The notes beneath the pieces were generated by a model. That model did not search any database. It saw only the letters and a program-made list of their open reading frames with translations, and was not told where the DNA came from. Shown here piece after piece: positions 1 through 64,000 of a DNA stretch of 64,000 nucleotides (position 1 is the stretch's first letter; every line of letters begins with the position of its first letter). The stretch is from Anabaena sp. PCC 7108. GTDB lineage: Bacteria > Cyanobacteriota > Cyanobacteriia > Cyanobacteriales > Nostocaceae. The position numbers and the translations under genes were made by a program. The stretch is from the NCBI RefSeq assembly GCF_000332135.1, contig NZ_KB235896.1:4642356-4706355 (forward strand). Direction: 5' to 3'.

Positions 1-490
1 AGCGATCGCAATATTTCTTTTCTCCTGACTTGAGAATAATTTCAAAACCCTCATTTTGTCGGTTGACAGCAATCACGGGTGTCCCAATACTAAGTTCTAA
101 TCCAGCCGTAAATGCAGCTTTAATCAAACATTCGGCAATGGTTTCCGAACGATCTGTAATTGGGAACATCCGCCCATCAGCCTCAGTTTTCAAATTTACA
201 CCATGTGCAGCAAACCAATCTACGGTGTCTAAAGGTTGAAAACGCGTGAAAGCACCCCGCAAGGCTTTTCCACCTCTGGGGTAATTTAGGACTAACTCTT
301 CTGGGGAAAAACACGCGTGAGTGACATTACAGCGTCCCCCACCAGAAATTAACACTTTCGCCAAAGGTTGACGACTGGCTTCAATTAATGTCACTTTGGC
401 TTCAGGATTAGCTTCGGCACAAGCGATCGCACCAAAAAATCCCGCAGCCCCACCACCAATAACTACAATTTGTAACGGTAACAACTTCAA
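1..490 (-). CDS. FAD-dependent oxidoreductase, HI0933/BaiN-like (partial)
   Basis: The reverse strand encodes the N-terminal part of a flavoprotein. It opens with a Rossmann dinucleotide-binding motif (VVIGGGAAGFFGAIACAEA) and continues with the family motif ISGGGRCNVTHACF. These are hallmarks of the HI0933/BaiN-like NAD(P)/FAD oxidoreductases; the physiological substrate is not known for most members. The C-terminal part lies beyond the left edge of the window. No ATG sits near the Rossmann motif, so I take the TTG at 490 as start; a second TTG at 484 is possible. A rubredoxin gene ends 46 bp upstream on the same strand, so the two may be co-transcribed. Confidence 0.8.
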   Translation of the reverse strand, partial: MKLLPLQIVVIGGGAAGFFGAIACAEANPEAKVTLIEASRQPLAKVLISGGGRCNVTHACFSPEELVLNYPRGGKALRGAFTRFQPLDTVDWFAAHGVNLKTEADGRMFPITDRSETIAECLIKAAFTAGLELSIGTPVIAVNRQNEGFEIILKSGEKKYCDR

Positions 491-536
491 AAATATCTCA
501 ATAGCACCTACTTAACTAGGTTAGCTGTTATTTTCA

Positions 537-698
537 CTATTCGACCGCTTCAAAGTCTTCTTTTGCAGCACCGCAAACTGGACACACCCAATCATCGGGA
601 ATGTCTTCAAATGCTGTTCCTGGTGCTATTTCCCCATCTGGATCACCTACTTCGGGATCATATTCATATCCGCAGACGCTGCATACATATTTTGTCAT
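537..698 (-). CDS. rubredoxin, soluble 53-residue form
   Basis: This 53-residue ORF encodes a rubredoxin, a one-iron electron carrier. Two CxxCG knuckles are visible, CSVCG near residue 6 and CPVCG near residue 39, with the usual acidic aromatic stretch ([10 protein letters not shown]) between them. These four cysteines bind the Fe. It lacks the C-terminal membrane anchor of the cyanobacterial RubA that accompanies photosystem II genes, so it is a separate soluble rubredoxin. It sits 46 bp upstream of the flavoprotein gene on the same strand. This suggests, by inference only, that it could exchange electrons with that enzyme. Confidence 0.93.
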
Positions 699-820
699 TT
701 TTGTGCGTCCTTATCCAATTATTGGTTTTCAGCTACAATTCTTTTCAATAGATTGTGAGCAAATTCTTTGATTAATTTTATATTTAAGTCAACATCTATG
801 CTTATATCTGCTGACAGATA

Positions 821-1015
821 TTAAAAACGCCACCACATCCTTTGCAGGTAACTGAAAATCCCTACTGCGATCGCTCCCAACAATAATAGCCAAATTACGC
901 CACCGGGAATAAATGTCAGGATACCAAAGCCCCTAAGTATCCAAATAGCTATTCCCATACCTAAAAGAATGCCAAATATTTGGGTTAATTTGCGATTGAT
1001 GAAAGATTGATTCAC
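821..1015 (-). CDS. small two-helix membrane protein
   Basis: A 64-residue ORF on the reverse strand with two hydrophobic segments, about residues 13-33 (IFGILLGMGIAIWILRG) and 35-54 (IPGGVIWLLLLGAIAVGIF). It ends in a basic, Trp-rich tail (YLQRMWWRF). I do not recognise a named family. Its composition and location suggest a small inner-membrane or thylakoid protein. It lies upstream of the rubredoxin gene on the same strand, 122 bp away, so co-transcription is possible but not shown. The start ATG at 1015 is the only good one. Confidence 0.6.
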   Translation of the reverse strand: MNQSFINRKLTQIFGILLGMGIAIWILRGFGILTFIPGGVIWLLLLGAIAVGIFSYLQRMWWRF

Positions 1016-1550
1016 CCTATTTTCCTCTCAAATCAAACTATAAATGTAGATACAGCAGATTTCAGTCCCCAGGAGGTACAAATTTTGAGAACAAAGCCTT
1101 ACATAACAGGAGTCAGAATTCAGAATTTAGGAGTAAAACCCTTTTTTAGCCTGAGTTTGATCATGAATTGATGTCCTCATCACCCTGTCCATTGCTATAA
1201 AAATCAAGTTTCAACCCTGTTACCTGTTTCTTGCTGTATGATATTAAATCTGAATGATGGCTGACAAAAAAACTCACTGTGTCGCCACCTCAGTCCTAAT
1301 GATTGCCACTTGCTAGTCATTCTAGCTGTTATTTACCCTATTTTTCATTTCCAAGAGTGTTTTTACCAAAATGATTACGTAGTATCAAGAAAACTTTTTT
1401 TATGTTAAATACGTTTTGTCCATAATTCTTGATCAGAATAAACTTAAATTTTAGATCATGTCCAGAAAATCTCTAAATTGAACTGTAATTAGAATTAAGA
1501 GCAGTGAACTTGATCAAAACACAGTTTGTTGATGAGTAACTAAAGTCAAT
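1016..1550. other. intergenic region, no gene seen
   Basis: No supported gene lies here. Around 1170-1205 there is a degraded fragment of a dispersed repeat (GTCCTCATCACCCTGTCC followed by ATTGCTATA) that also occurs, better preserved, near 3.0, 42.7 and 44.3 kb. The rest is AT-rich and presumably holds the divergent promoters of the genes at 1015 and 1551. Confidence 0.5.
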
Positions 1551-2108
1551 ATGTCTGCGTTTGATATCTCAAACTTAACCATTAAAGGTTCTAATATGCT
1601 TTGGAGTCAAAATAAACAAAACTCACTAATCCAGGGTGAAATTTTGCTACAAACGCGATCGCACACTACCTGTGGTGGTGCTGTTACTGCGACCATGTAC
1701 TTACCCATAGTCAGATCCCATGTCTGGCAGCAACTCACTGATTATCCACGTTGGATACACTATTTTCCTGATATTACCAAAAGTGAAATTGTTTCCAAAG
1801 GAGATGTGAAATTTCTGTATCAAACAGCACAAAAAGCTTTTTTGTTTTTCACAGCGCAAGTGGAAATCTACCTGAACGTTGTCGAAGTGCTGGGGCAACA
1901 AATTCAATTTAAGATGGAAAAGGGAACTTTTCAGGACTTTCATGCCAATTTAGACCTGAAAGATTTGGGTAACGGCACTTTACTCGCTTATTCAGTCCAA
2001 GCCACACCGAATATTCCCATCCCTTCAATTTTTATTCAACAGGCAATGAGTTTGGAATTACCTACAAATATGCGTAAAATGCGACAAGTGCTTTGTAATA
2101 GTCAATAA
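1551..2108 (+). CDS. SRPBCC (START-like) family protein
   Basis: A 185-residue protein resembling the SRPBCC/polyketide-cyclase superfamily, helix-grip folds that bind hydrophobic ligands. The typical N-terminal element is YLPIVRSHVWQQLTDYPRWI (about residues 50-69), followed by alternating beta strands and a C-terminal amphipathic helix with PIPSIFIQQAMSLELP. The ligand is unknown. The first 40 or so residues are not typical of the fold. A later ATG at 1596 could be the true start. The next gene begins 5 bp after its stop, so the two form an operon. Confidence 0.7.
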   Translation: MSAFDISNLTIKGSNMLWSQNKQNSLIQGEILLQTRSHTTCGGAVTATMYLPIVRSHVWQQLTDYPRWIHYFPDITKSEIVSKGDVKFLYQTAQKAFLFFTAQVEIYLNVVEVLGQQIQFKMEKGTFQDFHANLDLKDLGNGTLLAYSVQATPNIPIPSIFIQQAMSLELPTNMRKMRQVLCNSQ

Positions 2109-2113
2109 CAGCA

Positions 2114-2689
2114 ATGTCAAAGGCAAAAACTATTTTGGAATTTTGGTTTGGTCATCCTGATGAACCAGATTACGGTAAACCTCAGAAATTTTGGTTTAGC
2201 AAACAACCAGATATTGATGAGGAAATCCGCACCCGGTTTATGGAAGATTACCAAAAAGCAGCGACAGGATACTTAGATGATTGGATTAATACACCTGAAA
2301 CCTGTCTAGCTTTGATTTTACTCCTAGATCAATTCCCCCGAAATATTTTTCGTGATACTCCAGAAGCCTTTGCAACTGACTGGGACGCACTTTCAGCAGC
2401 ACAACACGCTATTGCACAAGGTTATGACCGCGAATTATTGCCTGTACAACGCTGGTTTATTTATTTACCCTTTGAACATAGTGAAAACTTATCTCATCAG
2501 CGTCAATGTGTGAAGTTATTTCAGCAACTTAGTCGTGATTCCGAAAGTCTGAGTGCGATTGAGTATGCTTTTGAACATATGAAGGTAATTTCACGTTTTG
2601 GGCGCTTTCCTCATCGTAACCAAATTTTAGGACGTATTTCTACCCCAGAAGAACAAGAGTTTTTACAGCAAGAAGGTGGTTCATTTTAG
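2114..2689 (+). CDS. DUF924 family protein
   Basis: A 191-residue DUF924 protein. Characteristic blocks are visible: ILEFWFGHPDEPDYGKPQKF at the N-terminus, ALILLLDQFPRNIFRDTPEA near residues 66-85, and WFIYLPFEHSENLSHQ near 115. DUF924 proteins are all-helical, TPR-like proteins of unknown biochemical role that are widespread in cyanobacteria and proteobacteria. The length is normal. Only 5 bp separate it from the preceding SRPBCC gene, which points to translational coupling. Confidence 0.85.
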   Translation: MSKAKTILEFWFGHPDEPDYGKPQKFWFSKQPDIDEEIRTRFMEDYQKAATGYLDDWINTPETCLALILLLDQFPRNIFRDTPEAFATDWDALSAAQHAIAQGYDRELLPVQRWFIYLPFEHSENLSHQRQCVKLFQQLSRDSESLSAIEYAFEHMKVISRFGRFPHRNQILGRISTPEEQEFLQQEGGSF

Positions 2690-2747
2690 GGTGCAATTGG
2701 GATACGAAATTTCTTTAATTAGAGTTTTCGGACATGATATCAAGAGT

Positions 2748-2972
2748 AGGACTTACGCAAGTGTCACTCTAAAAATCTGTTGTAGGGTGCGTCACAATAC
2801 TACTCGGTTAAGCCTTTTTTGGGCATTACAAATAACGATATTTCAAGGGTTTCAGCCTTATTTATTTCGTTAACCGAGCAGTATTGGGGTGCGTCAGACT
2901 GCATAAATCCTGCAAATAAACAGATTGTTGATATCTGACGCACCCTACCAATGTGCCAGTTGCGTAAGTCCT
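2748..2972. mobile_element. 225-bp MITE-like element
   Basis: The segment is bounded by a perfect 13-bp terminal inverted repeat (AGGACTTACGCAA at 2748-2760, TTGCGTAAGTCCT at 2960-2972). Inside are further nested inverted repeats: GTAGGGTGCGTCA near 2782 pairs with TGACGCACCCTAC near 2937, and ACTCGGTTAA near 2802 pairs with TTAACCGAG near 2871. It has no coding capacity. This architecture is that of a MITE mobilised by a transposase encoded elsewhere. The short flanks AAGAGT on both sides might be a target duplication, but the right copy is offset by one base, so that is uncertain. Confidence 0.7.
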
Positions 2973-3016
2973 GAAGAGTTAAATGGGAACGATTTTTCCT
3001 TTGAGTAGGAATTATA

Positions 3017-3117
3017 GCAGGTGACTCTTAACAGGTGACAGGTGACAGTGCTAAAAGTCTCTTGGTGTCTAAGTTGTAGCATTAGTAGATGTCCTAACCG
3101 CCTTGTCCGTTGCTATA
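3017..3117 (+). repeat. dispersed repeat, copy A
   Basis: About 100 bp beginning GCAGGTGAC and ending GTTGCTATA, containing TCTTGGTGTCTAAGTTG and GTCCTAACCGCCTTGTCC. Clearly related copies occur at 44329-44408 (same strand) and 42716-42808 (opposite strand), with a fragment near 1170. No coding function is apparent; the open frame across it is an accident of the repeat. Confidence 0.7.
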
Positions 3118-3544
3118 AATGCAAGGTTTTTCAGTTACCACTTCATAAAAGCTGGCACTTTTTAACTTCTAACAGGCTAAAACTCTTTACCTGTAAAGTT
3201 TTCAGATTTATATGGCTAACGCCACGCTATCAGCAACTTCTACTTAGAGGTCATCACTGATTTTCAAAAATTCATCAAAAATTCATCAAAAATTTAATAA
3301 ACTTTTGCAACAACTTTTTATTTGAGGGGGCAAAAGTCACTGAAGACCAGTCTTTCTACTGACTTATCGCCAGAAAAAAGATTTAAGTAAATATATTTAA
3401 TTATATTTTTTCTATGAAGATTGCTGTCAATAGTTGACTATACTGTTAAGTATATGAGAAAGTTTTTAAGTAAAAATACTGGAAACAAAAAATTACCAGA
3501 TTGTCAACGTAAGTTCAACTATTGATTTAAAGTGATCAAGTTAA
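3118..3544. other. AT-rich leader before the PEP-CTERM gene
   Basis: There is no gene. A short direct repeat (AAAAATTCATC) occurs near 3266-3290. The remainder is very AT-rich and presumably carries the promoter of the exported-protein gene that starts at 3545. Confidence 0.4.
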
Positions 3545-4222
3545 ATGACAAACTTAAGCGTGCTTAAAAAAATTTCGGTACTGGCGGCAACCTCTGTAAT
3601 AGCAGTAATCGCTACCAATGCACAAGCCTCAGCTACCAACTTTTACCTAGGAAACACAATTCCCGAAGCTCAAATAAATTCAAGTTTTAGCTACACTGAA
3701 GATGGTATTTCACTAGTAGCAACAGGAACTCAAAGCAGTGGTGCATCTAGAAGTGTGTACCAAAGTCAATTCGGGTTAGGAGTAACCACATATAACAGCG
3801 TATTCGGTAGTTTAATAACTGGGGAGAATCAAATTGATGGGGGTATTGCCCTTGGGGAAACTCTCAACTTGACTTTTACCAAAACAGTTAAACTGATTTC
3901 TGCTACCTTTAGTCGTGTTGGCTATAACGACGACTTTAAACTGTTAGTTGATGGAAATCAATTTATTGCTGCTGATATTCCTGGTGGTAGTTTATTTGAT
4001 GTGGACGTTAGTAAGTTCACTTTTACCCCTTCTCCAACAGGCAATATGTTTGGATTTACTGTTAACGACGGCAATGATGACTATTTAGTACAATCTGTTG
4101 AAGTTGAACTTGCATCTGTTCCTGAATCCACTTCTGTACTAGGTCTTTTAGCTTTTGGTGCTATGAGTGCAGGTTCAATGATCAAGCGCAAACAGCAACA
4201 AAAAGTAATCGTAAAAGCATAG
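3545..4222 (+). CDS. PEP-CTERM sorting-domain exported protein
   Basis: A 225-residue secreted protein. It has an N-terminal signal peptide (basic KK at 8-9, hydrophobic core to about 25, AQA/ASA cleavage region). The middle is beta-rich, of unknown function and without cysteines. The C-terminus carries a PEP-CTERM-like tripartite signal: VPESTS, a hydrophobic stretch (VLGLLAFGAMSAGSM) and a basic tail (IKRKQQQK). The motif reads PES rather than PEP, a common cyanobacterial variant. By family knowledge such proteins are processed by exosortase and reach the cell surface or exopolysaccharide. No exosortase gene lies in this window. Confidence 0.85.
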   Translation: MTNLSVLKKISVLAATSVIAVIATNAQASATNFYLGNTIPEAQINSSFSYTEDGISLVATGTQSSGASRSVYQSQFGLGVTTYNSVFGSLITGENQIDGGIALGETLNLTFTKTVKLISATFSRVGYNDDFKLLVDGNQFIAADIPGGSLFDVDVSKFTFTPSPTGNMFGFTVNDGNDDYLVQSVEVELASVPESTSVLGLLAFGAMSAGSMIKRKQQQKVIVKA

Positions 4223-4380
4223 TATAGCTTGAATGTAGCGATCGCAAAAATACCCAAATATAAAACCTAAGACACCTAATGAAAATACAGAAACAATTGT
4301 GGAAGATGTCTGATGGTATCAAAGCTTATTTTTTACATATTAATCAACCTTAGACATCTCCAGAAATTAAATATTCATTC

Positions 4381-4417
4381 TTGACAATCTGTGGTCTAAA
4401 GACACGCAGATTGTTAA
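4381..4417. terminator. stem-loop between convergent genes
   Basis: The inverted repeat TTGACAATCTG / CAGATTGTTAA flanks a 15-nt loop. It sits between the PEP-CTERM gene and the convergent Nif11-type gene and probably ends transcription from one or both sides. T-rich sequence follows on the plus strand. Confidence 0.5.
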
Positions 4418-4420
4418 TAT

Positions 4421-4642
4421 TTATTTGGATATATGGATAGGCTGACTTACAAATAATAATTCCTCTAATTCACTTTCAGTAAACCTGTAGCCCAGAGTTA
4501 TAGCAAAATTGACAATTTTTTTGGTATCCCAATGACAACTACTAAAAAATCCTTGCCGACAGCAATTATTATAGTATTGCCTATAAATTTCTGGTTCTGA
4601 ACTCAACATCTCAAAAAAGCTTTCAACTTGTTCTAAGGACAT
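4421..4642 (-). CDS. Nif11-domain small peptide
   Basis: A 73-residue ORF with the Nif11 pattern: the opening MSLEQVESFFEMLSSEPEIY and the closing helix ITLGYRFTESELEELL. Nif11 domains occur as leader sequences of ribosomally made, modified peptides and as stand-alone proteins linked to nitrogen fixation. Here there is no Gly-Gly cleavage motif or long core region after the domain, only SQPIHISK. No modifying enzyme is nearby, so I read it as a stand-alone Nif11 protein. Three cysteines (NNCCRQGF and SSCHW) in the middle are unusual for the domain. Confidence 0.7.
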   Translation of the reverse strand: MSLEQVESFFEMLSSEPEIYRQYYNNCCRQGFFSSCHWDTKKIVNFAITLGYRFTESELEELLFVSQPIHISK

Positions 4643-4781
4643 ATTTTCAGATATTTACAATTTTATTAATAAGTAGAGTAACGTAAATAATTAAAGGTTT
4701 GTAGTCAGGTCTAAAGACCTGAAATTCGGGCTAAATCCCTAACTACGAGACAATTTCAGACTTTGTTACCTTACAAAAAAA

Positions 4782-4858
4782 GGGAACAGGGAACAGGGAA
4801 CAGGGAACAGGGAACAGGGAACAGGGAACAGGGAACAGGGAACAGGGAACAGGGAACA
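4782..4858. repeat. heptamer tandem repeat (GGGAACA) x11
   Basis: Eleven perfect head-to-tail copies of GGGAACA. Short tandemly repeated sequences of this kind are well known in heterocystous cyanobacteria. A shorter tract of the same unit lies at 8523-8557. The 7-bp unit keeps an open frame by accident, which produces a spurious ORF here. Confidence 0.95.
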
Positions 4859-5072
4859 AATAAAAAACTAAAGTTTAAGAGTTTAAATCTCAGTCAAAAA
4901 AAAGGATGTTTTTACAAGGAGAGTGACACGAAAAAAACAGTGTCATTATTTCAATCTCATGTTTTTAAACATGAGTTTTTTCTGTTAAGAGTTGCTTCCT
5001 GTTCCCTCTGAATTAGTCAAAAATTGGTTGGTAGTAATTTTTGGTAAATTTAATTCGTCAAAAATTCTAACA

Positions 5073-5099
5073 AACCCGATGGCTGAAAGCAACCGGGTT
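5073..5099 (-). terminator. terminator of clpB
   Basis: The stem AACCCG / CGGGTT, with a 15-nt loop, lies 25 bp past the clpB stop. On the reverse strand it is followed by a T-rich stretch. It is probably a Rho-independent terminator. Confidence 0.6.
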
Positions 5100-5123
5100 G
5101 ATAAATTTGATTTTTTGATTTAT

Positions 5124-7742
5124 TTAACTAGTAAAAACCTCAACTGGTAAGCGACTAAAACAAAGACGTTCATTTTGAACATCAACAAAAATTGTATCGC
5201 CGTCGTGGAATTCACCGCGTAAGATAGCTTTGGCAATTTGCGTTTCTAACTCTCGCTGAATTGCCCGTTTCAGAGGTCTAGCTCCGAAAACCGGATCATA
5301 CCCTACTTCTGCTAAAAAGTCAAGTGCTGCACCTGAGAGTCGCAGGGACATTTTTCTGTCGATTAATCTTTCTCTGAGTCTTTCTACTTGCAATTGGACA
5401 ATTTGCCGTAATTCCAATTTTTGCAAACTGTGGAAGATAATAAATTCATCAACTCGGTTTAAGAACTCAGGACGGAAGCTACTTCGCATTGCTTCCATGA
5501 CTCGATGACGCATTTCATCATAACGGGAATCATCACCAGACACATCGAGAATATACTGAGAACCGATGTTACTCGTCATGATAATGATACAATTCTTAAA
5601 GTCTACTGTCCGCCCTTGGGCATCGGTGACGCGACCATCATCCAGAATTTGCAGAAAGACATTAAATACATCGGGGTGGGCTTTCTCGATTTCATCGAAA
5701 AGAATAACAGCGTAAGGACGACGGCGAATAGCTTCTGTTAATTGTCCCCCTTCTTCATAACCCACATATCCGGGAGGCGCACCAATCAGCCGGGAAACGG
5801 TGTGTTTCTCCATATATTCTGACATATCAATCCGCACCAAAGCCTCTTCCGTGTCGAACATATATGCAGCCAGGGCTTTGGCTAATTCAGTTTTACCGAC
5901 ACCGGTAGGACCAAGGAAAATAAAACTAGCAATGGGACGATTAGGATCAGAAAGTCCAGCGCGAGAACGTTGAATTGCATCTGCTACGGCTGTTACTGCT
6001 TCAGATTGGCCAATGACACGGTGGTGGAGTTCATCTTCTAATTGCAACAGTTTTTCTTTTTCCGATTCTACTAATTTGCTGATGGGAATTCCTGTCCACT
6101 TAGAAATAATTTCGGCAATATCAGATTCGGTAACTTCTTCTCGCAGCAAAGATTTACCAGTTCCTTGGGTGTTGGCTAGTTCGGTTTCTGCATCTTCTAA
6201 TTTGCGATGCAAATCGGTTAAATCGCCATATTCCAACTTAGCAGCGCGGTTAAGGTCATACTCTCTTTTTGCTTGCTGAATTTCGAGATTAACTTTTTCA
6301 ATCTCTTTTTTCACAGATTGAATTTTGTCAATAATGCTTTTTTCCGATTGCCATTGTGTACTCAAAGTTCTTTGTTCTTCTTTGAAGTCAGCAATTTCTT
6401 TTTCTAGTCTTTCTAGGCGTTCTCTGGAAGCGGCATCACTTTCTTTTTGCAAGGAAAGTTTTTCCATTTCCAGTTGTAAAATCTTGCGGTCGATTTCGTC
6501 AAGTTCTTCGGGTTTGGAGGTAATCTCCATTTTCAGCCTAGCTGCGGCTTCGTCTACTAAATCGATGGCTTTATCTGGTAAAAAGCGATCGCTAATATAA
6601 CGACTCGATAATGTGGCAGCTGCAACCAACGCACTATCAGAAATCTTTACCCCGTGGTGGTTTTCATAGCGTTCTCTCAAACCCCGCAGAATCGAAACCG
6701 TATCTTCTACACTTGGTTGATCTACATAAACTTGTTGGAAGCGTCTTTCTAAAGCCGCATCTTTTTCAATATGTTTACGATATTCATCCAAAGTTGTCGC
6801 CCCAATACAACGCAATTCTCCCCGCGCTAACATTGGTTTTAACAAGTTCCCCGCATCCATAGCACCTTGGGTTGCACCTGCACCGACAACGGTATGAATT
6901 TCGTCGATAAATAAAACTATATTTCCACCAGAATCGGTAACTTCTTTTAATACTGCTTTCAGGCGTTCTTCAAATTCACCTCGGAATTTTGCCCCAGCAA
7001 TTAAAGCCCCCATATCTAAACTAATTAATGTTCTATCTTTAAGAGATTGGGGAACATCACCAGCTACTATCCGCTGTGCTAAACCTTCGGCAATGGCTGT
7101 TTTACCAACTCCTGGTTCACCAATTAAAACTGGATTATTTTTAGTCCGACGGGAGAGAATTTGGATGGTACGGCGAATTTCATCATCACGGCCAATTACT
7201 GGATCTAATTGACCTTTGCGTGCAGCATCTGTTAAGTCACGCCCATATTTTTCTAGTGATTGATATTTCCCTTCTGGACTTTGATCTGTCACTTTTTGGC
7301 TCCCCCGAATTTGTTTAATGATATTCTTTAATTTGCTTTCATCTAAACCAAATTCTTGGAATAGACTTTTACCAAAGCGGTCATCTTTGGCGTAACTTAG
7401 CAATAAGTGTTCAACAGAAATATACTCGTCTTTAAATTCTTTACGATATGCATCAGCCCTGTCTAACAGTGTATCTAAGCTTTTCCCTAAGTAAACAGAA
7501 GCGCTGCTACCTGATACTTTAGGTTGACGCAGAATAAATTGGTCGGTGCGATCGCGCAGTTTTTGCAGATTGACACCGGCTTTAGTTAAAATCGGGGTAG
7601 TTAGTCCATCTTGTTCTAGCAGCGCTTTCATCAGGTGTTCACTTTCTAGCTGCTGTTGCTGGTATTGCTTAACAACATCAGGGGTTTGAGCGATCGCTTC
7701 CCAGGCTTTTTCTGTAAATTGGTTAGGATTAGTAGGTTGCAT
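5124..7742 (-). CDS. clpB: ATP-dependent chaperone ClpB
   Basis: An 872-residue Hsp100 disaggregase of full family length. It has an N-terminal Clp-N repeat domain (about 1-150), a first AAA+ module with Walker A GEPGVGKT near 207 and Walker [10 protein letters not shown], a coiled-coil M domain (about 410-530, rich in Lys and Glu), and a second AAA+ module with Walker A GPTGVGKT near 606 and [12 protein letters not shown]. The M domain distinguishes it from ClpC and ClpA. It works with DnaK to dissolve aggregates after heat stress. I see no CIRCE element upstream. Cyanobacteria usually have two clpB genes; I cannot tell which paralogue this is. Confidence 0.97.
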
Positions 7743-8035
7743 AGGCTTTTTTGATAAACTACTTCACCGCAGTCTCTAATATCGTCATTGTAAAAACACC
7801 AAAGCCCTTACCAGGATCGGTCTTCACATCCTGATAAAGTAGTGTTATCAACAAACTGAGGTTGATTGAGGAAAATTTTACCTCTTTGCTTCTGTCTCCC
7901 ACTTATCACCTATGTTTGTTCAGAATAACCACACAGATGGCGCAGCCCCCTACTATAGAATGAAAGAAACAAAATTTTCTTAAGTACTTTACTCCCAACT
8001 CGGTACAGTTTTTTGAAAGACAGTGAATACTGAAG

Positions 8036-8404
8036 ATGATTGACTCTTACGACTTTGAGGAAGATGACTTCGACATAGAAAACGAGGATTTATTTACAAT
8101 CATGAATCCCGTTAGCAAAATGACTGAAGGCGAAAAGCTACAGCGGTTTAAGCGCTTTTTCGATAGCAGTACCCGTGCTATGTTACAAGACTGTCTTTTT
8201 CGCATTGTTGATGAAGATGGTACAGGTACTTTAGAAATACTTTGTCCCAATGAAACTGTCCGTCAACGTCTATCCAAGAAAAAGCGCAAAATCACCAATA
8301 ATATCAGTGGTTGTTGGAGTCATATCCAATGGTTTTCTCTATGTATCCAGCAAGATGGAGTGTTAGATTGTCAAACCTTCAACCGTAATGGAGACCGGTT
8401 TTGA
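8036..8404 (+). CDS. conserved hypothetical protein, acidic N-terminus
   Basis: A 122-residue protein I do not recognise. The first 25 residues are very acidic (DFEEDDFDIENED). The centre is basic and helical (RFKRFFDSS), and the C-terminal half alternates strands (LFRIVDEDGTGTLEILCP, WFSLCIQQDGVLDCQTF). The ATG at 8036 is the only sensible start. It has no close operon partner; clpB diverges from it 293 bp upstream. Codon use looks like its neighbours, so I take it as a real gene of unknown role. Confidence 0.65.
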   Translation: MIDSYDFEEDDFDIENEDLFTIMNPVSKMTEGEKLQRFKRFFDSSTRAMLQDCLFRIVDEDGTGTLEILCPNETVRQRLSKKKRKITNNISGCWSHIQWFSLCIQQDGVLDCQTFNRNGDRF

Positions 8405-8522
8405 ACTCTTGATGCTGTTGATTTCATGGATGAAAACCGATCCGATGTCCTTATTCCATCACTCAACAACGCCAAAATCATTTTTAAACCTCATCCAAGT
8501 TGAGAACTGGAGTTTTTCAAAA

Positions 8523-8557
8523 GGGAACAGGGAACAGGGAACAGGGAACAGGGAAGA
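8523..8557. repeat. heptamer tandem repeat (GGGAACA), short tract
   Basis: Four perfect GGGAACA copies followed by a GGGAAGA variant. It is the same unit and orientation as the 11-copy tract at 4782-4858. Confidence 0.9.
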
Positions 8558-8660
8558 GTATAAGATTTGGGAATAAAACCCAATTCTGAAAAAACTAAGG
8601 ATTTCAAAGTAGACGTGGTTTATGTCTTTTTTATTAATAAATATTTTCAGGAACTGAAAA

Positions 8661-8912
8661 GTGCCTAAAAAACAGAAATTTCCCTATTTACTTGGTTCTA
8701 AGTGGACAGCACAGCAAAAAGTTGATGGTTGGCGACATTTTCAAGTTGTTAATCGGAAAAATCAGGGTAAATGGGTATATGCGGAAATGGTTGCTGCTTG
8801 TGACCCTCAAGTTCGCTTTTGGCTCAATGCTAAATTATTACAAGATAATTCTCAGTGGCACGCTGGCTGGCAAACATTGCTAGAAATCAGAGCTATTGAT
8901 GAAAATAAATAA
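8661..8912 (+). CDS. TIGR02450-type Trp-rich small protein
   Basis: An 83-residue protein starting at a GTG. It is rich in tryptophan (LLGSKWTAQQKVDGWRHFQV, then GKWVYAEMVAACD, RFWLNAKLL, SQWHAGWQTLLE), which matches the small Trp-rich TIGR02450 family. Its function is unknown. The spacing of Trp residues is preserved across the full length, so it appears intact. A second open frame overlapping it at 8692 is a shadow. Confidence 0.75.
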   Translation: MPKKQKFPYLLGSKWTAQQKVDGWRHFQVVNRKNQGKWVYAEMVAACDPQVRFWLNAKLLQDNSQWHAGWQTLLEIRAIDENK

Positions 8913-9498
8913 AAATTAATTTTTATACAAAAAATTTAGTATTGTCATGATTTAAGTTGATTAAAGGATAGATATTTTCAACTTTAATAATTATTTACAA
9001 GTAAAAGGATATAGACATAGCCAGCTATAGGCATTGCTCATCAATCTCAATCAGATTGTCTTGAGAACCTTATCCAGAATTATCAAAATATCGTCCAGCC
9101 AAAGTGAGATTGCTATGACCATCATGGGACTGACAAGACTTCTGTTGTGATTTACAAAGTGCATATTTGCTGGCTAATCAAGTAGGTAAACCATTCTTAA
9201 AACCCCACAATAGATTTTTTTATTTTGTAACTATTTTTATAAAAATAGGTTTAAAAGAATTATTTAAAAGTAAAAAATGATGTTTATAGCTTAAATATCT
9301 AAAAAATAATCTCAATAAATCTAAATAAATCTTTAATACTCTGATTTAAGCCAAATTAAAGATTATCAAACCCTTTCCTTTCTAGTTAATTTGCAGAATA
9401 ATGACATTCACAGACCTCACACATTGCCGAACCAAGCTAGGTGAAGCGCCAATGTTTGAGCCACGAGTTTGAAAAGAAACTATCAGAGGCAAACAAAA
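8913..9498. other. leader/promoter region of the chlL group
   Basis: There is no gene in these 586 bp. The sequence is strongly AT-rich from 9200 to 9400 (tracts such as TAAAAATGATG and AAATAAATC), as expected for a promoter region. I could not assign a confident -10/-35 pair. The likely chlL ribosome-binding site AGAGG is at 9485-9489. Confidence 0.4.
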
Positions 9499-10365
9499 GT
9501 GAAACTAGCAGTTTACGGAAAAGGTGGAATCGGCAAATCTACAACTAGCTGCAACATCTCAGTGGCTTTAGCTAAACGCGGTAAAAAAGTGCTGCAAATT
9601 GGCTGTGATCCAAAACATGACAGCACCTTCACATTAACCGGGTTTTTGATTCCCACCATTATCGACACCCTGCAAGAAAAGGACTATCACTACGAAGATG
9701 TCTGGCCTGAAGATGTAATTTACAAAGGCTATGGTGGGGTTGATTGCGTAGAGGCAGGTGGACCACCTGCTGGAGCAGGTTGTGGAGGATATGTAGTTGG
9801 CGAAACTGTCAAACTACTCAAAGAATTAAATGCTTTTGATGAGTATGATGTAATTTTATTTGACGTTCTCGGTGACGTTGTCTGTGGCGGTTTTGCAGCA
9901 CCTCTGAACTATGCAGACTACTGCCTGATTGTGACTGATAATGGCTTTGATGCTTTATTTGCTGCCAACCGAATTGCCGCTTCAGTCCGCGAGAAAGCAC
10001 GGACTCACCCACTACGTTTAGCTGGATTAATTGGTAATCGAACTGTCAAGCGCGACTTGATTGAAAAATATATCGAAGCAGTACCAATGCCAGTTTTGGA
10101 AGTATTACCTCTAATTGAAGATATCCGTGTTTCCCGCGTTAAAGGTAAAACCTTGTTTGAAATGGCAGAGTCAGATCCTTCACTGAACTACGTTTGCGAC
10201 TATTACCTGAGCATAGCCGACCAAATCTTGGCACGACCTGAAGGCGTGGTTCCTAATGATGCTCCAGACAGAGAACTTTTCTCTTTGTTGTCAGATTTTT
10301 ATTTAAATCCGAGTAAACCACAAGCCACTAATGCAGAAGAGGAATTAGACTTGATGATTGTATAA
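9499..10365 (+). CDS. chlL: light-independent protochlorophyllide reductase, ATP-binding subunit ChlL
   Basis: ChlL is the Fe-protein-like ATPase of the dark-operative protochlorophyllide reductase. It donates electrons to the ChlN-ChlB complex. The N-terminal P-loop GKGGIGKST, the 4Fe-4S ligand region [16 protein letters not shown] and [14 protein letters not shown] are clear. I choose the GTG at 9499: it gives 288 residues, the usual family length beginning (M)KLAVYGKGG, and AGAGG lies 9 nt upstream. The ATG at 9469 would add ten residues absent from the family. chlN follows downstream with one gene between. Confidence 0.96.
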
Positions 10366-10395
10366 AACATTTTACCTCTCAGGATGGAGGAGTAT

Positions 10396-11154
10396 ATGGC
10401 TTTCTTTGATAATTTTACGGATACGCTCAAACAAAAGTGGTTACAATTCTTTCAAGTTAATCGAGACTGGATTACCCTGCAAATGACAGTGGAATCGGTT
10501 TACACCCCCGATGGAGGAAAGCGACCATCTTCTTATCTGATCCTGGGAGTAGTAAATGCTCTCGAACCCAAACTAGCCCAGTTAATGCTTCCTTTTGCTA
10601 GGCTAAATCCAGACGCTGACACTCTGATTGAAGTGCTGGATTTGAATTTTGACCCAGATATCCTGCTTGGTAATCGCTTCAGCCCCGCAATAGAACCACC
10701 GAGTTACTCAAATGGGTCAGCGGTAGTTGCTGAAGAGACAGATGAAGATGAACCATTGGTAAATAATGATCTCAATGGTTTTGAAGAGGTGGATGTTACT
10801 CACGGGTTCACTATCATAGATGATACTGAAACAGCTTGGGTAGAAGGTGAGTCACTAGAAAATGAAGATGGCTTAGAGGAAATTCCTTTATCTATCAATA
10901 AGTTCTCGGCTGAGTCCGAAGAAACATCCAGTTTAGAAGTAGGGGATGAGTTCGGTGATATTTCCTTCGATCCCATGATTTCCATCGAAGACAACGATGA
11001 TCTAAATTCACCTGATGAGAGTGCTTTTAGAGACGTGTTATCCGATGTTTGGGGTGATGAAACGTCCCTAGGAAATAACGATCTGCTGGGAGAAGAACTA
11101 CCATCTGAGGTTTTTGATGACTCAGAAATGGCTCGTCTCTTCCCAAATTCTTAA
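10396..11154 (+). CDS. DUF5331-like acidic protein between chlL and chlN
   Basis: A 252-residue protein with two parts. The N-terminal 80 or so residues are ordered (AFFDNFTDTLKQKWLQFFQ, then RDWITLQMTVESVYTPDGGK and SSYLILGVVNALEPKLAQLM). A long, very acidic, probably disordered region follows (many Glu and Asp, for example EETDEDEP). I match the N-terminus to DUF5331 from memory. The ATG at 10396 is preferred over 10384 because GGAGG sits 5 nt upstream of it. It lies 30 bp after chlL and about 100 bp before chlN on the same strand. That suggests a link to the dark chlorophyll enzyme, but the role is unknown. Confidence 0.75.
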   Translation: MAFFDNFTDTLKQKWLQFFQVNRDWITLQMTVESVYTPDGGKRPSSYLILGVVNALEPKLAQLMLPFARLNPDADTLIEVLDLNFDPDILLGNRFSPAIEPPSYSNGSAVVAEETDEDEPLVNNDLNGFEEVDVTHGFTIIDDTETAWVEGESLENEDGLEEIPLSINKFSAESEETSSLEVGDEFGDISFDPMISIEDNDDLNSPDESAFRDVLSDVWGDETSLGNNDLLGEELPSEVFDDSEMARLFPNS

Positions 11155-11202
11155 ATCAGTAAACAGGTAACAGGCAACAGTTATCAGCACACAGGTCAGT
11201 AA

Positions 11203-12660
<1,458 letters not shown>

Positions 12661-12677
12661 ATTTTCTTGGTAATTTT

Positions 12678-12710
12678 AAGGGCGGACTTTCGGGTTCGTC
12701 CTTTTTTTTT
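12678..12710 (+). terminator. Rho-independent terminator after chlN
   Basis: A nine-pair stem (AAGGGCGGA with TTCGTCCTT, two G-U pairs) and a loop CTTTCGGG are followed by a run of nine or ten T. It begins 18 bp after the chlN stop and marks the end of the chlL-chlN unit. Confidence 0.85.
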
Positions 12711-12784
12711 GCACGCAGAGGCTCAGAGAGAGGAGGAATGTTATAATTGGTAAATTATGCTTTTGATTGAGTGGACATAGCTAT

Positions 12785-13258
12785 ATGAACCATCAACTAT
12801 ATGAACAAGATTTTAATCTTTGGCGAGAAACTATCATTACACAAATCAAAGAAAAGCATTTTAATGATGTTGATTGGGAACATTTATTATTAGAATTAGA
12901 AGATATGGGGAAATCGGAAAAACGGTCTTTCTTGAGTAACTTAACAATTTTAATTGCTCACTTACTCAAGTTAACTGTTCAAGCTGATGCACCCGAAATG
13001 ATGAAAGGAAGTTGGTACAGTTCTATTACTGAACATCGCTTTAGAATTAAAAAAGATTTACAAGAAAATCCTTCTTTTAAGAATTACCTTCATGAGGTAA
13101 TTTTTATAGCTTATGCTGATGCTAGAAAACTGGCAATTAAAGAAAGTAAAAATGCTAAGTTGGGAGTGAGAAAACCAGATGAAGCAGAATATCCTCTTGA
13201 TTTTCCTTTTACTTTAGAGCAGTTATTAGATGATGATTTTTATGGAGATATGTTATAA
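12785..13258 (+). CDS. DUF29 family protein
   Basis: A 157-residue DUF29 protein, all helical, of unknown biochemical role and very common in cyanobacteria. Family blocks: LYEQDFNLWRETIITQIKEK, WEHLLLELEDMGKSEKRS, LLKLTVQ and FPFTLEQLLDDDF. I start at the ATG at 12785 rather than the TTG at 12767. It is AT-rich compared with chlN. It lies 44 bp upstream of the methyltransferase-nuclease gene on the same strand. A second DUF29-like gene lies at 31798. Confidence 0.82.
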   Translation: MNHQLYEQDFNLWRETIITQIKEKHFNDVDWEHLLLELEDMGKSEKRSFLSNLTILIAHLLKLTVQADAPEMMKGSWYSSITEHRFRIKKDLQENPSFKNYLHEVIFIAYADARKLAIKESKNAKLGVRKPDEAEYPLDFPFTLEQLLDDDFYGDML

Positions 13259-13302
13259 TCTTAATGGTTACAATTTTTGATAAATAAGCCAGTTCAATAT
13301 TC

Positions 13303-14973
13303 ATGAAACGTCTTTACTACGGTGATAACTTACAAGTTCTTAGAAAGAATATTCCTGATGAATATATTGATTTAATTTATCTTGATCCGCCTTTTAACTC
13401 TAAAGCTAATTATAATATTCTCTTTAAAAATACTACTGGTGAAAATTCAGAGGCTCAAATTACAGCTTTTGAAGATACTTGGACTTGGGGAATTGAATCA
13501 GAAAGATTTTTAGATGAGATTAAAGATAAAAAAGGTGAATTATATCAATTATTAGATTTATTAGTGAGGACTTTAGGTAAGAATTCATTATCAGCTTATT
13601 TGGTAATGATGACAATTAGATTAATAGAATTATATCGAGTTCTCAAATATACAGGTAGTTTATATTTACATTGTGATTCTACCGCTAGTCATTATTTAAA
13701 GATGATTTTAGATTTGATATTTGATGTGAGAAATTATCGTAACCAAATTACTTGGAAACGAACTAGCAGTCATAGTGATGCTAAAAAGTATGCCAGAGTT
13801 ACAGATATCATTTTCTACTATGTAAAATCTAATCAATTTACATGGAATCCTCTAAAATTACCTTATACAGATGAATATATCAAGCAATATTACTGTAATA
13901 TTGATAGCGACGGTAGAAGATTTCAATTTGGTGATTTAACAAATACAAAAACTAGTAGAGGTTATTTTTATAAACTTTTAGATTGCGATCCTCCTGGTAA
14001 CGGTTGGAGAATGCCTGAATCTCGCGCTCAAGAGTGGTTGAATGAAGAACGTATAGCTATACCACCAACAGGTAAAACACCACGCTATAAACGTTATTTA
14101 GATGAAGTTGAAGGTAAAGTAATTCCTGATATTTGGGATGACATACCACCAATAAACTCTCAAGCTAAAGAAGCTTTAGGATATCCTACACAAAAACCAC
14201 AATCATTACTTGAGCGTATTATTAAAATTAGTAGTAACAAAGATGATATTATTCTTGATCCCTTTTGTGGATGTGGGACAGCAATACACGCTGCGGAAAA
14301 TTTAGAGAGAAATTGGATTGGTATTGATATTACTCATTTAGCAATTGCTTTAATCGAAAAACGATTAAGAGATGCTTTTCCTAACAAATTTATTGAAGAT
14401 GAAAATAAAAATCAAAAATTAGTTCCGGGGATTAAATTTGAGGTAGAAGGTACACCTAAAGATTTAGAAGCAGCCGAAGATTTATTTGCAAGAGATCCCT
14501 ATCAATTTCAATGGTGGGCTTGTTCTCTTGTTAATGCACAGCCTTACAAAGATAAAAAGAAAGGTGCAGATGGTGGTATTGATGGATTAATATTTTTTGA
14601 AGATGTCATAGATATTAAAAAATCAAATAAAACAGCCGTTAAAAAAATTATTGTGAGTGTTAAAGGAGGTAAAAATATCAACGCATCTATGATTAGAGAT
14701 TTGCGCGGAACAATGGAGACAAATAAATCTGATATTGGTTTATTTGTTACTCTCACTCCTGCCACTCAACCAATGCTTAAAGAAGCAGCATCTTCCGGTT
14801 TTTATAAAGCCGGAAATGGGAGAAATTACGCGAAAGTACAAATTTTAACTATTGAAGAATTATTAACAGGACAGAAGCGACCAGAATTTTTTGATATGAA
14901 ACAGGGAGAATTGACATTTAAGAAAGCGCAAAGGGAAAATCAGGATATAGGCGAACAGGGGGAATTGTTTTAG
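13303..14973 (+). CDS. DNA N4/N6 methyltransferase fused to Mrr-like nuclease
   Basis: A 556-residue two-part protein. Residues 1-360 are a beta-class DNA methyltransferase: the catalytic motif IV DPPF is at 28-31 and the AdoMet motif DPFCGCGT near 319-326. Residues of about 385-535 look like an Mrr-type PD-(D/E)XK nuclease: GADGGIDG near 421-428 and IIVSVKGG near 449-456 supply the D and xxK. One chain could therefore both methylate and cut. The target recognition region (about 130-300) is not recognisable to me. The gene is AT-rich relative to chlN, which suggests transfer. The DUF29 gene 44 bp upstream may be co-transcribed. Confidence 0.85.
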   Translation: MKRLYYGDNLQVLRKNIPDEYIDLIYLDPPFNSKANYNILFKNTTGENSEAQITAFEDTWTWGIESERFLDEIKDKKGELYQLLDLLVRTLGKNSLSAYLVMMTIRLIELYRVLKYTGSLYLHCDSTASHYLKMILDLIFDVRNYRNQITWKRTSSHSDAKKYARVTDIIFYYVKSNQFTWNPLKLPYTDEYIKQYYCNIDSDGRRFQFGDLTNTKTSRGYFYKLLDCDPPGNGWRMPESRAQEWLNEERIAIPPTGKTPRYKRYLDEVEGKVIPDIWDDIPPINSQAKEALGYPTQKPQSLLERIIKISSNKDDIILDPFCGCGTAIHAAENLERNWIGIDITHLAIALIEKRLRDAFPNKFIEDENKNQKLVPGIKFEVEGTPKDLEAAEDLFARDPYQFQWWACSLVNAQPYKDKKKGADGGIDGLIFFEDVIDIKKSNKTAVKKIIVSVKGGKNINASMIRDLRGTMETNKSDIGLFVTLTPATQPMLKEAASSGFYKAGNGRNYAKVQILTIEELLTGQKRPEFFDMKQGELTFKKAQRENQDIGEQGELF

Positions 14974-15185
14974 TATACTAATACCTACAAATAACTTAAA
15001 CTACAATCTAATTTTCTCTACTTACAACATAGTGAAATGTTTTTAACGTTTGTGTGGCGTGTTGGATAAATACCGCAAAGGACAAAAAAAGTAATAGCGA
15101 AGCTGACTGAATGTATTTTGATTAAAAGCATCATAGAGTTATAATAAAATCACCACATCTGACTTTATCAGAGTAATTAAAAATT

Positions 15186-15437
15186 ATGCTCAGTGGAATT
15201 AAACAAAAGGCTATTGTCGGTAAAGATGGCAAAATTGAACTATCTACCACTGAACTACCAGCAGGAACAGTTGTAGAAGTTATTATCCTAGTTGAATCAC
15301 CTAGTGAAGAAGATGAAACTACCTATCTTCTCAAATCAGAAGTTAACAAAAAACATCTACTCAAAGCTATAGAAAATGTAGACAAAGGTAACTTAATTTA
15401 TGTTGATTTAGATGAATATGAAAAAAGTAGCATTTGA
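15186..15437 (+). CDS. antitoxin-like protein, YefM-type C-terminus
   Basis: An 83-residue protein resembling an antitoxin. The N-terminal half is AbrB-like or DUF104-like (GKDGKIELSTTELPAGTVVE). The C-terminal half has a YefM-like toxin-binding tail (TYLLKSEVNKKHLLKAIENV). It overlaps by 20 bp with the start of a truncated Txe/YoeB-type toxin, the order usual for such modules. Its partner is broken, so this antitoxin probably has no cognate target at this locus. Confidence 0.7.
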   Translation: MLSGIKQKAIVGKDGKIELSTTELPAGTVVEVIILVESPSEEDETTYLLKSEVNKKHLLKAIENVDKGNLIYVDLDEYEKSSI

Positions 15438-15531
15438 ACCAGAAGCTTTTGAACAATTAGGTGAGTGGGGAAAGGAAGATAAAAAAGTATTTAAAAAAAT
15501 CCTAGAACTAATTAATCTGGGTAAACTGTAG
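15418..15531 (+). pseudogene. truncated Txe/YoeB-type toxin
   Basis: Only 37 codons remain, starting at the ATG at 15418 inside the end of the antitoxin gene. The sequence (VAFEPEAFEQLGEWGKEDKK, then VFKKILELI) matches the N-terminal third of Txe/YoeB RNases, which are normally about 85 residues. The C-terminal half with the catalytic Glu, Arg, His and Tyr is absent. The frame runs directly into the 3' end of a convergent PIN-toxin gene, which is itself truncated. A deletion has therefore joined the two genes near 15512-15531. Confidence 0.7.
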
Positions 15532-15787
15532 GTACATCAGATAATAAGGGAAAAATCCGCTCAATTAATCTTAACTGTCTATCTGCATCTTTGGGTGTTA
15601 AACCAAATCCGTTTTTTGTAGCTGGCCTTGTAGCCACATTCCAAAACTCAGCACAATTCTGGGGAGTAGTTAACATTATATTCCCATCATTCTTCAGCTT
15701 TCTAACTGCATTTCTAATCACCGTATTTAATGGATCATTACGCTGCACAAGGCGCAATAAAATATTCGTATCTACTAAATATTTCAC
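15512..15787 (-). pseudogene. C-terminally truncated PIN-domain toxin
   Basis: A 91-residue reverse-strand ORF beginning MKYLVDTNILLRLVQRNDPL, a clear PIN-domain start with the first catalytic Asp, and CAEFWNVATRP with the Glu. Family members are about 130-140 residues. The C-terminal part that carries the remaining acidic ligands is missing; the frame ends at TVYPD and a TAA that lies in the neighbouring toxin remnant. It is therefore probably inactive as an RNase. It lies 2 bp downstream of its antitoxin gene. Confidence 0.75.
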
Positions 15788-15789
15788 TG

Positions 15790-16077
15790 TTAAGGATGAT
15801 CCTCATAAATACTTTCACGACTAACAGCATAATCTGAGAAAACAGGTGCATTTTTCCCAACACAAGCTGCAAAATCATCAGCTAATTCATCTAAAGTAGT
15901 TTCAAATTCTTCCTGATTTATCAGCAACTTCTCGAAACTTCCTTTACTTTTGCGCTGTGCTTCTTGAATAATTAACTGTTGTAAATATTCACTTGCTGAA
16001 TTATAACCACCCTCAACAATTTGTTGATCAATAAAATTTTTCAGTGATTCAGGGACAGAAATATTAATATTGGTCAT
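15790..16077 (-). CDS. antitoxin with ParD-like N-terminus
   Basis: A 95-residue antitoxin upstream of the PIN gene (2 bp gap). Residues 1 to about 53 are ParD/CopG-like (INISVPESLKNFIDQQIVEG, YNSASEYLQQLI, EAQRKSKGSFEKLLI). After that the usual ParD tail is replaced by LDELADDFAACVGKNAPVFS and DYAVSRESIYEDHP. That tail resembles the end of small VapB-type antitoxins that pair with cyanobacterial PIN toxins. It may be a natural hybrid of two antitoxin types, or a PIN antitoxin that borrowed a ParD DNA-binding domain. Confidence 0.7.
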   Translation of the reverse strand: MTNINISVPESLKNFIDQQIVEGGYNSASEYLQQLIIQEAQRKSKGSFEKLLINQEEFETTLDELADDFAACVGKNAPVFSDYAVSRESIYEDHP

Positions 16078-16248
16078 GGTGTTTAACTTAGGTTTAACTA
16101 GGTTACTTGTACATTAACATTTTACAGTTACAATAATAGGTAAAAGTTTCATTTTGTCATTGTGCGATTTGTAATGATAAAAAGAGCGCTGTTATTAACG
16201 GGACTTAGATAAAAAAAAGACTAAAAAAGGTGATGAGAAAAAAGTCAC

Positions 16249-17856
16249 TTAGTGAACAGACGGTGCTTTAACTCCAACTCTTCCCTTACCCAGAAAAATC
16301 AATAAAGGTAGTGAACCAAGAAAAACAATCCCCACAAAGCGGAAAACGTCTGCATAAGATAGAATCGCAGCTTGGGTATTAACCAATTGAGAAAGTGAAG
16401 ATATTGCTTGTTGGTGGGCAGTTGTAGCATCAGAACCCCCATTCTGGAACAGTCCTGTCAAGTCATTCAGTCTTTGACTCGTTTGTAGGTCATAAGGTGT
16501 CAGTTTTGCTAACAAAATTGCACGGTGAAAAGACTGCCGTTGACTCAATAGTGTAGTCAAAATCGCAATCCCGATACTTCCGCCCAATTGACGACTCAGG
16601 TTATAAAAGCCAGATCCTGCCGATACCTCTTCTTTGGGAAGAGAACCCAGAGAGGCTAAACTCAGGGGTAAGAACATCAAAACTGTCGTAGCCCCACGCC
16701 AAATCAGAGGCCAAAATAAATCCTGTGTCCCAGTTTGGGGAGTGATCTTCGCCAGATCAAACATCACAGTAGCAGTTCCCACCGCGCCTAAACCAATTAA
16801 GATCCGAGCATCTACCTTACTGGAGATTTTACCCAGTAGAATCATCATGATGGCTGACGCTAAAGCACCCGGAGCAAGTAACCATCCCGTTTGTGTTGCT
16901 GAAAAGTGTAGCACTCCTTGAGCAAACAAGGGTACAGCGAATAAAGCTCCGTATAGTCCCATTCCCAGAATTCCAGAGTACAGGCTGCCGGCTGCTAAAG
17001 ATTTATGGCGGAGTACCCGCAGGTCAACCGCTGGCGCTTTCGTACTCAATTCTCGCCAAATAAACAGAATTAGCCCAAAGAAACCCGATATTGCCAGAGT
17101 CGTGATCAAACCTGATTCAAACCAGCCTTCCTTTTCCCCTTCCTCTAAAAATGCCTGTAAACTACCTACCGCAATACACAACAGCGCAATCCCTGCCCAG
17201 TCAACTTTCTGCTGGCTTTGGGAGAGTTTCTTGGAGTCCGGTCTGAGGAACACAAGTGCCATAATCACAGCTACAATCCCAATGGGCAAATTAATAAAGA
17301 AAATCCACCGCCACCCTAATGTATCAGTTAAATAGCCGCCCAGGGTTGGACCGATGGCAGGCCCGGCAATCACCCCAACTCCAAACACCGATTGCGCTAC
17401 ACCCTGTTCCGATGGCGGAAAGGTTTCAAACAGAATCGCTTGGGCTTTTGCCAACAGTCCACCGCCACACAAGCCCTGAAGAATGCGGGCAGCCACCAGC
17501 ATCGGCAAGTTGATGGATAGACCACACAATACCGAGGCCACCGTGAAACCAATCATGGAAAAAACAAAGTAGGTTTTCTTGCCGAAGAAGTCACCCAACC
17601 AAGCGGAGAGAGGAATCAATACCACGTTAGCGATCGCATAACCAGTCACGACCCAACCAATTTCTGTGATAGTTGCGCCTAGTGTTGTCTGTATATCTAC
17701 CAAGGCAACGTTAACAATGCTAGTATCAATTACCTCTAAAATCGCCCCTAAAGATGCCGTCAGAGCGATCGCCCATTTGAGTGATCCCTGCACATACCCG
17801 GCGGCATCGTAGGGAGATTGTTTTAATCGTGATGAGGAATTACGGTTTGTAGACAT
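16249..17856 (-). CDS. EmrB/QacA-type DHA2 multidrug efflux transporter
   Basis: A 535-residue major facilitator of the 14-helix DHA2 family. Landmarks are LEVIDTSIVNVALVDIQTTL in helix 1, WLGDFFGKK in loop 2-3, and GGGLLAKAQAILFETFPP and GVIAGPAIGPTLGGYLTD (motif C) near 150-200. It exports drugs or other hydrophobic compounds by proton antiport, usually with an HlyD/EmrA partner. That partner is encoded just upstream. I use the ATG at 17856; the longer frame to 17961 has an N-terminus untypical of the family. A repeat-like palindrome lies in the 137-bp gap to the HlyD gene. Confidence 0.92.
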   Translation of the reverse strand: MSTNRNSSSRLKQSPYDAAGYVQGSLKWAIALTASLGAILEVIDTSIVNVALVDIQTTLGATITEIGWVVTGYAIANVVLIPLSAWLGDFFGKKTYFVFSMIGFTVASVLCGLSINLPMLVAARILQGLCGGGLLAKAQAILFETFPPSEQGVAQSVFGVGVIAGPAIGPTLGGYLTDTLGWRWIFFINLPIGIVAVIMALVFLRPDSKKLSQSQQKVDWAGIALLCIAVGSLQAFLEEGEKEGWFESGLITTLAISGFFGLILFIWRELSTKAPAVDLRVLRHKSLAAGSLYSGILGMGLYGALFAVPLFAQGVLHFSATQTGWLLAPGALASAIMMILLGKISSKVDARILIGLGAVGTATVMFDLAKITPQTGTQDLFWPLIWRGATTVLMFLPLSLASLGSLPKEEVSAGSGFYNLSRQLGGSIGIAILTTLLSQRQSFHRAILLAKLTPYDLQTSQRLNDLTGLFQNGGSDATTAHQQAISSLSQLVNTQAAILSYADVFRFVGIVFLGSLPLLIFLGKGRVGVKAPSVH

Positions 17857-17931
17857 TGTGGATTTACGTAGAGATAAATAAGCTGTTAAGCACCTAAATT
17901 TGATCATCCTAAAATTGTTAAATCTTGTGGG

Positions 17932-17949
17932 GTGGGCATCTTGCCCGCC
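17932..17949. repeat. GGGCATCTTGCCCGCC-type palindrome
   Basis: GTGGGCATCTTGCCCGCC lies between the HlyD and EmrB genes. A related sequence (GGGCATCTTGTCCGCC) occurs near 57685. It belongs to the small palindromic repeats common in Nostoc-type genomes. Confidence 0.55.
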
Positions 17950-17993
17950 AGACTTATACAAATTAAATGCACAACAGCTTAACCGGATTAGTA

Positions 17994-19565
17994 TTATCTG
18001 GGCGTTGATGCCACTTGATCACTGGTGGTTATATTCACCGTGACCTTAACGCTTAATCCCGGTCTGAGCTTGTGTTGCGGGTCGGTGCTGGGATCAAATA
18101 CCAGTCGAATAGGAACCCATTGCACAACCTTGTTGTAGTTGCCAGTGGCGTTATCAGGTGGAATCAAGGCAAAACTAGCTCCCGTTGCCGGACTGATACC
18201 TGCGATGGTGGCGTGGAAGGTTTCACCCGGATAAGCATCAACTTCCACCTCGGCTTTCTCACCAATTTGCAACTTGCCCAAGGCTGTCTCTTTAAAGTTG
18301 GCATCCACATAGACAGCATTAGTTTGCAGTGATACCACTGATAACAAAGGCTGTCCAGTTAGCACTTTTTGTCCTACCTGAGCAGTGAGTTGTCCCACAT
18401 ATCCGCTAATAGGTGCTTTCATCACCGTATAGTTCAACTGCTGCCGAGCCAGTTCTAGTGTGGCTTGAGCCTGTTTAAGTTGCGCCAGAGCTTGCTCCTG
18501 CTGATCCTTCTGTACGGTTACAGTCTGCCCAAATACAGACTTTTCAGCCACTTGCCCTTGAGCCGTTGCCACTTCTGCTCGTGCGCTTTGCTGTTGAGCT
18601 TGAGCATTTTTCACTTCTGCCTGAGATTGAGTAACCGTCTTTTTTGCTGCTGTCAATTCAGCTTGAGCATTCTCATAGGCTGCGCGAGCGGTATCTAATT
18701 GTTGCGCCGAAATTGCCCCTTCTCGATATAGTTGTTCATAGCGATGAAAATCAGCCTGTGTTCTGTTCACGGCTGTTTGTGCCTGAGTAACACCTGCCTG
18801 GTTGGTTTCAACCTTTGCTAAGGCTTGATTGATATTTGCTTGGGCTGCACTCACCGCCGAGGCTTTCGCGGCTAAATTTGACTGAGCCTGTTGCACCTGG
18901 GTAGGATTGGTTTGGCTGGTGATACTTACGGTATCTTTAGCCTCTTTTAATTGGGCTTGAGCCTCAGCCATTGCTGCTTCTGCTTGTTGCACTTTCAGGT
19001 TCAAATCTTGATCTTCCAGAATCAACAAGGATTGACCCGCTTTTACGTAATCGCCATCTTTGACCAATATCTGCTGTACTGTAGCTGGAATTTTGGCAGA
19101 AAGAGGAGACAGGTGTCCTTTAATCTGAGCATTTTCGGTGGAAACATGGGTATTTTGAAATTGCCACCACCGCACCCCGAAATTTGCTCCAACTGCAAGG
19201 GCAATTACACCAATCACCAGCAACAGTCCTCGACCGTATTTTTTACGGACTGTCTGCTGTTTTCCCCGTTCTTCCTTCACTTCATCCTTGACTATTTCAT
19301 CAGTTGTTGCCTGACTATGGGATGAATCTTTATGGTGATGATTATCCTGTTCTAATTCGCCCAAAGTTAATTGGGATGTTTTCGCGGTGTTACCATTGGA
19401 TGAATGGTGATTCCGTTGTCCGTTCTGACTTTCATTTGCATAACCTCTTTGTTGCTCATTCTGCTGGTTTTGAAACTCTGATTCTTCCAGTTTTATTTTG
19501 TGGAGAGCATGAATATCAATCGCATCAGGTTTGGTGATATGGTTTTGAATTGGGGGTCGCTTCAT
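17994..19565 (-). CDS. HlyD/EmrA-family membrane fusion protein
   Basis: A 523-residue periplasmic adaptor of tripartite efflux. It has a cytoplasmic N-terminal region of about 110 residues, unusually rich in Gln, Asn and His (for example DNHHHKDSSHS). One membrane helix follows near 114-133 (LLLVIGVIALAVGANFGVRW). Then comes a lipoyl-like half (VKDGDYVKAGQSLLILEDQD), a long Ala/Gln-rich coiled coil (about 180-380) and the second lipoyl half (MKAPISGYVGQL). It partners the DHA2 transporter downstream. The TetR gene is upstream on the same strand. Confidence 0.93.
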   Translation of the reverse strand: MKRPPIQNHITKPDAIDIHALHKIKLEESEFQNQQNEQQRGYANESQNGQRNHHSSNGNTAKTSQLTLGELEQDNHHHKDSSHSQATTDEIVKDEVKEERGKQQTVRKKYGRGLLLVIGVIALAVGANFGVRWWQFQNTHVSTENAQIKGHLSPLSAKIPATVQQILVKDGDYVKAGQSLLILEDQDLNLKVQQAEAAMAEAQAQLKEAKDTVSITSQTNPTQVQQAQSNLAAKASAVSAAQANINQALAKVETNQAGVTQAQTAVNRTQADFHRYEQLYREGAISAQQLDTARAAYENAQAELTAAKKTVTQSQAEVKNAQAQQQSARAEVATAQGQVAEKSVFGQTVTVQKDQQEQALAQLKQAQATLELARQQLNYTVMKAPISGYVGQLTAQVGQKVLTGQPLLSVVSLQTNAVYVDANFKETALGKLQIGEKAEVEVDAYPGETFHATIAGISPATGASFALIPPDNATGNYNKVVQWVPIRLVFDPSTDPQHKLRPGLSVKVTVNITTSDQVASTPR

Positions 19566-19684
19566 ATATGTCTCAACTTAATTCAATTGCAATGGGATAA
19601 AGGAATTTCAATAGCGAAGGGGCAAACTAGCCATTTCTCTAGAACAGCACCTCTAGAGCAAGACTAGACTGCAAATAAATTTAT

Positions 19685-20320
19685 TTACATTGAAGACAAA
19701 GTGCGGCTAGGAATAGACAATGTTGTCCCAATTCCTCGCACAAATAAGTCCACACAGCTTTCGATGTATTGCTCTCGGCTATAACCCCGTTCAACAAGGG
19801 AAACATAGCGGCGAATCATTCCCGATAGAAGTATGCCAGTGAACTGATCTACGGCTAGAGGCAGATCAACATCTGGACGGACGCTGCCTTTTTCAATACA
19901 GGTGTCTAGATAGGCAATTAGCTTTTCACGCAATGGTAGAAATGATTGCTGTAGAACCTCAACAGCTTCTGTGGGATGCCTCTGAGCTTCCCCAATAAAC
20001 ATCCGAAAGAGGGATTGATTCTCCTCCAGCATCTCATCGTAAAGCTGTGCATAATGCAGCAGATCCCTGTAGAGGTCATGAGTCCACTCCGCTTGGTGGG
20101 TAAGCACCTCAGTCAGTAATGCTGTAATGTGTTGAGCCACTGCTCTTAAAAGTTGCTCTTTGCTTTGAAAATGCCGGAATAAGGTAACTTCACTGACATC
20201 CGCCAGACGAGCAATCTCACGGGTTGTTGCCCCAACGTAGCCTTCCGTAGAAAATACTTCAATAGCGGCTTTCAATAGGCGATCTCGCGTTGCGGCTGTT
20301 CCTCGACTCGTTCGACTCAT
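19685..20320 (-). CDS. TetR/AcrR-family regulator
   Basis: A 211-residue repressor. The N-terminal helix-turn-helix is typical: RDRLLKAAIEVFSTEGYVGA, TTREIARLADVSEVTLFRHF and QSKEQLLRAV. The C-terminal helical ligand domain is unrelated to known ones by eye. It is the first gene of a same-strand set with the HlyD and DHA2 genes. A perfect 8-bp palindrome starts 9 bp before its ATG and is the likely operator. I infer that it represses itself and the efflux genes until a substrate binds. Confidence 0.92.
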   Translation of the reverse strand: MSRTSRGTAATRDRLLKAAIEVFSTEGYVGATTREIARLADVSEVTLFRHFQSKEQLLRAVAQHITALLTEVLTHQAEWTHDLYRDLLHYAQLYDEMLEENQSLFRMFIGEAQRHPTEAVEVLQQSFLPLREKLIAYLDTCIEKGSVRPDVDLPLAVDQFTGILLSGMIRRYVSLVERGYSREQYIESCVDLFVRGIGTTLSIPSRTLSSM

Positions 20321-20328
20321 TATCCTTA

Positions 20329-20348
20329 ATGTAAGTTAGTACTTACAT
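20329..20348. promoter_or_regulatory. putative TetR operator
   Basis: ATGTAAGT-TAGT-ACTTACAT is a perfect 8-bp inverted repeat with a 4-bp spacer, lying 9 bp upstream of the TetR ATG. Size and position are typical of autoregulatory TetR operators. Confidence 0.7.
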
Positions 20349-20726
20349 AGTATAGCCTACCAAACTTATTTTGTTTTTAGACAAGTTGATAAAAGTCGCA
20401 TGGTTTTGTATCCAAGTCAGGAAGTCACTCTTTTGGCTTAGGCATTCAAATATAAGGTGCGTGATATTTGAAATCTCAGGCTACGCAAACATAGCTATAT
20501 CTCATATCAAAATTTATGATCAAACACGCTTAAACATGAATTGAAAGAATTTTGATTAATTATGTTTAATTCAATCAGCAAAATTGGCGTATTTTTGGAC
20601 TAAGTTATGGAATATAGATAAATCCTCCACTTTTAGGAGAACTAGCTGCACCAATCTAAATCAATGCCCATAGCAGGTTAAACTAGGTCTGGTGACAGCC
20701 GCTCCACCGTTCCTTATGAGGCTTTT
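20349..20726. other. intergenic region, no gene seen
   Basis: A 378-bp AT-rich gap between the divergent TetR and YbjN genes. No repeat or RNA gene is recognisable. It must contain both promoters. Confidence 0.4.
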
Positions 20727-21284
20727 ATGGGAGCTAATCTGAAACAGATAGCCAATTACTTAGACAACCTTGGCTGGGAATACCGTTTTGATGATGATGA
20801 AGACAGGATTATTACAGGTGTAGAAGCTGAAAACCTAGAAGATTTTCTGATAGTTGTCCAGTTGGATGAACAGGGAAAATTTTTCCGAGTTTTTGCACCT
20901 CAAGTTCTGGCTGGAGTTAAAGAGCATCCTCACAAAGCATCTATCCTCCAGACAATGCTGGCCATTTCTTGGGAAACCAAAATGCTGCAATGGGAGTATG
21001 ATCCATCCGACGGAGAAATTCGCGCCATTATTGAGTTTCCCCTAGAAGACTCAATTCTCACAGAAAGACAATTTCACCGTTGTTTGAGTGGATTAATTCA
21101 GATTGTTGACAGCATAGCCTTACCCCGCCTACAACAGGTGATGGTAACAGGTAAAGACCCAGGTAATATAGAACTCGGTGAAAGACTGTTACTCAGTATT
21201 CAGGAAGAAGCCCCCGGATTACTGGATTTGCTAGAAAAGGCAATGGAAGCTCGGAAAAAACGGGGAAGTTTTCCGAATGAGTGA
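20727..21284 (+). CDS. YbjN domain protein
   Basis: A 185-residue protein with a YbjN/type III chaperone-like fold: IANYLDNLGWEYRFDDDEDR, then VEAENLEDFLIVVQLDEQGK, FRVFAPQVL and IEFPLEDSILTERQFHRCL. In cyanobacteria such proteins are regularly conserved but functionally unassigned. The C-terminal 35 residues are charged and helical. It is followed after 77 bp by a DUF3318 gene on the same strand. Confidence 0.8.
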   Translation: MGANLKQIANYLDNLGWEYRFDDDEDRIITGVEAENLEDFLIVVQLDEQGKFFRVFAPQVLAGVKEHPHKASILQTMLAISWETKMLQWEYDPSDGEIRAIIEFPLEDSILTERQFHRCLSGLIQIVDSIALPRLQQVMVTGKDPGNIELGERLLLSIQEEAPGLLDLLEKAMEARKKRGSFPNE

Positions 21285-21361
21285 GGCGGATTATCACTGA
21301 AATAGCTATACTCCAAAGTGATACCCTCACTATATACTAAAATTTTTTAGGGCTGGATTTT

Positions 21362-22006
21362 ATGACATCCTATGCAACCTCCTCAGCCAAAGCGGAAATG
21401 AGTGAACTCCGTCGGTTGAAAAGCTTACTACCACCAGAATTACAAAGTTGGGTCACGGTTGAAGGCACAACTGAGGTTAATCCACCCCTGGTCCGCTGCG
21501 AAGAAATTGGTAAAGACCAAGTAGAAATTCAAATCGACTTGGTGAAATGGGATGCTTTAGCAATGGATCAGCGTAATCTCCTGTTCTGGCACGAAGTGGC
21601 TCGCGTTCAAAATGATACAATTCCCAAAGATGGTTGGGAAATGGCAGCACTGGCGATTGGATTAGGTGGTGCTGTGGGTGAATTATGGGTACAAGATGGA
21701 TTGCTGCTGGTGTTAGCTTTGGCGCTGTGTGGCGTTTCTGGTTGGCGACTCTATCAAAAAAATAACGGAGACAAGCAACTCAAAGAAATACTCGATGCAG
21801 ACGAAAAAGCGATCGCACTAGCAACTCGTTTTGGTTACAGTCTCCCCAACGCCTACAAGAGTTTAGGTAGTGCTTTGAAAACCTTAGTTGAAAACACTCC
21901 TAGCAAGCGTCAGCGTTCTCGATATGAAGCCAGATTATCTGCCCTTAAACGCAGCGCCAACAAAGCCAAAACCAAATCTAGATCCACAGATGAGACTGGT
22001 ATCTAG
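21362..22006 (+). CDS. DUF3318 membrane protein
   Basis: A 214-residue protein matching cyanobacterial DUF3318. The N-terminal domain is soluble (MSELRRLKSLLPPELQSWVT, then VRCEEIGKDQVEIQIDLVKW and RNLLFWHEVARVQND). Two closely spaced hydrophobic segments lie near 98-130 (MAALAIGLGGAVGELWV and LLLVLALALCGVSGWRLY). The C-terminus is basic (SKRQRSRYEARLSALKRSAN). Function is unknown. The start fits a typical AGGGCTGGA-type region just upstream. Confidence 0.82.
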   Translation: MTSYATSSAKAEMSELRRLKSLLPPELQSWVTVEGTTEVNPPLVRCEEIGKDQVEIQIDLVKWDALAMDQRNLLFWHEVARVQNDTIPKDGWEMAALAIGLGGAVGELWVQDGLLLVLALALCGVSGWRLYQKNNGDKQLKEILDADEKAIALATRFGYSLPNAYKSLGSALKTLVENTPSKRQRSRYEARLSALKRSANKAKTKSRSTDETGI

Positions 22007-22140
22007 AACCTAGAAACTAAGTGGGTTTGGTGACACCCAACCCACAAAAAAGTAGATGAATATTTGAATTTGGTCTTTCATGGCATTGAAAATAGTTACC
22101 CGTCTTGAGTCGGCAACCTTGTCGCTGTCGAAGCTTCATC

Positions 22141-24078
22141 ATGTATTCTTTCAAAAAAATTTTGTTTTTTTGCTTCTTAACAGCATTATCAATAAGCATA
22201 ATTGTATGCGCTCCTATCAAAGGCTCAACACAACAAATAATAAGTAAAGCATTTCCACCCGAAAAACAATATCAAAAACAACATCTTGTGGTGGGAAGTG
22301 AACTTGACTATCCTCCCTACGCTCTAGTTAATTCTCAGGGTAAAGCTGACGGATTTAGTGTTGATCTGATCAAGGCAGTTGCTGAAGTGATGGATCTAGA
22401 ACTGGAATTTAAAGTCAAACCTTGGAACGAAATTCGCACCAACTTAGAAAAGGGAGAAATTGATGTTTTACCATTAGTCTCTTATAACCCAGAACGCGCT
22501 CGTGTATTCGATTTTTCTGCACCTCATACTATCGCGTATGCAGCAGCTTTTGCTCGCAAAGGAAGCCCCAGAATTAATTCGATTGATGACTTACGAGATC
22601 AAAAAATTATTGTCATGAAATCCGATTGGACTCATGACTATTTACACAGAAAAAATATATCTCCAAACTTAATTCTGGTAAAAGATTTGGCTGATGCACT
22701 CCGTCTGCTGGCTTCAGGAAAATACGATTATGTCTTTGCTCCCATGCTTCCTGGCTTACTTTTAGTCAAACAACTGCACTTATCTAATATAGGAGTAGCT
22801 GGTAAACCTATTCAGGTAGAGAATAATGATTTTTCATTTGCAGTGAAAAAAGGTAATACTAAATTACTTTTTATTCTGAATCAGGGACTGCAAATTATCA
22901 AAACTAATGGTAAGTATGATCAAATCTACGATAAATGGTTTGGTGAAGTAGCTCCCAGAGGTATGGATCAAGAAGAAGTTATTAAATTAATTAGAAATAT
23001 TGGAATTGCATCTGCTGTGCTTGCTTTTGGTATTCTGGCATGGTCCTTTTCACTAAAAAGAAAAGTTTATTTTCGTACCCTAGAATTAGAAAAACAAATA
23101 GCTCAACGCATAAAAGTAGAAATGGAACTCCGTCAAACCCTGCAAATCAAGGATGAATTAGCCAAAACTGCTACAGCGCAAGCAACTCAAATCGAACAAG
23201 CTATGAAAGAGCTAAGGCAGACCCAATCTCAACTGATTCACACAGAAAAAATGTTAAGTTTAGGGCAACTTGTTGGCGGACTTGCCCATGAAATTAATAA
23301 TCCTATTAGTTTTATATATGGTAATTTATCACATCTACGAAATTATCATCAAAATTTAGTTAGATTGATTCAATCTTATCAGCAATATTACCCTGATCCA
23401 CCAGAATGGTTGCAAAAAGATTTGGAAGAAATAGAGCTAGATTTTGTAATTGAAGATGGGAATAAGATACTTAAATCTATGGAATTGGGGAGTGAACGTA
23501 TTCGAGATATTGTCCTTTCTCTGCGTAATTTCTCAAGACTTAATGAAGCTGAAGTTAAACAAGTTGATATCCATAAAGGCATTGACAGTACACTAGTAAT
23601 TTTGCAAAATAGCCTCAGAATTAAACCTAATTATCCAGAGATTAAAGTCATTAAAAATTATGGTCAAATTCCCCCAGTGGAATGTTACCCTGGACAATTA
23701 AATCAGGTATATCTCAACCTTTTAACAAATGCAATATACGCCTTAGAAGAGAAATTTAAACAGGAAGAATTAACAATTAAAAATCAAAATAATTTAGATG
23801 GTAAATTGGATAATTATCATATTTGGATTAACACAGAGTTAGTTAATAACAATCTTGTAAAAATTAACATTGCTGATAATGGCTGTGGAATTTCTGAAGA
23901 AGTACATAAACATATCTTTGACCCATTTTTTACGACTAAACCTGTCGGGAAAGGAACAGGGCTGGGTTTATCTATCAGCTACCAAATAGTGACGGTAAAA
24001 CATGGCGGCAAATTGTGGTGTAATTCCACACCTGGAAAAGGAACTCAATTTGTGATTGAAATTCCTATGCATTTATAG
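22141..24078 (+). CDS. sensor histidine kinase with periplasmic substrate-binding domain
   Basis: A 645-residue membrane sensor. It has a signal peptide, then a family-3 solute-binding domain (about 45-285; [40 protein letters not shown]). One membrane helix lies near 295-315, then a coiled coil. The HisKA box is [20 protein letters not shown] with the phospho-accepting His near 383. The HATPase has [20 protein letters not shown] near 578 and [15 protein letters not shown]. It probably senses a small solute such as an amino acid. No response regulator gene is adjacent. I use the ATG at 22141 because the TTG at 22105 would precede the signal peptide. Confidence 0.92.
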
Positions 24079-24134
24079 CAGGTCACAGGGAGAACAGGTT
24101 TGTCTGTACTTCCCAGTCACCAGTCCCCATTAAT

Positions 24135-24932
24135 TTACAACTGCTTGAGCATTTTATGGGTCTGGGGAATCACCCGCACTTGTTTAACAAACTTCTTCAT
24201 CAAAGTTTGCCATGCTAAAATTTGGTCTGGAGAAGGAGCTACAACAGGTACTTGACTGAATTGTTCCGATTCCGCCAAAGGTGTCACAGGTTGCAGAAAT
24301 ATAGGGATATCCTGAGATATACCAGCTACTAATAAAGCAGAACGTTCCAATTCATCAGGATCTGTCCTTTGAGAGACAATTATTTTCACAAAAACCTCTA
24401 AATTTGCGTCAAAGCATAGTTGGAGGGATTTTTGGTGTTCTGTCCAATGACTTTCACCACTCACACTAGGCAGTTTTAAATCCATGCCTACAGAGTCAAT
24501 GTATGGAAGAATTATAGCCAATTGCTCTGGGCGATGTCCGCCTGTTTCCAAATATATAGGTAGATGGGTAAGCGATCGCACAGAGGGTAAAAATTGCGCC
24601 AAAAATGGGGCATGAAGAAGTGGTTCTCCCCCCGTTAAGCTGATGCTATCGTGTAGAGAAGGTAAATTTTGCCTTTCCACCCATTCGATTAAAATAGCTA
24701 GTGAGACCGGATTAGAATGAAGTTCAAAATCTCGTAATCCAGGTGAACGCTCTATCTTACACACAGAAGGTGCATTCCATGTATGGGCGCTATCGCAAAA
24801 GTGACAACGCAAGTCACAAAGACCAAAGCGAATAAAAATCTGACGTGTCCCGACATTCAGTCCTTCCCCTTGAATAGCAGAAAAAACTTCAACCAGGCGT
24901 GCGGTAGGTTTAACTCTAGTGTTAGCAATCAT
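24135..24932 (-). CDS. queE: 7-carboxy-7-deazaguanine synthase (QueE), radical SAM
   Basis: A 265-residue radical SAM enzyme. The opening VEVFSAIQGEGLNVGTRQIF and FIRFGLCDLRCHFCDSAHTW contain the CxxxCxxC cluster motif seen in QueE. SLTGGEPLLH and GMDLKLPS follow. QueE converts carboxytetrahydropterin to CDG on the queuosine/preQ1 pathway. I use the ATG at 24932; a GTG at 24971 would add 13 residues with no family match. Other queuosine genes are not in the window. It is convergent with the sensor kinase gene. Confidence 0.88.
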   Translation of the reverse strand: MIANTRVKPTARLVEVFSAIQGEGLNVGTRQIFIRFGLCDLRCHFCDSAHTWNAPSVCKIERSPGLRDFELHSNPVSLAILIEWVERQNLPSLHDSISLTGGEPLLHAPFLAQFLPSVRSLTHLPIYLETGGHRPEQLAIILPYIDSVGMDLKLPSVSGESHWTEHQKSLQLCFDANLEVFVKIIVSQRTDPDELERSALLVAGISQDIPIFLQPVTPLAESEQFSQVPVVAPSPDQILAWQTLMKKFVKQVRVIPQTHKMLKQL

Positions 24933-25130
24933 GGGATGATATATGGCAGCGCGATCGCACCGATTTGGCACAACAGCAAGTATGTTTTAGCTTCTTGTTC
25001 CATTGTGAACCCTCGCTGACGATCTCTCATCTCTGAGCTAAAAACTAGCCACTTGTCCTTAATCCTACTGTTTAAAAATTAGGTTAAGTAATTTTCTCGG
25101 ACAAAACAATGTTTGGCAGATTAGATTTAG

Positions 25131-26180
25131 ATGGCAACTAAAGTGCATAGCTTCATGAGTAGCCAACCCACAGAGGCAGATTTCCCTGTTACTTACCTGA
25201 ACGACACAGCGACAGTGCAAGTGTCTACACGTCTGAGCGTGCTTGAGGCTGTCGGCTTTAAGCAAACCTGCCAAAACTTAATCCAAGCTGATTCAAAACC
25301 TCAGGAAATTGTCATTGACTTCCAAAATACTACCTTTATGGATAGTAGTGGATTAGGGGCTTTGGTAAGTAATTTAAAATATGCCCAGGAAAAAGGAACC
25401 GCATTCGCACTTCGTAATGTTACTCCCCAAGTCATGGCAGTGCTAAACCTGACAGGATTAGATCAGGTATTTTCTATTGAGTCTCTAAACAGCGTCGAAC
25501 CAATAGAATCTATTCAGCCTGGAGATAGCCGGAAAAACGTGGTGAGGAAAGTAGATCCGCTACCCCAAACTCATCCTTCTGTGGCCTCGTGGATGAAAAG
25601 GTTGATTGATATAGTCGGCTCATTGGTAGGTTTAGTGATTACAGGGTTTTTATTCATTCCGATTGCGATCGCTATTCAAGTCAACGATCCCGGACCAATT
25701 TTCTTCCGTCAAATTCGTTGCGGTTGGATGGGTAAACATTTTGCTATTTGGAAATTTCGCTCTATGTGCGTGGATGCGGAAGCGAAAAAATCTCAGGTCA
25801 AAAATCAGGTCGCAGGTGCTTTCTTTAAAAATGAGAACGATCCCAGAATTACAAAGGTAGGTCGTTTTCTACGACGCACAAGTCTGGATGAATTACCTCA
25901 ATTTTGGAACGTCCTCAAAGGCGAAATGAGCTTGGTTGGCACTCGTCCACCTACCCCTGATGAAGTAGAACGTTATGAAGTACCTGAGTGGCAACGTTTG
26001 GATGTTAAACCTGGCATGACAGGCGAATGGCAAGTAAACGGACGCTCTACAGTCCGCAGTTTTGAGGATGTAATTCGCTTAGATTTGCAGTATCAAAAAA
26101 ATTGGACTTTAGTTTACGATTTAAGGCTGATTCTCAAAACCATAACCATATTGTTTAACAAAAACAGTGGGGCTGTTTAA
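25131..26180 (+). CDS. STAS domain fused to a bacterial sugar transferase
   Basis: A 349-residue fusion. Residues of about 17-115 are a STAS/anti-sigma-antagonist domain (VIDFQNTTFMDSSGLGALVS with the DSSG phosphoserine motif near 71-74). Residues 155-349 are a polyprenyl-phosphate sugar transferase: one membrane segment near 159-182, IFFRQIRCGWMGKHFAIWKF, RRTSLDELPQFWNVLKGEMS, and LVGTRPP. The transferase starts exopolysaccharide or glycan assembly by loading a sugar on undecaprenyl phosphate. The STAS part may tie it to a kinase/phosphatase switch. A glycosyltransferase gene follows 376 bp later. Confidence 0.9.
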   Translation: MATKVHSFMSSQPTEADFPVTYLNDTATVQVSTRLSVLEAVGFKQTCQNLIQADSKPQEIVIDFQNTTFMDSSGLGALVSNLKYAQEKGTAFALRNVTPQVMAVLNLTGLDQVFSIESLNSVEPIESIQPGDSRKNVVRKVDPLPQTHPSVASWMKRLIDIVGSLVGLVITGFLFIPIAIAIQVNDPGPIFFRQIRCGWMGKHFAIWKFRSMCVDAEAKKSQVKNQVAGAFFKNENDPRITKVGRFLRRTSLDELPQFWNVLKGEMSLVGTRPPTPDEVERYEVPEWQRLDVKPGMTGEWQVNGRSTVRSFEDVIRLDLQYQKNWTLVYDLRLILKTITILFNKNSGAV

Positions 26181-26318
26181 CAGTTATCAGTTTGATTACA
26201 CTTAACTAAAGCTCTTCAAAAATAAGGTTTCCGGCATTGGTGGCGGCTCTAAATCCCCCCACCTTTATGTCCTCATCACTGTTCGCTGTTGAAGCTAAAA
26301 CTACCAAATTTAACTTCT

Positions 26319-26366
26319 AAAATTTACCCAAGTCTTTGTTATGGCTTTGGGTAAATTTTGCTTTTA
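26319..26366 (+). terminator. terminator after the sugar transferase gene
   Basis: A perfect 12-bp inverted repeat (AAAATTTACCCA / TGGGTAAATTTT) with a 17-nt loop is followed by GCTTTT. It lies about 140 bp past the stop. Confidence 0.7.
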
Positions 26367-26556
26367 TGGCAGTTGACAATCAGTTTAATTGTTATTCTTT
26401 AAAAAGCTGATATCAAAATTTACATAATCTTCAACGAAAAGTTACTGACAAGAAAGAAGTATAAAGAGACAATGATATATTATGCTCTAAAGTGACTTTG
26501 AAGACAAATACTGACTCTCATTTAACAAAAAACCAGGGAACTCCGACTGAGTTGTT

Positions 26557-27828
26557 ATGCGGATTTTAATCTATTCCTACAATTACCACCCAGAGCCTAT
26601 TGGTATTGCCCCACTAATGACTGAATTAGCAGAGGGACTAGTGAAGCGTGGACACCAAGTACGCGTAGTCACAGCTATGCCTAACTACCCTGAACGTCAA
26701 ATTTATCAAGAATATCGCGGTAAATTTTATGTGACCGAACATAAAAATGGTGTTCAAATTCAACGCAGTTATGTATGGATTCGTCCACAGCCCAACCTGT
26801 TAGATCGGGTGATGCTAGATGGTAGTTTTGTGATCACCAGCTTTTTTCCAGCAATTATCGGCTGGCGGCCAGATGTCATTCTTTCTACATCTCCATCTCT
26901 GCCAGTGTGCGTACCTGCTGCACTTTTAGGATGGTTACGCGCCTGTCCAGTGATCTTAAATCTACAAGACATATTACCAGAAGCCGCTATCCACGTCGGC
27001 TTGCTAAAAAATAAATTACTGATCAAAATATTTACAGAATTAGAAAAATTTGCTTACGCCTCGGCCACAAAAATTAGCGTTATTACTGAGGGATTTGTAG
27101 AAAACTTGATCTCAAAGAGTGTACCAGCTGACAAAATTATCCAAATTCCCAACTGGGTTGACGTGAATTTTATCAGCCCATTACCAAAAGAGGATAACCC
27201 TTTCCGTGCTGTACATAACCTAAATGGGAAATTTGTGGTCTTATATTCAGGGAATATCGCCCTCACACAAGGCTTAGAAACAGTTATTAAAGCTGCGGTC
27301 AAACTACGTGATATTACAGAAATTGCGTTGGTAATTGTTGGTGAAGCCAAAGGGTTACAGCGTTTACAACAACAATGTTTAGACTGGGGTGCTGATAACG
27401 TTTTATTATTACCCTTTCAAGCCCGTAAAGATTTACCACAAATGTTGGCAGCAGCAGATGTAGGTTTGGTAGTGCAGAAGAAAAATGTCATATCTTTTAA
27501 TATGCCCTCCAAAATTCAAGTATTACTTGCCAGCGGCAGCGCATTAGTAGGATCTGTACCTGAAAATGGTACAGCAGCTAGAGCAATTAAACAAAGCGGT
27601 GGTGGACTTATTGTTCCTCCAGAAGACCCCCAAGCCTTAGCTACAGCAATTTTAGACCTCTATCACAACCCAGAAAAGGTAAAAACTCTGGGTGAGAAGA
27701 GTCGTCAATATGCTGTGGAGAATTATTCTTTTGAGCAAGCTTTAAATCAGTATGAGTCGTTGTGTTACTCTTTAACCGCAGACGGTAAAGCAATTCAGCC
27801 TAAAGTAGTCAGAAAACAGGAAGTTTAA
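26557..27828 (+). CDS. WcaI-type glycosyltransferase (GT4)
   Basis: A 423-residue GT-B glycosyltransferase close to the WcaI/WbuB group of exopolysaccharide synthesis. The N-terminal domain opens IYSYNYHPEPIGIAPLMTEL, followed by RGHQVRVVTAMPNYPE. The C-terminal nucleotide-sugar domain has VVLYSGNIALTQGLETVIKA and FNMPSKIQVLLASGSALVGS. It follows a sugar transferase on the same strand; the terminator between suggests separate transcription. It likely adds a sugar to a lipid-linked glycan. Confidence 0.9.
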   Translation: MRILIYSYNYHPEPIGIAPLMTELAEGLVKRGHQVRVVTAMPNYPERQIYQEYRGKFYVTEHKNGVQIQRSYVWIRPQPNLLDRVMLDGSFVITSFFPAIIGWRPDVILSTSPSLPVCVPAALLGWLRACPVILNLQDILPEAAIHVGLLKNKLLIKIFTELEKFAYASATKISVITEGFVENLISKSVPADKIIQIPNWVDVNFISPLPKEDNPFRAVHNLNGKFVVLYSGNIALTQGLETVIKAAVKLRDITEIALVIVGEAKGLQRLQQQCLDWGADNVLLLPFQARKDLPQMLAAADVGLVVQKKNVISFNMPSKIQVLLASGSALVGSVPENGTAARAIKQSGGGLIVPPEDPQALATAILDLYHNPEKVKTLGEKSRQYAVENYSFEQALNQYESLCYSLTADGKAIQPKVVRKQEV

Positions 27829-28106
27829 CCAACTATTACCAGAAAGCCCAAAGCAAGCGGTTGCATTTTCCATTCCCTACTGGCATAGCCAATTGCAGAG
27901 AAGCATAACTAGTGCATTGGTCAAAAATTTTCTAAACGTCAGAAAAAGTAGCAACCTAAGCAGCTAATTGTCAGACTTGTCCCATAAACACCTATTTTTT
28001 TGTTAGTATTCAAAAAAACGTCATCATAAATTAGCAGTTAGTTTGCTTATCAAAAATAAGCAACTGGAACAAGTTCTTATAAAAGGAAAAAAGCACCTGA
28101 GGTTGA

Positions 28107-28568
28107 ATGACTGATTATTTCCAAGGAAATTTCCCATTACAATCTGTCCCTCTGACAAAGAATACAGTAAGCAGTTCAATAGCTGAAACAGAAGAGGTGA
28201 GTGAAAAACTGGCTAGAACCATTGCCGAAGCAGGATCGGAACGCAAAGCAGGTGAGATTTTATTGCTCAAAGTAGCAGATGTCTCTTACCTGTCAGATTA
28301 TTTTGTGATGATGACTGGCTATTCTAGAGTACAAGTAAGAGCGATCGCTCAATCAATTGAGGCCAAAGTCGAAAGCGACCTGCAACGCCGCCCCTTAAGG
28401 ACAGAAGGAAAAGCTGAAGGAAGTTGGGTGCTACAAGATTATGGCGACGTGATTGTTCACATTATGATGCCCAAAGAACGAGAGTTTTATAATTTAGAAG
28501 CGTTCTGGATTCATGCAGAACGGATTTCGCTACCAAACTCCGATGACGGTGAGGATAAGCCAAAATGA
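28107..28568 (+). CDS. rsfS: ribosomal silencing factor RsfS
   Basis: A 153-residue RsfS/Iojap protein. It binds L14 and blocks subunit joining when nutrients are scarce. Landmarks: [60 protein letters not shown] and FYNLEAFWI. The N-terminal 35 residues are an extra low-complexity extension, seen in many cyanobacterial forms. Its stop overlaps the start of the CGLD27 gene by 4 bp (ATGA), so the two are coupled. Confidence 0.93.
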
Positions 28569-29065
28569 TGAGATCCTCGGTTTCTAATTGCCCCGTTCCT
28601 ACAGAGCAACAACCGCTTAATGAATACGAAGAGCTAAAAAACTCCTGGCTATTTCGAGATAGCATCTTAAGCAGGCGCGGGTATCTGACAAAAATATTTT
28701 GGATTTGGGGTTGGTCATGGCTGGTAGCAGGCCCAGTAGCTGCGGCCAGCTTTCCTCCACATAAGTATATTGTTCATTTTCTCCTCTGTGGAGCCGCAAC
28801 GGCCAGTTTAGGGGTAGTGTTGGTATTGGTGCGGTTGTATTTAGGCTGGTACTATGTACGCGATCGCCTTTACAGTCAGACAGTCTTTTATGAAGAATCA
28901 GGCTGGTATGACGGACAAACCTGGACAAAACCCCAAGAAGTCATCTCCCGCGATCGCTTGATTGTCTCCTACGAAATTAAACCCATCCTCCAACGCCTAC
29001 AATTTACCTTTGCTGGCCTAGCTCTTATGTATCTTATTGGTACTATAATTTGGCATTTCTCGTAA
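28565..29065 (+). CDS. CGLD27 family (DUF1230) membrane protein
   Basis: A 166-residue protein of the CGLD27/DUF1230 family, conserved between cyanobacteria and plastid-bearing eukaryotes. Signature stretches are [35 protein letters not shown], and [20 protein letters not shown] followed by [14 protein letters not shown]. Three hydrophobic segments lie near 45-65, 72-95 and 143-163. It is likely a thylakoid protein of unknown function. The start overlaps the rsfS stop by 4 bp. Confidence 0.9.
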
Positions 29066-29220
29066 ATAGTTAGTCATCAGTAGTAAAACAATTGATCACT
29101 AACACTGACCATTTGGTTTCACCAGTCGCACTCTTTCCAGAAAGCAAGCTACATGGGAGAAACCTGATGTTCCCTGCGCTATCTCAACACTGACAATTCA
29201 CAAATTATAAATATAAACCC

Positions 29221-30174
29221 ATGACAATGGGAAAACGAACTCAAGCCACAGCACTGGAAGTCCGGTTGCTGCGGGAAGGTATTATCGAATCTCGGCATAT
29301 AGTCCAGGCTGTTGTCAGCGATGAACGGGGACGGACTCTTTCTGTCGCTGGCAATGCTGAAACAGCCGCCTTTGTCCGTTCTGCCCTCAAACCATTTCAA
29401 GCCCTGGCTGTCACCACCACAGGTACACTGGAACGCTATGAACTCAGCGATCGCGACTTAGCAATTATCACCAGTTCCCACAAAGGCAGCATAGAACAGG
29501 TACGGCAGGTATTTAACATTATGTGGCGGGCTGATCTTGACCCCACTATGCTCCAATGTCCCATTCCTCAAGGTAAAAACAGTCCTTTAGAATATAACTG
29601 CTCTGGTAAACACGCGGGAATGTTAGCCGTTTGTCAGCAACGTCATTGGCCTTTAACTAGCTACTTGGATCGTAAACACCCAGTCCAGCAGTTAATTATC
29701 ACCAAAGTGGCAGAATTGCTAAGAATGCCAGCAGAAGAATTTCTCACCGCCCATGATGACTGTGGCGCACCCACATATTTGATGCAACTCAGTCAAATGG
29801 CATCTTTATATGCTGTGCTGGCCTCCAGCAATAACTTGGACATGGAACGCATTGTCCGCGCCATGAACCATCATCCCAACATGGTAGCTGGAGAAGGGGA
29901 ATTTGACACCGAATTGATGCGCCTAGCTCCCAGCGAACTTGTCAGCAAAGCTGGAGCAGAAGGTGTGCAGTGCATCGGCCGACTTGGTGAAGGCATGGGA
30001 TTGGCAATTAAAGTCATGGATGGTGCTAAACGGGCAAAATATGCCGTCGCCATTCACCTGTTGCAACAACTGGGCTGGATTACTCCCAGCGTTGCCCAGA
30101 GCCTATCTGAGAAGTTTATGAACCTTGGAAAATACAAGCGTTTAGAAGTAATTGGAGAATTATCGTTTTTATAG
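29221..30174 (+). CDS. L-asparaginase, AnsA type II (Rhizobium-like)
   Basis: A 317-residue protein of the L-asparaginase II family exemplified by the thermolabile enzymes of Rhizobium, unrelated to the E. coli type. Motifs: SALKPFQALAVTTTG, SSHKGS near 81-86, YNCSGKHAGMLA, and HDDCGAPTYLMQLSQMA. These contain the Ser-Lys pairs and Cys used for catalysis and zinc binding in the group. It hydrolyses asparagine to aspartate and ammonia. The tRNA promoter starts directly at its stop. Confidence 0.9.
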   Translation: MTMGKRTQATALEVRLLREGIIESRHIVQAVVSDERGRTLSVAGNAETAAFVRSALKPFQALAVTTTGTLERYELSDRDLAIITSSHKGSIEQVRQVFNIMWRADLDPTMLQCPIPQGKNSPLEYNCSGKHAGMLAVCQQRHWPLTSYLDRKHPVQQLIITKVAELLRMPAEEFLTAHDDCGAPTYLMQLSQMASLYAVLASSNNLDMERIVRAMNHHPNMVAGEGEFDTELMRLAPSELVSKAGAEGVQCIGRLGEGMGLAIKVMDGAKRAKYAVAIHLLQQLGWITPSVAQSLSEKFMNLGKYKRLEVIGELSFL

Positions 30175-30203
30175 TTGACAAACTTTTGACTTCGAGTTAT
30201 ATT
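30175..30203 (+). promoter_or_regulatory. sigma70-type promoter of the initiator tRNA
   Basis: TTGACA (30175-30180) and TATATT (30198-30203) are separated by exactly 17 bp. The -35 box begins on the base after the asparaginase stop. Transcription should start about 15-20 bp before the tRNA. Confidence 0.75.
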
Positions 30204-30227
30204 GAATAAGTCGAGAGACAAAAGCAA

Positions 30228-30548
30228 CGCGGGATAGAGCAGCCTGGTAGCTCGTCGGGCTCAAGACTTAAGATTAACTAAACGCTTATCAGTTAGTCTT
30301 GTATTGGGCGGCACACGAAGTAACTTGTGTGTGTTTATCTGTCAAACTCGGGGAAGCCAATAGCGCGGTAATCCCGAACCAAGCTCCAGAAATGGAGAAG
30401 GTGTAGAGACTGGGAGGCAGACACCCTAACGTTAATGACGAGGGTGAAGGGACAGTCCAGACCACAAACTAGTTTAACTAGGCAACGAAAGTTGTAGTTG
30501 GTAAGCATAACCCGAAGGTCAGTGGTTCAAATCCACTTCCCGCCACCA
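30228..30548 (+). tRNA. initiator tRNA-fMet(CAU) split by a group I intron
   Basis: After removal of the intron, the exons join to a 77-nt initiator tRNA with 3' CCA encoded. Initiator hallmarks are present: an unpaired 1-72 pair (C1, C72), three G-C pairs closing the anticodon stem (GGG/CCC), and anticodon CAU in a CUCAUAA loop. Exon 1 is 30228-30261 and ends with U33. Exon 2 is 30506-30548. The acceptor arm CGCGGGA pairs with TCCCGC except at position 1. The -35/-10 promoter and a terminator flank it. Because CA is repeated at both junctions, the exact splice site could shift by up to 2 nt. Confidence 0.93.
30262..30505 (+). ncRNA. group I intron in tRNA-fMet, 244 nt, no ORF
   Basis: The intron starts after U33 and ends with G (…GTAAG), the group I rule. 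Its core resembles the IC3 introns of cyanobacterial tRNA genes: TCAAACTCGGGGAAGCC, GGTAATCCCGAACCAAGC, AAGGTGTAGAGACTGGGAGG, CCCTAACGTTAATGACGAGG and GTGAAGGGACAGTCCAGA. A strong hairpin (AAGATTAACT paired with AGTTAGTCTT) and a second one (CACAC…GTGTG) precede the core. There is no endonuclease frame inside. Group I introns in cyanobacterial tRNA-fMet are known from established literature. I could not place the P1 guide sequence with confidence. Confidence 0.92.
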
Positions 30549-30560
30549 AATTAAAAAACG

Positions 30561-30597
30561 AAACCCTGTAATCTTAATTGATTATGGGGTTTTATTT
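30561..30597 (+). terminator. terminator of the tRNA transcript
   Basis: AAACCCTGTAATC and GATTATGGGGTTT form a stem with a short loop followed by TTATTTT, 12 bp after the CCA. Confidence 0.75.
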
Positions 30598-30731
30598 TAG
30601 TTATCAGATGTTTTATTTAATTAGTTGTTATATCTCTGGTGATAAGTTCCAAATAGGATATACGATGCTTAAAATAAATTGACAAAACTCAAGTTATTAT
30701 AATCAAAGAAGTTATTAACAATTAGTTAATT

Positions 30732-31052
30732 ATGAAAGTAACATTTAGCTTTGTACCACCTGGTGGAGGAGAAGCAAATTATGAGTTGGAATTTGACCTT
30801 CCAGCAATTCCTCAACCAGGGGATTATATTAAAATAATGCGCGATAGTGAAGAGGGAGAAGAAAGTTTTATTGTTCGCAGAACTTGGTGGAATCTTAATA
30901 GCAGCAAGAGTGGAAATAATCTGAAAAATATCGTTGTAGAAGCGGAATTTGCTGAAGGAGCATTTATGGATTCTGCTTCACATAAATTGAGTTTAGAGAC
31001 TTATGCTAGTCGTGGTTTCAAAGTAAAGACTTTCGATAAATCCACATACTAA
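30732..31052 (+). CDS. hypothetical protein, 106 residues
   Basis: A protein I do not recognise. It has alternating strands (VTFSFVPPGGGEANYELEFD, ESFIVRRTWWNLNS, IVVEAEFAEGAFM) and no helix-rich or membrane part. The C-terminus is basic (SRGFKVKTFDKSTY). It lies between the intron-bearing tRNA and the broken homing-endonuclease gene, transcribed in the same direction, and is closed by its own stem-loop. Nothing links it functionally to the intron. Confidence 0.6.
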   Translation: MKVTFSFVPPGGGEANYELEFDLPAIPQPGDYIKIMRDSEEGEESFIVRRTWWNLNSSKSGNNLKNIVVEAEFAEGAFMDSASHKLSLETYASRGFKVKTFDKSTY

Positions 31053-31082
31053 AGTCTAAAACAGTAACAATAAAAATTAGTT

Positions 31083-31120
31083 AGGGTAGCGATTTTTTTG
31101 TATTATTGCTACTCTTTTAT
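31083..31120 (+). terminator. stem-loop after the 106-residue ORF
   Basis: AGGGTAGCGAT pairs with ATTGCTACTCT (two G-U pairs) around a T-rich loop and is followed by TTTTAT. It lies 30 bp after the stop. Confidence 0.6.
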
Positions 31121-31203
31121 TACTGAATTTAATGTGTAAGATATGTAATTTATAATTTTTTAATTATATATAATAGCAATCCTAAATCATTATTATTTTG
31201 CAA

Positions 31204-31774
31204 ATGGACACAAAGCTGAGAGGAGACATAAGTAATTGGACAAAAATATTTACAGTCATTGCGAGTGAAGCGAAGCAATCCCAGCCCTTGCGATTGCGTC
31301 ATTCCACTGCGTTCCATTCGCAATGACATTGTGTAATTAATTCTGTCCTAGTACTTAGCAGAACAAGCAGCTATTCTTCATGCTTTAAAACGTGGTTGGG
31401 GAGTTTTAAAACCTGTTGGGGATAGACTACCTTACGATTTAGTATTTGACGTTGGGGGAAATTTAATTAAAATACAAGTCAAATATGCTTGGTTTGATGA
31501 ACCTTCTGGTAATTATGTGGTAGATAATCGCCGCACGAAAACAAATAGACGGATAATGGTTAGAGATGTTTATCATTTGTCAGACTTTGATTTTGCGTTA
31601 GCATATGTAGAAAATCTTGACTTGTTTTATATTTTTCCTGTGGATATTTTCATTAGCTATGGAAGTGAAATACATCTTGTAGAGGCTGAAAAAAGACAGT
31701 GCAAACCTCGTTCGGCAGAATATCGCAATGCTTGGGAATTAATTATAAATAATTCAACTTTAGGTGAATGCTAA
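31204..31774 (+). pseudogene. I-Ssp6803I-like PD-(D/E)XK homing endonuclease, MITE-disrupted
   Basis: The plus strand reads MDTKLRGDI from 31204, is broken at 31231, and resumes at 31358 with AEQAAILHALKRGWGVLKPV. The nuclease motif PYDLVFD…IKIQVKY follows, then a basic, Arg-rich middle (NRRTKTNRRIMVRDVYHL). Deleting the MITE (31231-31355) and one copy of the TA duplication gives a continuous 147-codon frame ending at 31774. That is close to the 150 residues of I-Ssp6803I, the PD-(D/E)XK enzyme of the Synechocystis tRNA-fMet intron. As it stands the frame shifts (127-nt insert) and stops inside the MITE. Confidence 0.88.
31231..31355. mobile_element. 125-bp MITE inserted in the endonuclease gene
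   Basis: The element is flanked by TA on both sides (31229-31230 and 31356-31357), the target duplication of Tc1/mariner and IS630-type elements. Its ends are imperfect inverted repeats (AGTAATTGGACAAAAAT against the reverse complement AGTACTAGGACAGAATT, 13 of 17 matching). The inside has a second inverted repeat (TCATTGCGAGTG / CATTCGCAATGA) of the dispersed type seen in many cyanobacteria. It has no coding capacity. Confidence 0.87.
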
Positions 31775-31797
31775 TTATTGTATTCTATTCAAAAATT

Positions 31798-32310
31798 CTA
31801 GCCATTGTTCCAATCTTCACCACCTGGTAATTGAGTAAGATAACTATCTATAACATCTGGTAATTCTCTATTTGGATAATTATATGTCATTGCTAATAAC
31901 TCAGTTGCATTTAATATTAGTTGGGGTTTATTTAATATTTGCGAAAGTTGCTGTCTTTTTAAAGTCCCATTCAAAACCTCTAAACTTGCATCTGCTATTG
32001 CTAGTGTAATTTCATCTTCTAGGTAAATTTGCCATTCATCTTGATTGATGTAATGAGATTTTTTGTTATCTTTTAGGTTGAGTTTTTTGATTTCTATCAC
32101 TGAATTACGAATAGACGCAATCCAAGAATTTGTTAATCTTTGCTCAACTTGATTTTTAATTAAATGAATCAGCAATATCTTTAGAAAAGCTTGAATATTA
32201 CGTATAATTGCTTGTTTACTCATTCCCTCTAATTCATCCACAATTGCTAAAGCATCTGTGTAACGTCCTTCTGTAATGCTATTTCTGAGGTCGATTAATT
32301 CTTGTGTCAT
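31798..32310 (-). CDS. DUF29-like protein
   Basis: A 170-residue helical protein that resembles DUF29: LRNSITEGRYTDALAIVDEL, FLKILLIHLIKNQVEQRLTN, SWIASIRNSVIEIKKLNLKD and LEDEITLAIADASLEVLNG. The start is the ATG at 32310; the longer frame to 32361 has an untypical head. The second half (LTQLPGGEDWNN tail) is variable. It is convergent with the broken endonuclease gene (23 bp gap) and divergent from the GTPase-like gene. Function unknown. Confidence 0.7.
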   Translation of the reverse strand: MTQELIDLRNSITEGRYTDALAIVDELEGMSKQAIIRNIQAFLKILLIHLIKNQVEQRLTNSWIASIRNSVIEIKKLNLKDNKKSHYINQDEWQIYLEDEITLAIADASLEVLNGTLKRQQLSQILNKPQLILNATELLAMTYNYPNRELPDVIDSYLTQLPGGEDWNNG

Positions 32311-32462
32311 CTGTATTAACCTCAAGTTATAAATCAGTGAATATTTATTCAACCAGTGCATAATTGTATTTTATAGTTAAATCTGTTTACCTGCCGCACT
32401 CGAAAAAGCAGGTTTTGATCTATTCTGAAGATAAAGCTATCCAAGCGCGGAGAATCAGAATT

Positions 32463-33881
32463 GTGAAGTTACATAAACCAATATTGGTGGGAGGACTAGG
32501 ATTGTCCTTCTCCCTATGGATGTTAGACACTTGGCATGATTCAATAGTTCAAGTGGGAGAATTCGGACTCCTGAGTGCTTTAGCTGTCGGTGGGGGTTTG
32601 TGGTTATTGCAGAAAAATCGCCCCGGTGAGCAGCTAGATGATATGGTTGTAGATAGGGCATCTGTAGAAAGTGCAATTTCTCAAACAGAAGCTGTCATCA
32701 ACCAACTTGCACAAGAAGCCGCAAACCATCCAGCTTTAGAAAGCCTACGCGAACAACTGGTTAAGTTACCCTTAGAGTTAGACAGACGAGAAATTCAAGT
32801 TGCTGTCACTGGTGGAAAGTCGGTAGGTAAAAGTACAGTTATTCAAATTCTCAAGACGTTAGATACAACGTCTCTACATTTTTCAGAAACAGCACCTTTG
32901 TTTACAGAACTGGGTGAAAATTCAAATGTAGCTATTTTGTCAGAAGTGCAAAAATCTGACTTCGTTTTATTCCTGACAAACGGTGATTTGACAGACTCAG
33001 AATTTCAAGTTTTGCAACAACTAAAAGCTGCAAAACAGCCGACATTGCTGGTTTTTAATAAACAAGACCAGTATATGCCAGATGAACGCGCTACGGTTCT
33101 ACAGTCTTTAAAACAGCGAATGTCAGGTAATGTGGTAGCGACTGCGGCTTCTCCCGTTTCTGTGAAAGTTAGAAAACATGAAGCTGATGGTTCTGTGCAA
33201 GAATGGATGGAACAACCAGCACCAGAAATTCAACAGTTAACGCAGCAGTTAGGGGAAGTTTTAGCACAGCAAGGAAAGCAGCTAGTTTGTACGACGACTC
33301 TGCGGAAAGTGCTGTTATTGAAAGCTGAGGCGAAAGATTGTTTAAATGGGGTACGGCGCGATCGCTCTACACCCATCATAGAACAAAATCAGTGGATAGC
33401 TGCTGCTGCTGCTTTTGCTAACCCAATTCCCGCTTTAGATATATTAGCAACTGCGGCTATTAACGCTCAAATGGTGATGGATTTGGGTAATATTTATCAA
33501 CAAAAAATTTCCTTAGAACAAGCGCAACAAGTAGCCGGAACTATGGGAAGCTTAATGTTGAAATTAGGTTTAGTGGAACTTTCTACAAGGGCTGTTACTG
33601 GTATTCTCAAAACTAACGCTGTTACTTTCGTTGCTGGGGGAATGGTGGAAGGAGTGAGTGCTGCTTATTTAACTAGAGTTGCTGGGTTAAGTTTAGTTGA
33701 GTATTTTGAACAGCAAGAAATAGCTTTAGAAACCGGAAATGGTTTGAACCTGGAAAAATTACGCCAAGTTCTACAAACAGTATTCCAGCAGAATCAAAAA
33801 ATGGCTGTTTTGGAAGCTTTTGTTAAGCAAGGTGTGAAACGTTTGTTACCGGAAGCGAAGCCAGTTGAAGTTGTCGGATAA
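32463..33881 (+). CDS. GTPase-like membrane protein (DUF697-type C-terminus)
   Basis: A 472-residue protein conserved in cyanobacteria. Two hydrophobic segments near the N-terminus (PILVGGLGLSFSLWML and FGLLSALAVGGGLWLL) precede a GTPase domain: P-loop GGKSVGKST, and NKQD as the guanine-specificity motif. The C-terminal half (AAAAFANPIPALDILATAAI, MVMDLGNIYQQKISLEQAQQ) resembles the DUF697/YcjF group. It may act on membranes or the cell envelope. I take the GTG at 32463; a TTG at 32364 extends the frame by 33 residues that look non-homologous. A clear terminator follows. Confidence 0.8.
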   Translation: MKLHKPILVGGLGLSFSLWMLDTWHDSIVQVGEFGLLSALAVGGGLWLLQKNRPGEQLDDMVVDRASVESAISQTEAVINQLAQEAANHPALESLREQLVKLPLELDRREIQVAVTGGKSVGKSTVIQILKTLDTTSLHFSETAPLFTELGENSNVAILSEVQKSDFVLFLTNGDLTDSEFQVLQQLKAAKQPTLLVFNKQDQYMPDERATVLQSLKQRMSGNVVATAASPVSVKVRKHEADGSVQEWMEQPAPEIQQLTQQLGEVLAQQGKQLVCTTTLRKVLLLKAEAKDCLNGVRRDRSTPIIEQNQWIAAAAAFANPIPALDILATAAINAQMVMDLGNIYQQKISLEQAQQVAGTMGSLMLKLGLVELSTRAVTGILKTNAVTFVAGGMVEGVSAAYLTRVAGLSLVEYFEQQEIALETGNGLNLEKLRQVLQTVFQQNQKMAVLEAFVKQGVKRLLPEAKPVEVVG

Positions 33882-33904
33882 TTTCGCGTCAAATCAGAAA
33901 TTTG

Positions 33905-33955
33905 AAACCCGCTTTCACTGGAGTTATTCCTAAATACAAAGCGGGTTTTATTTTT
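33905..33955 (+). terminator. terminator after the GTPase-like gene
   Basis: AAACCCGCTTT pairs perfectly with AAAGCGGGTTT across a 22-nt loop and is followed by TATTTTT. Confidence 0.85.
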
Positions 33956-34060
33956 CAAATTGGACAAATTTAAGGCAATTTTGAACAGATTGATGGTGGT
34001 GTAGCAGTTATTCTCATAACATCTCTGATTTTCTCAGATGTTTACACTATTTGCGAACCT

Positions 34061-34267
34061 ATGACACCTCAAGAATTTTTGGAAAATTTGGCTACAGCCG
34101 CAACAGATCCAGAAAAAATCATCGTTTTTGCACGATACTTAGATACAACTGCATTAGACCATGCTACAACTCCAAGATGGAGAAGTATTCCTCACAGTAC
34201 AGAAATTCAGTTCGCACTCAATAATATTGCTTTTCATTTAGAAGCACTTGCTGAAAAAGGCAATTAA
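34061..34267 (+). CDS. hypothetical protein, 68 residues
   Basis: A small acidic-to-neutral ORF (TPQEFLENLATAATDPEKII, then IPHSTEIQFALNNIAFHLEA). It has no membrane segment or motif. I do not recognise it. The ATG at 34061 lacks a clear ribosome-binding site, so the call depends on its regular amphipathic pattern and normal codon use. Confidence 0.45.
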   Translation: MTPQEFLENLATAATDPEKIIVFARYLDTTALDHATTPRWRSIPHSTEIQFALNNIAFHLEALAEKGN

Positions 34268-34473
34268 TGAAGACAATACTCGATAGGTTGTCTTCAGAGA
34301 TACCTATCAAGTAATAATATATTATTGGATGAATTCACACAAATACTTATTATTTTGATTTCCATTTCAGTGAGTTACAGGAATAAATAATTAACCGCAG
34401 ATAGAAGAGGATAAACGCAGATAATTTTGTACCTCTGTAGACTCAGAAAAGCTATTATTAAGTTATAAAATAA

Positions 34474-34980
34474 TTAGTTTAATTGACGATGAACTGCAAA
34501 TAAACAATCATTGTATTGTTTGTCAACTTCAAGATTTGTAAACGCCCAGGCGGCTTTGTATGGTTTTTGATATTCTCCTAATATATTGATTCGGTGACAA
34601 ACATTAGAAATTTTGGTTAAATATCTATAATTTAAGGGTACATCACAAGCAAAGATACCTTTAACGCTGTGTGTCGTACCTGTTAGACCTGAGCTATAAT
34701 TAATCATGATTGCCACATAGTATCTATCCTCTGATGTATGGAGGACTTGAACTAAGTCATCATGAGTAATACCTAGCAAATGATCAGGTAATTTCAAGGC
34801 TTCGCTGGTATCTAAGGGAAGGTTTTGAGTTTTCACCCATTCGAGAATTTCCTGATATTTTGTTAATGCTGCACGTTTGCGGAAACAATATTTAATCTCG
34901 ACAAATAAATTACTTATCCAATATATTATATATAGCGATTTTAAGACAAATCCGGTGAATATTCGTTGTAAGTTAAACAT
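34474..34980 (-). CDS. hypothetical protein with N-terminal membrane segment
   Basis: A 168-residue ORF. The first 30 residues hold a hydrophobic segment (GFVLKSLYIIYWISNLFVEI). The rest is soluble (YQEILEWVKTQNLPLDTSEA, LGITHDDLVQVLHTSEDRYY, VAIMINYSSGL). It matches no family I know. It is divergent from a 57-residue ORF at 35005. The island around 34-36.5 kb consists of small unknown genes and repeats, which hints at a variable region. Confidence 0.6.
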   Translation of the reverse strand: MFNLQRIFTGFVLKSLYIIYWISNLFVEIKYCFRKRAALTKYQEILEWVKTQNLPLDTSEALKLPDHLLGITHDDLVQVLHTSEDRYYVAIMINYSSGLTGTTHSVKGIFACDVPLNYRYLTKISNVCHRINILGEYQKPYKAAWAFTNLEVDKQYNDCLFAVHRQLN

Positions 34981-35004
34981 TTATTTTTTAAAAAATTTAT
35001 AGTT

Positions 35005-35178
35005 ATGATTCAGATGATTAAATTTCGTTTTATTCAATATTTCAGTCCAGCAGGTAAAGGAGACTATACCAAAGAACGTCATCAATGGCTAAATGAAAAA
35101 ACTTTGGCAGATGTGTTTGGGAATATCAAACAATTACCGGAAGATAATTTAAATCAATATGATGAAATTATTGAATAG
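35005..35178 (+). CDS. small hypothetical protein, 57 residues
   Basis: MIQMIKFRFIQYFSPAGKGD begins this 57-residue frame, which ends in NLNQYDEIIE. It starts 24 bp from a divergent gene. There is no recognisable domain. It could be an intact small gene or the N-terminal remnant of something larger; the sequence after its stop does not continue the frame. Confidence 0.4.
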   Translation: MIQMIKFRFIQYFSPAGKGDYTKERHQWLNEKTLADVFGNIKQLPEDNLNQYDEIIE

Positions 35179-35202
35179 TTCAATTCTATAAAGCCAGTTT
35201 CA

Positions 35203-35442
35203 TCAAAAGCTATCTAAATCAATCTTAGAATGTCCAGCACATAGAGACGCAGCTTGCTTATCAATAAACTCTAGCAATGCTTTATTACAATGTTCCACAA
35301 TTTCTGGATATTTATTGGCATACCATCCCAGTGGTGTGATAATATAAGGGTCACTAATATCAAAACCTAACTTTATGAGTTCTTCAGTTTCTTTAATTGC
35401 AAGATTGAAGATACCGTCAAAATCTATAAAATCTTTATACAT
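35203..35442 (-). CDS. hypothetical protein, 79 residues
   Basis: An acidic 79-residue ORF (FDGIFNLAIKETEELIKLGF, then ITPLGWYANKYPEIVEHCNK). It has no membrane segment. I do not recognise the family. It is convergent with the 57-residue ORF. Codon use is like the surrounding AT-rich genes. Confidence 0.5.
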   Translation of the reverse strand: MYKDFIDFDGIFNLAIKETEELIKLGFDISDPYIITPLGWYANKYPEIVEHCNKALLEFIDKQAASLCAGHSKIDLDSF

Positions 35443-35545
35443 AGTTCTATTTTAGTAACGTACCAATTTTAGTTTAGATAGTGGGATAATATCACGCAAA
35501 GGCGCAAAGATGTAAAGAGTTAAATCTTGCACTACGCAACTAAAC

Positions 35546-35664
35546 CGCCTACGATTGAAATCGCAGGCTAATAGTCAAAGTCCACTAAAGTGGACTGAAA
35601 AGCAATCTTTAGTCTACTTTAGTAGACTTGAGCTATTAGACAGGGAATTTATTCCCTGGCGGAT
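35546..35664. repeat. cluster of three palindromes
   Basis: Three perfect 18-bp palindromes stand in a row: AGTCCACTAAAGTGGACT (35579-35596), AGTCTACTTTAGTAGACT (35611-35628) and CAGGGAATTTATTCCCTG (35641-35658). An outer pair (CTAATAG / CTATTAG) and AACCGCC / GGCGGATT enclose them. It looks like a REP/MITE-type folding repeat. Confidence 0.75.
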
Positions 35665-35732
35665 TGTGGGAGAATGAGAAGATGTGAATAAAAGGCGCTT
35701 TACGCCTCAATAACGCACCATTAAATAAAATT

Positions 35733-35808
35733 GTAGCTTGGGTTGAGAAAACCCAACACTAACATACGTTGTATTTGTTGGGTTTCGCTATCGTTTAACC
35801 CAACCTAC
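35733..35808. repeat. nested inverted repeat (AACCCAAC family)
   Basis: GTAGCTTGGGTTGA at the left pairs with TTAACCCAACCTAC at the right; inside, AACCCAACA pairs with TGTTGGGTT. Similar AACCCAAC stem-loops at 48687 and 55369 act as terminators. Confidence 0.65.
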
Positions 35809-35810
35809 TA

Positions 35811-35981
35811 CTACTTTTCCTCTGAGTCGGTTTTTAAAAGTCTCGAAACGCCAGAGATAAATACTACTACACCATTGGCGTAATCTAATGGCCTTTCTGC
35901 TCCATGCTGAATGTAGCCAAAATAAAGACCAGCAGCAGTAGCCAAAATTAGGGCTAATGCTTTATAATTTTGATCAGACAT
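35811..35981 (-). CDS. small membrane protein, 56 residues
   Basis: MSDQNYKALALILATAAGLY starts this frame, which ends in RLLKTDSEEK. One hydrophobic helix covers about residues 7-23, and a second, weaker one lies near 36-46 (VVVFISGVSRLL). The sequence has no known motif. It sits alone in a repeat-rich stretch, with a folding repeat immediately downstream of its stop. Confidence 0.55.
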   Translation of the reverse strand: MSDQNYKALALILATAAGLYFGYIQHGAERPLDYANGVVVFISGVSRLLKTDSEEK

Positions 35982-36229
35982 ATATTGCCCTCATATAGGG
36001 TTAGTAGGTAAACATCTCCTTGTGCAAGCCGCCAAGCAAATACACAAAGGAAATTTTTTAAACAAAGCTTCAGTAGATATAAAAAACTATTGAAGCTTTT
36101 GCTCATTGGAATTTATTTTAGCTTTTAAAACCTCTATTTGTCAATGTAAAAATAAAAAAATTAGCCCTGACATAAACTTTTAATTTCTACAATTTCCAAA
36201 GCAGTAAATCATTAATTGAGTAAATCACG

Positions 36230-36339
36230 ATTTATATAATCCCTAATAAAACTCTAGCTTTAAAATGCAGTATTTATATTATTCCTAATAAAACTCTAGC
36301 TTTGAAATGCAGTATTTATATAATCCCTAATAGAACTCT
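36230..36339. repeat. 42-bp direct tandem repeat, about 2.6 copies
   Basis: Unit 1 (36230-36271), unit 2 (36272-36313) and a partial unit 3 (to 36339) share ATTTATATAATCCCTAATA and AACTCTAGCTTTAAAATGCA, with 1-4 differences. It lies 219 bp upstream of the cytosine methyltransferase gene. No function is evident. Confidence 0.85.
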
Positions 36340-36557
36340 CCAGATCGTTTTAAACCGTCCGTAAAAGTGACTGGAGTTTATACTAGATTCTAGTTTTAAG
36401 GCTATAACCCTTATGTAGCAATCATTCTAGACCTTAGATTGGGAAACAAGCCCAAAAATTATCAAAGCCTATCTGGATAAGGATTTGATGGTTTAATAGC
36501 TGAAAGTAGTCTAAACTCATAACTAAAGTTTTGACATTTAGGTTACAACAAGCATTC

Positions 36558-37685
36558 ATGTCTACCCCTCTTATCTTCTCCTTCTTCTCCGGTTCAGGAT
36601 TCCTCGACTTAGGCTTTGAAACCACAGGCTATAAAATCGCATACGTCAACGAAATCTTCCCCCCATTCATGTCCGCATATCGCTATTCACGGGAAATTCT
36701 CAAACTCCCATCTCCTGAATATGGATATCATCAAGGTGAAGGCGCAGACGTAAGCAAATTAATAGTAGGAACACCAGCACAAAAATTAAATGAATTAGTC
36801 AAAGATTCCCGTAAATCAAATCATATAATTGGCTTTATCGGTGGTCCACCATGTCCTGATTTTTCTATTGGTGGAAAAAATAAAGGACATTTAGGTGATA
36901 ATGGTAAACTATCAGAATCTTATATTGAGTTGATTTGTCAAAACTTACCCGATTTCTTTTTATTTGAAAATGTCAAAGGTTTATGGAGGACAACCAAACA
37001 CCGGTTATTTTATGAATCATTAAAAAACAAATTACAACAAGCAGGTTATATTTTAACAGAACGGTTAATTAATTCTATTGAATATGGTGTACCTCAAGAT
37101 AGAGACAGAATTATTTTAATTGGCTTTAGAAATAATTTCCTCAAAAATATAGGAATTGAAGATGATTTTACATTTCCTTGGGAAAAATATATTAAATATC
37201 CTCAAAATAAAGTATTTGCATATCCTTGGAATAAAAGCCAAGCATTTCAAGAAGATTCTATAATTATTTGTCCTGATAATATTCCTCAAGAATTAACCGT
37301 TGAATATTGGTTTAGAAAAAATAACGTTCTCAATCATCCCAACGCCAAACATTATTTTCAACCAAGAGCAGGTAAAATTAAATTTGCTACTATTGAAGAA
37401 GGAGATGATTCTAAAAAGTCATTTAAACGTTTGCATAGATGGCGTTATTCACCAACAGCCTGTTATGGTAATAATGAAGTACATTTACATCCTTATAAAG
37501 TGCGACGTATTTCTGTTGCGGAAGCTTTAGCCATACAATCTTTACCCGCTAATTTTTCACTTCCAGAAAATATGTCACTTACAAATATGTTTAAAACAGT
37601 TGGTAATGGTGTGCCATACTTAGCAGCACAAGCATTAGCTCAAAATATCCTTGATTTTTTAGCACCTGGTAATAAACCCGCCTAA
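36558..37685 (+). CDS. DNA cytosine-5 methyltransferase, apparently orphan
   Basis: A 375-residue C5 methyltransferase. Motif I is FSFFSGSGFLDLGFE. The catalytic loop is GGPPCPDFSIGG (PCP rather than the usual PCQ). ENVKGL is motif VI, QDRDRIILIGF motif VIII, and SLPANFS…TVGNGVP motifs IX-X. The variable target region lies about 200-300. I start at the ATG at 36558; an upstream ATG at 36531 adds nine residues. No restriction gene is adjacent, so the methylation may be regulatory or a relic of a lost system. Confidence 0.9.
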   Translation: MSTPLIFSFFSGSGFLDLGFETTGYKIAYVNEIFPPFMSAYRYSREILKLPSPEYGYHQGEGADVSKLIVGTPAQKLNELVKDSRKSNHIIGFIGGPPCPDFSIGGKNKGHLGDNGKLSESYIELICQNLPDFFLFENVKGLWRTTKHRLFYESLKNKLQQAGYILTERLINSIEYGVPQDRDRIILIGFRNNFLKNIGIEDDFTFPWEKYIKYPQNKVFAYPWNKSQAFQEDSIIICPDNIPQELTVEYWFRKNNVLNHPNAKHYFQPRAGKIKFATIEEGDDSKKSFKRLHRWRYSPTACYGNNEVHLHPYKVRRISVAEALAIQSLPANFSLPENMSLTNMFKTVGNGVPYLAAQALAQNILDFLAPGNKPA

Positions 37686-37852
37686 TGTCAATTCAAATAC
37701 TTTTAGAGATTAACAAATACTTAAAAATCCCAGATTCCAAACTAAGTTAATTGCCTGTTTTGAGGATAAACTCTTAATATATGTGGTTTAATATATAAGA
37801 AATGTTTTAATTTTTCATAAAGTTTAATAATCTATTACGGACAAAACAAACG

Positions 37853-38539
37853 ATGGCAGCAGACTATCCAAACATTGATATTGCGCCATTTATCGATCAC
37901 TCCCTCCTGTTACCAACTGCCACTCCAGAACAGGTGGCTCAGTGGTGTGATGAAGCATACAGGTTTAACTTTGCGACGGTTTGCATACAACCCTGCTATG
38001 TCAAGCAAGCAGTGGAACTCCTCCACAACAAAAATCCCAAAGTTTGTACGGTGATTGGCTTTCCTACAGGTTCGACAACTTCAGCCGTCAAGTTTTACGA
38101 AGCTCAGGAAGCCTTGGAAAATGGCGCTGAGGAGTTAGATTTGATGATTAACTTAGGCTGGTTAAAAGCTGGAAAAACTGAAGAAGTTCACCAGGAAATT
38201 GCTACAATTTGTGAAGTGGCTGGGCAATGTGTCAAGGTAATTTTAGAAACTAGCCTACTCACAGACCCAGAAAAAAGAATAGCTGCGGAAATAGCTATGG
38301 AAGCAGGTGCAGCTTTCTTAAAAACTAGTACAGGTTGGAATGGCGGTGCAACGGTAGCGGATGTGCAGATGTTGAAAGAAATAGCACGGGAACGTGTGGG
38401 AATTAAAGCATCAGGGGGTATTCGCACCCACAACGAAGCCCTAGATTTAATCATGGCAGGTGCGACAAGATTAGGCACATCTCGTGGTATTAATTTGCTC
38501 CGTCAGCGCAATCACGTAGAAAAAGAAAAGGGTGAGTAG
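37853..38539 (+). CDS. deoC: deoxyribose-phosphate aldolase DeoC
   Basis: A 228-residue class I aldolase that cleaves 2-deoxyribose-5-phosphate. The opening [20 protein letters not shown] and [20 protein letters not shown] are standard. The Schiff-base lysine is in [20 protein letters not shown], and IKASGGIRT closes the active site. Length and motifs are complete. recO begins 36 bp after its stop, so the two probably form an operon. Confidence 0.96.
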
Positions 38540-38575
38540 TCATTTATTTGCCACTGATTAATGACTAAATAGATA

Positions 38576-39481
38576 ATGAGTAGAACTTACAAAGCAACTG
38601 GCATTAATCTCAAAACTCAGGCGCTAGGCGAGTCAGATAAAATAGTCACAATTTTGACCCAAGAATTTGGTTTGATTCGCGCGGTTGCACCTGGGGCGCG
38701 TAAACATAACTCCAGCTTGGGTGGTAGAAGTGGGATGTTTATTGTCAATGAATTACTGATTTCCCAAGGGCGAAATTTAGATACAATTACCCAAGCGCAA
38801 ACTATAAAAACCTATCCGGGTCTAACTAAAGACCTAGGAAAATTAGCTGCTAGTCAATATTTAGCTGAAATAGTCTTGTGTCAGGCTTTAAGCGAACAAC
38901 CCCAAGAAGAACTTTATGAATTATTTAATGAACATCTTCAGCGGTTGGAAAGTTTACCTAAAACAGAAGGATTAGATGTAATTGCACATCTATCTCAAGG
39001 AGTATTTCATCTTTTATCTTTAGCAGGATTAACGCCGCAAGTCCAATTTTGTTGCTTAACCCAGCTTCCCCTTATCCCAGACTTAACAAACCCCAACTGG
39101 AAAGTAGGATTTAGTATTCCTGCGGGGGGAACAGTTTGTTTACAGGCTTGGGAAAGTTTACGAACAGAAAGGGAAAAAGAAAGAAGAAATTTACCCAATC
39201 CCCAATCACCAGTACCAAAGCCCCAAAACCCTAGCTATGAAACGGTTGTGCATCACCAAGACATACCAGTAATTTCTGGTCGTCTGAATGCGAAAGAACT
39301 GTTTATGCTCCAACATTTGTCGCAACCAGAGATAATGCAAATAGATGCAGCCACAGATTCTGGCTGGTTATCTGTTGAGCAGATTTTGCGCCAGTATGCC
39401 CAATATCACTTTGGTCGCCCTATTCGCTCTGCCACTTTGATTGATTCTTATTTTGCCGCCAACCATGATGCAATCGTCTGA
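38576..39481 (+). CDS. recO: DNA repair protein RecO
   Basis: A 301-residue RecO, which loads RecA with RecR. The N-terminal OB fold begins [20 protein letters not shown], then [20 protein letters not shown]. The C-terminal helical region includes [21 protein letters not shown] low-complexity insertion rich in Pro, Asn and Gln lies near 205-222. It follows deoC closely and overlaps the start of the transporter gene by about 17 bp. Confidence 0.93.
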
Positions 39482-41126
39482 TTTGGATAGAAAAATCTTG
39501 CCTCTGTCACCCAGCCAAGCTCAAAACAAGAATAGTGTATTAGACAGTACAACACCCACCAATGACCTCAGTTCTGTTTCCCAACTTCAGGTTAGTCAAA
39601 CTAATAGCCAAACTAATAGCCAAGAAATTTCCCGCAAAGATGTTTCTCAGCATAAAAATTGCAGATCAGAACTTCCCTTAAGTGATATTCCTAAACAATC
39701 AGAAACAAGGTCGGACATATCAGTAACAATTACTGAAACTAATGGCAAAGGTAATGTTACTCAAGAGCATTTACAAGTAGCCAGTGAACCGGAAACATCA
39801 CAATTAAACGGGTCCGGTTCAGGTGGAGAATCACCATCAGAAAATGTAGAAAAAAAAGGGTTTTTACCTGTATTAAAAAACCCCAATTTCTTAGCTCTCT
39901 GGGGTGGTCAGGTTTTCTGTCAGCTGGCTGATAAAGTATATCTAGTGCTAATGATTGCTTTGATTAACAGCCAGTTTCAACAGAGTGATCAGAGCATTAG
40001 TGGTTGGGTGTCGGCTTTAATGATGGTTTTTACCATTCCAGCGGTGCTGTTCGGTTCTGTGGCTGGGGTGTTTGTAGACCGCTGGTCAAAAAAAGTTGTG
40101 TTGGTAGCAACCAATATTTGGCGAGGTATCCTGGTTTTATCAATTCCGTTCCTACTATGGTTAACTCAAGATTGGCAACCTGTAGGAGTTTTGCCGGTCG
40201 GTTTTCTGATCATTTTGGTGGTGACTTTTTTAGTTTCTACCCTCACCCAGTTTTTTGCACCAGCAGAACAAGCTGCAATTCCCTTGGTGGTGGAAGAGCA
40301 GAATTTACTTTCAGCTAATTCCCTGTACACAACTACAATGATGGCATCGGTAATCGTTGGTTTTGCTGTGGGGGAACCGCTGTTAGCAATAGCTGATGGA
40401 TTGTGGTTACAAGTTGGGGGTAGTGGTGGACTGGGTAAAGAAATTGTCGTTGGTGGCAGTTATGCGATCGCTGGAATTATCTTATTCCTACTCAAGACCA
40501 ATGAACAACCCCACCCCCCAGAAACCGAATTCCCTCATGTTTTCGCTGACTTGCGCGACGGTTTACTCTATCTCAAAGAAAATCATCGAGTTCGGAATGC
40601 TTTACTACAACTGATCATCTTATTTTCTGTCTTTGCAGCCCTCACTGTCCTAGCCGTTCGCATGGCAGAAATTATTCCCAACATCAAAGCCGCCCAATTC
40701 GGCTTTTTACTGGCATCTGCTGGGGTGGGAATCGCGGCAGGAGCGACGATTCTCGGTCAATTTGGTCAACGCTTCTCCTATAGACAACTCAGTCTTTGGG
40801 GTTGTCTGGGGGTAGCAGCATCTTTGGTAGGTCTTTCAGTCTTCACAAGCCAGCTATGGGCTGCAGTACTGTTAATTGCCCTTGTTGGTGTCTTTGGCTC
40901 ATTGGTAGGTATTCCCATGCAAACCGCTATCCAAACAGAAACACCCCCAGAAATGCGGGGTAAAGTCTTTGGTTTGCAGAATAATGTGATTAATATTGCC
41001 CTCACCCTACCCTTGGCATTAGCAGGTGTGGCCGAAACCTTTATTGGCTTAAAAGCGGTCTTTTTGGTATTAGCTACAATCGTCTTCTTTGGAGGCATAT
41101 TAACCTGGTATAATTCTCGTGATTAG
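39465..41126 (+). CDS. MFS transporter with long N-terminal tail
   Basis: A transporter of about 553 residues resembling the EntS/MFS_3 group. The first 130 residues are Ser/Thr/Gln-rich and probably disordered. The membrane part starts at [20 protein letters not shown]. Typical loop motifs are [13 protein letters not shown] and [20 protein letters not shown]. The start overlaps recO; I use the ATG at 39465 (39468 also possible), not the upstream TTG. The substrate is unknown. Confidence 0.85.
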
Positions 41127-41457
41127 CTATCAAGTTTGAGATCATCAATAACTTAATAAAACAATTGGTTTTCGTGCTAAACTTAAGCCAGCTAAAATTC
41201 GTGAAATACTTGCTGTGAACTAGACATGATGCTGATAAAGTTAGTTAATTAGCAACTGAGAATCAGTAGAAAAAGCCATAACTACACTTGTTTAATTGCC
41301 TGAAATATAGGTTCTATTTAAATAAGATTCAGATATTACTGAATCATGGCTAAAACATCAGCAAGTACAACAAGATAAAAACAGCTAATTATAAAAAACC
41401 AATAATTTAAACTCAAACTCAAACCCAAACCCGCTTGACTTTACACCTAACCAAAGA
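41127..41457. other. intergenic region, no gene seen
   Basis: 331 bp without a supported gene. A short imperfect hexamer run (AACTCAAACTCAAACCCAAA) lies at about 41409-41430, directly upstream of the GT4 gene. Confidence 0.4.
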
Positions 41458-42612
41458 ATGCACATAGCCTGGATTGGAAAAAAATCGCCCTTTTGCGGCA
41501 ATGTCACCTACAGTCGAGAAATTACAAATGCATTAGTTTCACTAGACCGGGGACACAAAGTAAGTTTTCTTCACTTCGCTCAAGAAGAATCTGAACTAGA
41601 TAAATGGCCGAATTTAAAAGAAGTGTCTTTACCATTTATTTATAAATCCCAGGTTTATACAATTCCCGCTTTCAATGCAACTAAAGTATTGAAAGATTCT
41701 CTGCGAGAAATTAAACCAGATATAGTTCATGCTTCTTTGACTCTATCAACTCTGGACTTCGTTTTACCAGAAATTTGTCAAGAATTAAATTTGCCCCTAG
41801 TTGCTACTTTTCACACTCCATTTGCTGGGAAGGGTGCAAAGCTAATATCGGGAACACAATTTTTGGCTTATCAACTCTACGCACCGTTTTTAGATAATTA
41901 TGATCGGGTAATTGTTTTTTCCCAAATTCAGCGTGAATTGTTATCAAGTATGGGTGTGGGAGAACATAAAATAGCGGTAATTCCCAATGGTGTGGATACC
42001 ACTAAGTATTGTCCTGGTGTTTCTCAAGTTAAAGCGGAATTTGGCGCAGAACGCTTATTTGTTTATCAAGGACGCATTGCCCCAGAAAAAAATGTAGAAT
42101 CTCTCTTACGAGCTTGGCGACAATCCAAGATGGGAGTTGATAGCAAGTTGCTAATGGTGGGTGATGGACCATTGAGAGCATCTTTAGAACCCTTTTATGG
42201 TGAGGAATACGGGATCATCTGGCTAGGATTTATCGCTAATGAAGAACGCCGCATAGAAATATTACGGGGAGCAGATGTATTTATTTTACCTTCTTTGGTA
42301 GAGGGTTTATCTTTATCTTTGTTAGAAGCAATGGCTTGTGGTTTAGCTTGTATAGCTACGGATGTAGGTGCAGATGGGGAAGTACTGGAAAAAGGTGCTG
42401 GTGTAGTTATTAGCACGAAAACAGTGCGATCGCAACTCAGAACCATTTTACCATTGTTCCAAGACCACCCAGAGCTAACAACACTGTTGGGGCAAAAAGC
42501 TACAAACCGAGTGTTAGAACGCTATACCCTCAGTAAAAATATCACTCACCTAGAAGAACTTTATGCAAAAATGTTAGCACAGCGACCTGTACCGCTAAGT
42601 TGGGGTGCTTAG
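41458..42612 (+). CDS. glycosyltransferase family 4 protein
   Basis: A 384-residue GT-B enzyme. The N-terminal domain has WIGKKSPFCGNVTYSREITN and DRGHKVSFLHFAQEE. The donor domain has LFVYQGRIAPEKNVESLLRA, and the GT4 glutamate motif lies in EGLSLSLLEAMACGLACIAT. The acceptor is unknown; possible roles are glycolipid or exopolysaccharide synthesis. It stands alone, with repeats behind it. Confidence 0.88.
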   Translation: MHIAWIGKKSPFCGNVTYSREITNALVSLDRGHKVSFLHFAQEESELDKWPNLKEVSLPFIYKSQVYTIPAFNATKVLKDSLREIKPDIVHASLTLSTLDFVLPEICQELNLPLVATFHTPFAGKGAKLISGTQFLAYQLYAPFLDNYDRVIVFSQIQRELLSSMGVGEHKIAVIPNGVDTTKYCPGVSQVKAEFGAERLFVYQGRIAPEKNVESLLRAWRQSKMGVDSKLLMVGDGPLRASLEPFYGEEYGIIWLGFIANEERRIEILRGADVFILPSLVEGLSLSLLEAMACGLACIATDVGADGEVLEKGAGVVISTKTVRSQLRTILPLFQDHPELTTLLGQKATNRVLERYTLSKNITHLEELYAKMLAQRPVPLSWGA

Positions 42613-43282
42613 GAAAAAGCTTTAACAATTTAAAATAGAGTCAAGTCTGTACCTAAAAGATACAGTCAGGTATTTAAATCCTGACTGTGGTAGTATCTCA
42701 TCGGCTCATTGAAGCTATAGCAACAGACAGGGCAGTTAGGACACCAACGAATGATAAAACACACCAAAAGATTTTTCAGACTGTCATCTGTCACTTCCTG
42801 TCACCTGCTATCCATCTAGACCCTTTAATTCCCTATCAGCAAACGGGAATGTGGGATTGAAGATTTACTGTACTATTTTCAGCTAATCTTCAAATCATAT
42901 TTGAGTATTTATGTCAATTCGTAATATCAATAGCTTTACAAAAATTAAGAAGCTAGTTACAGTTCTTTACATAGAAGATAAACATCTCAAAAAAAAACTG
43001 CATCAATACGGTTTTGTTATTGATCACCAAAGGTAAACTAATACCTTTGCTATTCAACTAAAGATTTACCTGTAAAACTGTCCCCATAGTAGTTGTGGTT
43101 TCTATGTCAACCGACTTAGTTGCTACCAGAACATTGCATTGACCTTACCTGATTTGTAGTAATAGAAGTTTGAGAATAAGGAGAGTTGATGCGGTTTTTT
43201 AACAAAAAAATATCAGCTTCAAAATTCTTATTAGCAAATTTCAACGTAGCTAATTAACAAATAATATTTGGAGATTTCTCTC
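42613..43282. other. intergenic region before OCP
   Basis: Besides the dispersed repeat at 42716-42808, the region contains a 41-codon frame at 42911-43036 that I do not support. The stretch 43080-43282 should hold the OCP promoter. GGAGA lies at 43270-43274 as ribosome-binding site. Confidence 0.4.
42716..42808 (-). repeat. dispersed repeat, copy C (reverse)
   Basis: Read on the reverse strand it begins GCAGGTGACAG and contains CTTTTGGTGTGTTTTATCAT, GTTGGTGTCCTAACTGCCC and TGTCTGTTGCTATA. It matches the copies at 3017 and 44329. Confidence 0.75.
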
Positions 43283-44251
43283 ATGGCTTTAACTATCCAG
43301 TCCGCTCAAAGTATTTTCTCCGACACTCAAGTTCCTAGTCAGATTCCAGCAACTATCGCATTATTCGATCAACTCAACGTTGATGACCAACTAGCATATC
43401 TATGGTATGCTTACACGGAAATGGGTAAAACAATTACTCCCGCAGCACCTGGAGCAGCACGCTTGCAACTAGCAGAAAGTCTGCTAACTCAAATTAAGCT
43501 GATGTCTCCTGAAGATCAAACAAAAGTGATGCGGGATCTTGCTAGTCGTGCTGATACTCCCATCAGCCGTTCCTATGGGTTCTTCAGTGTCAATACCAAG
43601 CTGGCTTTCTGGTATGAGTTAGGAGAATTGATGAAAAGTGGTCTTGTCACTCCTATTCCAGCAGGTTATCAAATGTCTCCTGGTGTGAAAGTAGTGCTAG
43701 AAGCTACTCAGAAACTTGATCAGGGTCAGCAAATCACTGTACTGCGGAATACCGTAGTTAACATGGGATTCGATACATCTGAACTAGGCCCTAGCAGTTA
43801 CCCCAAAGCCTCAGCAGAACCAGCATTCCAACGTACAACTCCAGTTATTTCCTCTGTCAAGATTGATGGGATTACAGAACCGGCTGTATTAGGCTACATA
43901 GAAGCCATGAATGCAGATAACTTTGATGCGGCTGTGGCGCTATTCACTACCGACGGTGCGCTACAACCTCCATTCCAAAAGCCGATTGTTGGTCTAGAAG
44001 CGATCGCTAAATATATGCGTGAAGAAGCTCAAGGACTGAATATGATGCCCCAACAGGGTATTTGTGAAGTCCAACCAGATGGTTCCAAGCAACTGAAAAT
44101 CACAGGTGTAGTCCAAACTCCTTGGTTCGGTGTGACTGTAGGCATGAATATTGCTTGGCGGTTTTTAATCAATCCCCAAGGTAAGATTTTCTTTGTAGCT
44201 ATCGATATGTTGGCTTCTCCTCAAGAACTATTAAATCTGCGTCGGGTTTAA
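43283..44251 (+). CDS. orange carotenoid protein
   Basis: A 322-residue two-domain OCP. It binds a keto-carotenoid and quenches phycobilisome energy in strong light. Conserved residues are at their standard positions: W41, Y44 (YLWYAYTEMG), W110 (FWYELGEL) and R155 (ITVLRNTV). The C-terminal NTF2-like domain has TDGALQPPFQKPIVG and TPWFGVTVGMNIAWRF with the two tryptophans. Residue 101 is Phe where the Synechocystis protein has Trp, and the linker is different from OCP1. I use the ATG at 43283. No fluorescence recovery protein gene is next to it, so it may be an OCP2 or OCPX type. Confidence 0.93.
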   Translation: MALTIQSAQSIFSDTQVPSQIPATIALFDQLNVDDQLAYLWYAYTEMGKTITPAAPGAARLQLAESLLTQIKLMSPEDQTKVMRDLASRADTPISRSYGFFSVNTKLAFWYELGELMKSGLVTPIPAGYQMSPGVKVVLEATQKLDQGQQITVLRNTVVNMGFDTSELGPSSYPKASAEPAFQRTTPVISSVKIDGITEPAVLGYIEAMNADNFDAAVALFTTDGALQPPFQKPIVGLEAIAKYMREEAQGLNMMPQQGICEVQPDGSKQLKITGVVQTPWFGVTVGMNIAWRFLINPQGKIFFVAIDMLASPQELLNLRRV

Positions 44252-44260
44252 TCAAATACA

Positions 44261-44297
44261 CATAGGAGGGATGCAGTCTTGCCATCCCCTACCTATG
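44261..44297 (+). terminator. stem-loop after OCP
   Basis: CATAGGAGGGATG pairs with CATCCCCTACCTATG with one bulge. It lies 10 bp after the OCP stop; there is no long T tract. Confidence 0.55.
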
Positions 44298-44328
44298 GAA
44301 CTTCTCTGCAAGGTTTCTGGATGATATA

Positions 44329-44408
44329 GCAGGTGACAGTCTGAAAACTCTTTTGGTGTCTAGGTTTTATCATCTGTTGGTGTCCTAACCGCCTTGTCTG
44401 TTGTTATA
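44329..44408 (+). repeat. dispersed repeat, copy B
   Basis: GCAGGTGACAGTCTGAAAAC, then TTTTGGTGTCTAGGTTTTAT and TTGGTGTCCTAACCGCCTTG. It is closely related to copies A (3017) and C (42716, opposite strand). Confidence 0.8.
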
Positions 44409-44516
44409 GATATTAATTAAATTTTTGGAGATGTTTGGCAAAAAAGCTAACATCTCCACAAGTTTTTCACAATTCACATTTAAATTTAGGAGTATCAACC
44501 AAACCAATCAAAAAAA

Positions 44517-44666
44517 ATGTTCTTCATTAACTCATTTTTTACCGGAAAATCAAGACAAGATTCTATAGAGAAAAACTCTTCTAGTGAAGAATCCCAGGAA
44601 GTTATGACTTTAGAAGATTTGGTAGAAATTTTAGATAAACTAGATAAATACATACAAACTACATAA
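44517..44666 (+). CDS. small hypothetical protein, 49 residues
   Basis: A short frame (MFFINSFFTGKSRQDSIEKN, then LEDLVEILDKLDKYIQ). The C-terminal half forms a plausible amphipathic helix. It follows OCP and a repeat. The open frame and the charge pattern are the only support. Confidence 0.35.
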   Translation: MFFINSFFTGKSRQDSIEKNSSSEESQEVMTLEDLVEILDKLDKYIQTT

Positions 44667-44780
44667 TTCGGAATTACCAGACTAAGCAGAATATCCGCAA
44701 GGTAGTAACACAGCGCGGAATTAAAATTTTACAATAGCAAAAGTCGAAATTCATCCGCCCAACTATTTTGAATTGTTTAC

Positions 44781-45575
44781 TCACCACCCCAAACTCGTAG
44801 ACTGTTCATAAACACGTTTTAAAGTATTCACATCTCGCACAGAAATAGAAGGTGGTTTGCGAACTTGTGAAAAATACAAAGCATCAGTTTGTAGGGGACT
44901 ATGACCCCAAATTCCCAAAGCATGACCGATTTCATGGCGTGCAGCAGCTTTCGCAAATTCACCAGTTTGACTAGGACTCAACAAGATAGTAAAACGGTGT
45001 AATAAAATATTATTATTAGTGTATGTCTCATAAGTAGTTAAAGCAGAACGCGCACGGGGAATTTTACTATTAGATTCAAGTTGTAAAGGTGGCGCTTTTC
45101 TGAAAATTTTAATATCAGCAATTTCCGCTTTCTCAACTACCTCCAAAGGTAAATACACACTCCACTCTTGAACAGCTTGCAAAACATTATTAACCCATAG
45201 CTGGGACTGTTCAGCACTTATTTTTGTGGGCGTTTCTATCTTCACCCTTACCGGAAAACTTGACCAAATTAAATAACCAACTTCAGTAGGTGTGATTTTG
45301 TCAAAATAATCCCCACTGTTCGTCTTGTTTTCCCAACTTGCGAGGGTTGACGGTAAAGGATGTACTTTTTGGATTAACTTTTCCCCTAAACTATAAGCTG
45401 TAGAAATGTTATGGAAAACGCCTCTAGATTTAGAGTTGACAACAGCGCTAGTTTGAAAGTTAGTAAAAATCACTAGCAGTCCCGTCATTATCGCTAAAGT
45501 CAGGACTGCTAATAACCGCTGCAAAACTAAGTTTGTTCGGATTTTAAATATGAGGTTTTGGGTAATTTTCCCCAT
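44781..45575 (-). CDS. exported zinc metalloprotease, matrixin-like
   Basis: A 264-residue protein with one N-terminal membrane segment or signal (LLAVLTLAIMTGLLVIFTNF, about 19-38). The catalytic motif RHEIGHALGIWGHSP begins near residue 213. It supplies two zinc His and the Glu. The third His comes one residue later than in the classic HExxHxxGxxH motif. The body (VRVKIETP…WVNNVLQAVQEWSVYLPLEV) resembles cyanobacterial matrixin-like peptidases. It starts 6 bp after the secG stop, so the two are co-transcribed. Confidence 0.82.
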   Translation of the reverse strand: MGKITQNLIFKIRTNLVLQRLLAVLTLAIMTGLLVIFTNFQTSAVVNSKSRGVFHNISTAYSLGEKLIQKVHPLPSTLASWENKTNSGDYFDKITPTEVGYLIWSSFPVRVKIETPTKISAEQSQLWVNNVLQAVQEWSVYLPLEVVEKAEIADIKIFRKAPPLQLESNSKIPRARSALTTYETYTNNNILLHRFTILLSPSQTGEFAKAAARHEIGHALGIWGHSPLQTDALYFSQVRKPPSISVRDVNTLKRVYEQSTSLGW

Positions 45576-45581
45576 TTTTAC

Positions 45582-45815
45582 TTACTTAGGCAACCAATTG
45601 GCGCTCAAAACCACTGTTAAACCCAGAAAAATTACTACTAATGCCCAAGTAATACGATTTAATGTATTTTCTGCACTCTTAGTACTGCTGAACAATTGAG
45701 CTTGTCCACCAATTGCACCAATACCATCACCTTTAGGGCTATGCAGCAGCACAAGAATTATTAATCCTAAAGCGGAAAATGCCCAAATACCTTGCACGAT
45801 GTTAGTAATTGCCAT
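45582..45815 (-). CDS. secG: preprotein translocase subunit SecG
   Basis: A 77-residue protein with two membrane helices (VQGIWAFSALGLIILVLLHS and ITWALVVIFLGLTVVLSANW). Between them is the typical PKGDGIGAIGGQAQLF loop. SecG assists SecYEG protein translocation. The metalloprotease gene follows by 6 bp. Confidence 0.93.
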   Translation of the reverse strand: MAITNIVQGIWAFSALGLIILVLLHSPKGDGIGAIGGQAQLFSSTKSAENTLNRITWALVVIFLGLTVVLSANWLPK

Positions 45816-45911
45816 ATTAGAAATGTCGTTTATAACAAGTTTGAAAATGGATGAGTTCTTGATTTATCAATCCTGTAGGAGTAAAGCGCATTGCTCAACC
45901 TTAAAGACTGT

Positions 45912-46020
45912 TCTCGTTCCCATATTCTTTTAGAAATGCATTCTAGAAGGCTCTGCCTCAGTGTGACAGTAGAGTCAGAGCCTCTATGATAGCATTCCCA
46001 GTCAGACACTGGGAATGAGA
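45912..46020. repeat. folding repeat between gpmI and secG
   Basis: It contains GTTCCCAT…, AGGCTCTGCCTC / AGAGTCAGAGCCTC and a perfect hairpin ATTCCCAGT / ACTGGGAAT (45994-46016). It looks like a dispersed folding repeat that may also end gpmI transcription. Confidence 0.55.
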
Positions 46021-46058
46021 GAATGGTCTAAATCCCTACTTCTGAATTCCTGGCTGTT

Positions 46059-47657
46059 TTACAACCCTATTTGTGCAGGAGTGCGAGTAGGTTTCAAGTC
46101 GTATTCTGCTGCTTTAAGGAGCGATCGCCCGGTCATTTCTGTTGGTTGGGGAAGCTGTAAAATATCGAGAATAGTGGGGGCAATGTCGGCTAACTTGCCA
46201 TCATTTCTCAATTCCACATTTGTTCCATATCCAGGTATTTTGACTTTTTCGCCTTCTACCAAGATCAAAGGAACTGGGTTAGTGGTGTGAGCCGTCCAAG
46301 GATTACCCTCATCATCTAGCATATACTCAGCGTTACCATGGTCAGCAGTAATAATTGCTGTGCCGCCAAATTTACCAATGGTGTCCAGGAGACGACCTAA
46401 ACAGCGATCAACTGTTTCAATAGCTGTAACTGTAGCTGGTATTTGTCCAGTATGCCCTACCATGTCTGGATTGGCATAGTTCATTACTACTAGGGAGTAG
46501 ATGCCCTTTTTCATCGCTGCGATCGCTACATCTGTCACTGCTTGTGCTGACATTGCCGGTTCTGAGTCATAAGTTGCCACCATCGGACTACTGACTAATT
46601 CCCGGTCTTCTCCATCACAAGGTTCCTCTAATCCCCCATTAAAGAAATAGGTGACGTGAGCATATTTTTCAGTTTCCGCAGTCCGAAACTGTTTTAAACC
46701 ATGATTAGCAATGACTTCCCCTAAAATATTACTCAGATTCTGGGGAGCAAAAGCCACAGATACTGGTAATTCAGGATCGTACTGGGTAAAAGTCACAAAA
46801 GACAGCGGCTTAATTTGCTGTCTTTCAAACCCATTAAATTTGGAACTCACAAAGGCTTGTGTCAGTTGTCTAGCGCGATCAGGGCGGAAGTTGAAAAATA
46901 TGACCCCATCTCCCGGTTCTACTGCGCCAGGGGCAATCCTAACTGGAAGCACAAACTCGTCAGTTATGCCTTCTGCGTAAGATGCTTGTAAGACTTCTAC
47001 AGCCGTGAGTCCATTACCCGCGCTATCTTGTGTCATCACCTGGTAGGCGCGTTCAACTCGATCCCAACGGTGGTCACGATCCATTGCATAATAGCGACCA
47101 CTAACGGTTACTATTTGCCCAATTCCAGCCTGATCTATGTAGTCTTGCAGCTGTGTAATTGCTTTGATACCCTCCTTGGGAGGGGTGTCACGTCCATCGG
47201 TAATGGCGTGGATACAAACTTGTGAAAGTTGCTGTTCTTTGGCTAAGTCAACTAGTCCAAATAGATGGGTTAGATGAGAATGTACCCCTCCATCAGAACA
47301 AAGCCCTACTAAATGCAACTTGCCATTAGATGAGCGAACTTCCTGGCAAATCTTGACAATTGCTGGGTTTAATGCTATTGAACCATCTTCTACTGCATCA
47401 GAGATGCGTACTAGTTCTTGAGGCACGACTCGCCCAGCGCCAATATTCAAATGACCAACTTCCGAGTTGCCCATTTGACCTTCTGGCAACCCTACAGCTT
47501 TTCCTGATGTGCGGATGGTTGTGTGGGGATAAACTGCCCATAAACTGTCCATGATTGGAGTTTTAGCAGCAGCTATTGCGTTTCCTCGCTTTTCCTCACA
47601 GTAGCCCCATCCGTCTAAAATGACTAGCACCACAGGAGCAACAGGTGCTTTGGTCAT
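46059..47657 (-). CDS. gpmI: 2,3-bisphosphoglycerate-independent phosphoglycerate mutase
   Basis: A 532-residue Mn-dependent mutase that interconverts 3- and 2-phosphoglycerate in glycolysis. Motifs: VVLVILDGWGYCEEKRGNAI, GQMGNSEVGHLNIGAGR with the phosphorylated Ser, HLVGLCSDGGVHSH, and IITADHGNAEYM…WTAHTTNPVPLI with metal ligands. I choose the ATG at 47657 (MTKAPVAPVV); the longer frame has no family match. Length is normal. Confidence 0.96.
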   Translation of the reverse strand: MTKAPVAPVVLVILDGWGYCEEKRGNAIAAAKTPIMDSLWAVYPHTTIRTSGKAVGLPEGQMGNSEVGHLNIGAGRVVPQELVRISDAVEDGSIALNPAIVKICQEVRSSNGKLHLVGLCSDGGVHSHLTHLFGLVDLAKEQQLSQVCIHAITDGRDTPPKEGIKAITQLQDYIDQAGIGQIVTVSGRYYAMDRDHRWDRVERAYQVMTQDSAGNGLTAVEVLQASYAEGITDEFVLPVRIAPGAVEPGDGVIFFNFRPDRARQLTQAFVSSKFNGFERQQIKPLSFVTFTQYDPELPVSVAFAPQNLSNILGEVIANHGLKQFRTAETEKYAHVTYFFNGGLEEPCDGEDRELVSSPMVATYDSEPAMSAQAVTDVAIAAMKKGIYSLVVMNYANPDMVGHTGQIPATVTAIETVDRCLGRLLDTIGKFGGTAIITADHGNAEYMLDDEGNPWTAHTTNPVPLILVEGEKVKIPGYGTNVELRNDGKLADIAPTILDILQLPQPTEMTGRSLLKAAEYDLKPTRTPAQIGL

Positions 47658-48010
47658 AGTAAAATTGCCCTTTACTTTTTGTAATATCCGAATGATACCA
47701 TTGCTAACCACCTCTGGAGGTTAAATTCTGCTGATTAATTTCTCAGGAAAGTTCATCTTCAAAAAATGGAAAAAATTTATTTTTTTCATAGATCCAATTT
47801 ACGTAAGTCAACGTATTTATATTCTAGAGAATGCAGCTTCTTGAAAAAGTAAGGGCATTAATCCATAAATTTTATCTGTCGCTCCAATCGCACTGGGAGT
47901 TAGGGATTGTTAAATAGTAACTATTCCCTAAGTTTTGTATGTGCATCAAGCGATACATTTTATTAGCACAGCGATCGCAGATTAAATATTCTCAAGGAGA
48001 CACTAAACTC
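47658..48010. other. divergent promoter region
   Basis: 353 bp between gpmI and the ferritin-like gene. AAGGAGA at 47994-48000 is the ribosome-binding site of the latter. No repeat or RNA gene recognised. Confidence 0.4.
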
Positions 48011-48652
48011 ATGGATTTTACAACCCCTCTAACGGTCAAGTCCTCCCGTCGTGGAGTTATAGTGACTGGAGCAATGGCTGGTGTTGCAGGTGCTTTAGGT
48101 TTACCACTAATTGCTCAAAAAGCTGAAGCTCAGTCTCTATTTGCTAAAAATGATTTAAAAGTCCTCAACAATGCACTTTACTACGAACATCAGGCCATTT
48201 GGGCTTATTCTTTTGCTGCGGGTAACTTAAGCAATACCGAAGTTGGCAAGGCCGTTTTAGCTCTGGCTCTCCGTAACCAAGCTGATCATAAACAGCATCG
48301 GGATGTTCTTACTGCTGCTGTCAAAAGTCTGGGAGGAAATCCAGCCAAGGCAGAGGCTAGTTATGATTTGTCATCTTACATCAATAACAACGAAGGTAAT
48401 GTAGATAGTGATGTGAATATTGCTAAGTTAGCACTGGCTTTAGAGGTAGATGCTGCGATCGCTTATACTCTAGAAGCCGCCAAGCTGAAAACCCCAAAAT
48501 TAATTACAGTTGGCGCTAGTATCGGTACTACTGAATCTGCCCATGCTGCCGCTATCCGTGCAACTTTTAAAAGTTTGGGTGTAAATATTGAAATCGTCCC
48601 CTCAGCTTTTGTCAGTCCAGATAACCGTGAGGCTTGGGTGCTGAAGGTATAA
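48011..48652 (+). CDS. ferritin-like protein with Tat-type signal
   Basis: A 213-residue protein. The signal SSRRGVIVTGAMAGVAGALG has a twin arginine and ends near AEA. The mature part is a ferritin-like four-helix bundle: NNALYYEHQAIWAYSFAAGN, LALRNQADHKQHRDVLTAAV, ALEVDAAIAYTLEAAK. Glu and His at the usual positions suggest a di-metal site. The function may be metal or oxidative-stress related. The ATG at 48011 has AAGGAGA 10 nt upstream. The gene is convergent with a cupin anti-sigma gene; its terminator lies between. Confidence 0.85.
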   Translation: MDFTTPLTVKSSRRGVIVTGAMAGVAGALGLPLIAQKAEAQSLFAKNDLKVLNNALYYEHQAIWAYSFAAGNLSNTEVGKAVLALALRNQADHKQHRDVLTAAVKSLGGNPAKAEASYDLSSYINNNEGNVDSDVNIAKLALALEVDAAIAYTLEAAKLKTPKLITVGASIGTTESAHAAAIRATFKSLGVNIEIVPSAFVSPDNREAWVLKV

Positions 48653-48686
48653 TAGCCCTACGAAAAATTAAAAAAGCTGATGACAG

Positions 48687-48720
48687 AACCCAACCAAATC
48701 TCGAAAATGTTGGGTTTCTC
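48687..48720 (+). terminator. terminator after the ferritin-like gene
   Basis: A perfect AACCCAAC / GTTGGGTT stem with a 14-nt loop, followed by TCTCTTCC. Confidence 0.7.
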
Positions 48721-48828
48721 TTCCGGAAGATCCTATGCAAACACCTCAATTTTATTCAACTTACACAAACCTATTTTGAATAATTGATGGCTAAATAGTC
48801 AGAATGCGATCCCCGGATTTCTCCATCT

Positions 48829-49446
48829 TCAATTTTCAGGATATTCATCATCCAGAGAAGCACGGAAAAAAAACATACAACCCCCACGAGTTTCAGGTGC
48901 GTGCATTGAACCTGGAGTAGAACGAATATAGTCACCTTGACCATATACTTCTTCACCGATGACTAAATCACCCTCCAGCATGAACATTTCCTCAACTCCA
49001 GCATGGCAATGAAGAGGATAACGAACACCCGCTGCGGCTCGGAATAAACCACTAACTTCTCGCTTAACTAAATCAGTATGCAATGTAGCTACCATCACAC
49101 CAGGGAGTCGATATAGTTGCCAATCTAAATCTTGCGATCTTACAAATGAATAAGGTAAACTAATTTCCTCTATTGGCTCAGAAATAGGTAATTCTGAAGA
49201 ATCACTAATACCAATTTTGTTGAATAGTCGATTTTTTAAATCAGTTGTCATTGGGACTGTGGGAACAGTATAGGAGATAGCAGCTACTGCTTCCTGCAAT
49301 TCTGCTAATTCCTCTGCTAATTCAGGATATTCAATAATTTTCTCCTCCACTAAATGACGCTCTGGATCATCGATAATATCAAGTGCATATAGTGGAGCTA
49401 ATTCACAAAAACAGTCATCTTTAGGGTTCATTACTTGTATTGGCAA
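48829..49446 (-). CDS. ChrR-like cupin anti-sigma factor
   Basis: A 205-residue protein. The N-terminal 80 residues are helical (ELAPLYALDIIDDPERHLVE, LAELQEAVAAISY), like the sigma-binding part of ZAS/ChrR proteins. It lacks a clear HxxxCxxC zinc motif there. The C-terminal cupin has PLHCHAGVEEMFMLEGDLVI and SMHAPETRGG, with His and Glu metal ligands. It lies 110 bp downstream of an ECF sigma gene on the same strand, as in RpoE-ChrR pairs that sense singlet oxygen. I infer a similar role. Confidence 0.83.
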   Translation of the reverse strand: MPIQVMNPKDDCFCELAPLYALDIIDDPERHLVEEKIIEYPELAEELAELQEAVAAISYTVPTVPMTTDLKNRLFNKIGISDSSELPISEPIEEISLPYSFVRSQDLDWQLYRLPGVMVATLHTDLVKREVSGLFRAAAGVRYPLHCHAGVEEMFMLEGDLVIGEEVYGQGDYIRSTPGSMHAPETRGGCMFFFRASLDDEYPEN

Positions 49447-49556
49447 TAATTCTCAATTATATGGCAATCTTTTACTCTGCTAAGTTATACGCCATCAATA
49501 GTCAGGATGCTAATTATGACTTAGTTTATTCATTTTTGATTTTTATTTGTTTAGTT

Positions 49557-50138
49557 TTATTTCCAGACAGCAATAGCAATTCGCAATTTATTTAAACCTA
49601 AGCGAATTCGAGTTTTGACTGTACCTACAGATAGCCCACTTTGAGCAGCAATCTGGCTATGGGTTAACCCGTGGTAATATGCCAATTCTATAACTTGCCG
49701 TTGTTCTTCTGGGATTTGCTTGAGAGCAGCTATTACCAGGGTTCGACGTTCTGAAATCAATACCTCTTCTATTGGATCTACGCTAACTTTTGCCGATTGG
49801 ATCTCTACATTGACTGAAGCTATTTTAGTTTTTGCTGTACGTTGTAAATAGCGTAAACGGTCTAAAACTCTACTTCGAGTCATCATCAACAGCCAGGTAT
49901 CAACTCGTGCTTTATTGGCATCATATTTTTCAGCAATTCGCCATACCTGAGAAAAAACATCCAAAACCACTTCTTCGCTTTCTTCAACTGATCCTAAACT
50001 CTTGAAAGCAATAGCATAAATGATTTGTGCATAGCGATCATATAACTGTGATAGTGCAGAATGATCCTGTTGAACAATTCGCTTCAACAGAGTTGATTCA
50101 TCAAGACTGATTTTCTCGTCTTCTGAAGGGAGTGACAT
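49557..50138 (-). CDS. ECF sigma-70 family factor
   Basis: A 193-residue ECF sigma factor. Region 2 reads LSQLYDRYAQIIYAIAFKSL, VVLDVFSQVWRIAEKYDAN, WLLMMTRSRVLDRLRYL. Region 4 has IPEEQRQVIELAYYHGLTHS and AQSGLSVGTVKTRIRLGLNK. It directs RNA polymerase to stress promoters. The next gene on the strand encodes a cupin anti-sigma-like protein, its likely partner. Upstream there is no same-strand neighbour within 190 bp. Confidence 0.93.
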   Translation of the reverse strand: MSLPSEDEKISLDESTLLKRIVQQDHSALSQLYDRYAQIIYAIAFKSLGSVEESEEVVLDVFSQVWRIAEKYDANKARVDTWLLMMTRSRVLDRLRYLQRTAKTKIASVNVEIQSAKVSVDPIEEVLISERRTLVIAALKQIPEEQRQVIELAYYHGLTHSQIAAQSGLSVGTVKTRIRLGLNKLRIAIAVWK

Positions 50139-50335
50139 CCTTATTTAAGCGCTAATTATGTTCCAGCAGTAAAAACTAACCACAGTGTATTGTAATATCC
50201 ATGTTCAACTTTTAGTCTTGAGAGGAATACTTAGGTACAAAATTTTTTTAATTCTCGAATAGATGGGGAACGATCCACAAAAAATCATGTATCGTCCCGC
50301 AGTTAGTCGTTAAGAAATTAATTGCAGTAGCTAAT

Positions 50336-52030
50336 TTACTTCTGCTTTGCTCCAGCTTTAGCAGCTTTAGCGGCTTTTTTCGCGGCTTTTTCGGCTTCTA
50401 TCGCTGCTAACTTAGCTAGTTCTTTCTCCTCAGCAATTTTGTTGAGATAGTAATGGTAATCTCCCAAATAAACCCGGAATTCACCATCACGAATTTCCAC
50501 AATTTTGTTAGCTACCTGAGAGATAAAATAACGGTCATGGGAAACTACAATCGCTGTACCATCATAGTTTTGCAAAGATTCTTCCAACATTTCCTTAGCT
50601 GGAATATCTAAGTGGTTTGTCGGCTCATCTAAAATGAGTAAATTTGCTGGACGTAAAAGCATTTTTGCCAATGCTAAACGAGCTTTTTCTCCCCCACTTA
50701 AAGCGGCAACTTTCTTAAATACAGTATCACCAGCAAATAAAAATCTTCCCAACAATGTGCGGACTTCTTCGTTTGTCCAGTCAGGAACTTCATCATGGAT
50801 AGTTTCCATGACGGTTTTATTCAAGTCTAAAGCTTCGGCTTGGTTCTGCTCAAAGTAGCCAGGAATAACGTTATGATCGCCTAATTTTACTATTCCTTCT
50901 GTGGGTGGTTCTGCACCCATAATAATTTTCAACAGGGTGGATTTACCAGCACCATTGGGACCGAGAAAGGCGATTCTATCTCCTCTTTCAATTAAGAGAT
51001 TTGCCGCCAAAAATAAAATTTTATCCCCATAAATATGGGTTAAATCTTTAATTTCCACCACTTCTCGACCGCTGCGAGGTGCGGGGGGAAAACGGAAATG
51101 TAGAGTTCTCACACCGGCTATCGGTGCTTCGATGCGTTCAATTTTGTCTAGCTGTTTTTCCCGGCTTTTTGCTTGGGTACTGCGGGTTGCACTAGCGCGA
51201 AATCGGTCTACAAAGGTTTGCTGTTTTTCTATTTCTTTTTGTTGACGTTCAAAGGCACTTAATTGTGCTGATTGATTTTCAGCTTTTTGTTCCAGGTATG
51301 AGGAGTAATTACCGAGGTATGTACTAGAAACACCACGTTCAGTTTCGACAATTTGATTGCAGAGGCGGTCAAGAAACTCCCGGTCATGGGACACTATCAC
51401 CATCGGGGTAATGAGTCCTCTGAGGTAATTTTCTAACCACTCAATGGTTTCTAAGTCCAGATGGTTTGTCGGTTCGTCCAGTAGCAATAAGTCTGGCTTT
51501 TGTAAAAGGATTTTACCCAAACTCATCCGCATTTGCCAACCACCGGAAAAAGCACTTACTAAGCGATCGCTATCCTCTACCTGAAATCCCATTTCTGGTA
51601 AAATCTTGCCAATGCGAGCATCTAAGTTGTAGCCATCTAACGCTTCAAATTGCCGCTGTAAGCGATCTAATTTGTGGATTAGTTCGTCCAATTCCTCTGG
51701 ATTCGCTGTTTCCATTTCTTGCGGGATGTGTGTTAAAGCCATTTGTACTTCGTTGGCTTCTTTAAACACAGTCCAAAATTCTTCTCTGACCGTGCGGGTA
51801 GGGTCTACCTCAAACTCTTGATTGAGATAAGCTATGTGTAAGCTATTAGGACGAATAATTTCACCAGCGGTGGGTTCTATTTCCCCAGAGATGATTTTCA
51901 ATTGTGTGGACTTTCCCGCACCGTTAACACCGACTAAGCCAATGCGATCGCCTGGTTTGACTTCCCAGTTGACATCTTTAAGAACTTCGCCTGTAGGATA
52001 AATTTTACTTATATGTTCTAATCTTAGCAT
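50336..52030 (-). CDS. ABC-F family ATPase
   Basis: A 564-residue soluble protein with two ABC domains and no membrane helices. First domain: GVNGAGKSTQLKI, FSGGWQMRMSLGKILLQKPD, LLLLDEPTNHLDLETIEWLE. Second: GPNGAGKSTLLKI, LSGGEKARLALAKMLLRP, LDEPTNHLDIPAKEMLEES. The linker (about 240-310) is charged. The C-terminus is a Lys/Ala repeat (KAAKKAAKAAKAGAKQK). ABC-F proteins act on ribosomes or in repair. I cannot assign the subfamily with confidence. Confidence 0.93.
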   Translation of the reverse strand: MLRLEHISKIYPTGEVLKDVNWEVKPGDRIGLVGVNGAGKSTQLKIISGEIEPTAGEIIRPNSLHIAYLNQEFEVDPTRTVREEFWTVFKEANEVQMALTHIPQEMETANPEELDELIHKLDRLQRQFEALDGYNLDARIGKILPEMGFQVEDSDRLVSAFSGGWQMRMSLGKILLQKPDLLLLDEPTNHLDLETIEWLENYLRGLITPMVIVSHDREFLDRLCNQIVETERGVSSTYLGNYSSYLEQKAENQSAQLSAFERQQKEIEKQQTFVDRFRASATRSTQAKSREKQLDKIERIEAPIAGVRTLHFRFPPAPRSGREVVEIKDLTHIYGDKILFLAANLLIERGDRIAFLGPNGAGKSTLLKIIMGAEPPTEGIVKLGDHNVIPGYFEQNQAEALDLNKTVMETIHDEVPDWTNEEVRTLLGRFLFAGDTVFKKVAALSGGEKARLALAKMLLRPANLLILDEPTNHLDIPAKEMLEESLQNYDGTAIVVSHDRYFISQVANKIVEIRDGEFRVYLGDYHYYLNKIAEEKELAKLAAIEAEKAAKKAAKAAKAGAKQK

Positions 52031-52383
52031 GAAGTGTCTCTCAGGTAGGGGATAGGTGATTGGGAGGAAGAGCTAACGCCGTTTTCAATCTTAACAAAAT
52101 TTAACTACAAATTTACAGCAGAGATTTGAGAAAATCAGGGAGAAACTTTGGCTGTAATTTAAACATCCAGAAGAATTTAGGAGTAAGTAGGGGTTTAACA
52201 CTGCTAAACCTACAGGAATAAAACTACCTTTGTAGCTGATTTTGGTTTAACTAATTCTGGGGGTTTAAGTAAAGAGCAACTAAAAGCAGCAAGTATGCTA
52301 AACGGTCTCTAAATCTTCGTTACAAAACTTAATTATATATCCCCAGTCAGACCGGAGACACTATTACAAATTACAAATTAATT
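52031..52383. other. intergenic region, no gene seen
   Basis: 353 bp upstream of the ABC-F gene with no supported gene. Part of it precedes the decayed antiporter fragment. Confidence 0.4.
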
Positions 52384-52686
52384 ACACCTACTTGGTGGGT
52401 AATTACGATATTAATGATTATTATTGCTATTGTTGCTAAAGGGATTGCTTGTACATCAGCAGTGAAATTAGCTGGAGAAAATTGGTGTCAATCGACAACA
52501 ATTAGGGTGCTGATCAATGCTCACGGTTGAATAGAGTTAATTATCCTCAATATTGGAATTGAATAAGGTATAATTACCATCTTATTCACTATCATGGTAA
52601 TTGTGAGTATACTGATGGTATTTCCACTCGTAAACATTTTATTACACAATACAAATTACCAACAACTATTTGCTGTATTAGAATAG
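52384..52686 (+). pseudogene. decayed fragment of a CPA2 cation:proton antiporter
   Basis: One continuous frame reads TPTWWVITILMIIIAIVAKG, IACTSAVKLAGENWCQST, LINAHG-stop-IELIILNIGIE-stop-GIITILFTIMVIVSI. It parallels the intact antiporter downstream, which has ASALGWMMNTRGLTELIVLN and IGLELGVITPLLFTMLVVMA. Two in-frame stops (52528, 52564) and the absence of a start show it is dead. It covers only about 100 codons of the membrane domain and lies about 400 bp before the intact gene. Confidence 0.8.
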
Positions 52687-53087
52687 AGATACATATATAA
52701 TTAGATATTATCAATTTATTGCTTGATGAGATTAGTTGAAATTAATTATTTCTATTTTTAACGGAAATTTATAGTTATAACCTTGTTTTAATTAACATTT
52801 AACTTTTTTGAGGGCAGTTCAAGCGTTATTAATACAAAAATTGAGATAGAAGACTCCTAAAATATAGATATTACAGAGTTTATCTTGGCCTAGCTAAGGT
52901 ATGAGTCATTTTTTGATTAGCGAGGTAAATAATCACCATAATTTTTTACCCGGTTTCTAGAATAAGTAACAATAATTAACACAATAAATGTGTAGAATAC
53001 ACCCTGAGGATGTTGAACAAGGTTGACATTTTGTCGCGGTTTCAAGAATCATCTTAGGGAACCCGGATAGTCTGTTGAGAGGAAACT
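52687..53087. other. leader of the antiporter gene
   Basis: 401 bp, AT-rich, without a supported gene. It should hold the antiporter promoter. GAGAGGAAA at 53077-53085 is close to the start codon at 53088. Confidence 0.4.
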
Positions 53088-55304
53088 ATGCACACAGTTA
53101 TTCTAGTCCTGGTTGAGGTGCTAATTGTTATTGGAATGTCACGGCTAGTAGGCTTGGTATTTCGTTCAATTAAGCAACCATTGGTAATTGGTGAGATTGT
53201 TGCCGGCATTATGCTCGGTCCATCTTTATTCGGTTTGATTGCTCCTGATCTAGCAGCTAGTGTGTTTCCACCAGAAACAATTCCTTTCCTGAATGTTTTA
53301 TCTCAGGTAGGACTGATATTTTTCATGTTTTTGATTGGTTTGGAGCTAAATCCCAAATATCTCAGCGGTAACTTACAAGCAGCCGTGCTGATTTCAAATA
53401 TCAGCATTATTGTTCCTTTTTCTCTAGCAACGATTTTATCTTTGCTGCTTTATCCCCTGGTTTCTAATGGGACTGTCTCCTTCACCGCCTTCGCATTATT
53501 TTTAGGGGCGGCGATGTCAATTACAGCTTTTCCTGTGTTGGCGCGAATTATTACCGAGAATAATTTACAGGGAACACGTTTGGGAACATTAGCATTAACT
53601 TGTGCCGCCGTTGACGATGTGACAGCATGGTGTATTTTAGCCGTAGCGATCGCAGTTGCTCGCAATGGTAGTATCGATCAAAAAGCAGTCCTGACTATTA
53701 TTGAAAGCTTACTCTACATAGGTTTTATGTTTACAGTCGGGCGTTGGTTTCTCCAACGTCTAGTTACTCATTACCGACGTGCTGGACGTTTGAGCCAATT
53801 TGTTCTGGCTTTAATTTATATGGGAGTTGTGGCTTCTGCTCTCATTACCGAATTTATTGGCATTCACCTAATTTTTGGTGCATTTTTATTAGGAGCAGTC
53901 ATGCCTAAAAATGCCGAATTAGTCAGAGAATTAGCCATAAAAACGGAAGACTTCGTCTTAATTTTTTTGCTACCAATATTTTTCGCCTACAGTGGTTTAC
54001 GGACGCAAATTGGTTTACTCAACCGTCCTGAATTATGGCTGCTGTGTGCATTAGTTTTAGGAGTAGCGATCGCAGGCAAGTATATTGGTGCTTATGTAGC
54101 TGCTCGCATCAGCGGTATTAACAAACGAGAAGCTTCCGCCCTCGGTTGGATGATGAATACTCGTGGTTTAACTGAACTAATAGTATTAAATATTGGTTTA
54201 GAATTGGGCGTAATTACACCATTGCTGTTTACCATGCTGGTAGTTATGGCTTTAGTAACCACATTTATGACCTCACCATTGCTGGAATGGACATATCCAA
54301 AACGCCTCATCAAATTGGATGTGGTAGAGCCAGAAACAGAAGAGGAAACAGATATAAGTGCTATAGTTAGTAGCGAATCTTACGTTAAAGCCTACCGCAT
54401 CTTAGTACCAGTAGCGAATCCTAGTACACAAAAAGGGTTACTACAGTTAGCAGTAGCATTAGCGCAGCCTAACTCTGGCATCGCTCTTAACCATCGACAG
54501 CCATCTATTATCAATCCTCTCAGTCTCATTGAACTAGAAGAAGACTACGGTTTTCAAAGTACCCCAACCGAAGCTAACCGACTAATTGCCGAGCGTCACC
54601 AGCAGCTAGAAGAATTAATTAACACCTTAGAACCACTGACAACACACTCGAATATACATCCCATTGTTCGCATATCCAGCAATGTCGCTAGAGAAACAGC
54701 CCAGATTGCTCAAATCGAACAACCAGATTTAATTCTGGTGGGATGGCATCGTCCAGCTTTTAGTAATAATCGTTTAGGTGGACGAGTTGGACAAATTCTG
54801 ACTACCGCACCAGTAGATGTGGCCGTATTTGTAGACAGAGGAAGTGAACGCTTAGAAAGTTTACTAGTTCCCTACTCTGCAAATATCCATGATGATTTAG
54901 CACTTATACTCGCTCTGCGGCTGTTGATTCATCGTGATACTTGTATGTTGCAGATTTTACAAGTTTTATCAGGAAATCACTCCCAAGATGATTTAAGTTA
55001 TGAACTACAAGCAATGATTAGGCAATTACCATCTCATGTCAGCGATCGCATTGAAATCAACACTGTCACCGCACCAGAACCTATGCAAGCCGTAGTTTCT
55101 GCCTCTGAAAATGTTGATTTAACCATTGCTGGTACTAGTCGCGCTTGGGGTATTGAAAGACAAACTCTAGGACGATACACAGATGAACTAGCAATAAAAT
55201 GCCGTTCTTCACTACTCATTACCCGTCGTTATAGTCAAGTTACCTCTCATCTCAGTACCCTACTCTCGGAAGTTAACAGCCAAGAAATAATTCATAACTC
55301 GTAA
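53088..55304 (+). CDS. CPA2 cation:proton antiporter with USP domain
   Basis: A 738-residue Na+/H+ or K+/H+ exchanger. The membrane domain (about 1-400) has IKQPLVIGEIVAGIMLGPSL, AMSITAFPVLARIITENNLQ, AAVDDVTAW with the acid pair, and MMNTRGLTELIVLNIGLELG. The C-terminal part (about 430-720) is a universal-stress-type region (YRILVPVANPSTQKGLLQLA, LLVPYSANIHDDLALILALR). Such proteins control ion balance and pH at the cytoplasmic membrane. Length and motifs are intact, in contrast to the dead fragment upstream. Confidence 0.93.
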   Translation: MHTVILVLVEVLIVIGMSRLVGLVFRSIKQPLVIGEIVAGIMLGPSLFGLIAPDLAASVFPPETIPFLNVLSQVGLIFFMFLIGLELNPKYLSGNLQAAVLISNISIIVPFSLATILSLLLYPLVSNGTVSFTAFALFLGAAMSITAFPVLARIITENNLQGTRLGTLALTCAAVDDVTAWCILAVAIAVARNGSIDQKAVLTIIESLLYIGFMFTVGRWFLQRLVTHYRRAGRLSQFVLALIYMGVVASALITEFIGIHLIFGAFLLGAVMPKNAELVRELAIKTEDFVLIFLLPIFFAYSGLRTQIGLLNRPELWLLCALVLGVAIAGKYIGAYVAARISGINKREASALGWMMNTRGLTELIVLNIGLELGVITPLLFTMLVVMALVTTFMTSPLLEWTYPKRLIKLDVVEPETEEETDISAIVSSESYVKAYRILVPVANPSTQKGLLQLAVALAQPNSGIALNHRQPSIINPLSLIELEEDYGFQSTPTEANRLIAERHQQLEELINTLEPLTTHSNIHPIVRISSNVARETAQIAQIEQPDLILVGWHRPAFSNNRLGGRVGQILTTAPVDVAVFVDRGSERLESLLVPYSANIHDDLALILALRLLIHRDTCMLQILQVLSGNHSQDDLSYELQAMIRQLPSHVSDRIEINTVTAPEPMQAVVSASENVDLTIAGTSRAWGIERQTLGRYTDELAIKCRSSLLITRRYSQVTSHLSTLLSEVNSQEIIHNS

Positions 55305-55333
55305 TTTGTAATTGGATGCAAAGAATCCTAGGT

Positions 55334-55403
55334 TGGGTTTTAGCAATATCTTATAGGGTATAAAATAAAACCCAACAAATATAGAAAAATGTTGGGTTTT
55401 GTT
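55334..55403 (+). terminator. tandem stem-loops after the antiporter gene
   Basis: TTGGGTTTT pairs with AAAACCCAA, and AACCCAAC (55369-55376) pairs with GTTGGGTT (55391-55398), followed by TTGTTCC. The two stems share one arm, so they are mutually exclusive. Confidence 0.65.
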
Positions 55404-55522
55404 CCATTCCTCCGAGGTAGCAAACTACCATAACCGCCAAGGTACTTAATGTCATTTCCCCCTAATCCTTGACTTCATCTGTTGTGTATTAGGTAATTCA
55501 TTCTCATCACCCATCATCAATA

Positions 55523-56026
55523 ATGAACAACTTCAACTTCAAATCTTTAGCGATATCTGGAATAGCGATCGCTTTAGCCCTCATCTTATTCAAAACTGTC
55601 ACTGCTTATGGCACAAATAATTTACACGCTACGAGTCTTATTCACAGTCTTTATCGTCTCACCCTAGTCAAAAACTTACCAAACTGTGAACAGACAAACC
55701 CTCTGATATTAAATATTCAACAGTCTGGTATTTATCTCAATGCCTCTCTGCTACCAGCTAATACAAACGCAGATACTGAGAAAAAGTTTACTCTTACAGG
55801 TAAATTACAAAATCAAGAATTACATTTATCTGGAAAAATGGACTACTCAAATCTTTGTTCTCTTCCTGCTTCCCAGAATAGTTTAATACAAACTATCACC
55901 ATTCAAATGCCAGCAGTTGATAAACCTAATATTTCCGGTCAAATAAATATCAATGGCAATCCCACAATTTTAGAATTTACTGCTTTACCAGAAACTGAAA
56001 AAACTCCCAAATCGAATAGCCACTAA
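55523..56026 (+). CDS. exported hypothetical protein
   Basis: A 167-residue protein with a signal peptide or anchor (SLAISGIAIALALILFKTVT, residues 8-27). The mature part alternates strands (LILNIQQSGIYLNASLLPAN, FTLTGKLQNQELHLSGKMDY, ISGQININGNPTILEFTALP). Two cysteines (NCEQT, LCSLP) could form a disulfide. I do not recognise the family. It follows the antiporter on the same strand but behind terminators. Confidence 0.65.
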   Translation: MNNFNFKSLAISGIAIALALILFKTVTAYGTNNLHATSLIHSLYRLTLVKNLPNCEQTNPLILNIQQSGIYLNASLLPANTNADTEKKFTLTGKLQNQELHLSGKMDYSNLCSLPASQNSLIQTITIQMPAVDKPNISGQININGNPTILEFTALPETEKTPKSNSH

Positions 56027-56198
56027 TACTATTTCCTATCATGTTTGGGTCAAAACTCATAATTACAGAACCGCCGGGAGAGTTTTTTGGATAACTAAAC
56101 TAAGCGAACATAATATCAATCCTAAATTGATACAAATGGATAGATGTAGAAACACGGAGATGTATTTATAGTTTTAGTCAAGTGAGTTAACATAAAAC

Positions 56199-56978
56199 AT
56201 GAAAATTCAACTCATAAACAGGAAAATTTTTCCTTCATATCAGCAGATACTAGGAGCGAGCCTATTCGCAATAATGACCATGGAAATGGGCATAAGTGCT
56301 GCTGCTTCAGCCACAAAACTTCAAAATTGGCTTTTTAATCCTAAAACACAGCAACTACAAATTATCCTCTCTGCAGGTACAACACCACAGTATTTCTACC
56401 TCCCCCAACCACCGCGTTTAGTTGTAGATTTGCCTAATACCCAGTTAGGCAATGTTGCCACCCAAAAAAACTACTCTGGCACAATCCAAAGAATTCGCGT
56501 TTCCCAATTCAGTGCTGACATTACCCGCATAGTCATCGATTTAGAACCAGGAACTTTTGTCCATGCAGACCAAGTACAGCTTCAGCCCATTTCCCCAAAT
56601 AACCCCACGCGCTGGGTATTACGCCCCGTATTCTCCCATAGTAGCACCTTCACACAACCAATTTCTTTCCCTTCACCTGTTAATCAGCCATCCCCAACCC
56701 CTTTAATCACCCTACCACCACCATCCACTAACCTACCCCTAACAACCACCAACTCCCAGCAACCTTTTGTGATTGCACCACCTCTCAATTCTCAAGACCC
56801 TTCTCAACTATCTAATTTAATTATTATTCCCGCTAATTCTGTTAATTCTTTACAAAATTCTCGTAGCATAACGGTTCCTAATTCTTCACCTAGTGTTCCT
56901 GATTCAGTCAACTATTCAGATCCAATTCTCGATTTTCCCATAATTGAATTTGGTCAACCGTTACCGTCTAATCAATAG
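56199..56978 (+). CDS. AMIN domain protein
   Basis: A 259-residue secreted protein. After a signal peptide (to about ASA near 38) comes an AMIN domain (about 40-150): LQNWLFNPKTQQLQIILSAG, PPRLVVDLPNTQLGN, RVSQFSADITRIVIDLEPGT. AMIN domains bind septal or cell-envelope peptidoglycan. The remaining 110 residues are Pro/Ser/Thr/Asn-rich, low complexity. There is no amidase domain. It may be a cell-wall adaptor. Confidence 0.85.
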   Translation: MKIQLINRKIFPSYQQILGASLFAIMTMEMGISAAASATKLQNWLFNPKTQQLQIILSAGTTPQYFYLPQPPRLVVDLPNTQLGNVATQKNYSGTIQRIRVSQFSADITRIVIDLEPGTFVHADQVQLQPISPNNPTRWVLRPVFSHSSTFTQPISFPSPVNQPSPTPLITLPPPSTNLPLTTTNSQQPFVIAPPLNSQDPSQLSNLIIIPANSVNSLQNSRSITVPNSSPSVPDSVNYSDPILDFPIIEFGQPLPSNQ

Positions 56979-57018
56979 TCTTGATGAACTCTGGACACCA
57001 AGACTTATCTCCTATTTT

Positions 57019-57558
57019 TTAAAATCTTTCCGTATCCTGAGATGGTGCAACGGCTCCAGGTTGAGATAAGAAGAAGTTTTGAGCAGTTTCATTTTGATAT
57101 ATACATCTAATATCAGGCTTATCACTGTTTAAATCACCTGTAAAGCCAAAGGTATTCAGGCGATTTTTACATTCCCTGACCTGATCAGATGTGACAAGTT
57201 TTTTATTTTCTAAAATTGCCCAGTTATTTTGTCGAAGAACGCATCCAGGACGCATATTTGGTTGAGCAACGTAGACATTAAAAGGGTTGAGAGTTACAAA
57301 CAGTCTGGCATCCATTACCATCGCACTGGCTCCATACTGTACACAAAGATCAGGATTTGGAGCTTTAGTATCAATAAATTCACGGGATGCCACATTTGAT
57401 GGACTCAACGTGCTTGTAGAACTAAACGCAATCCCAATCCCAATTCCCAAGAGCAGCACACCTCCCAAAATGGCCATGGTGGCAAAGTTAAATGTAGGGG
57501 ATTGGAAAATAGAGGGTTTAGAAGTAGTAGCTGATCTACCAGTAGATTTACGTCTCAT
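57019..57558 (-). CDS. DUF3172 membrane-anchored protein
   Basis: A 179-residue protein with one membrane helix (MAILGGVLLLGIGIGIAFSS, about 28-47) after a basic Ser/Thr-rich head. The outer domain has NPDLCVQYGASAMVMDARLF, NPFNVYVAQPNMRPGCVLRQ, RECKNRLNTFGFTGDLNSDK and DIRCIYQNE. Four cysteines are placed as in DUF3172. It is cyanobacterial and of unknown function. It is convergent with the AMIN gene. Confidence 0.85.
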   Translation of the reverse strand: MRRKSTGRSATTSKPSIFQSPTFNFATMAILGGVLLLGIGIGIAFSSTSTLSPSNVASREFIDTKAPNPDLCVQYGASAMVMDARLFVTLNPFNVYVAQPNMRPGCVLRQNNWAILENKKLVTSDQVRECKNRLNTFGFTGDLNSDKPDIRCIYQNETAQNFFLSQPGAVAPSQDTERF

Positions 57559-57885
57559 TTTTGCTTGATCACCTTCACGCCAATTTGGGGGGAGTGGTTG
57601 GTTGTCTCCCTACTTCAGTATGACGAGTCTTCGCAGAAATTGTCTCCTATCTTCAATCTAATTCCCATAACTCTTTTAGGCTGGGCATCTTGTCCGCCTA
57701 AATAATGTAATACTAAGTAAATATCATGGGTGCTGCTAAAAGAGATTTGAAATGGAGCCATTAACCGCTGGTGTGATTACTAGGAAAGGGTTCACTATCG
57801 CCTTGACAAGTTGGTAAAATTATTAAACAGTCTTTGCAGCACGAAGAAAATAATCATGCTGGGCGGGTTTTCCCCGCCCTAGTGA
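57559..57885. other. intergenic region with palindromic repeat
   Basis: 327 bp between the DUF3172 gene and the ndhN stop. Contains GGGCATCTTGTCCGCC near 57685, a repeat also seen at 17932, and the ndhN terminator at 57861-57879. Confidence 0.45.
57861..57879 (-). terminator. terminator of ndhN
   Basis: GGGCGGG / CCCGCCC, a 7-bp all-GC stem with a 5-nt loop, lies 7 bp past the ndhN stop. T-rich sequence follows on the reverse strand. Confidence 0.75.
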
Positions 57886-58362
57886 CTAACTAGCTAACAG
57901 AGTTTTTTCCAAAGGTGTCCAACGGAAAGAGCGATCGCCACCTCGTTCAATCACAACTTTAACTCTTGGTTCTAACTTGGGCAAATTAGCCAAATACTCC
58001 ACTTCCTGATCAGAAAGAATATGTCCCTCAATAATCCATAGTAATAGACCTTTAGATTTAGGTGGAAGCTGTTCTAACTGATAGCTAATTATCGGTGGTA
58101 GATAATATACCTCACCCACTGCTGCACCGCTACCAGTGCTTTTTTTACCCAAATGAGGAGGTCTGACTCCATGAACTTTCGTTAGATAGGCCGCAACATC
58201 CCCTAGTCCCCTCGCAGTTATGTGAAGGTTGATATAGCCAGCAGCCCTCAATCGACGGCGATACCGACCTTCATATCCCCCTTCCAAAGGAACATATACA
58301 CCCAAAGCGCCAAATTTTTCCAAATCGCGGATTAAACCGTTGCCAGTGGTAAGTAGTGCCAT
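57886..58362 (-). CDS. ndhN: NAD(P)H-quinone oxidoreductase subunit N
   Basis: A 158-residue NdhN, a peripheral subunit of the NDH-1 complex found in cyanobacteria and chloroplasts. Blocks: TTGNGLIRDLEKFGALGVYV, PLEGGYEGRYRRRLRAAGY, ITARGLGDVAAYLTKVHGVR and GHILSDQEVEYLANLPKLEP. The length fits. NDH-1 carries out cyclic electron flow and respiration in thylakoids. It diverges from the ribosomal cluster. Confidence 0.96.
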   Translation of the reverse strand: MALLTTGNGLIRDLEKFGALGVYVPLEGGYEGRYRRRLRAAGYINLHITARGLGDVAAYLTKVHGVRPPHLGKKSTGSGAAVGEVYYLPPIISYQLEQLPPKSKGLLLWIIEGHILSDQEVEYLANLPKLEPRVKVVIERGGDRSFRWTPLEKTLLAS

Positions 58363-59231
58363 AGATTTTCGTTTTATCCCACTCAGATATCTCTATTATT
58401 TACTCTCTAGTGGTAGATTAAGTTAGATTAAGTTGCATAATTTAAGCAAAATTGGGCATAGAGCAGCGGGAATTTTTTAATTTTCCCCCCCTTCCCATAA
58501 TTCAACCCCAAGCACCTAAAAATTACTAGACAAAAACAAATTAATGATTTATATTATTAGATTGTGACCAAACAGTAAAATAGATAGTATGTTCTTGGGT
58601 CTTCCCAACCAAATATAATCATCAAAATTTTGATGAATTAATTTCCTAAAGGATAATCTGGTTGAAATGCGTAAGAGACTGCTAAACTAGAAAAGCTTTT
58701 AGGTCAAACTAAAGAAGCTGATGGCTCTAAACCCAAAGCCAAATCAAAGCTCCACCAAAAGTTCACTCCCGTAGCCCCTTAAAAAACAGGCAAAACCTCA
58801 AACAATAGTTTAAGGTAGATAAAGCAGTAGAACCTGAGCCATAATGTTTGTTTTATGGCATTATAGAAAGTCTCAGGCAATGGATACTGAGTGGAAACAA
58901 ACCGCTTAAGTCCTACTACAACGGTCGAGTGCCAGAGCAATTGCTTGGACGAAAGCATTGCTGCACATAGCGCAAAGCAATAACGTCTTGCATTGATTCC
59001 AGAAGTAATACCTTCCTAATCAGAAGGTAATTATGGCTGTTCTGGTGACCAAGTCAGTGAAAACATAAGGATTCACCAAGCAGTAGAGACAATATTTTGT
59101 ACGTCACAAAGAATTTTCACTGTCTAATACCAGTGTTAATCTTGGAGGCTAGTCCACCAAAGACGTTAATGAACTGTGTCTAAAGCAAGTCCGATTCCAA
59201 GGTCAGCAACTAGAAAGGAGAACCAGTTACT
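58363..59231. other. long leader region of the ribosomal-protein cluster
   Basis: 869 bp separate ndhN from rplC. It contains a hairpin (CCATAATG…CATTATAG near 58841-58865) and a direct repeat AGATTAAGTTAGATTAAGTT at about 58415. From 58900 to 59230 base composition becomes balanced, unlike typical spacers, which may mark a structured 5' leader. AGAAAGGAGAA (59211-59221) precedes the rplC GTG. I see no gene or known riboswitch. Confidence 0.4.
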
Positions 59232-59870
59232 GTGTCAGTAGGCATTCTCGGCACCAAGCTGGGCATGACCCAAATATTTGACGATGCAGGAAGAGCTATC
59301 CCTGTAACCGTTATCCAAGCTGGGCCATGCACTGTTACACAAGTTAAAACAAAACAGACCGACGGTTACTTCGCTGTTCAAGTTGGTTATGGCGAAGTCA
59401 AACCAAAGGCATTGAACAGACCACTCTTAGGTCATTTGGCCAAATCATCTGCTCCAGCATTGCGCCACTTGAACGAGTATCGCATTGATAACTCTGGTGA
59501 TTATGCTTTAGGTCAAGAAATCAAAGCAGATATTTTTAGTGCTGGTCAAATTGTAGATGTAGTCGGTACAAGTATTGGTCGCGGTTTTGCGGGCAACCAG
59601 AAGCGGAACAACTTCGGTCGCGGTCCCATGTCACATGGTTCCAAAAACCACAGAGCGCCTGGTTCCATCGGTGCTGGTACAACTCCTGGTCGTGTTTATC
59701 CCGGTAAACGGATGGCAGGGCGTTTAGGAGGTACTCGTGTCACAATTCGCAAACTGACCGTAGTGCGAGTAGATGCAGAACGCAACTTAATTCTCATTAA
59801 GGGAGCGATTCCTGGTAAGCCAGGTGCCTTAGTGAATGTTTTACCCGCAAAAATAGTTGGTAGTAAATAG
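59232..59870 (+). CDS. rplC: 50S ribosomal protein L3
   Basis: A 212-residue L3 starting at a GTG behind AGAAAGGAGAA. Landmarks are [47 protein letters not shown] and [41 protein letters not shown]3 organises 23S rRNA near the peptidyl-transferase centre. In cyanobacteria the S10-type cluster begins with this gene, rpsJ being elsewhere. Length is normal. Confidence 0.98.
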
Positions 59871-59933
59871 TCGTTAGTCATAAGTCATTAGCTAAATACA
59901 ACTGACAATTGACAACTGACAAAGGACATAAAG

Positions 59934-60566
59934 ATGGTTGAGAGTGTAGTTAAAAATTGGCAAGGAGAGGAAGTTGGACAAACAACTTTCGACTTGCGAG
60001 TTGCCAAAGAAGAAACAGCGGCTCACATAGTACACCGCGCATTAGTCAGACAAATGACTAATTCTCGCCAAGGAAATGCCAGTACTAAAACTCGTTCCGA
60101 AGTTAGAGGTGGTGGTCGCAAACCCTGGCGGCAGAAAGGCACAGGTCGCGCTCGTGCAGGTTCCATTCGTTCACCACTGTGGCGTGGTGGTGGTGTAATC
60201 TTTGGTCCCAAGCCCAGAGATTTTAACCTGAAATTGAACCGCAAAGAGCGGCGTTTAGCACTGCGAACAGCTTTTGTCAGCCGTGCCGAAGATTTAATAG
60301 TTGTAGAAGAATTTAGCAACGAGCTACAACGCCCCAAAACCAAAGAATTGGTGACAGCACTGGCTCGTTGGGGAGCAGCACCCGAACAAAAATCATTATT
60401 GATTTTGTCGGAAATATCAGAAAACGTGCTTTTGTCAGCCCGCAATATAGAAAATTTAAAGCTAATTGCCGCTGATCAATTAAATGTTTACGATTTACTG
60501 CACGCTGACAAAGTTGTAGTTACATCATCAGCTTTAGAAAAAATTCAGGAGGTCTACAGTGCCTAA
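59934..60566 (+). CDS. rplD: 50S ribosomal protein L4
   Basis: A 210-residue L4. The loop [39 protein letters not shown] is diagnostic. L4 lines the exit tunnel; in some bacteria it also represses its own operon. Its stop lies inside the rplW start (8-bp overlap), so translation is coupled. The 63-bp spacer before it carries TGACAAC-like repeat units. Confidence 0.98.
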
Positions 60567-60873
60567 CTTTGACCCCCGCAACCTTGCTGACTTAGTGCGT
60601 CGCCCTATTCTCACCGAAAAAGCGACCATTCTGATGGAGCAAAATAAATACACTTTTGAAGTAACTCCAAAATCAAGTAAGCCAGAAATTAAAGCTGCAA
60701 TTGAAGACTTATTTCAAGTCAAAGTTGTAAAAGTCAATACCTCATTACCACCACGCAAACAGCGTCGTGTCGGTAAATTTATCGGTTACAAGCCTCAATA
60801 CAAGAAAGCTATTGTTACCGTTGCACCTGGGGATGAAGAGAAAATTAGACAAGTTCTATTCCCAGAAGTATAA
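60559..60873 (+). CDS. rplW: 50S ribosomal protein L23
   Basis: A 104-residue L23 starting at a GTG that overlaps the rplD stop. Blocks: [61 protein letters not shown]23 sits at the tunnel exit and binds trigger factor and SRP. AGGAGG lies about 8 nt before the GTG. Confidence 0.97.
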
Positions 60874-60875
60874 GA

Positions 60876-60903
60876 ATTTTAGATTTTAGATTTTAGATTT
60901 TAG
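60876..60903. repeat. heptamer repeat (ATTTTAG) x4 in the rplW-rplB spacer
   Basis: Four perfect copies of ATTTTAG directly after the rplW stop. Related units of the type AAAATCC/AAAATCG follow before rplB. Confidence 0.85.
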
Positions 60904-61008
60904 ATTGGGCTAGTTAATAAATAATTGCCACGAAACAATTAAAAATCGGAAATCGAAATTCAAAAAATTCTGAATCCAAAATCGAAAATCCGAAATCCAA
61001 AACTATTT

Positions 61009-61872
61009 ATGGGTACTCGTTCTTATCGCCCTTATACCCCCAGTACTCGCCAAGTTATAGTCTCCGACTTCGCGGAAATTACCAAAACTGAGCCAGAAAA
61101 ATCACTAACTGAGTCAGTACACCGTCCCAAAGGACGGAACAATCAAGGGCGGATAACCAGCCGTCGTCGGGGTGGCGGCCACAAACAACTTTACCGGATT
61201 ATCGACTTTAAGAGAGATAAACGGGATATTGCTGCTACAGTCACAGCAATTGAATACGATCCTAACCGCAATGCGCGCATCGCTCTGGTGTTGTACGCAG
61301 ATGGCGAAAAACGGTATATTTTACATCCTAATGGATTGAAAGTTGGCGCAACAATTATTGCTGGCGCTGAAGCTCCGTTTGAAGATGGTAATGCCTTACC
61401 TCTGTCTAGAATTCCTTTAGGTACTACAGTTCACAACGTCGAAATGACTCCAGGTAAAGGTGGTCAAATCGTGCGTGCTGCTGGTGCAAAAGCCGAAGTT
61501 GCGGCAAAAGAGGGTAATTATGTCACTCTCAAGCTACCTTCTGGTGAAGTGCGCCTGATTCGCCGTGAATGCTACGCCACCATTGGACAAGTAGGGAATA
61601 CCGACGCGAGAAACCTCAGTGCTGGTAAAGCCGGACGAAATCGCTGGAAAGGTCGTCGTCCCAAGGTCAGAGGTAGCGTCATGAACCCGGTAGACCACCC
61701 ACATGGTGGTGGTGAAGGTAGAGCGCCCATCGGTAGATCGGGTCCTGTGACACCTTGGGGTAAACCTACTTTGGGTGCAAAGACACGTAATCGCAAGAAA
61801 GCGAGTACAAAATTAATTGTACGTCGTCGTCGTAAATCTTCTAAACGTGGACGTGGCGGTCGTCAGTCCTAG
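61009..61872 (+). CDS. rplB: 50S ribosomal protein L2
   Basis: A 287-residue L2. Motifs: [53 protein letters not shown], and [20 protein letters not shown], the conserved His-containing loop near the peptidyl-transferase centre. The C-terminus is very basic ([18 protein letters not shown]). It is separated from rplW by a 135-bp repeat-bearing spacer and begins at ATG without a clear Shine-Dalgarno. Confidence 0.98.
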
Positions 61873-61982
61873 AATTTTAGGTTTTAAATTTTGGATTTTA
61901 GATGGGGTCTGTTTTTAAGCATTCAAAGTTTTTGAAGCCTGATCAGACACCTTAATTATCCAAAATCCAAAATTAGAAATTC

Positions 61983-62010
61983 AAAATCCAAAATCCAAAA
62001 TCCAAAATCT
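61983..62010. repeat. heptamer repeat (AAAATCC) x4 in the rplB-rpsS spacer
   Basis: Three perfect AAAATCC copies and one AAAATCT, ending 4 bp before the rpsS start codon. The same spacer starts with ATTTTAG-like units. Confidence 0.85.
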
Positions 62011-62014
62011 AATT

Positions 62015-62293
62015 ATGGGTCGTTCTCTAAAAAAAGGTCCTTTCGTTGCCGATCATTTGCTCAGTAAGCTGGAAAAGCTGAACGCAAAAAATGAAAAGCA
62101 AGTGATCAAAACTTGGTCAAGAGCCTCGACAATTTTACCTATGATGGTAGGCCATACAATAGCTGTTCACAACGGAAGACAACACGTTCCAGTGTTTGTA
62201 AATGAACAGATGGTAGGTCATAAGTTGGGAGAATTTGCCCCAACACGTACCTACAGAGGTCATGGTAAAAGTGACAAAAAATCAGGCAGATAA
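62015..62293 (+). CDS. rpsS: 30S ribosomal protein S19
   Basis: A 92-residue S19: [40 protein letters not shown] and [20 protein letters not shown] are full-family landmarks. It binds 16S rRNA in the head of the small subunit. The ATG follows a heptamer repeat directly, so no ribosome-binding site is visible; translation may depend on coupling. Confidence 0.97.
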
Positions 62294-62388
62294 TCAATTA
62301 AAAATTCAGAATTAAAAATTAAAAAATTGAAGTTGTTCATTTTTAATTTTTAAATTTAAATTTTTAATTGATAAAGATGGAGAAAATT

Positions 62389-62748
62389 ATGGCAACTGAT
62401 ACTACAGAAGTTAAAGCGATCGCTCGTTATATCCGCATTTCTGCCTACAAAGTCCGTCGTGTACTCGACCAAATCCGAGGTCGCTCATACCGAGAAGCCT
62501 TAATTATCCTAGAATTCATGCCCTATCGAGCTTGTGATCCAGTATTGAAAGTACTCAGAAGTGCTGCCGCTAATGCTGAACACAACGAAGGGCTTGATAG
62601 AGCCGAACTAGTGATTACTCAGGCATATGCCGACCAAGGTCCTGTGCTGAAACGGTTCCAACCCAGAGCGCAGGGTCGAGCTTACCAAATTCGCAAACCA
62701 ACCTGTCATATTACTGTAGCTGTGGGCGCAGGCACGGCTGCTAAATAA
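62389..62748 (+). CDS. rplV: 50S ribosomal protein L22
   Basis: A 119-residue L22. Blocks: [40 protein letters not shown] and [20 protein letters not shown]. The loop lines the exit tunnel. I choose the ATG at 62389 (MATDTTEV), which has GATGGAGA just upstream; the ATG at 62368 adds seven residues not seen in the family. The spacer upstream is a run of AATTTTTAA-like repeats. Confidence 0.96.
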
Positions 62749-62799
62749 GCAATAGAGACAAGCAATTGCGTACAGTAAGAAATTTTAGAGGAAGCATTT

Positions 62800-63567
62800 G
62801 TGGGACAGAAAATTCATCCAGTCGGTTTTCGTCTGGGTATTACTCAAGAACATCAATCCCGTTGGTTTGCCGTTCCTGACCGTTATCCAGAACTATTACA
62901 AGAAGACCACAAACTCCGTAAGTACATAGAACAAAAACTGGGTAGATACGCTCAAAACAACGCCGGAATTTCCGAAGTACGGATTGAGCGCAAAGCTGAC
63001 CAAATCGACCTAGAAGTTCGGACGGCTAGACCAGGTGTGGTTGTAGGTCGCGGTGGACAAGGTATAGAATCATTGCGAACCGGACTCCAAGAAATGTTGG
63101 GGAGCAACCGCCAAATTCGCATTAACGTAGTTGAAGTTCAACGAGTTGATGCTGATGCCTATCTGATTGCTGAATACATTGCTCAACAATTAGAACGCCG
63201 CGTTTCCTTCCGTCGGGTAGTGCGTCAATCTATTCAGCGCGCTCAAAGGGCTGGTGTACAAGGAATTAAAATTCAAGTCAGTGGTCGGCTTAACGGTGCA
63301 GAAATTGCCCGGACAGAGTGGACACGGGAGGGTAGAGTACCTTTACATACCTTACGGGCTGATATTGACTACTCTTACTGCACAGCGCAAACTGTTTACG
63401 GCATTTTGGGCATCAAAGTTTGGGTATTTAAGGGAGAAATTATTCCTGGACAGGAAGAAACTCCACCTCCACCAGCAACACGTGATCGAGACCGCGATCG
63501 TGATCCTCGTCGCCGTCAACAACAGCGTCGTCGCCAGCAGTTTGAAGACCGCTCAAATGAAGGATAG
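62800..63567 (+). CDS. rpsC: 30S ribosomal protein S3
   Basis: A 255-residue S3 starting at a GTG ([20 protein letters not shown]). The KH domain has [20 protein letters not shown]. The C-terminus bears an extra Arg/Asp/Gln-rich tail ([20 protein letters not shown]), longer than in enteric bacteria and usual in cyanobacteria. It lies 51 bp after rplV. Confidence 0.97.
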
Positions 63568-63598
63568 TCAATAGTCAGTAGTCAGTGGTAAAACAAGC

Positions 63599-63640
63599 TG
63601 ACAACTGACAACTGACAACTGACAACTGACAACTGACAAC
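63599..63640. repeat. heptamer repeat (TGACAAC) x6 before rplP
   Basis: Six perfect TGACAAC copies followed by CGACAAA, ending 9 bp before the rplP ATG. Similar units (ACAACTGACAATTGACAACT) occur before rplD at about 59899. Confidence 0.92.
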
Positions 63641-63649
63641 CGACAAATC

Positions 63650-64000
63650 ATGTTAAGTCCTAGAAGAACTAAATTCCGCAAACAACAACGCGGAAGAATG
63701 GAGGGTCTAGCAAGCCGTGGCAGCACCCTCAACTTTGGAGATTTTGCCCTCCAAGCACAAGAACCAGCATGGATTACCTCCCGGCAAATCGAAGCTTCCC
63801 GTCGGGCGATGACTCGTTATATTCGCCGGGGTGGTAAAATCTGGATTCGGATTTTCCCTGATAAACCCGTAACCATGCGTCCCGCTGAAACCCGGATGGG
63901 TTCCGGTAAAGGGAACCCAGAATTTTGGGTGGCTGTAGTTAAACCAGGCCGAATTTTATTTGAAATCGCTGGTGTTTCCGAAGAGATAGCCCGTGAAGCC
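63650..64000 (+). CDS. rplP: 50S ribosomal protein L16 (partial)
   Basis: The first 117 codons of L16: [60 protein letters not shown]. The frame is open to the window edge; the missing part should be about 20-25 residues. L16 helps to position tRNA in the A site. The start lies only 9 bp after a heptamer repeat tract. Confidence 0.97.

Follow-up and report, generated by a model that had tools for sequence, protein, structure and literature searches.

A MITE-interrupted endonuclease gene of the I-Ssp6803I type beside an ORF-less tRNA-fMet group I intron in Anabaena sp. PCC 7108

The tRNA-fMet locus and its interrupted endonuclease gene

Here, we describe a locus of Anabaena sp. PCC 7108 (genome G000) at which a broken endonuclease gene lies 3' of an intron-bearing tRNA-fMet gene; positions are those of the window, the whole 64,000-nucleotide stretch that was analysed. 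The tRNA-fMet 5' exon (30228..30261, +) and 3' exon (30506..30548, +), both recognised by their sequence and by matches to relatives' exons, enclose a 244-nt intron in the anticodon loop (30262..30505, +). ARAGORN calls this tRNA with introns allowed and misses it by default. As had been predicted, the intron holds no ORF and so no endonuclease of its own. It matches the group I intron model RF00028 over positions 1-253 of 253 with 44.7 bits (E 6e-9), under the Rfam gathering score of 50, and searching at gathering returns no match; six of eight related loci searched with RF00028 score at or above gathering. A consensus fold of 14 introns has 69 pairs, 21 of them with two-sided changes that keep the pair, and the model match and this covariation together identify a conserved group I core with the family fold. 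No intronless tRNA-fMet junction was found in the whole genome at up to 3 mismatches, so the intron presumably still splices.

The 5' flank is an L-asparaginase II gene (PF06089; 29221..30174, +), which borders both intron-bearing and intronless alleles and served as the host yardstick. The spacer between tRNA and endonuclease holds a 106-codon ORF with no Pfam match (30732..31052, +), a stretch not covered in G045, G001, G003 and G057. The 3' flank is a DUF29-like gene (31798..32361, -), also found in G057, G001, G002, G003 and G004. This gene and a DUF697 gene at 32464-33881 flank the locus, and a DUF697 relative lies on the same side at 13 of 16 loci in one set and 11 of 15 in another (L064 is in both).

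The endonuclease gene begins with an ATG at 31204, outside the intron and about 655 bp from the tRNA end near 30548, in agreement with the 656 bp given by the original prediction. Its codons 1-9 (31204..31230, +), identical in L049, L050, L051 and L064, end in the target TA of a 125-bp element (31231..31355, +); the remainder (31358..31774, +), identified by its frame and its PF11645 match, follows the second TA copy (TA at 31229-31230 and 31356-31357). Removal of the element and one TA yields a single 147-codon frame, the exact restoration that had been predicted. The rejoined product aligns to positions 1-137 of the 138 in PF11645 at 1.4e-53 and to I-Ssp6803I (PDB 2ost), the sole solved-structure match, at 3e-65 over residues 2-141, with 71% identity to I-Ssp6803I in the multiple alignment of the family; the gene is the only PF11645 match in the genome. 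This near full-length alignment bears out the assignment to the I-Ssp6803I type and refutes the objection that the restored frame does not match the family. Residues E11, D36, Q49 and K51, which we take to be the catalytic residues of the I-Ssp6803I family, are all retained in the rejoined frame; across 14 sequences D36, Q49 and K51 are invariant and E11 is nearly so, with Q11 in 2ost.

Read from its own start, the gene can now encode a 40-residue peptide, since the upstream frame runs into a stop within the element after 40 codons. Apart from the insertion, the window frame carries neither a stop nor a frameshift. Three synonymous and two amino-acid changes, one of the latter at R124, set it apart from L049 and L051; few private changes and no added damage are consistent with a recent loss. 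That the interrupted gene still works, by re-initiation or by frequent precise loss of the element, would fit the undamaged remaining frame. We consider it highly improbable, since translation could restart from a common start codon no earlier than the GTG of residue 63, which leaves out the putative catalytic residues, and R124, nearly invariant in the family, is Cys in the window. Tc1/IS630-type elements, moreover, usually leave footprints.

The 125-bp element and its sister copies

The inverted ends of the element, 31229-31254 and 31332-31357, are 26 nt long and 81% complementary, and RNA of 31226-31362 is predicted to fold with an energy far below that of its shuffles (z -6.9, 0/200). The genome holds at least 26 full-length copies (a lower bound, as 40 of 57 candidates were scored), with TA at both ends in 26 of the 26 examined. 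The 25 other copies are mutually identical and the window copy differs by one base. By a criterion that we set ourselves, interruption of a frame of at least 100 codons, seven of these 25 break a frame, including L009 and L017, which have the same flanks. In four other genomes of the same genus, with 8 candidates scored per genome, no comparable element was present among the matches listed (best E 6.7e-8, against 5.5e-62 here), and matches at 92-94% occur in other genera (G010, G039).

A possible partner was found in one of nine fetched stretches holding only an end-like match: an IS630-family element at G000:C2:2009668-2010732, whose 336-codon frame matches DDE_3 (1.4e-30) and HTH_Tnp_IS630 (6e-5), and whose ends resemble those of the 125-bp element at 85% over 26 bases and 93% over 29 bases. 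With its TA duplication, inverted ends, many copies, IS630 partner and no transposase ORF, the element is an IS630-type MITE, probably mobilised by the element on C2, and its copies look like a young, species-level burst. The precise Tc1/IS630-like insertion that had been proposed to kill the gene is thus supported by TA duplication, inverted ends and IS630 partner; its youth, by the near-identical sister copies, the lack of further damage and an intact gene in the same genus. Gene-breaking MITEs have a precedent in a cyanobacterium of the same order, Anabaena sp. 90, where, in the accessible text of the source, 15 of 147 MITEs break ORFs; the elements there are classed as type II, and their genome has no evident IS partner for them (PMC3542288); the window MITE, unlike these, shares its ends with an IS630-family element.

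A repeat of at least 26 copies might also be misplaced by assembly. We regard such an artefact as barely credible: a TA duplication of its own and unique flanks set the window copy apart, as does one base absent from the other 25 copies, and the genome (5.89 Mb) stands in 3 contigs and is 99.95% complete.

Free-standing and intron-embedded genes

Contigs were scanned with a profile of the family alignment, giving 133 relatives; the best 80 of the 133, 15 loci from related genomes and the window make a set of 96 loci, 88 of them distinct, which under-samples distant relatives and includes many metagenome bins with labels that may be wrong. In this best-80-of-133 set, ARAGORN with introns allowed places the gene 3' of an intron-bearing tRNA at 57 of 96 loci (49 of 88 distinct) and inside the intron at 36 of the 88. 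L182 (Cyanobacteria bacterium D1_MAG_00036) is the only one of the 96 with the gene 5' of such a tRNA, and no intron-bearing tRNA was found by ARAGORN at L164 and L183. Some tRNAs are labelled Leu, Ser or others by ARAGORN and were taken as tRNA-fMet with misread anticodons, as checked by sequence in the relatives of the window.

The same set shows two distinct architectures. The 49 free-standing 3' loci comprise 41 cyanobacteria and eight Bacteroidota (Spirosoma, Arcicella and others), and the embedded forms occur in many phyla, including four cyanobacterial loci. Introns are 602-695 nt long where the gene is embedded and 240-311 nt at free-standing 3' loci, and the free-standing gene usually begins 50-135 bp past the tRNA. 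The split arrangement is also found in named strains of Nostocales, Spirosoma and Arcicella. According to the accessible parts of the source, the gene for I-Ssp6803I of Synechocystis PCC 6803 lies inside a 655-nt tRNA-fMet intron (PMC1995217), as the original prediction held. The window gene thus resembles I-Ssp6803I in sequence over nearly its full length, in its tRNA-fMet locus and in its group I intron, and differs in that its frame is broken and that it stands apart from its intron, on the 3' side of one of 244 nt. An ORF is likewise ascribed to the tRNA-fMet introns of Dermocarpa and Scytonema in the consulted portion of a paper citing older work (PMC5733544); at odds with this, in the sole Scytonema of our set (L146, a S. 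hyalinum bin) the intron measures 244 nt and the gene is free-standing.

Seven distinct free-standing loci of the best-80-of-133 set have spacers above 500 bp (L049, L053, L130, L131, L132, L153 and the window). Those of G001, G045 and G037 share a long frame of 164-179 codons from stop to stop, and that of L153 holds a transposon-like frame (named by eye). In L132 (Cylindrospermum sp. NIES-4074), the opposite strand of the spacer encodes a TumE-like toxin (PF20126, 2.1e-19); another small frame adjoins this gene, and the two are possibly a toxin-antitoxin pair carried as cargo.

In the original prediction, the endonuclease had been uncoupled from its intron and switched off. We reject a recent uncoupling in this genome: among 46 cyanobacterial loci of the best-80-of-133 set, in which sampling favours close relatives, 41 share the free-standing 3' arrangement, 4 are embedded and 1 is free-standing on the 5' side; the free-standing genes are under purifying selection; and they are gained and lost together with the intron (both below). 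The uncoupling is neither recent nor a step toward death, and the MITE insertion is a separate event, later than the exit of the gene from the intron and one of several independent inactivations.

A protein tree of 86 rows was built after dropping rows under 100 aa (L061, L133, L207), the post-element frame of the window and 8 duplicate records, and adding the rejoined window protein and 2ost, with Synechocystis labelled as embedded from what is given in PMC1995217. On this unrooted tree the free-standing label changes 4 times and the embedded label 3 times (shuffled means 27-28), of which starred branches force 3 and 2, respectively. The Bacteroidota free-standing group is separate from the cyanobacterial group, and the cyanobacterial free-standing set (40 rows) has support of 99/79, just under starred.

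At embedded loci the P3-J3/4-P4 core of the ribozyme begins exactly 54 nt after codon 134 in 31 of 36 (50-57 nt in the other five), and in many of them the reading frame continues into the core. Among Nostocales, many free-standing genes carry a degraded, in-frame copy of this core at the same distance, so that the protein finishes in ...SPVQLGEAGF or similar. The best gapless alignments of such tails with the intron at their own locus give 38/50 (L150), 49/71 (L148) and 31/42 (L139). Scored with a profile built from 34 embedded loci against 200 shuffles of each tail, 19 of 41 cyanobacterial free-standing genes beat all their own shuffles, with no offset in 14 and an offset of a multiple of three in the other 5, although kinship among these rows means that the 19 do not count as independent tests. 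Of the fossil-bearing rows, one, L055 (G022), falls outside the main 26-row clade of the protein tree. The other 22 of 41 do not beat all shuffles, including the window (196 of 200 shuffles as high), G001, G045 and G057, and the fossil appears in 0 of 8 Bacteroidota free-standing genes. By eye, nine stretches upstream of free-standing genes bear no resemblance to the 5' side of the intron; that of the window falls in the MITE.

Because the P3-P4 core sequence is common to group I introns, its copy in free-standing genes must come from an intron, and in that cyanobacterial lineage the gene moved from inside to outside. Tree placement suggests that the window branch, with G001, G045 and G057, likewise descends from an embedded gene. 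The exit may have proceeded by tandem duplication and complementary loss, which is a guess. The opposite history has the free-standing gene as the primary form, meeting an ORF-less intron at a shared target, and embedded forms arising later by capture. This is the direction of joining described for phages in the available text of PMC3984707, and it is compatible with an unrooted tree that needs only 3-4 changes between forms and with the fossil-free Bacteroidota genes. We judge it unlikely, given the decayed core at the end of 19 of the 41 free-standing genes from cyanobacteria, 14 in the embedded register and five shifted by multiples of three.

Joint spread, decay and relation to known systems

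Among the matches listed for 100 genomes (own included), the intron is present in 17, and 16 of the 17 have the gene. Of the 82 other genomes with a tRNA match among those listed, one has a trace of the gene, a 20-codon remnant, at the search threshold used (Fisher p 2.5e-16, a value that ignores kinship). G089 has no tRNA match among the matches listed, and exon adjacency was confirmed by reading in 14 fetched intronless loci. On a host tree of 29 genomes (asparaginase; 14 of the 82 intronless genomes, with broken genes scored as present and the G003 remnant as absent), the intron undergoes 11 changes of state, of which starred branches force at least 7. Over 7 independent pairs, gene and intron change together in a mean of 6.7 and oppositely in 0 (sign test median p 0.016, range 0.016-0.031). 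Both the counts and the paired comparison thus show joint gain and loss.

By the Nei-Gojobori method, restricted to pairs with dS 0.05-1.2, the free-standing genes give 487 pairs with a median dN/dS of 0.093 (53 sequences, 8 of them second copies counted twice; L061, L062, L133 and the window excluded), and are therefore under purifying selection. Embedded genes give a median of 0.15 from 3 qualifying pairs, too few for comparison. Between the window and G045, which belong to different genera, the intron has 2 differences in 244, the endonuclease a dS of 0.22 and three flanking genes a dS of 0.60-0.66; between the window and G001, of the same genus, the endonuclease has a dS of 0.10 and the flanks 0.11-0.17. 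Synonymous differences between window and G045 in endonuclease and asparaginase differ at Fisher p 2e-4 (rounded counts). These divergence contrasts suggest that the intron and endonuclease crossed genera as a pair.

An intron tree as proof of transfer was set aside, as host-like groupings survive the AU test on so short a sequence (p 0.40 for G000+G001, 0.16 for G045+G057), and the rough divergence contrasts were relied on instead; with asparaginase data, a window+G045 grouping is rejected (p 1.5e-43). Introns of G022, G014, G029 and G051 had been cut with extra exon bases, which leaves the window-G045 and window-G001 counts unaffected, but pairs among these four enter the median ratio of the comparison. 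As to a vehicle, tblastn with the G001 protein gave no plasmid match and 21 phage records, all below 60% identity and none covering 80% of the query; one IMG/VR contig matched at 42% over 68 residues. These searches support neither a phage nor a plasmid as vehicle.

Low dN/dS and long persistence outside the intron could instead mean that the host adopted the free-standing gene, for example in repair or regulation, with inheritance as its only link to the intron. That reading is very unlikely, given that the gene repeatedly vanishes with the intron, is broken in 4 of 16 copies and, like the intron, is less diverged between genera than the flanking genes.

The relatives present several conditions of this locus. 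The gene lacks the element in G001 (same genus), G045 and G057, so that intact, insertion-free versions exist and the possibility of an insertion shared by all is refuted; the G001 copy has an altered C-terminus after residue 137. The 16 I-Ssp6803I-type copies in the 100 genomes divide into 12 with open frames and 4 broken: the window (MITE), G048 and G094 (frameshift) and G043 (start lost, about 20 codons missing). G051 has the intron without the gene. G003 (same genus) has a clean intronless tRNA-fMet (L064 4932-5008) and the 20-codon remnant (L064 5079-5138), and a match of about 27-29 residues at 50-55% in G030 (E 0.001-0.003) may be a further decayed remnant. All 7 intronless relatives checked carry the presumed target, a 23-bp sequence spanning the intronless junction, without a mismatch.

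Homing elements reportedly pass through a Goddard-Burt cycle of gain, degeneration and loss. Intact, broken, gene-less and intronless-with-remnant loci look like states of such a cycle at one site, which here would run with the gene outside the intron. The homing cycle of the original prediction is supported, by the relatives more than by the window alone, without a recent uncoupling before switch-off.

We consider it highly probable, judging from sequence comparison, that the window holds a disabled copy of a two-part (trans, "collaborative") chromosomal homing unit, whose gene, once inside the intron, was broken by a recent MITE. In an intact unit, the enzyme would cut intronless tRNA-fMet genes at the anticodon region, and repair on the donor template would introduce the intron, with the neighbouring endonuclease gene and the intervening DNA following by co-conversion, so that the spacer contents would be converted along with the gene. 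The endonuclease gene descends from an intron-embedded one, as the core fossil shows in sister genes and tree placement suggests for the window branch. An IS630-type MITE, from what looks like a recent species-level burst, broke the window gene, and the intron is probably retained because the tRNA needs splicing and nothing removes it.

A broader proposal is that the split pair is a stable two-part mobile unit: leaving the intron would have freed gene and ribozyme from overlapping coding, and the spacer would be a slot for cargo (such as the TumE-like toxin gene) carried at every homing event, the exit having occurred at least twice, in Cyanobacteria and in Bacteroidota. We offer this tentatively, as possible rather than probable.

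In the accessible text of a review, collaborative homing is represented by phage cases such as F-CphI with the cyanophage psbA intron site, in which two elements converge on one site (PMC3984707). The tRNA-fMet locus likewise pairs an ORF-less intron with a separate nearby endonuclease gene whose family targets the insertion site, and co-conversion is the expected means of joint spread. Unlike the phage cases as presented there, the unit is chromosomal and both of its parts were once one element. The review, in the same portions, argues for joining, the fusion of a free-standing enzyme with an ORF-less intron into one element (PMC3984707); the ribozyme fossil gives the opposite direction, in which the gene left its intron, and gene and intron are still gained and lost together as two parts on bacterial chromosomes. 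The locus thus bears on how endonuclease genes and introns join, and on whether they part. With loci in the embedded, free-standing, broken, gene-less and intronless state available for mapping onto host trees, trans homing, cargo co-conversion and gain-decay-loss become directly testable. Embedded I-Ssp6803I, the tRNA-fMet intron of some cyanobacteria and phage collaborative homing are covered together by the accessible text of PMC3984707, PMC1995217, PMC3943268, PMC5733544, PMC3610870, PMC6293099 and PMC3542288. Neither the free-standing tRNA-fMet arrangement nor the core fossil turned up in the open-access literature searched, outside which key older papers lie, and we provisionally regard both as new.

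A second, distant kind of relative occurs at eight places in related genomes (L038-L042, L044, L046, L048), with 30-36% identity and frames of 97-240 codons. Elsewhere in the window, 35548-35575 gives a sub-threshold Rfam match to Acido-Lenti-1 RNA (23.7 bits, E 0.056), probably by chance, and the heptamer AGGGAAC forms perfect tandem arrays at 4781-4858 (11 copies) and 8522-8555 (5 copies).
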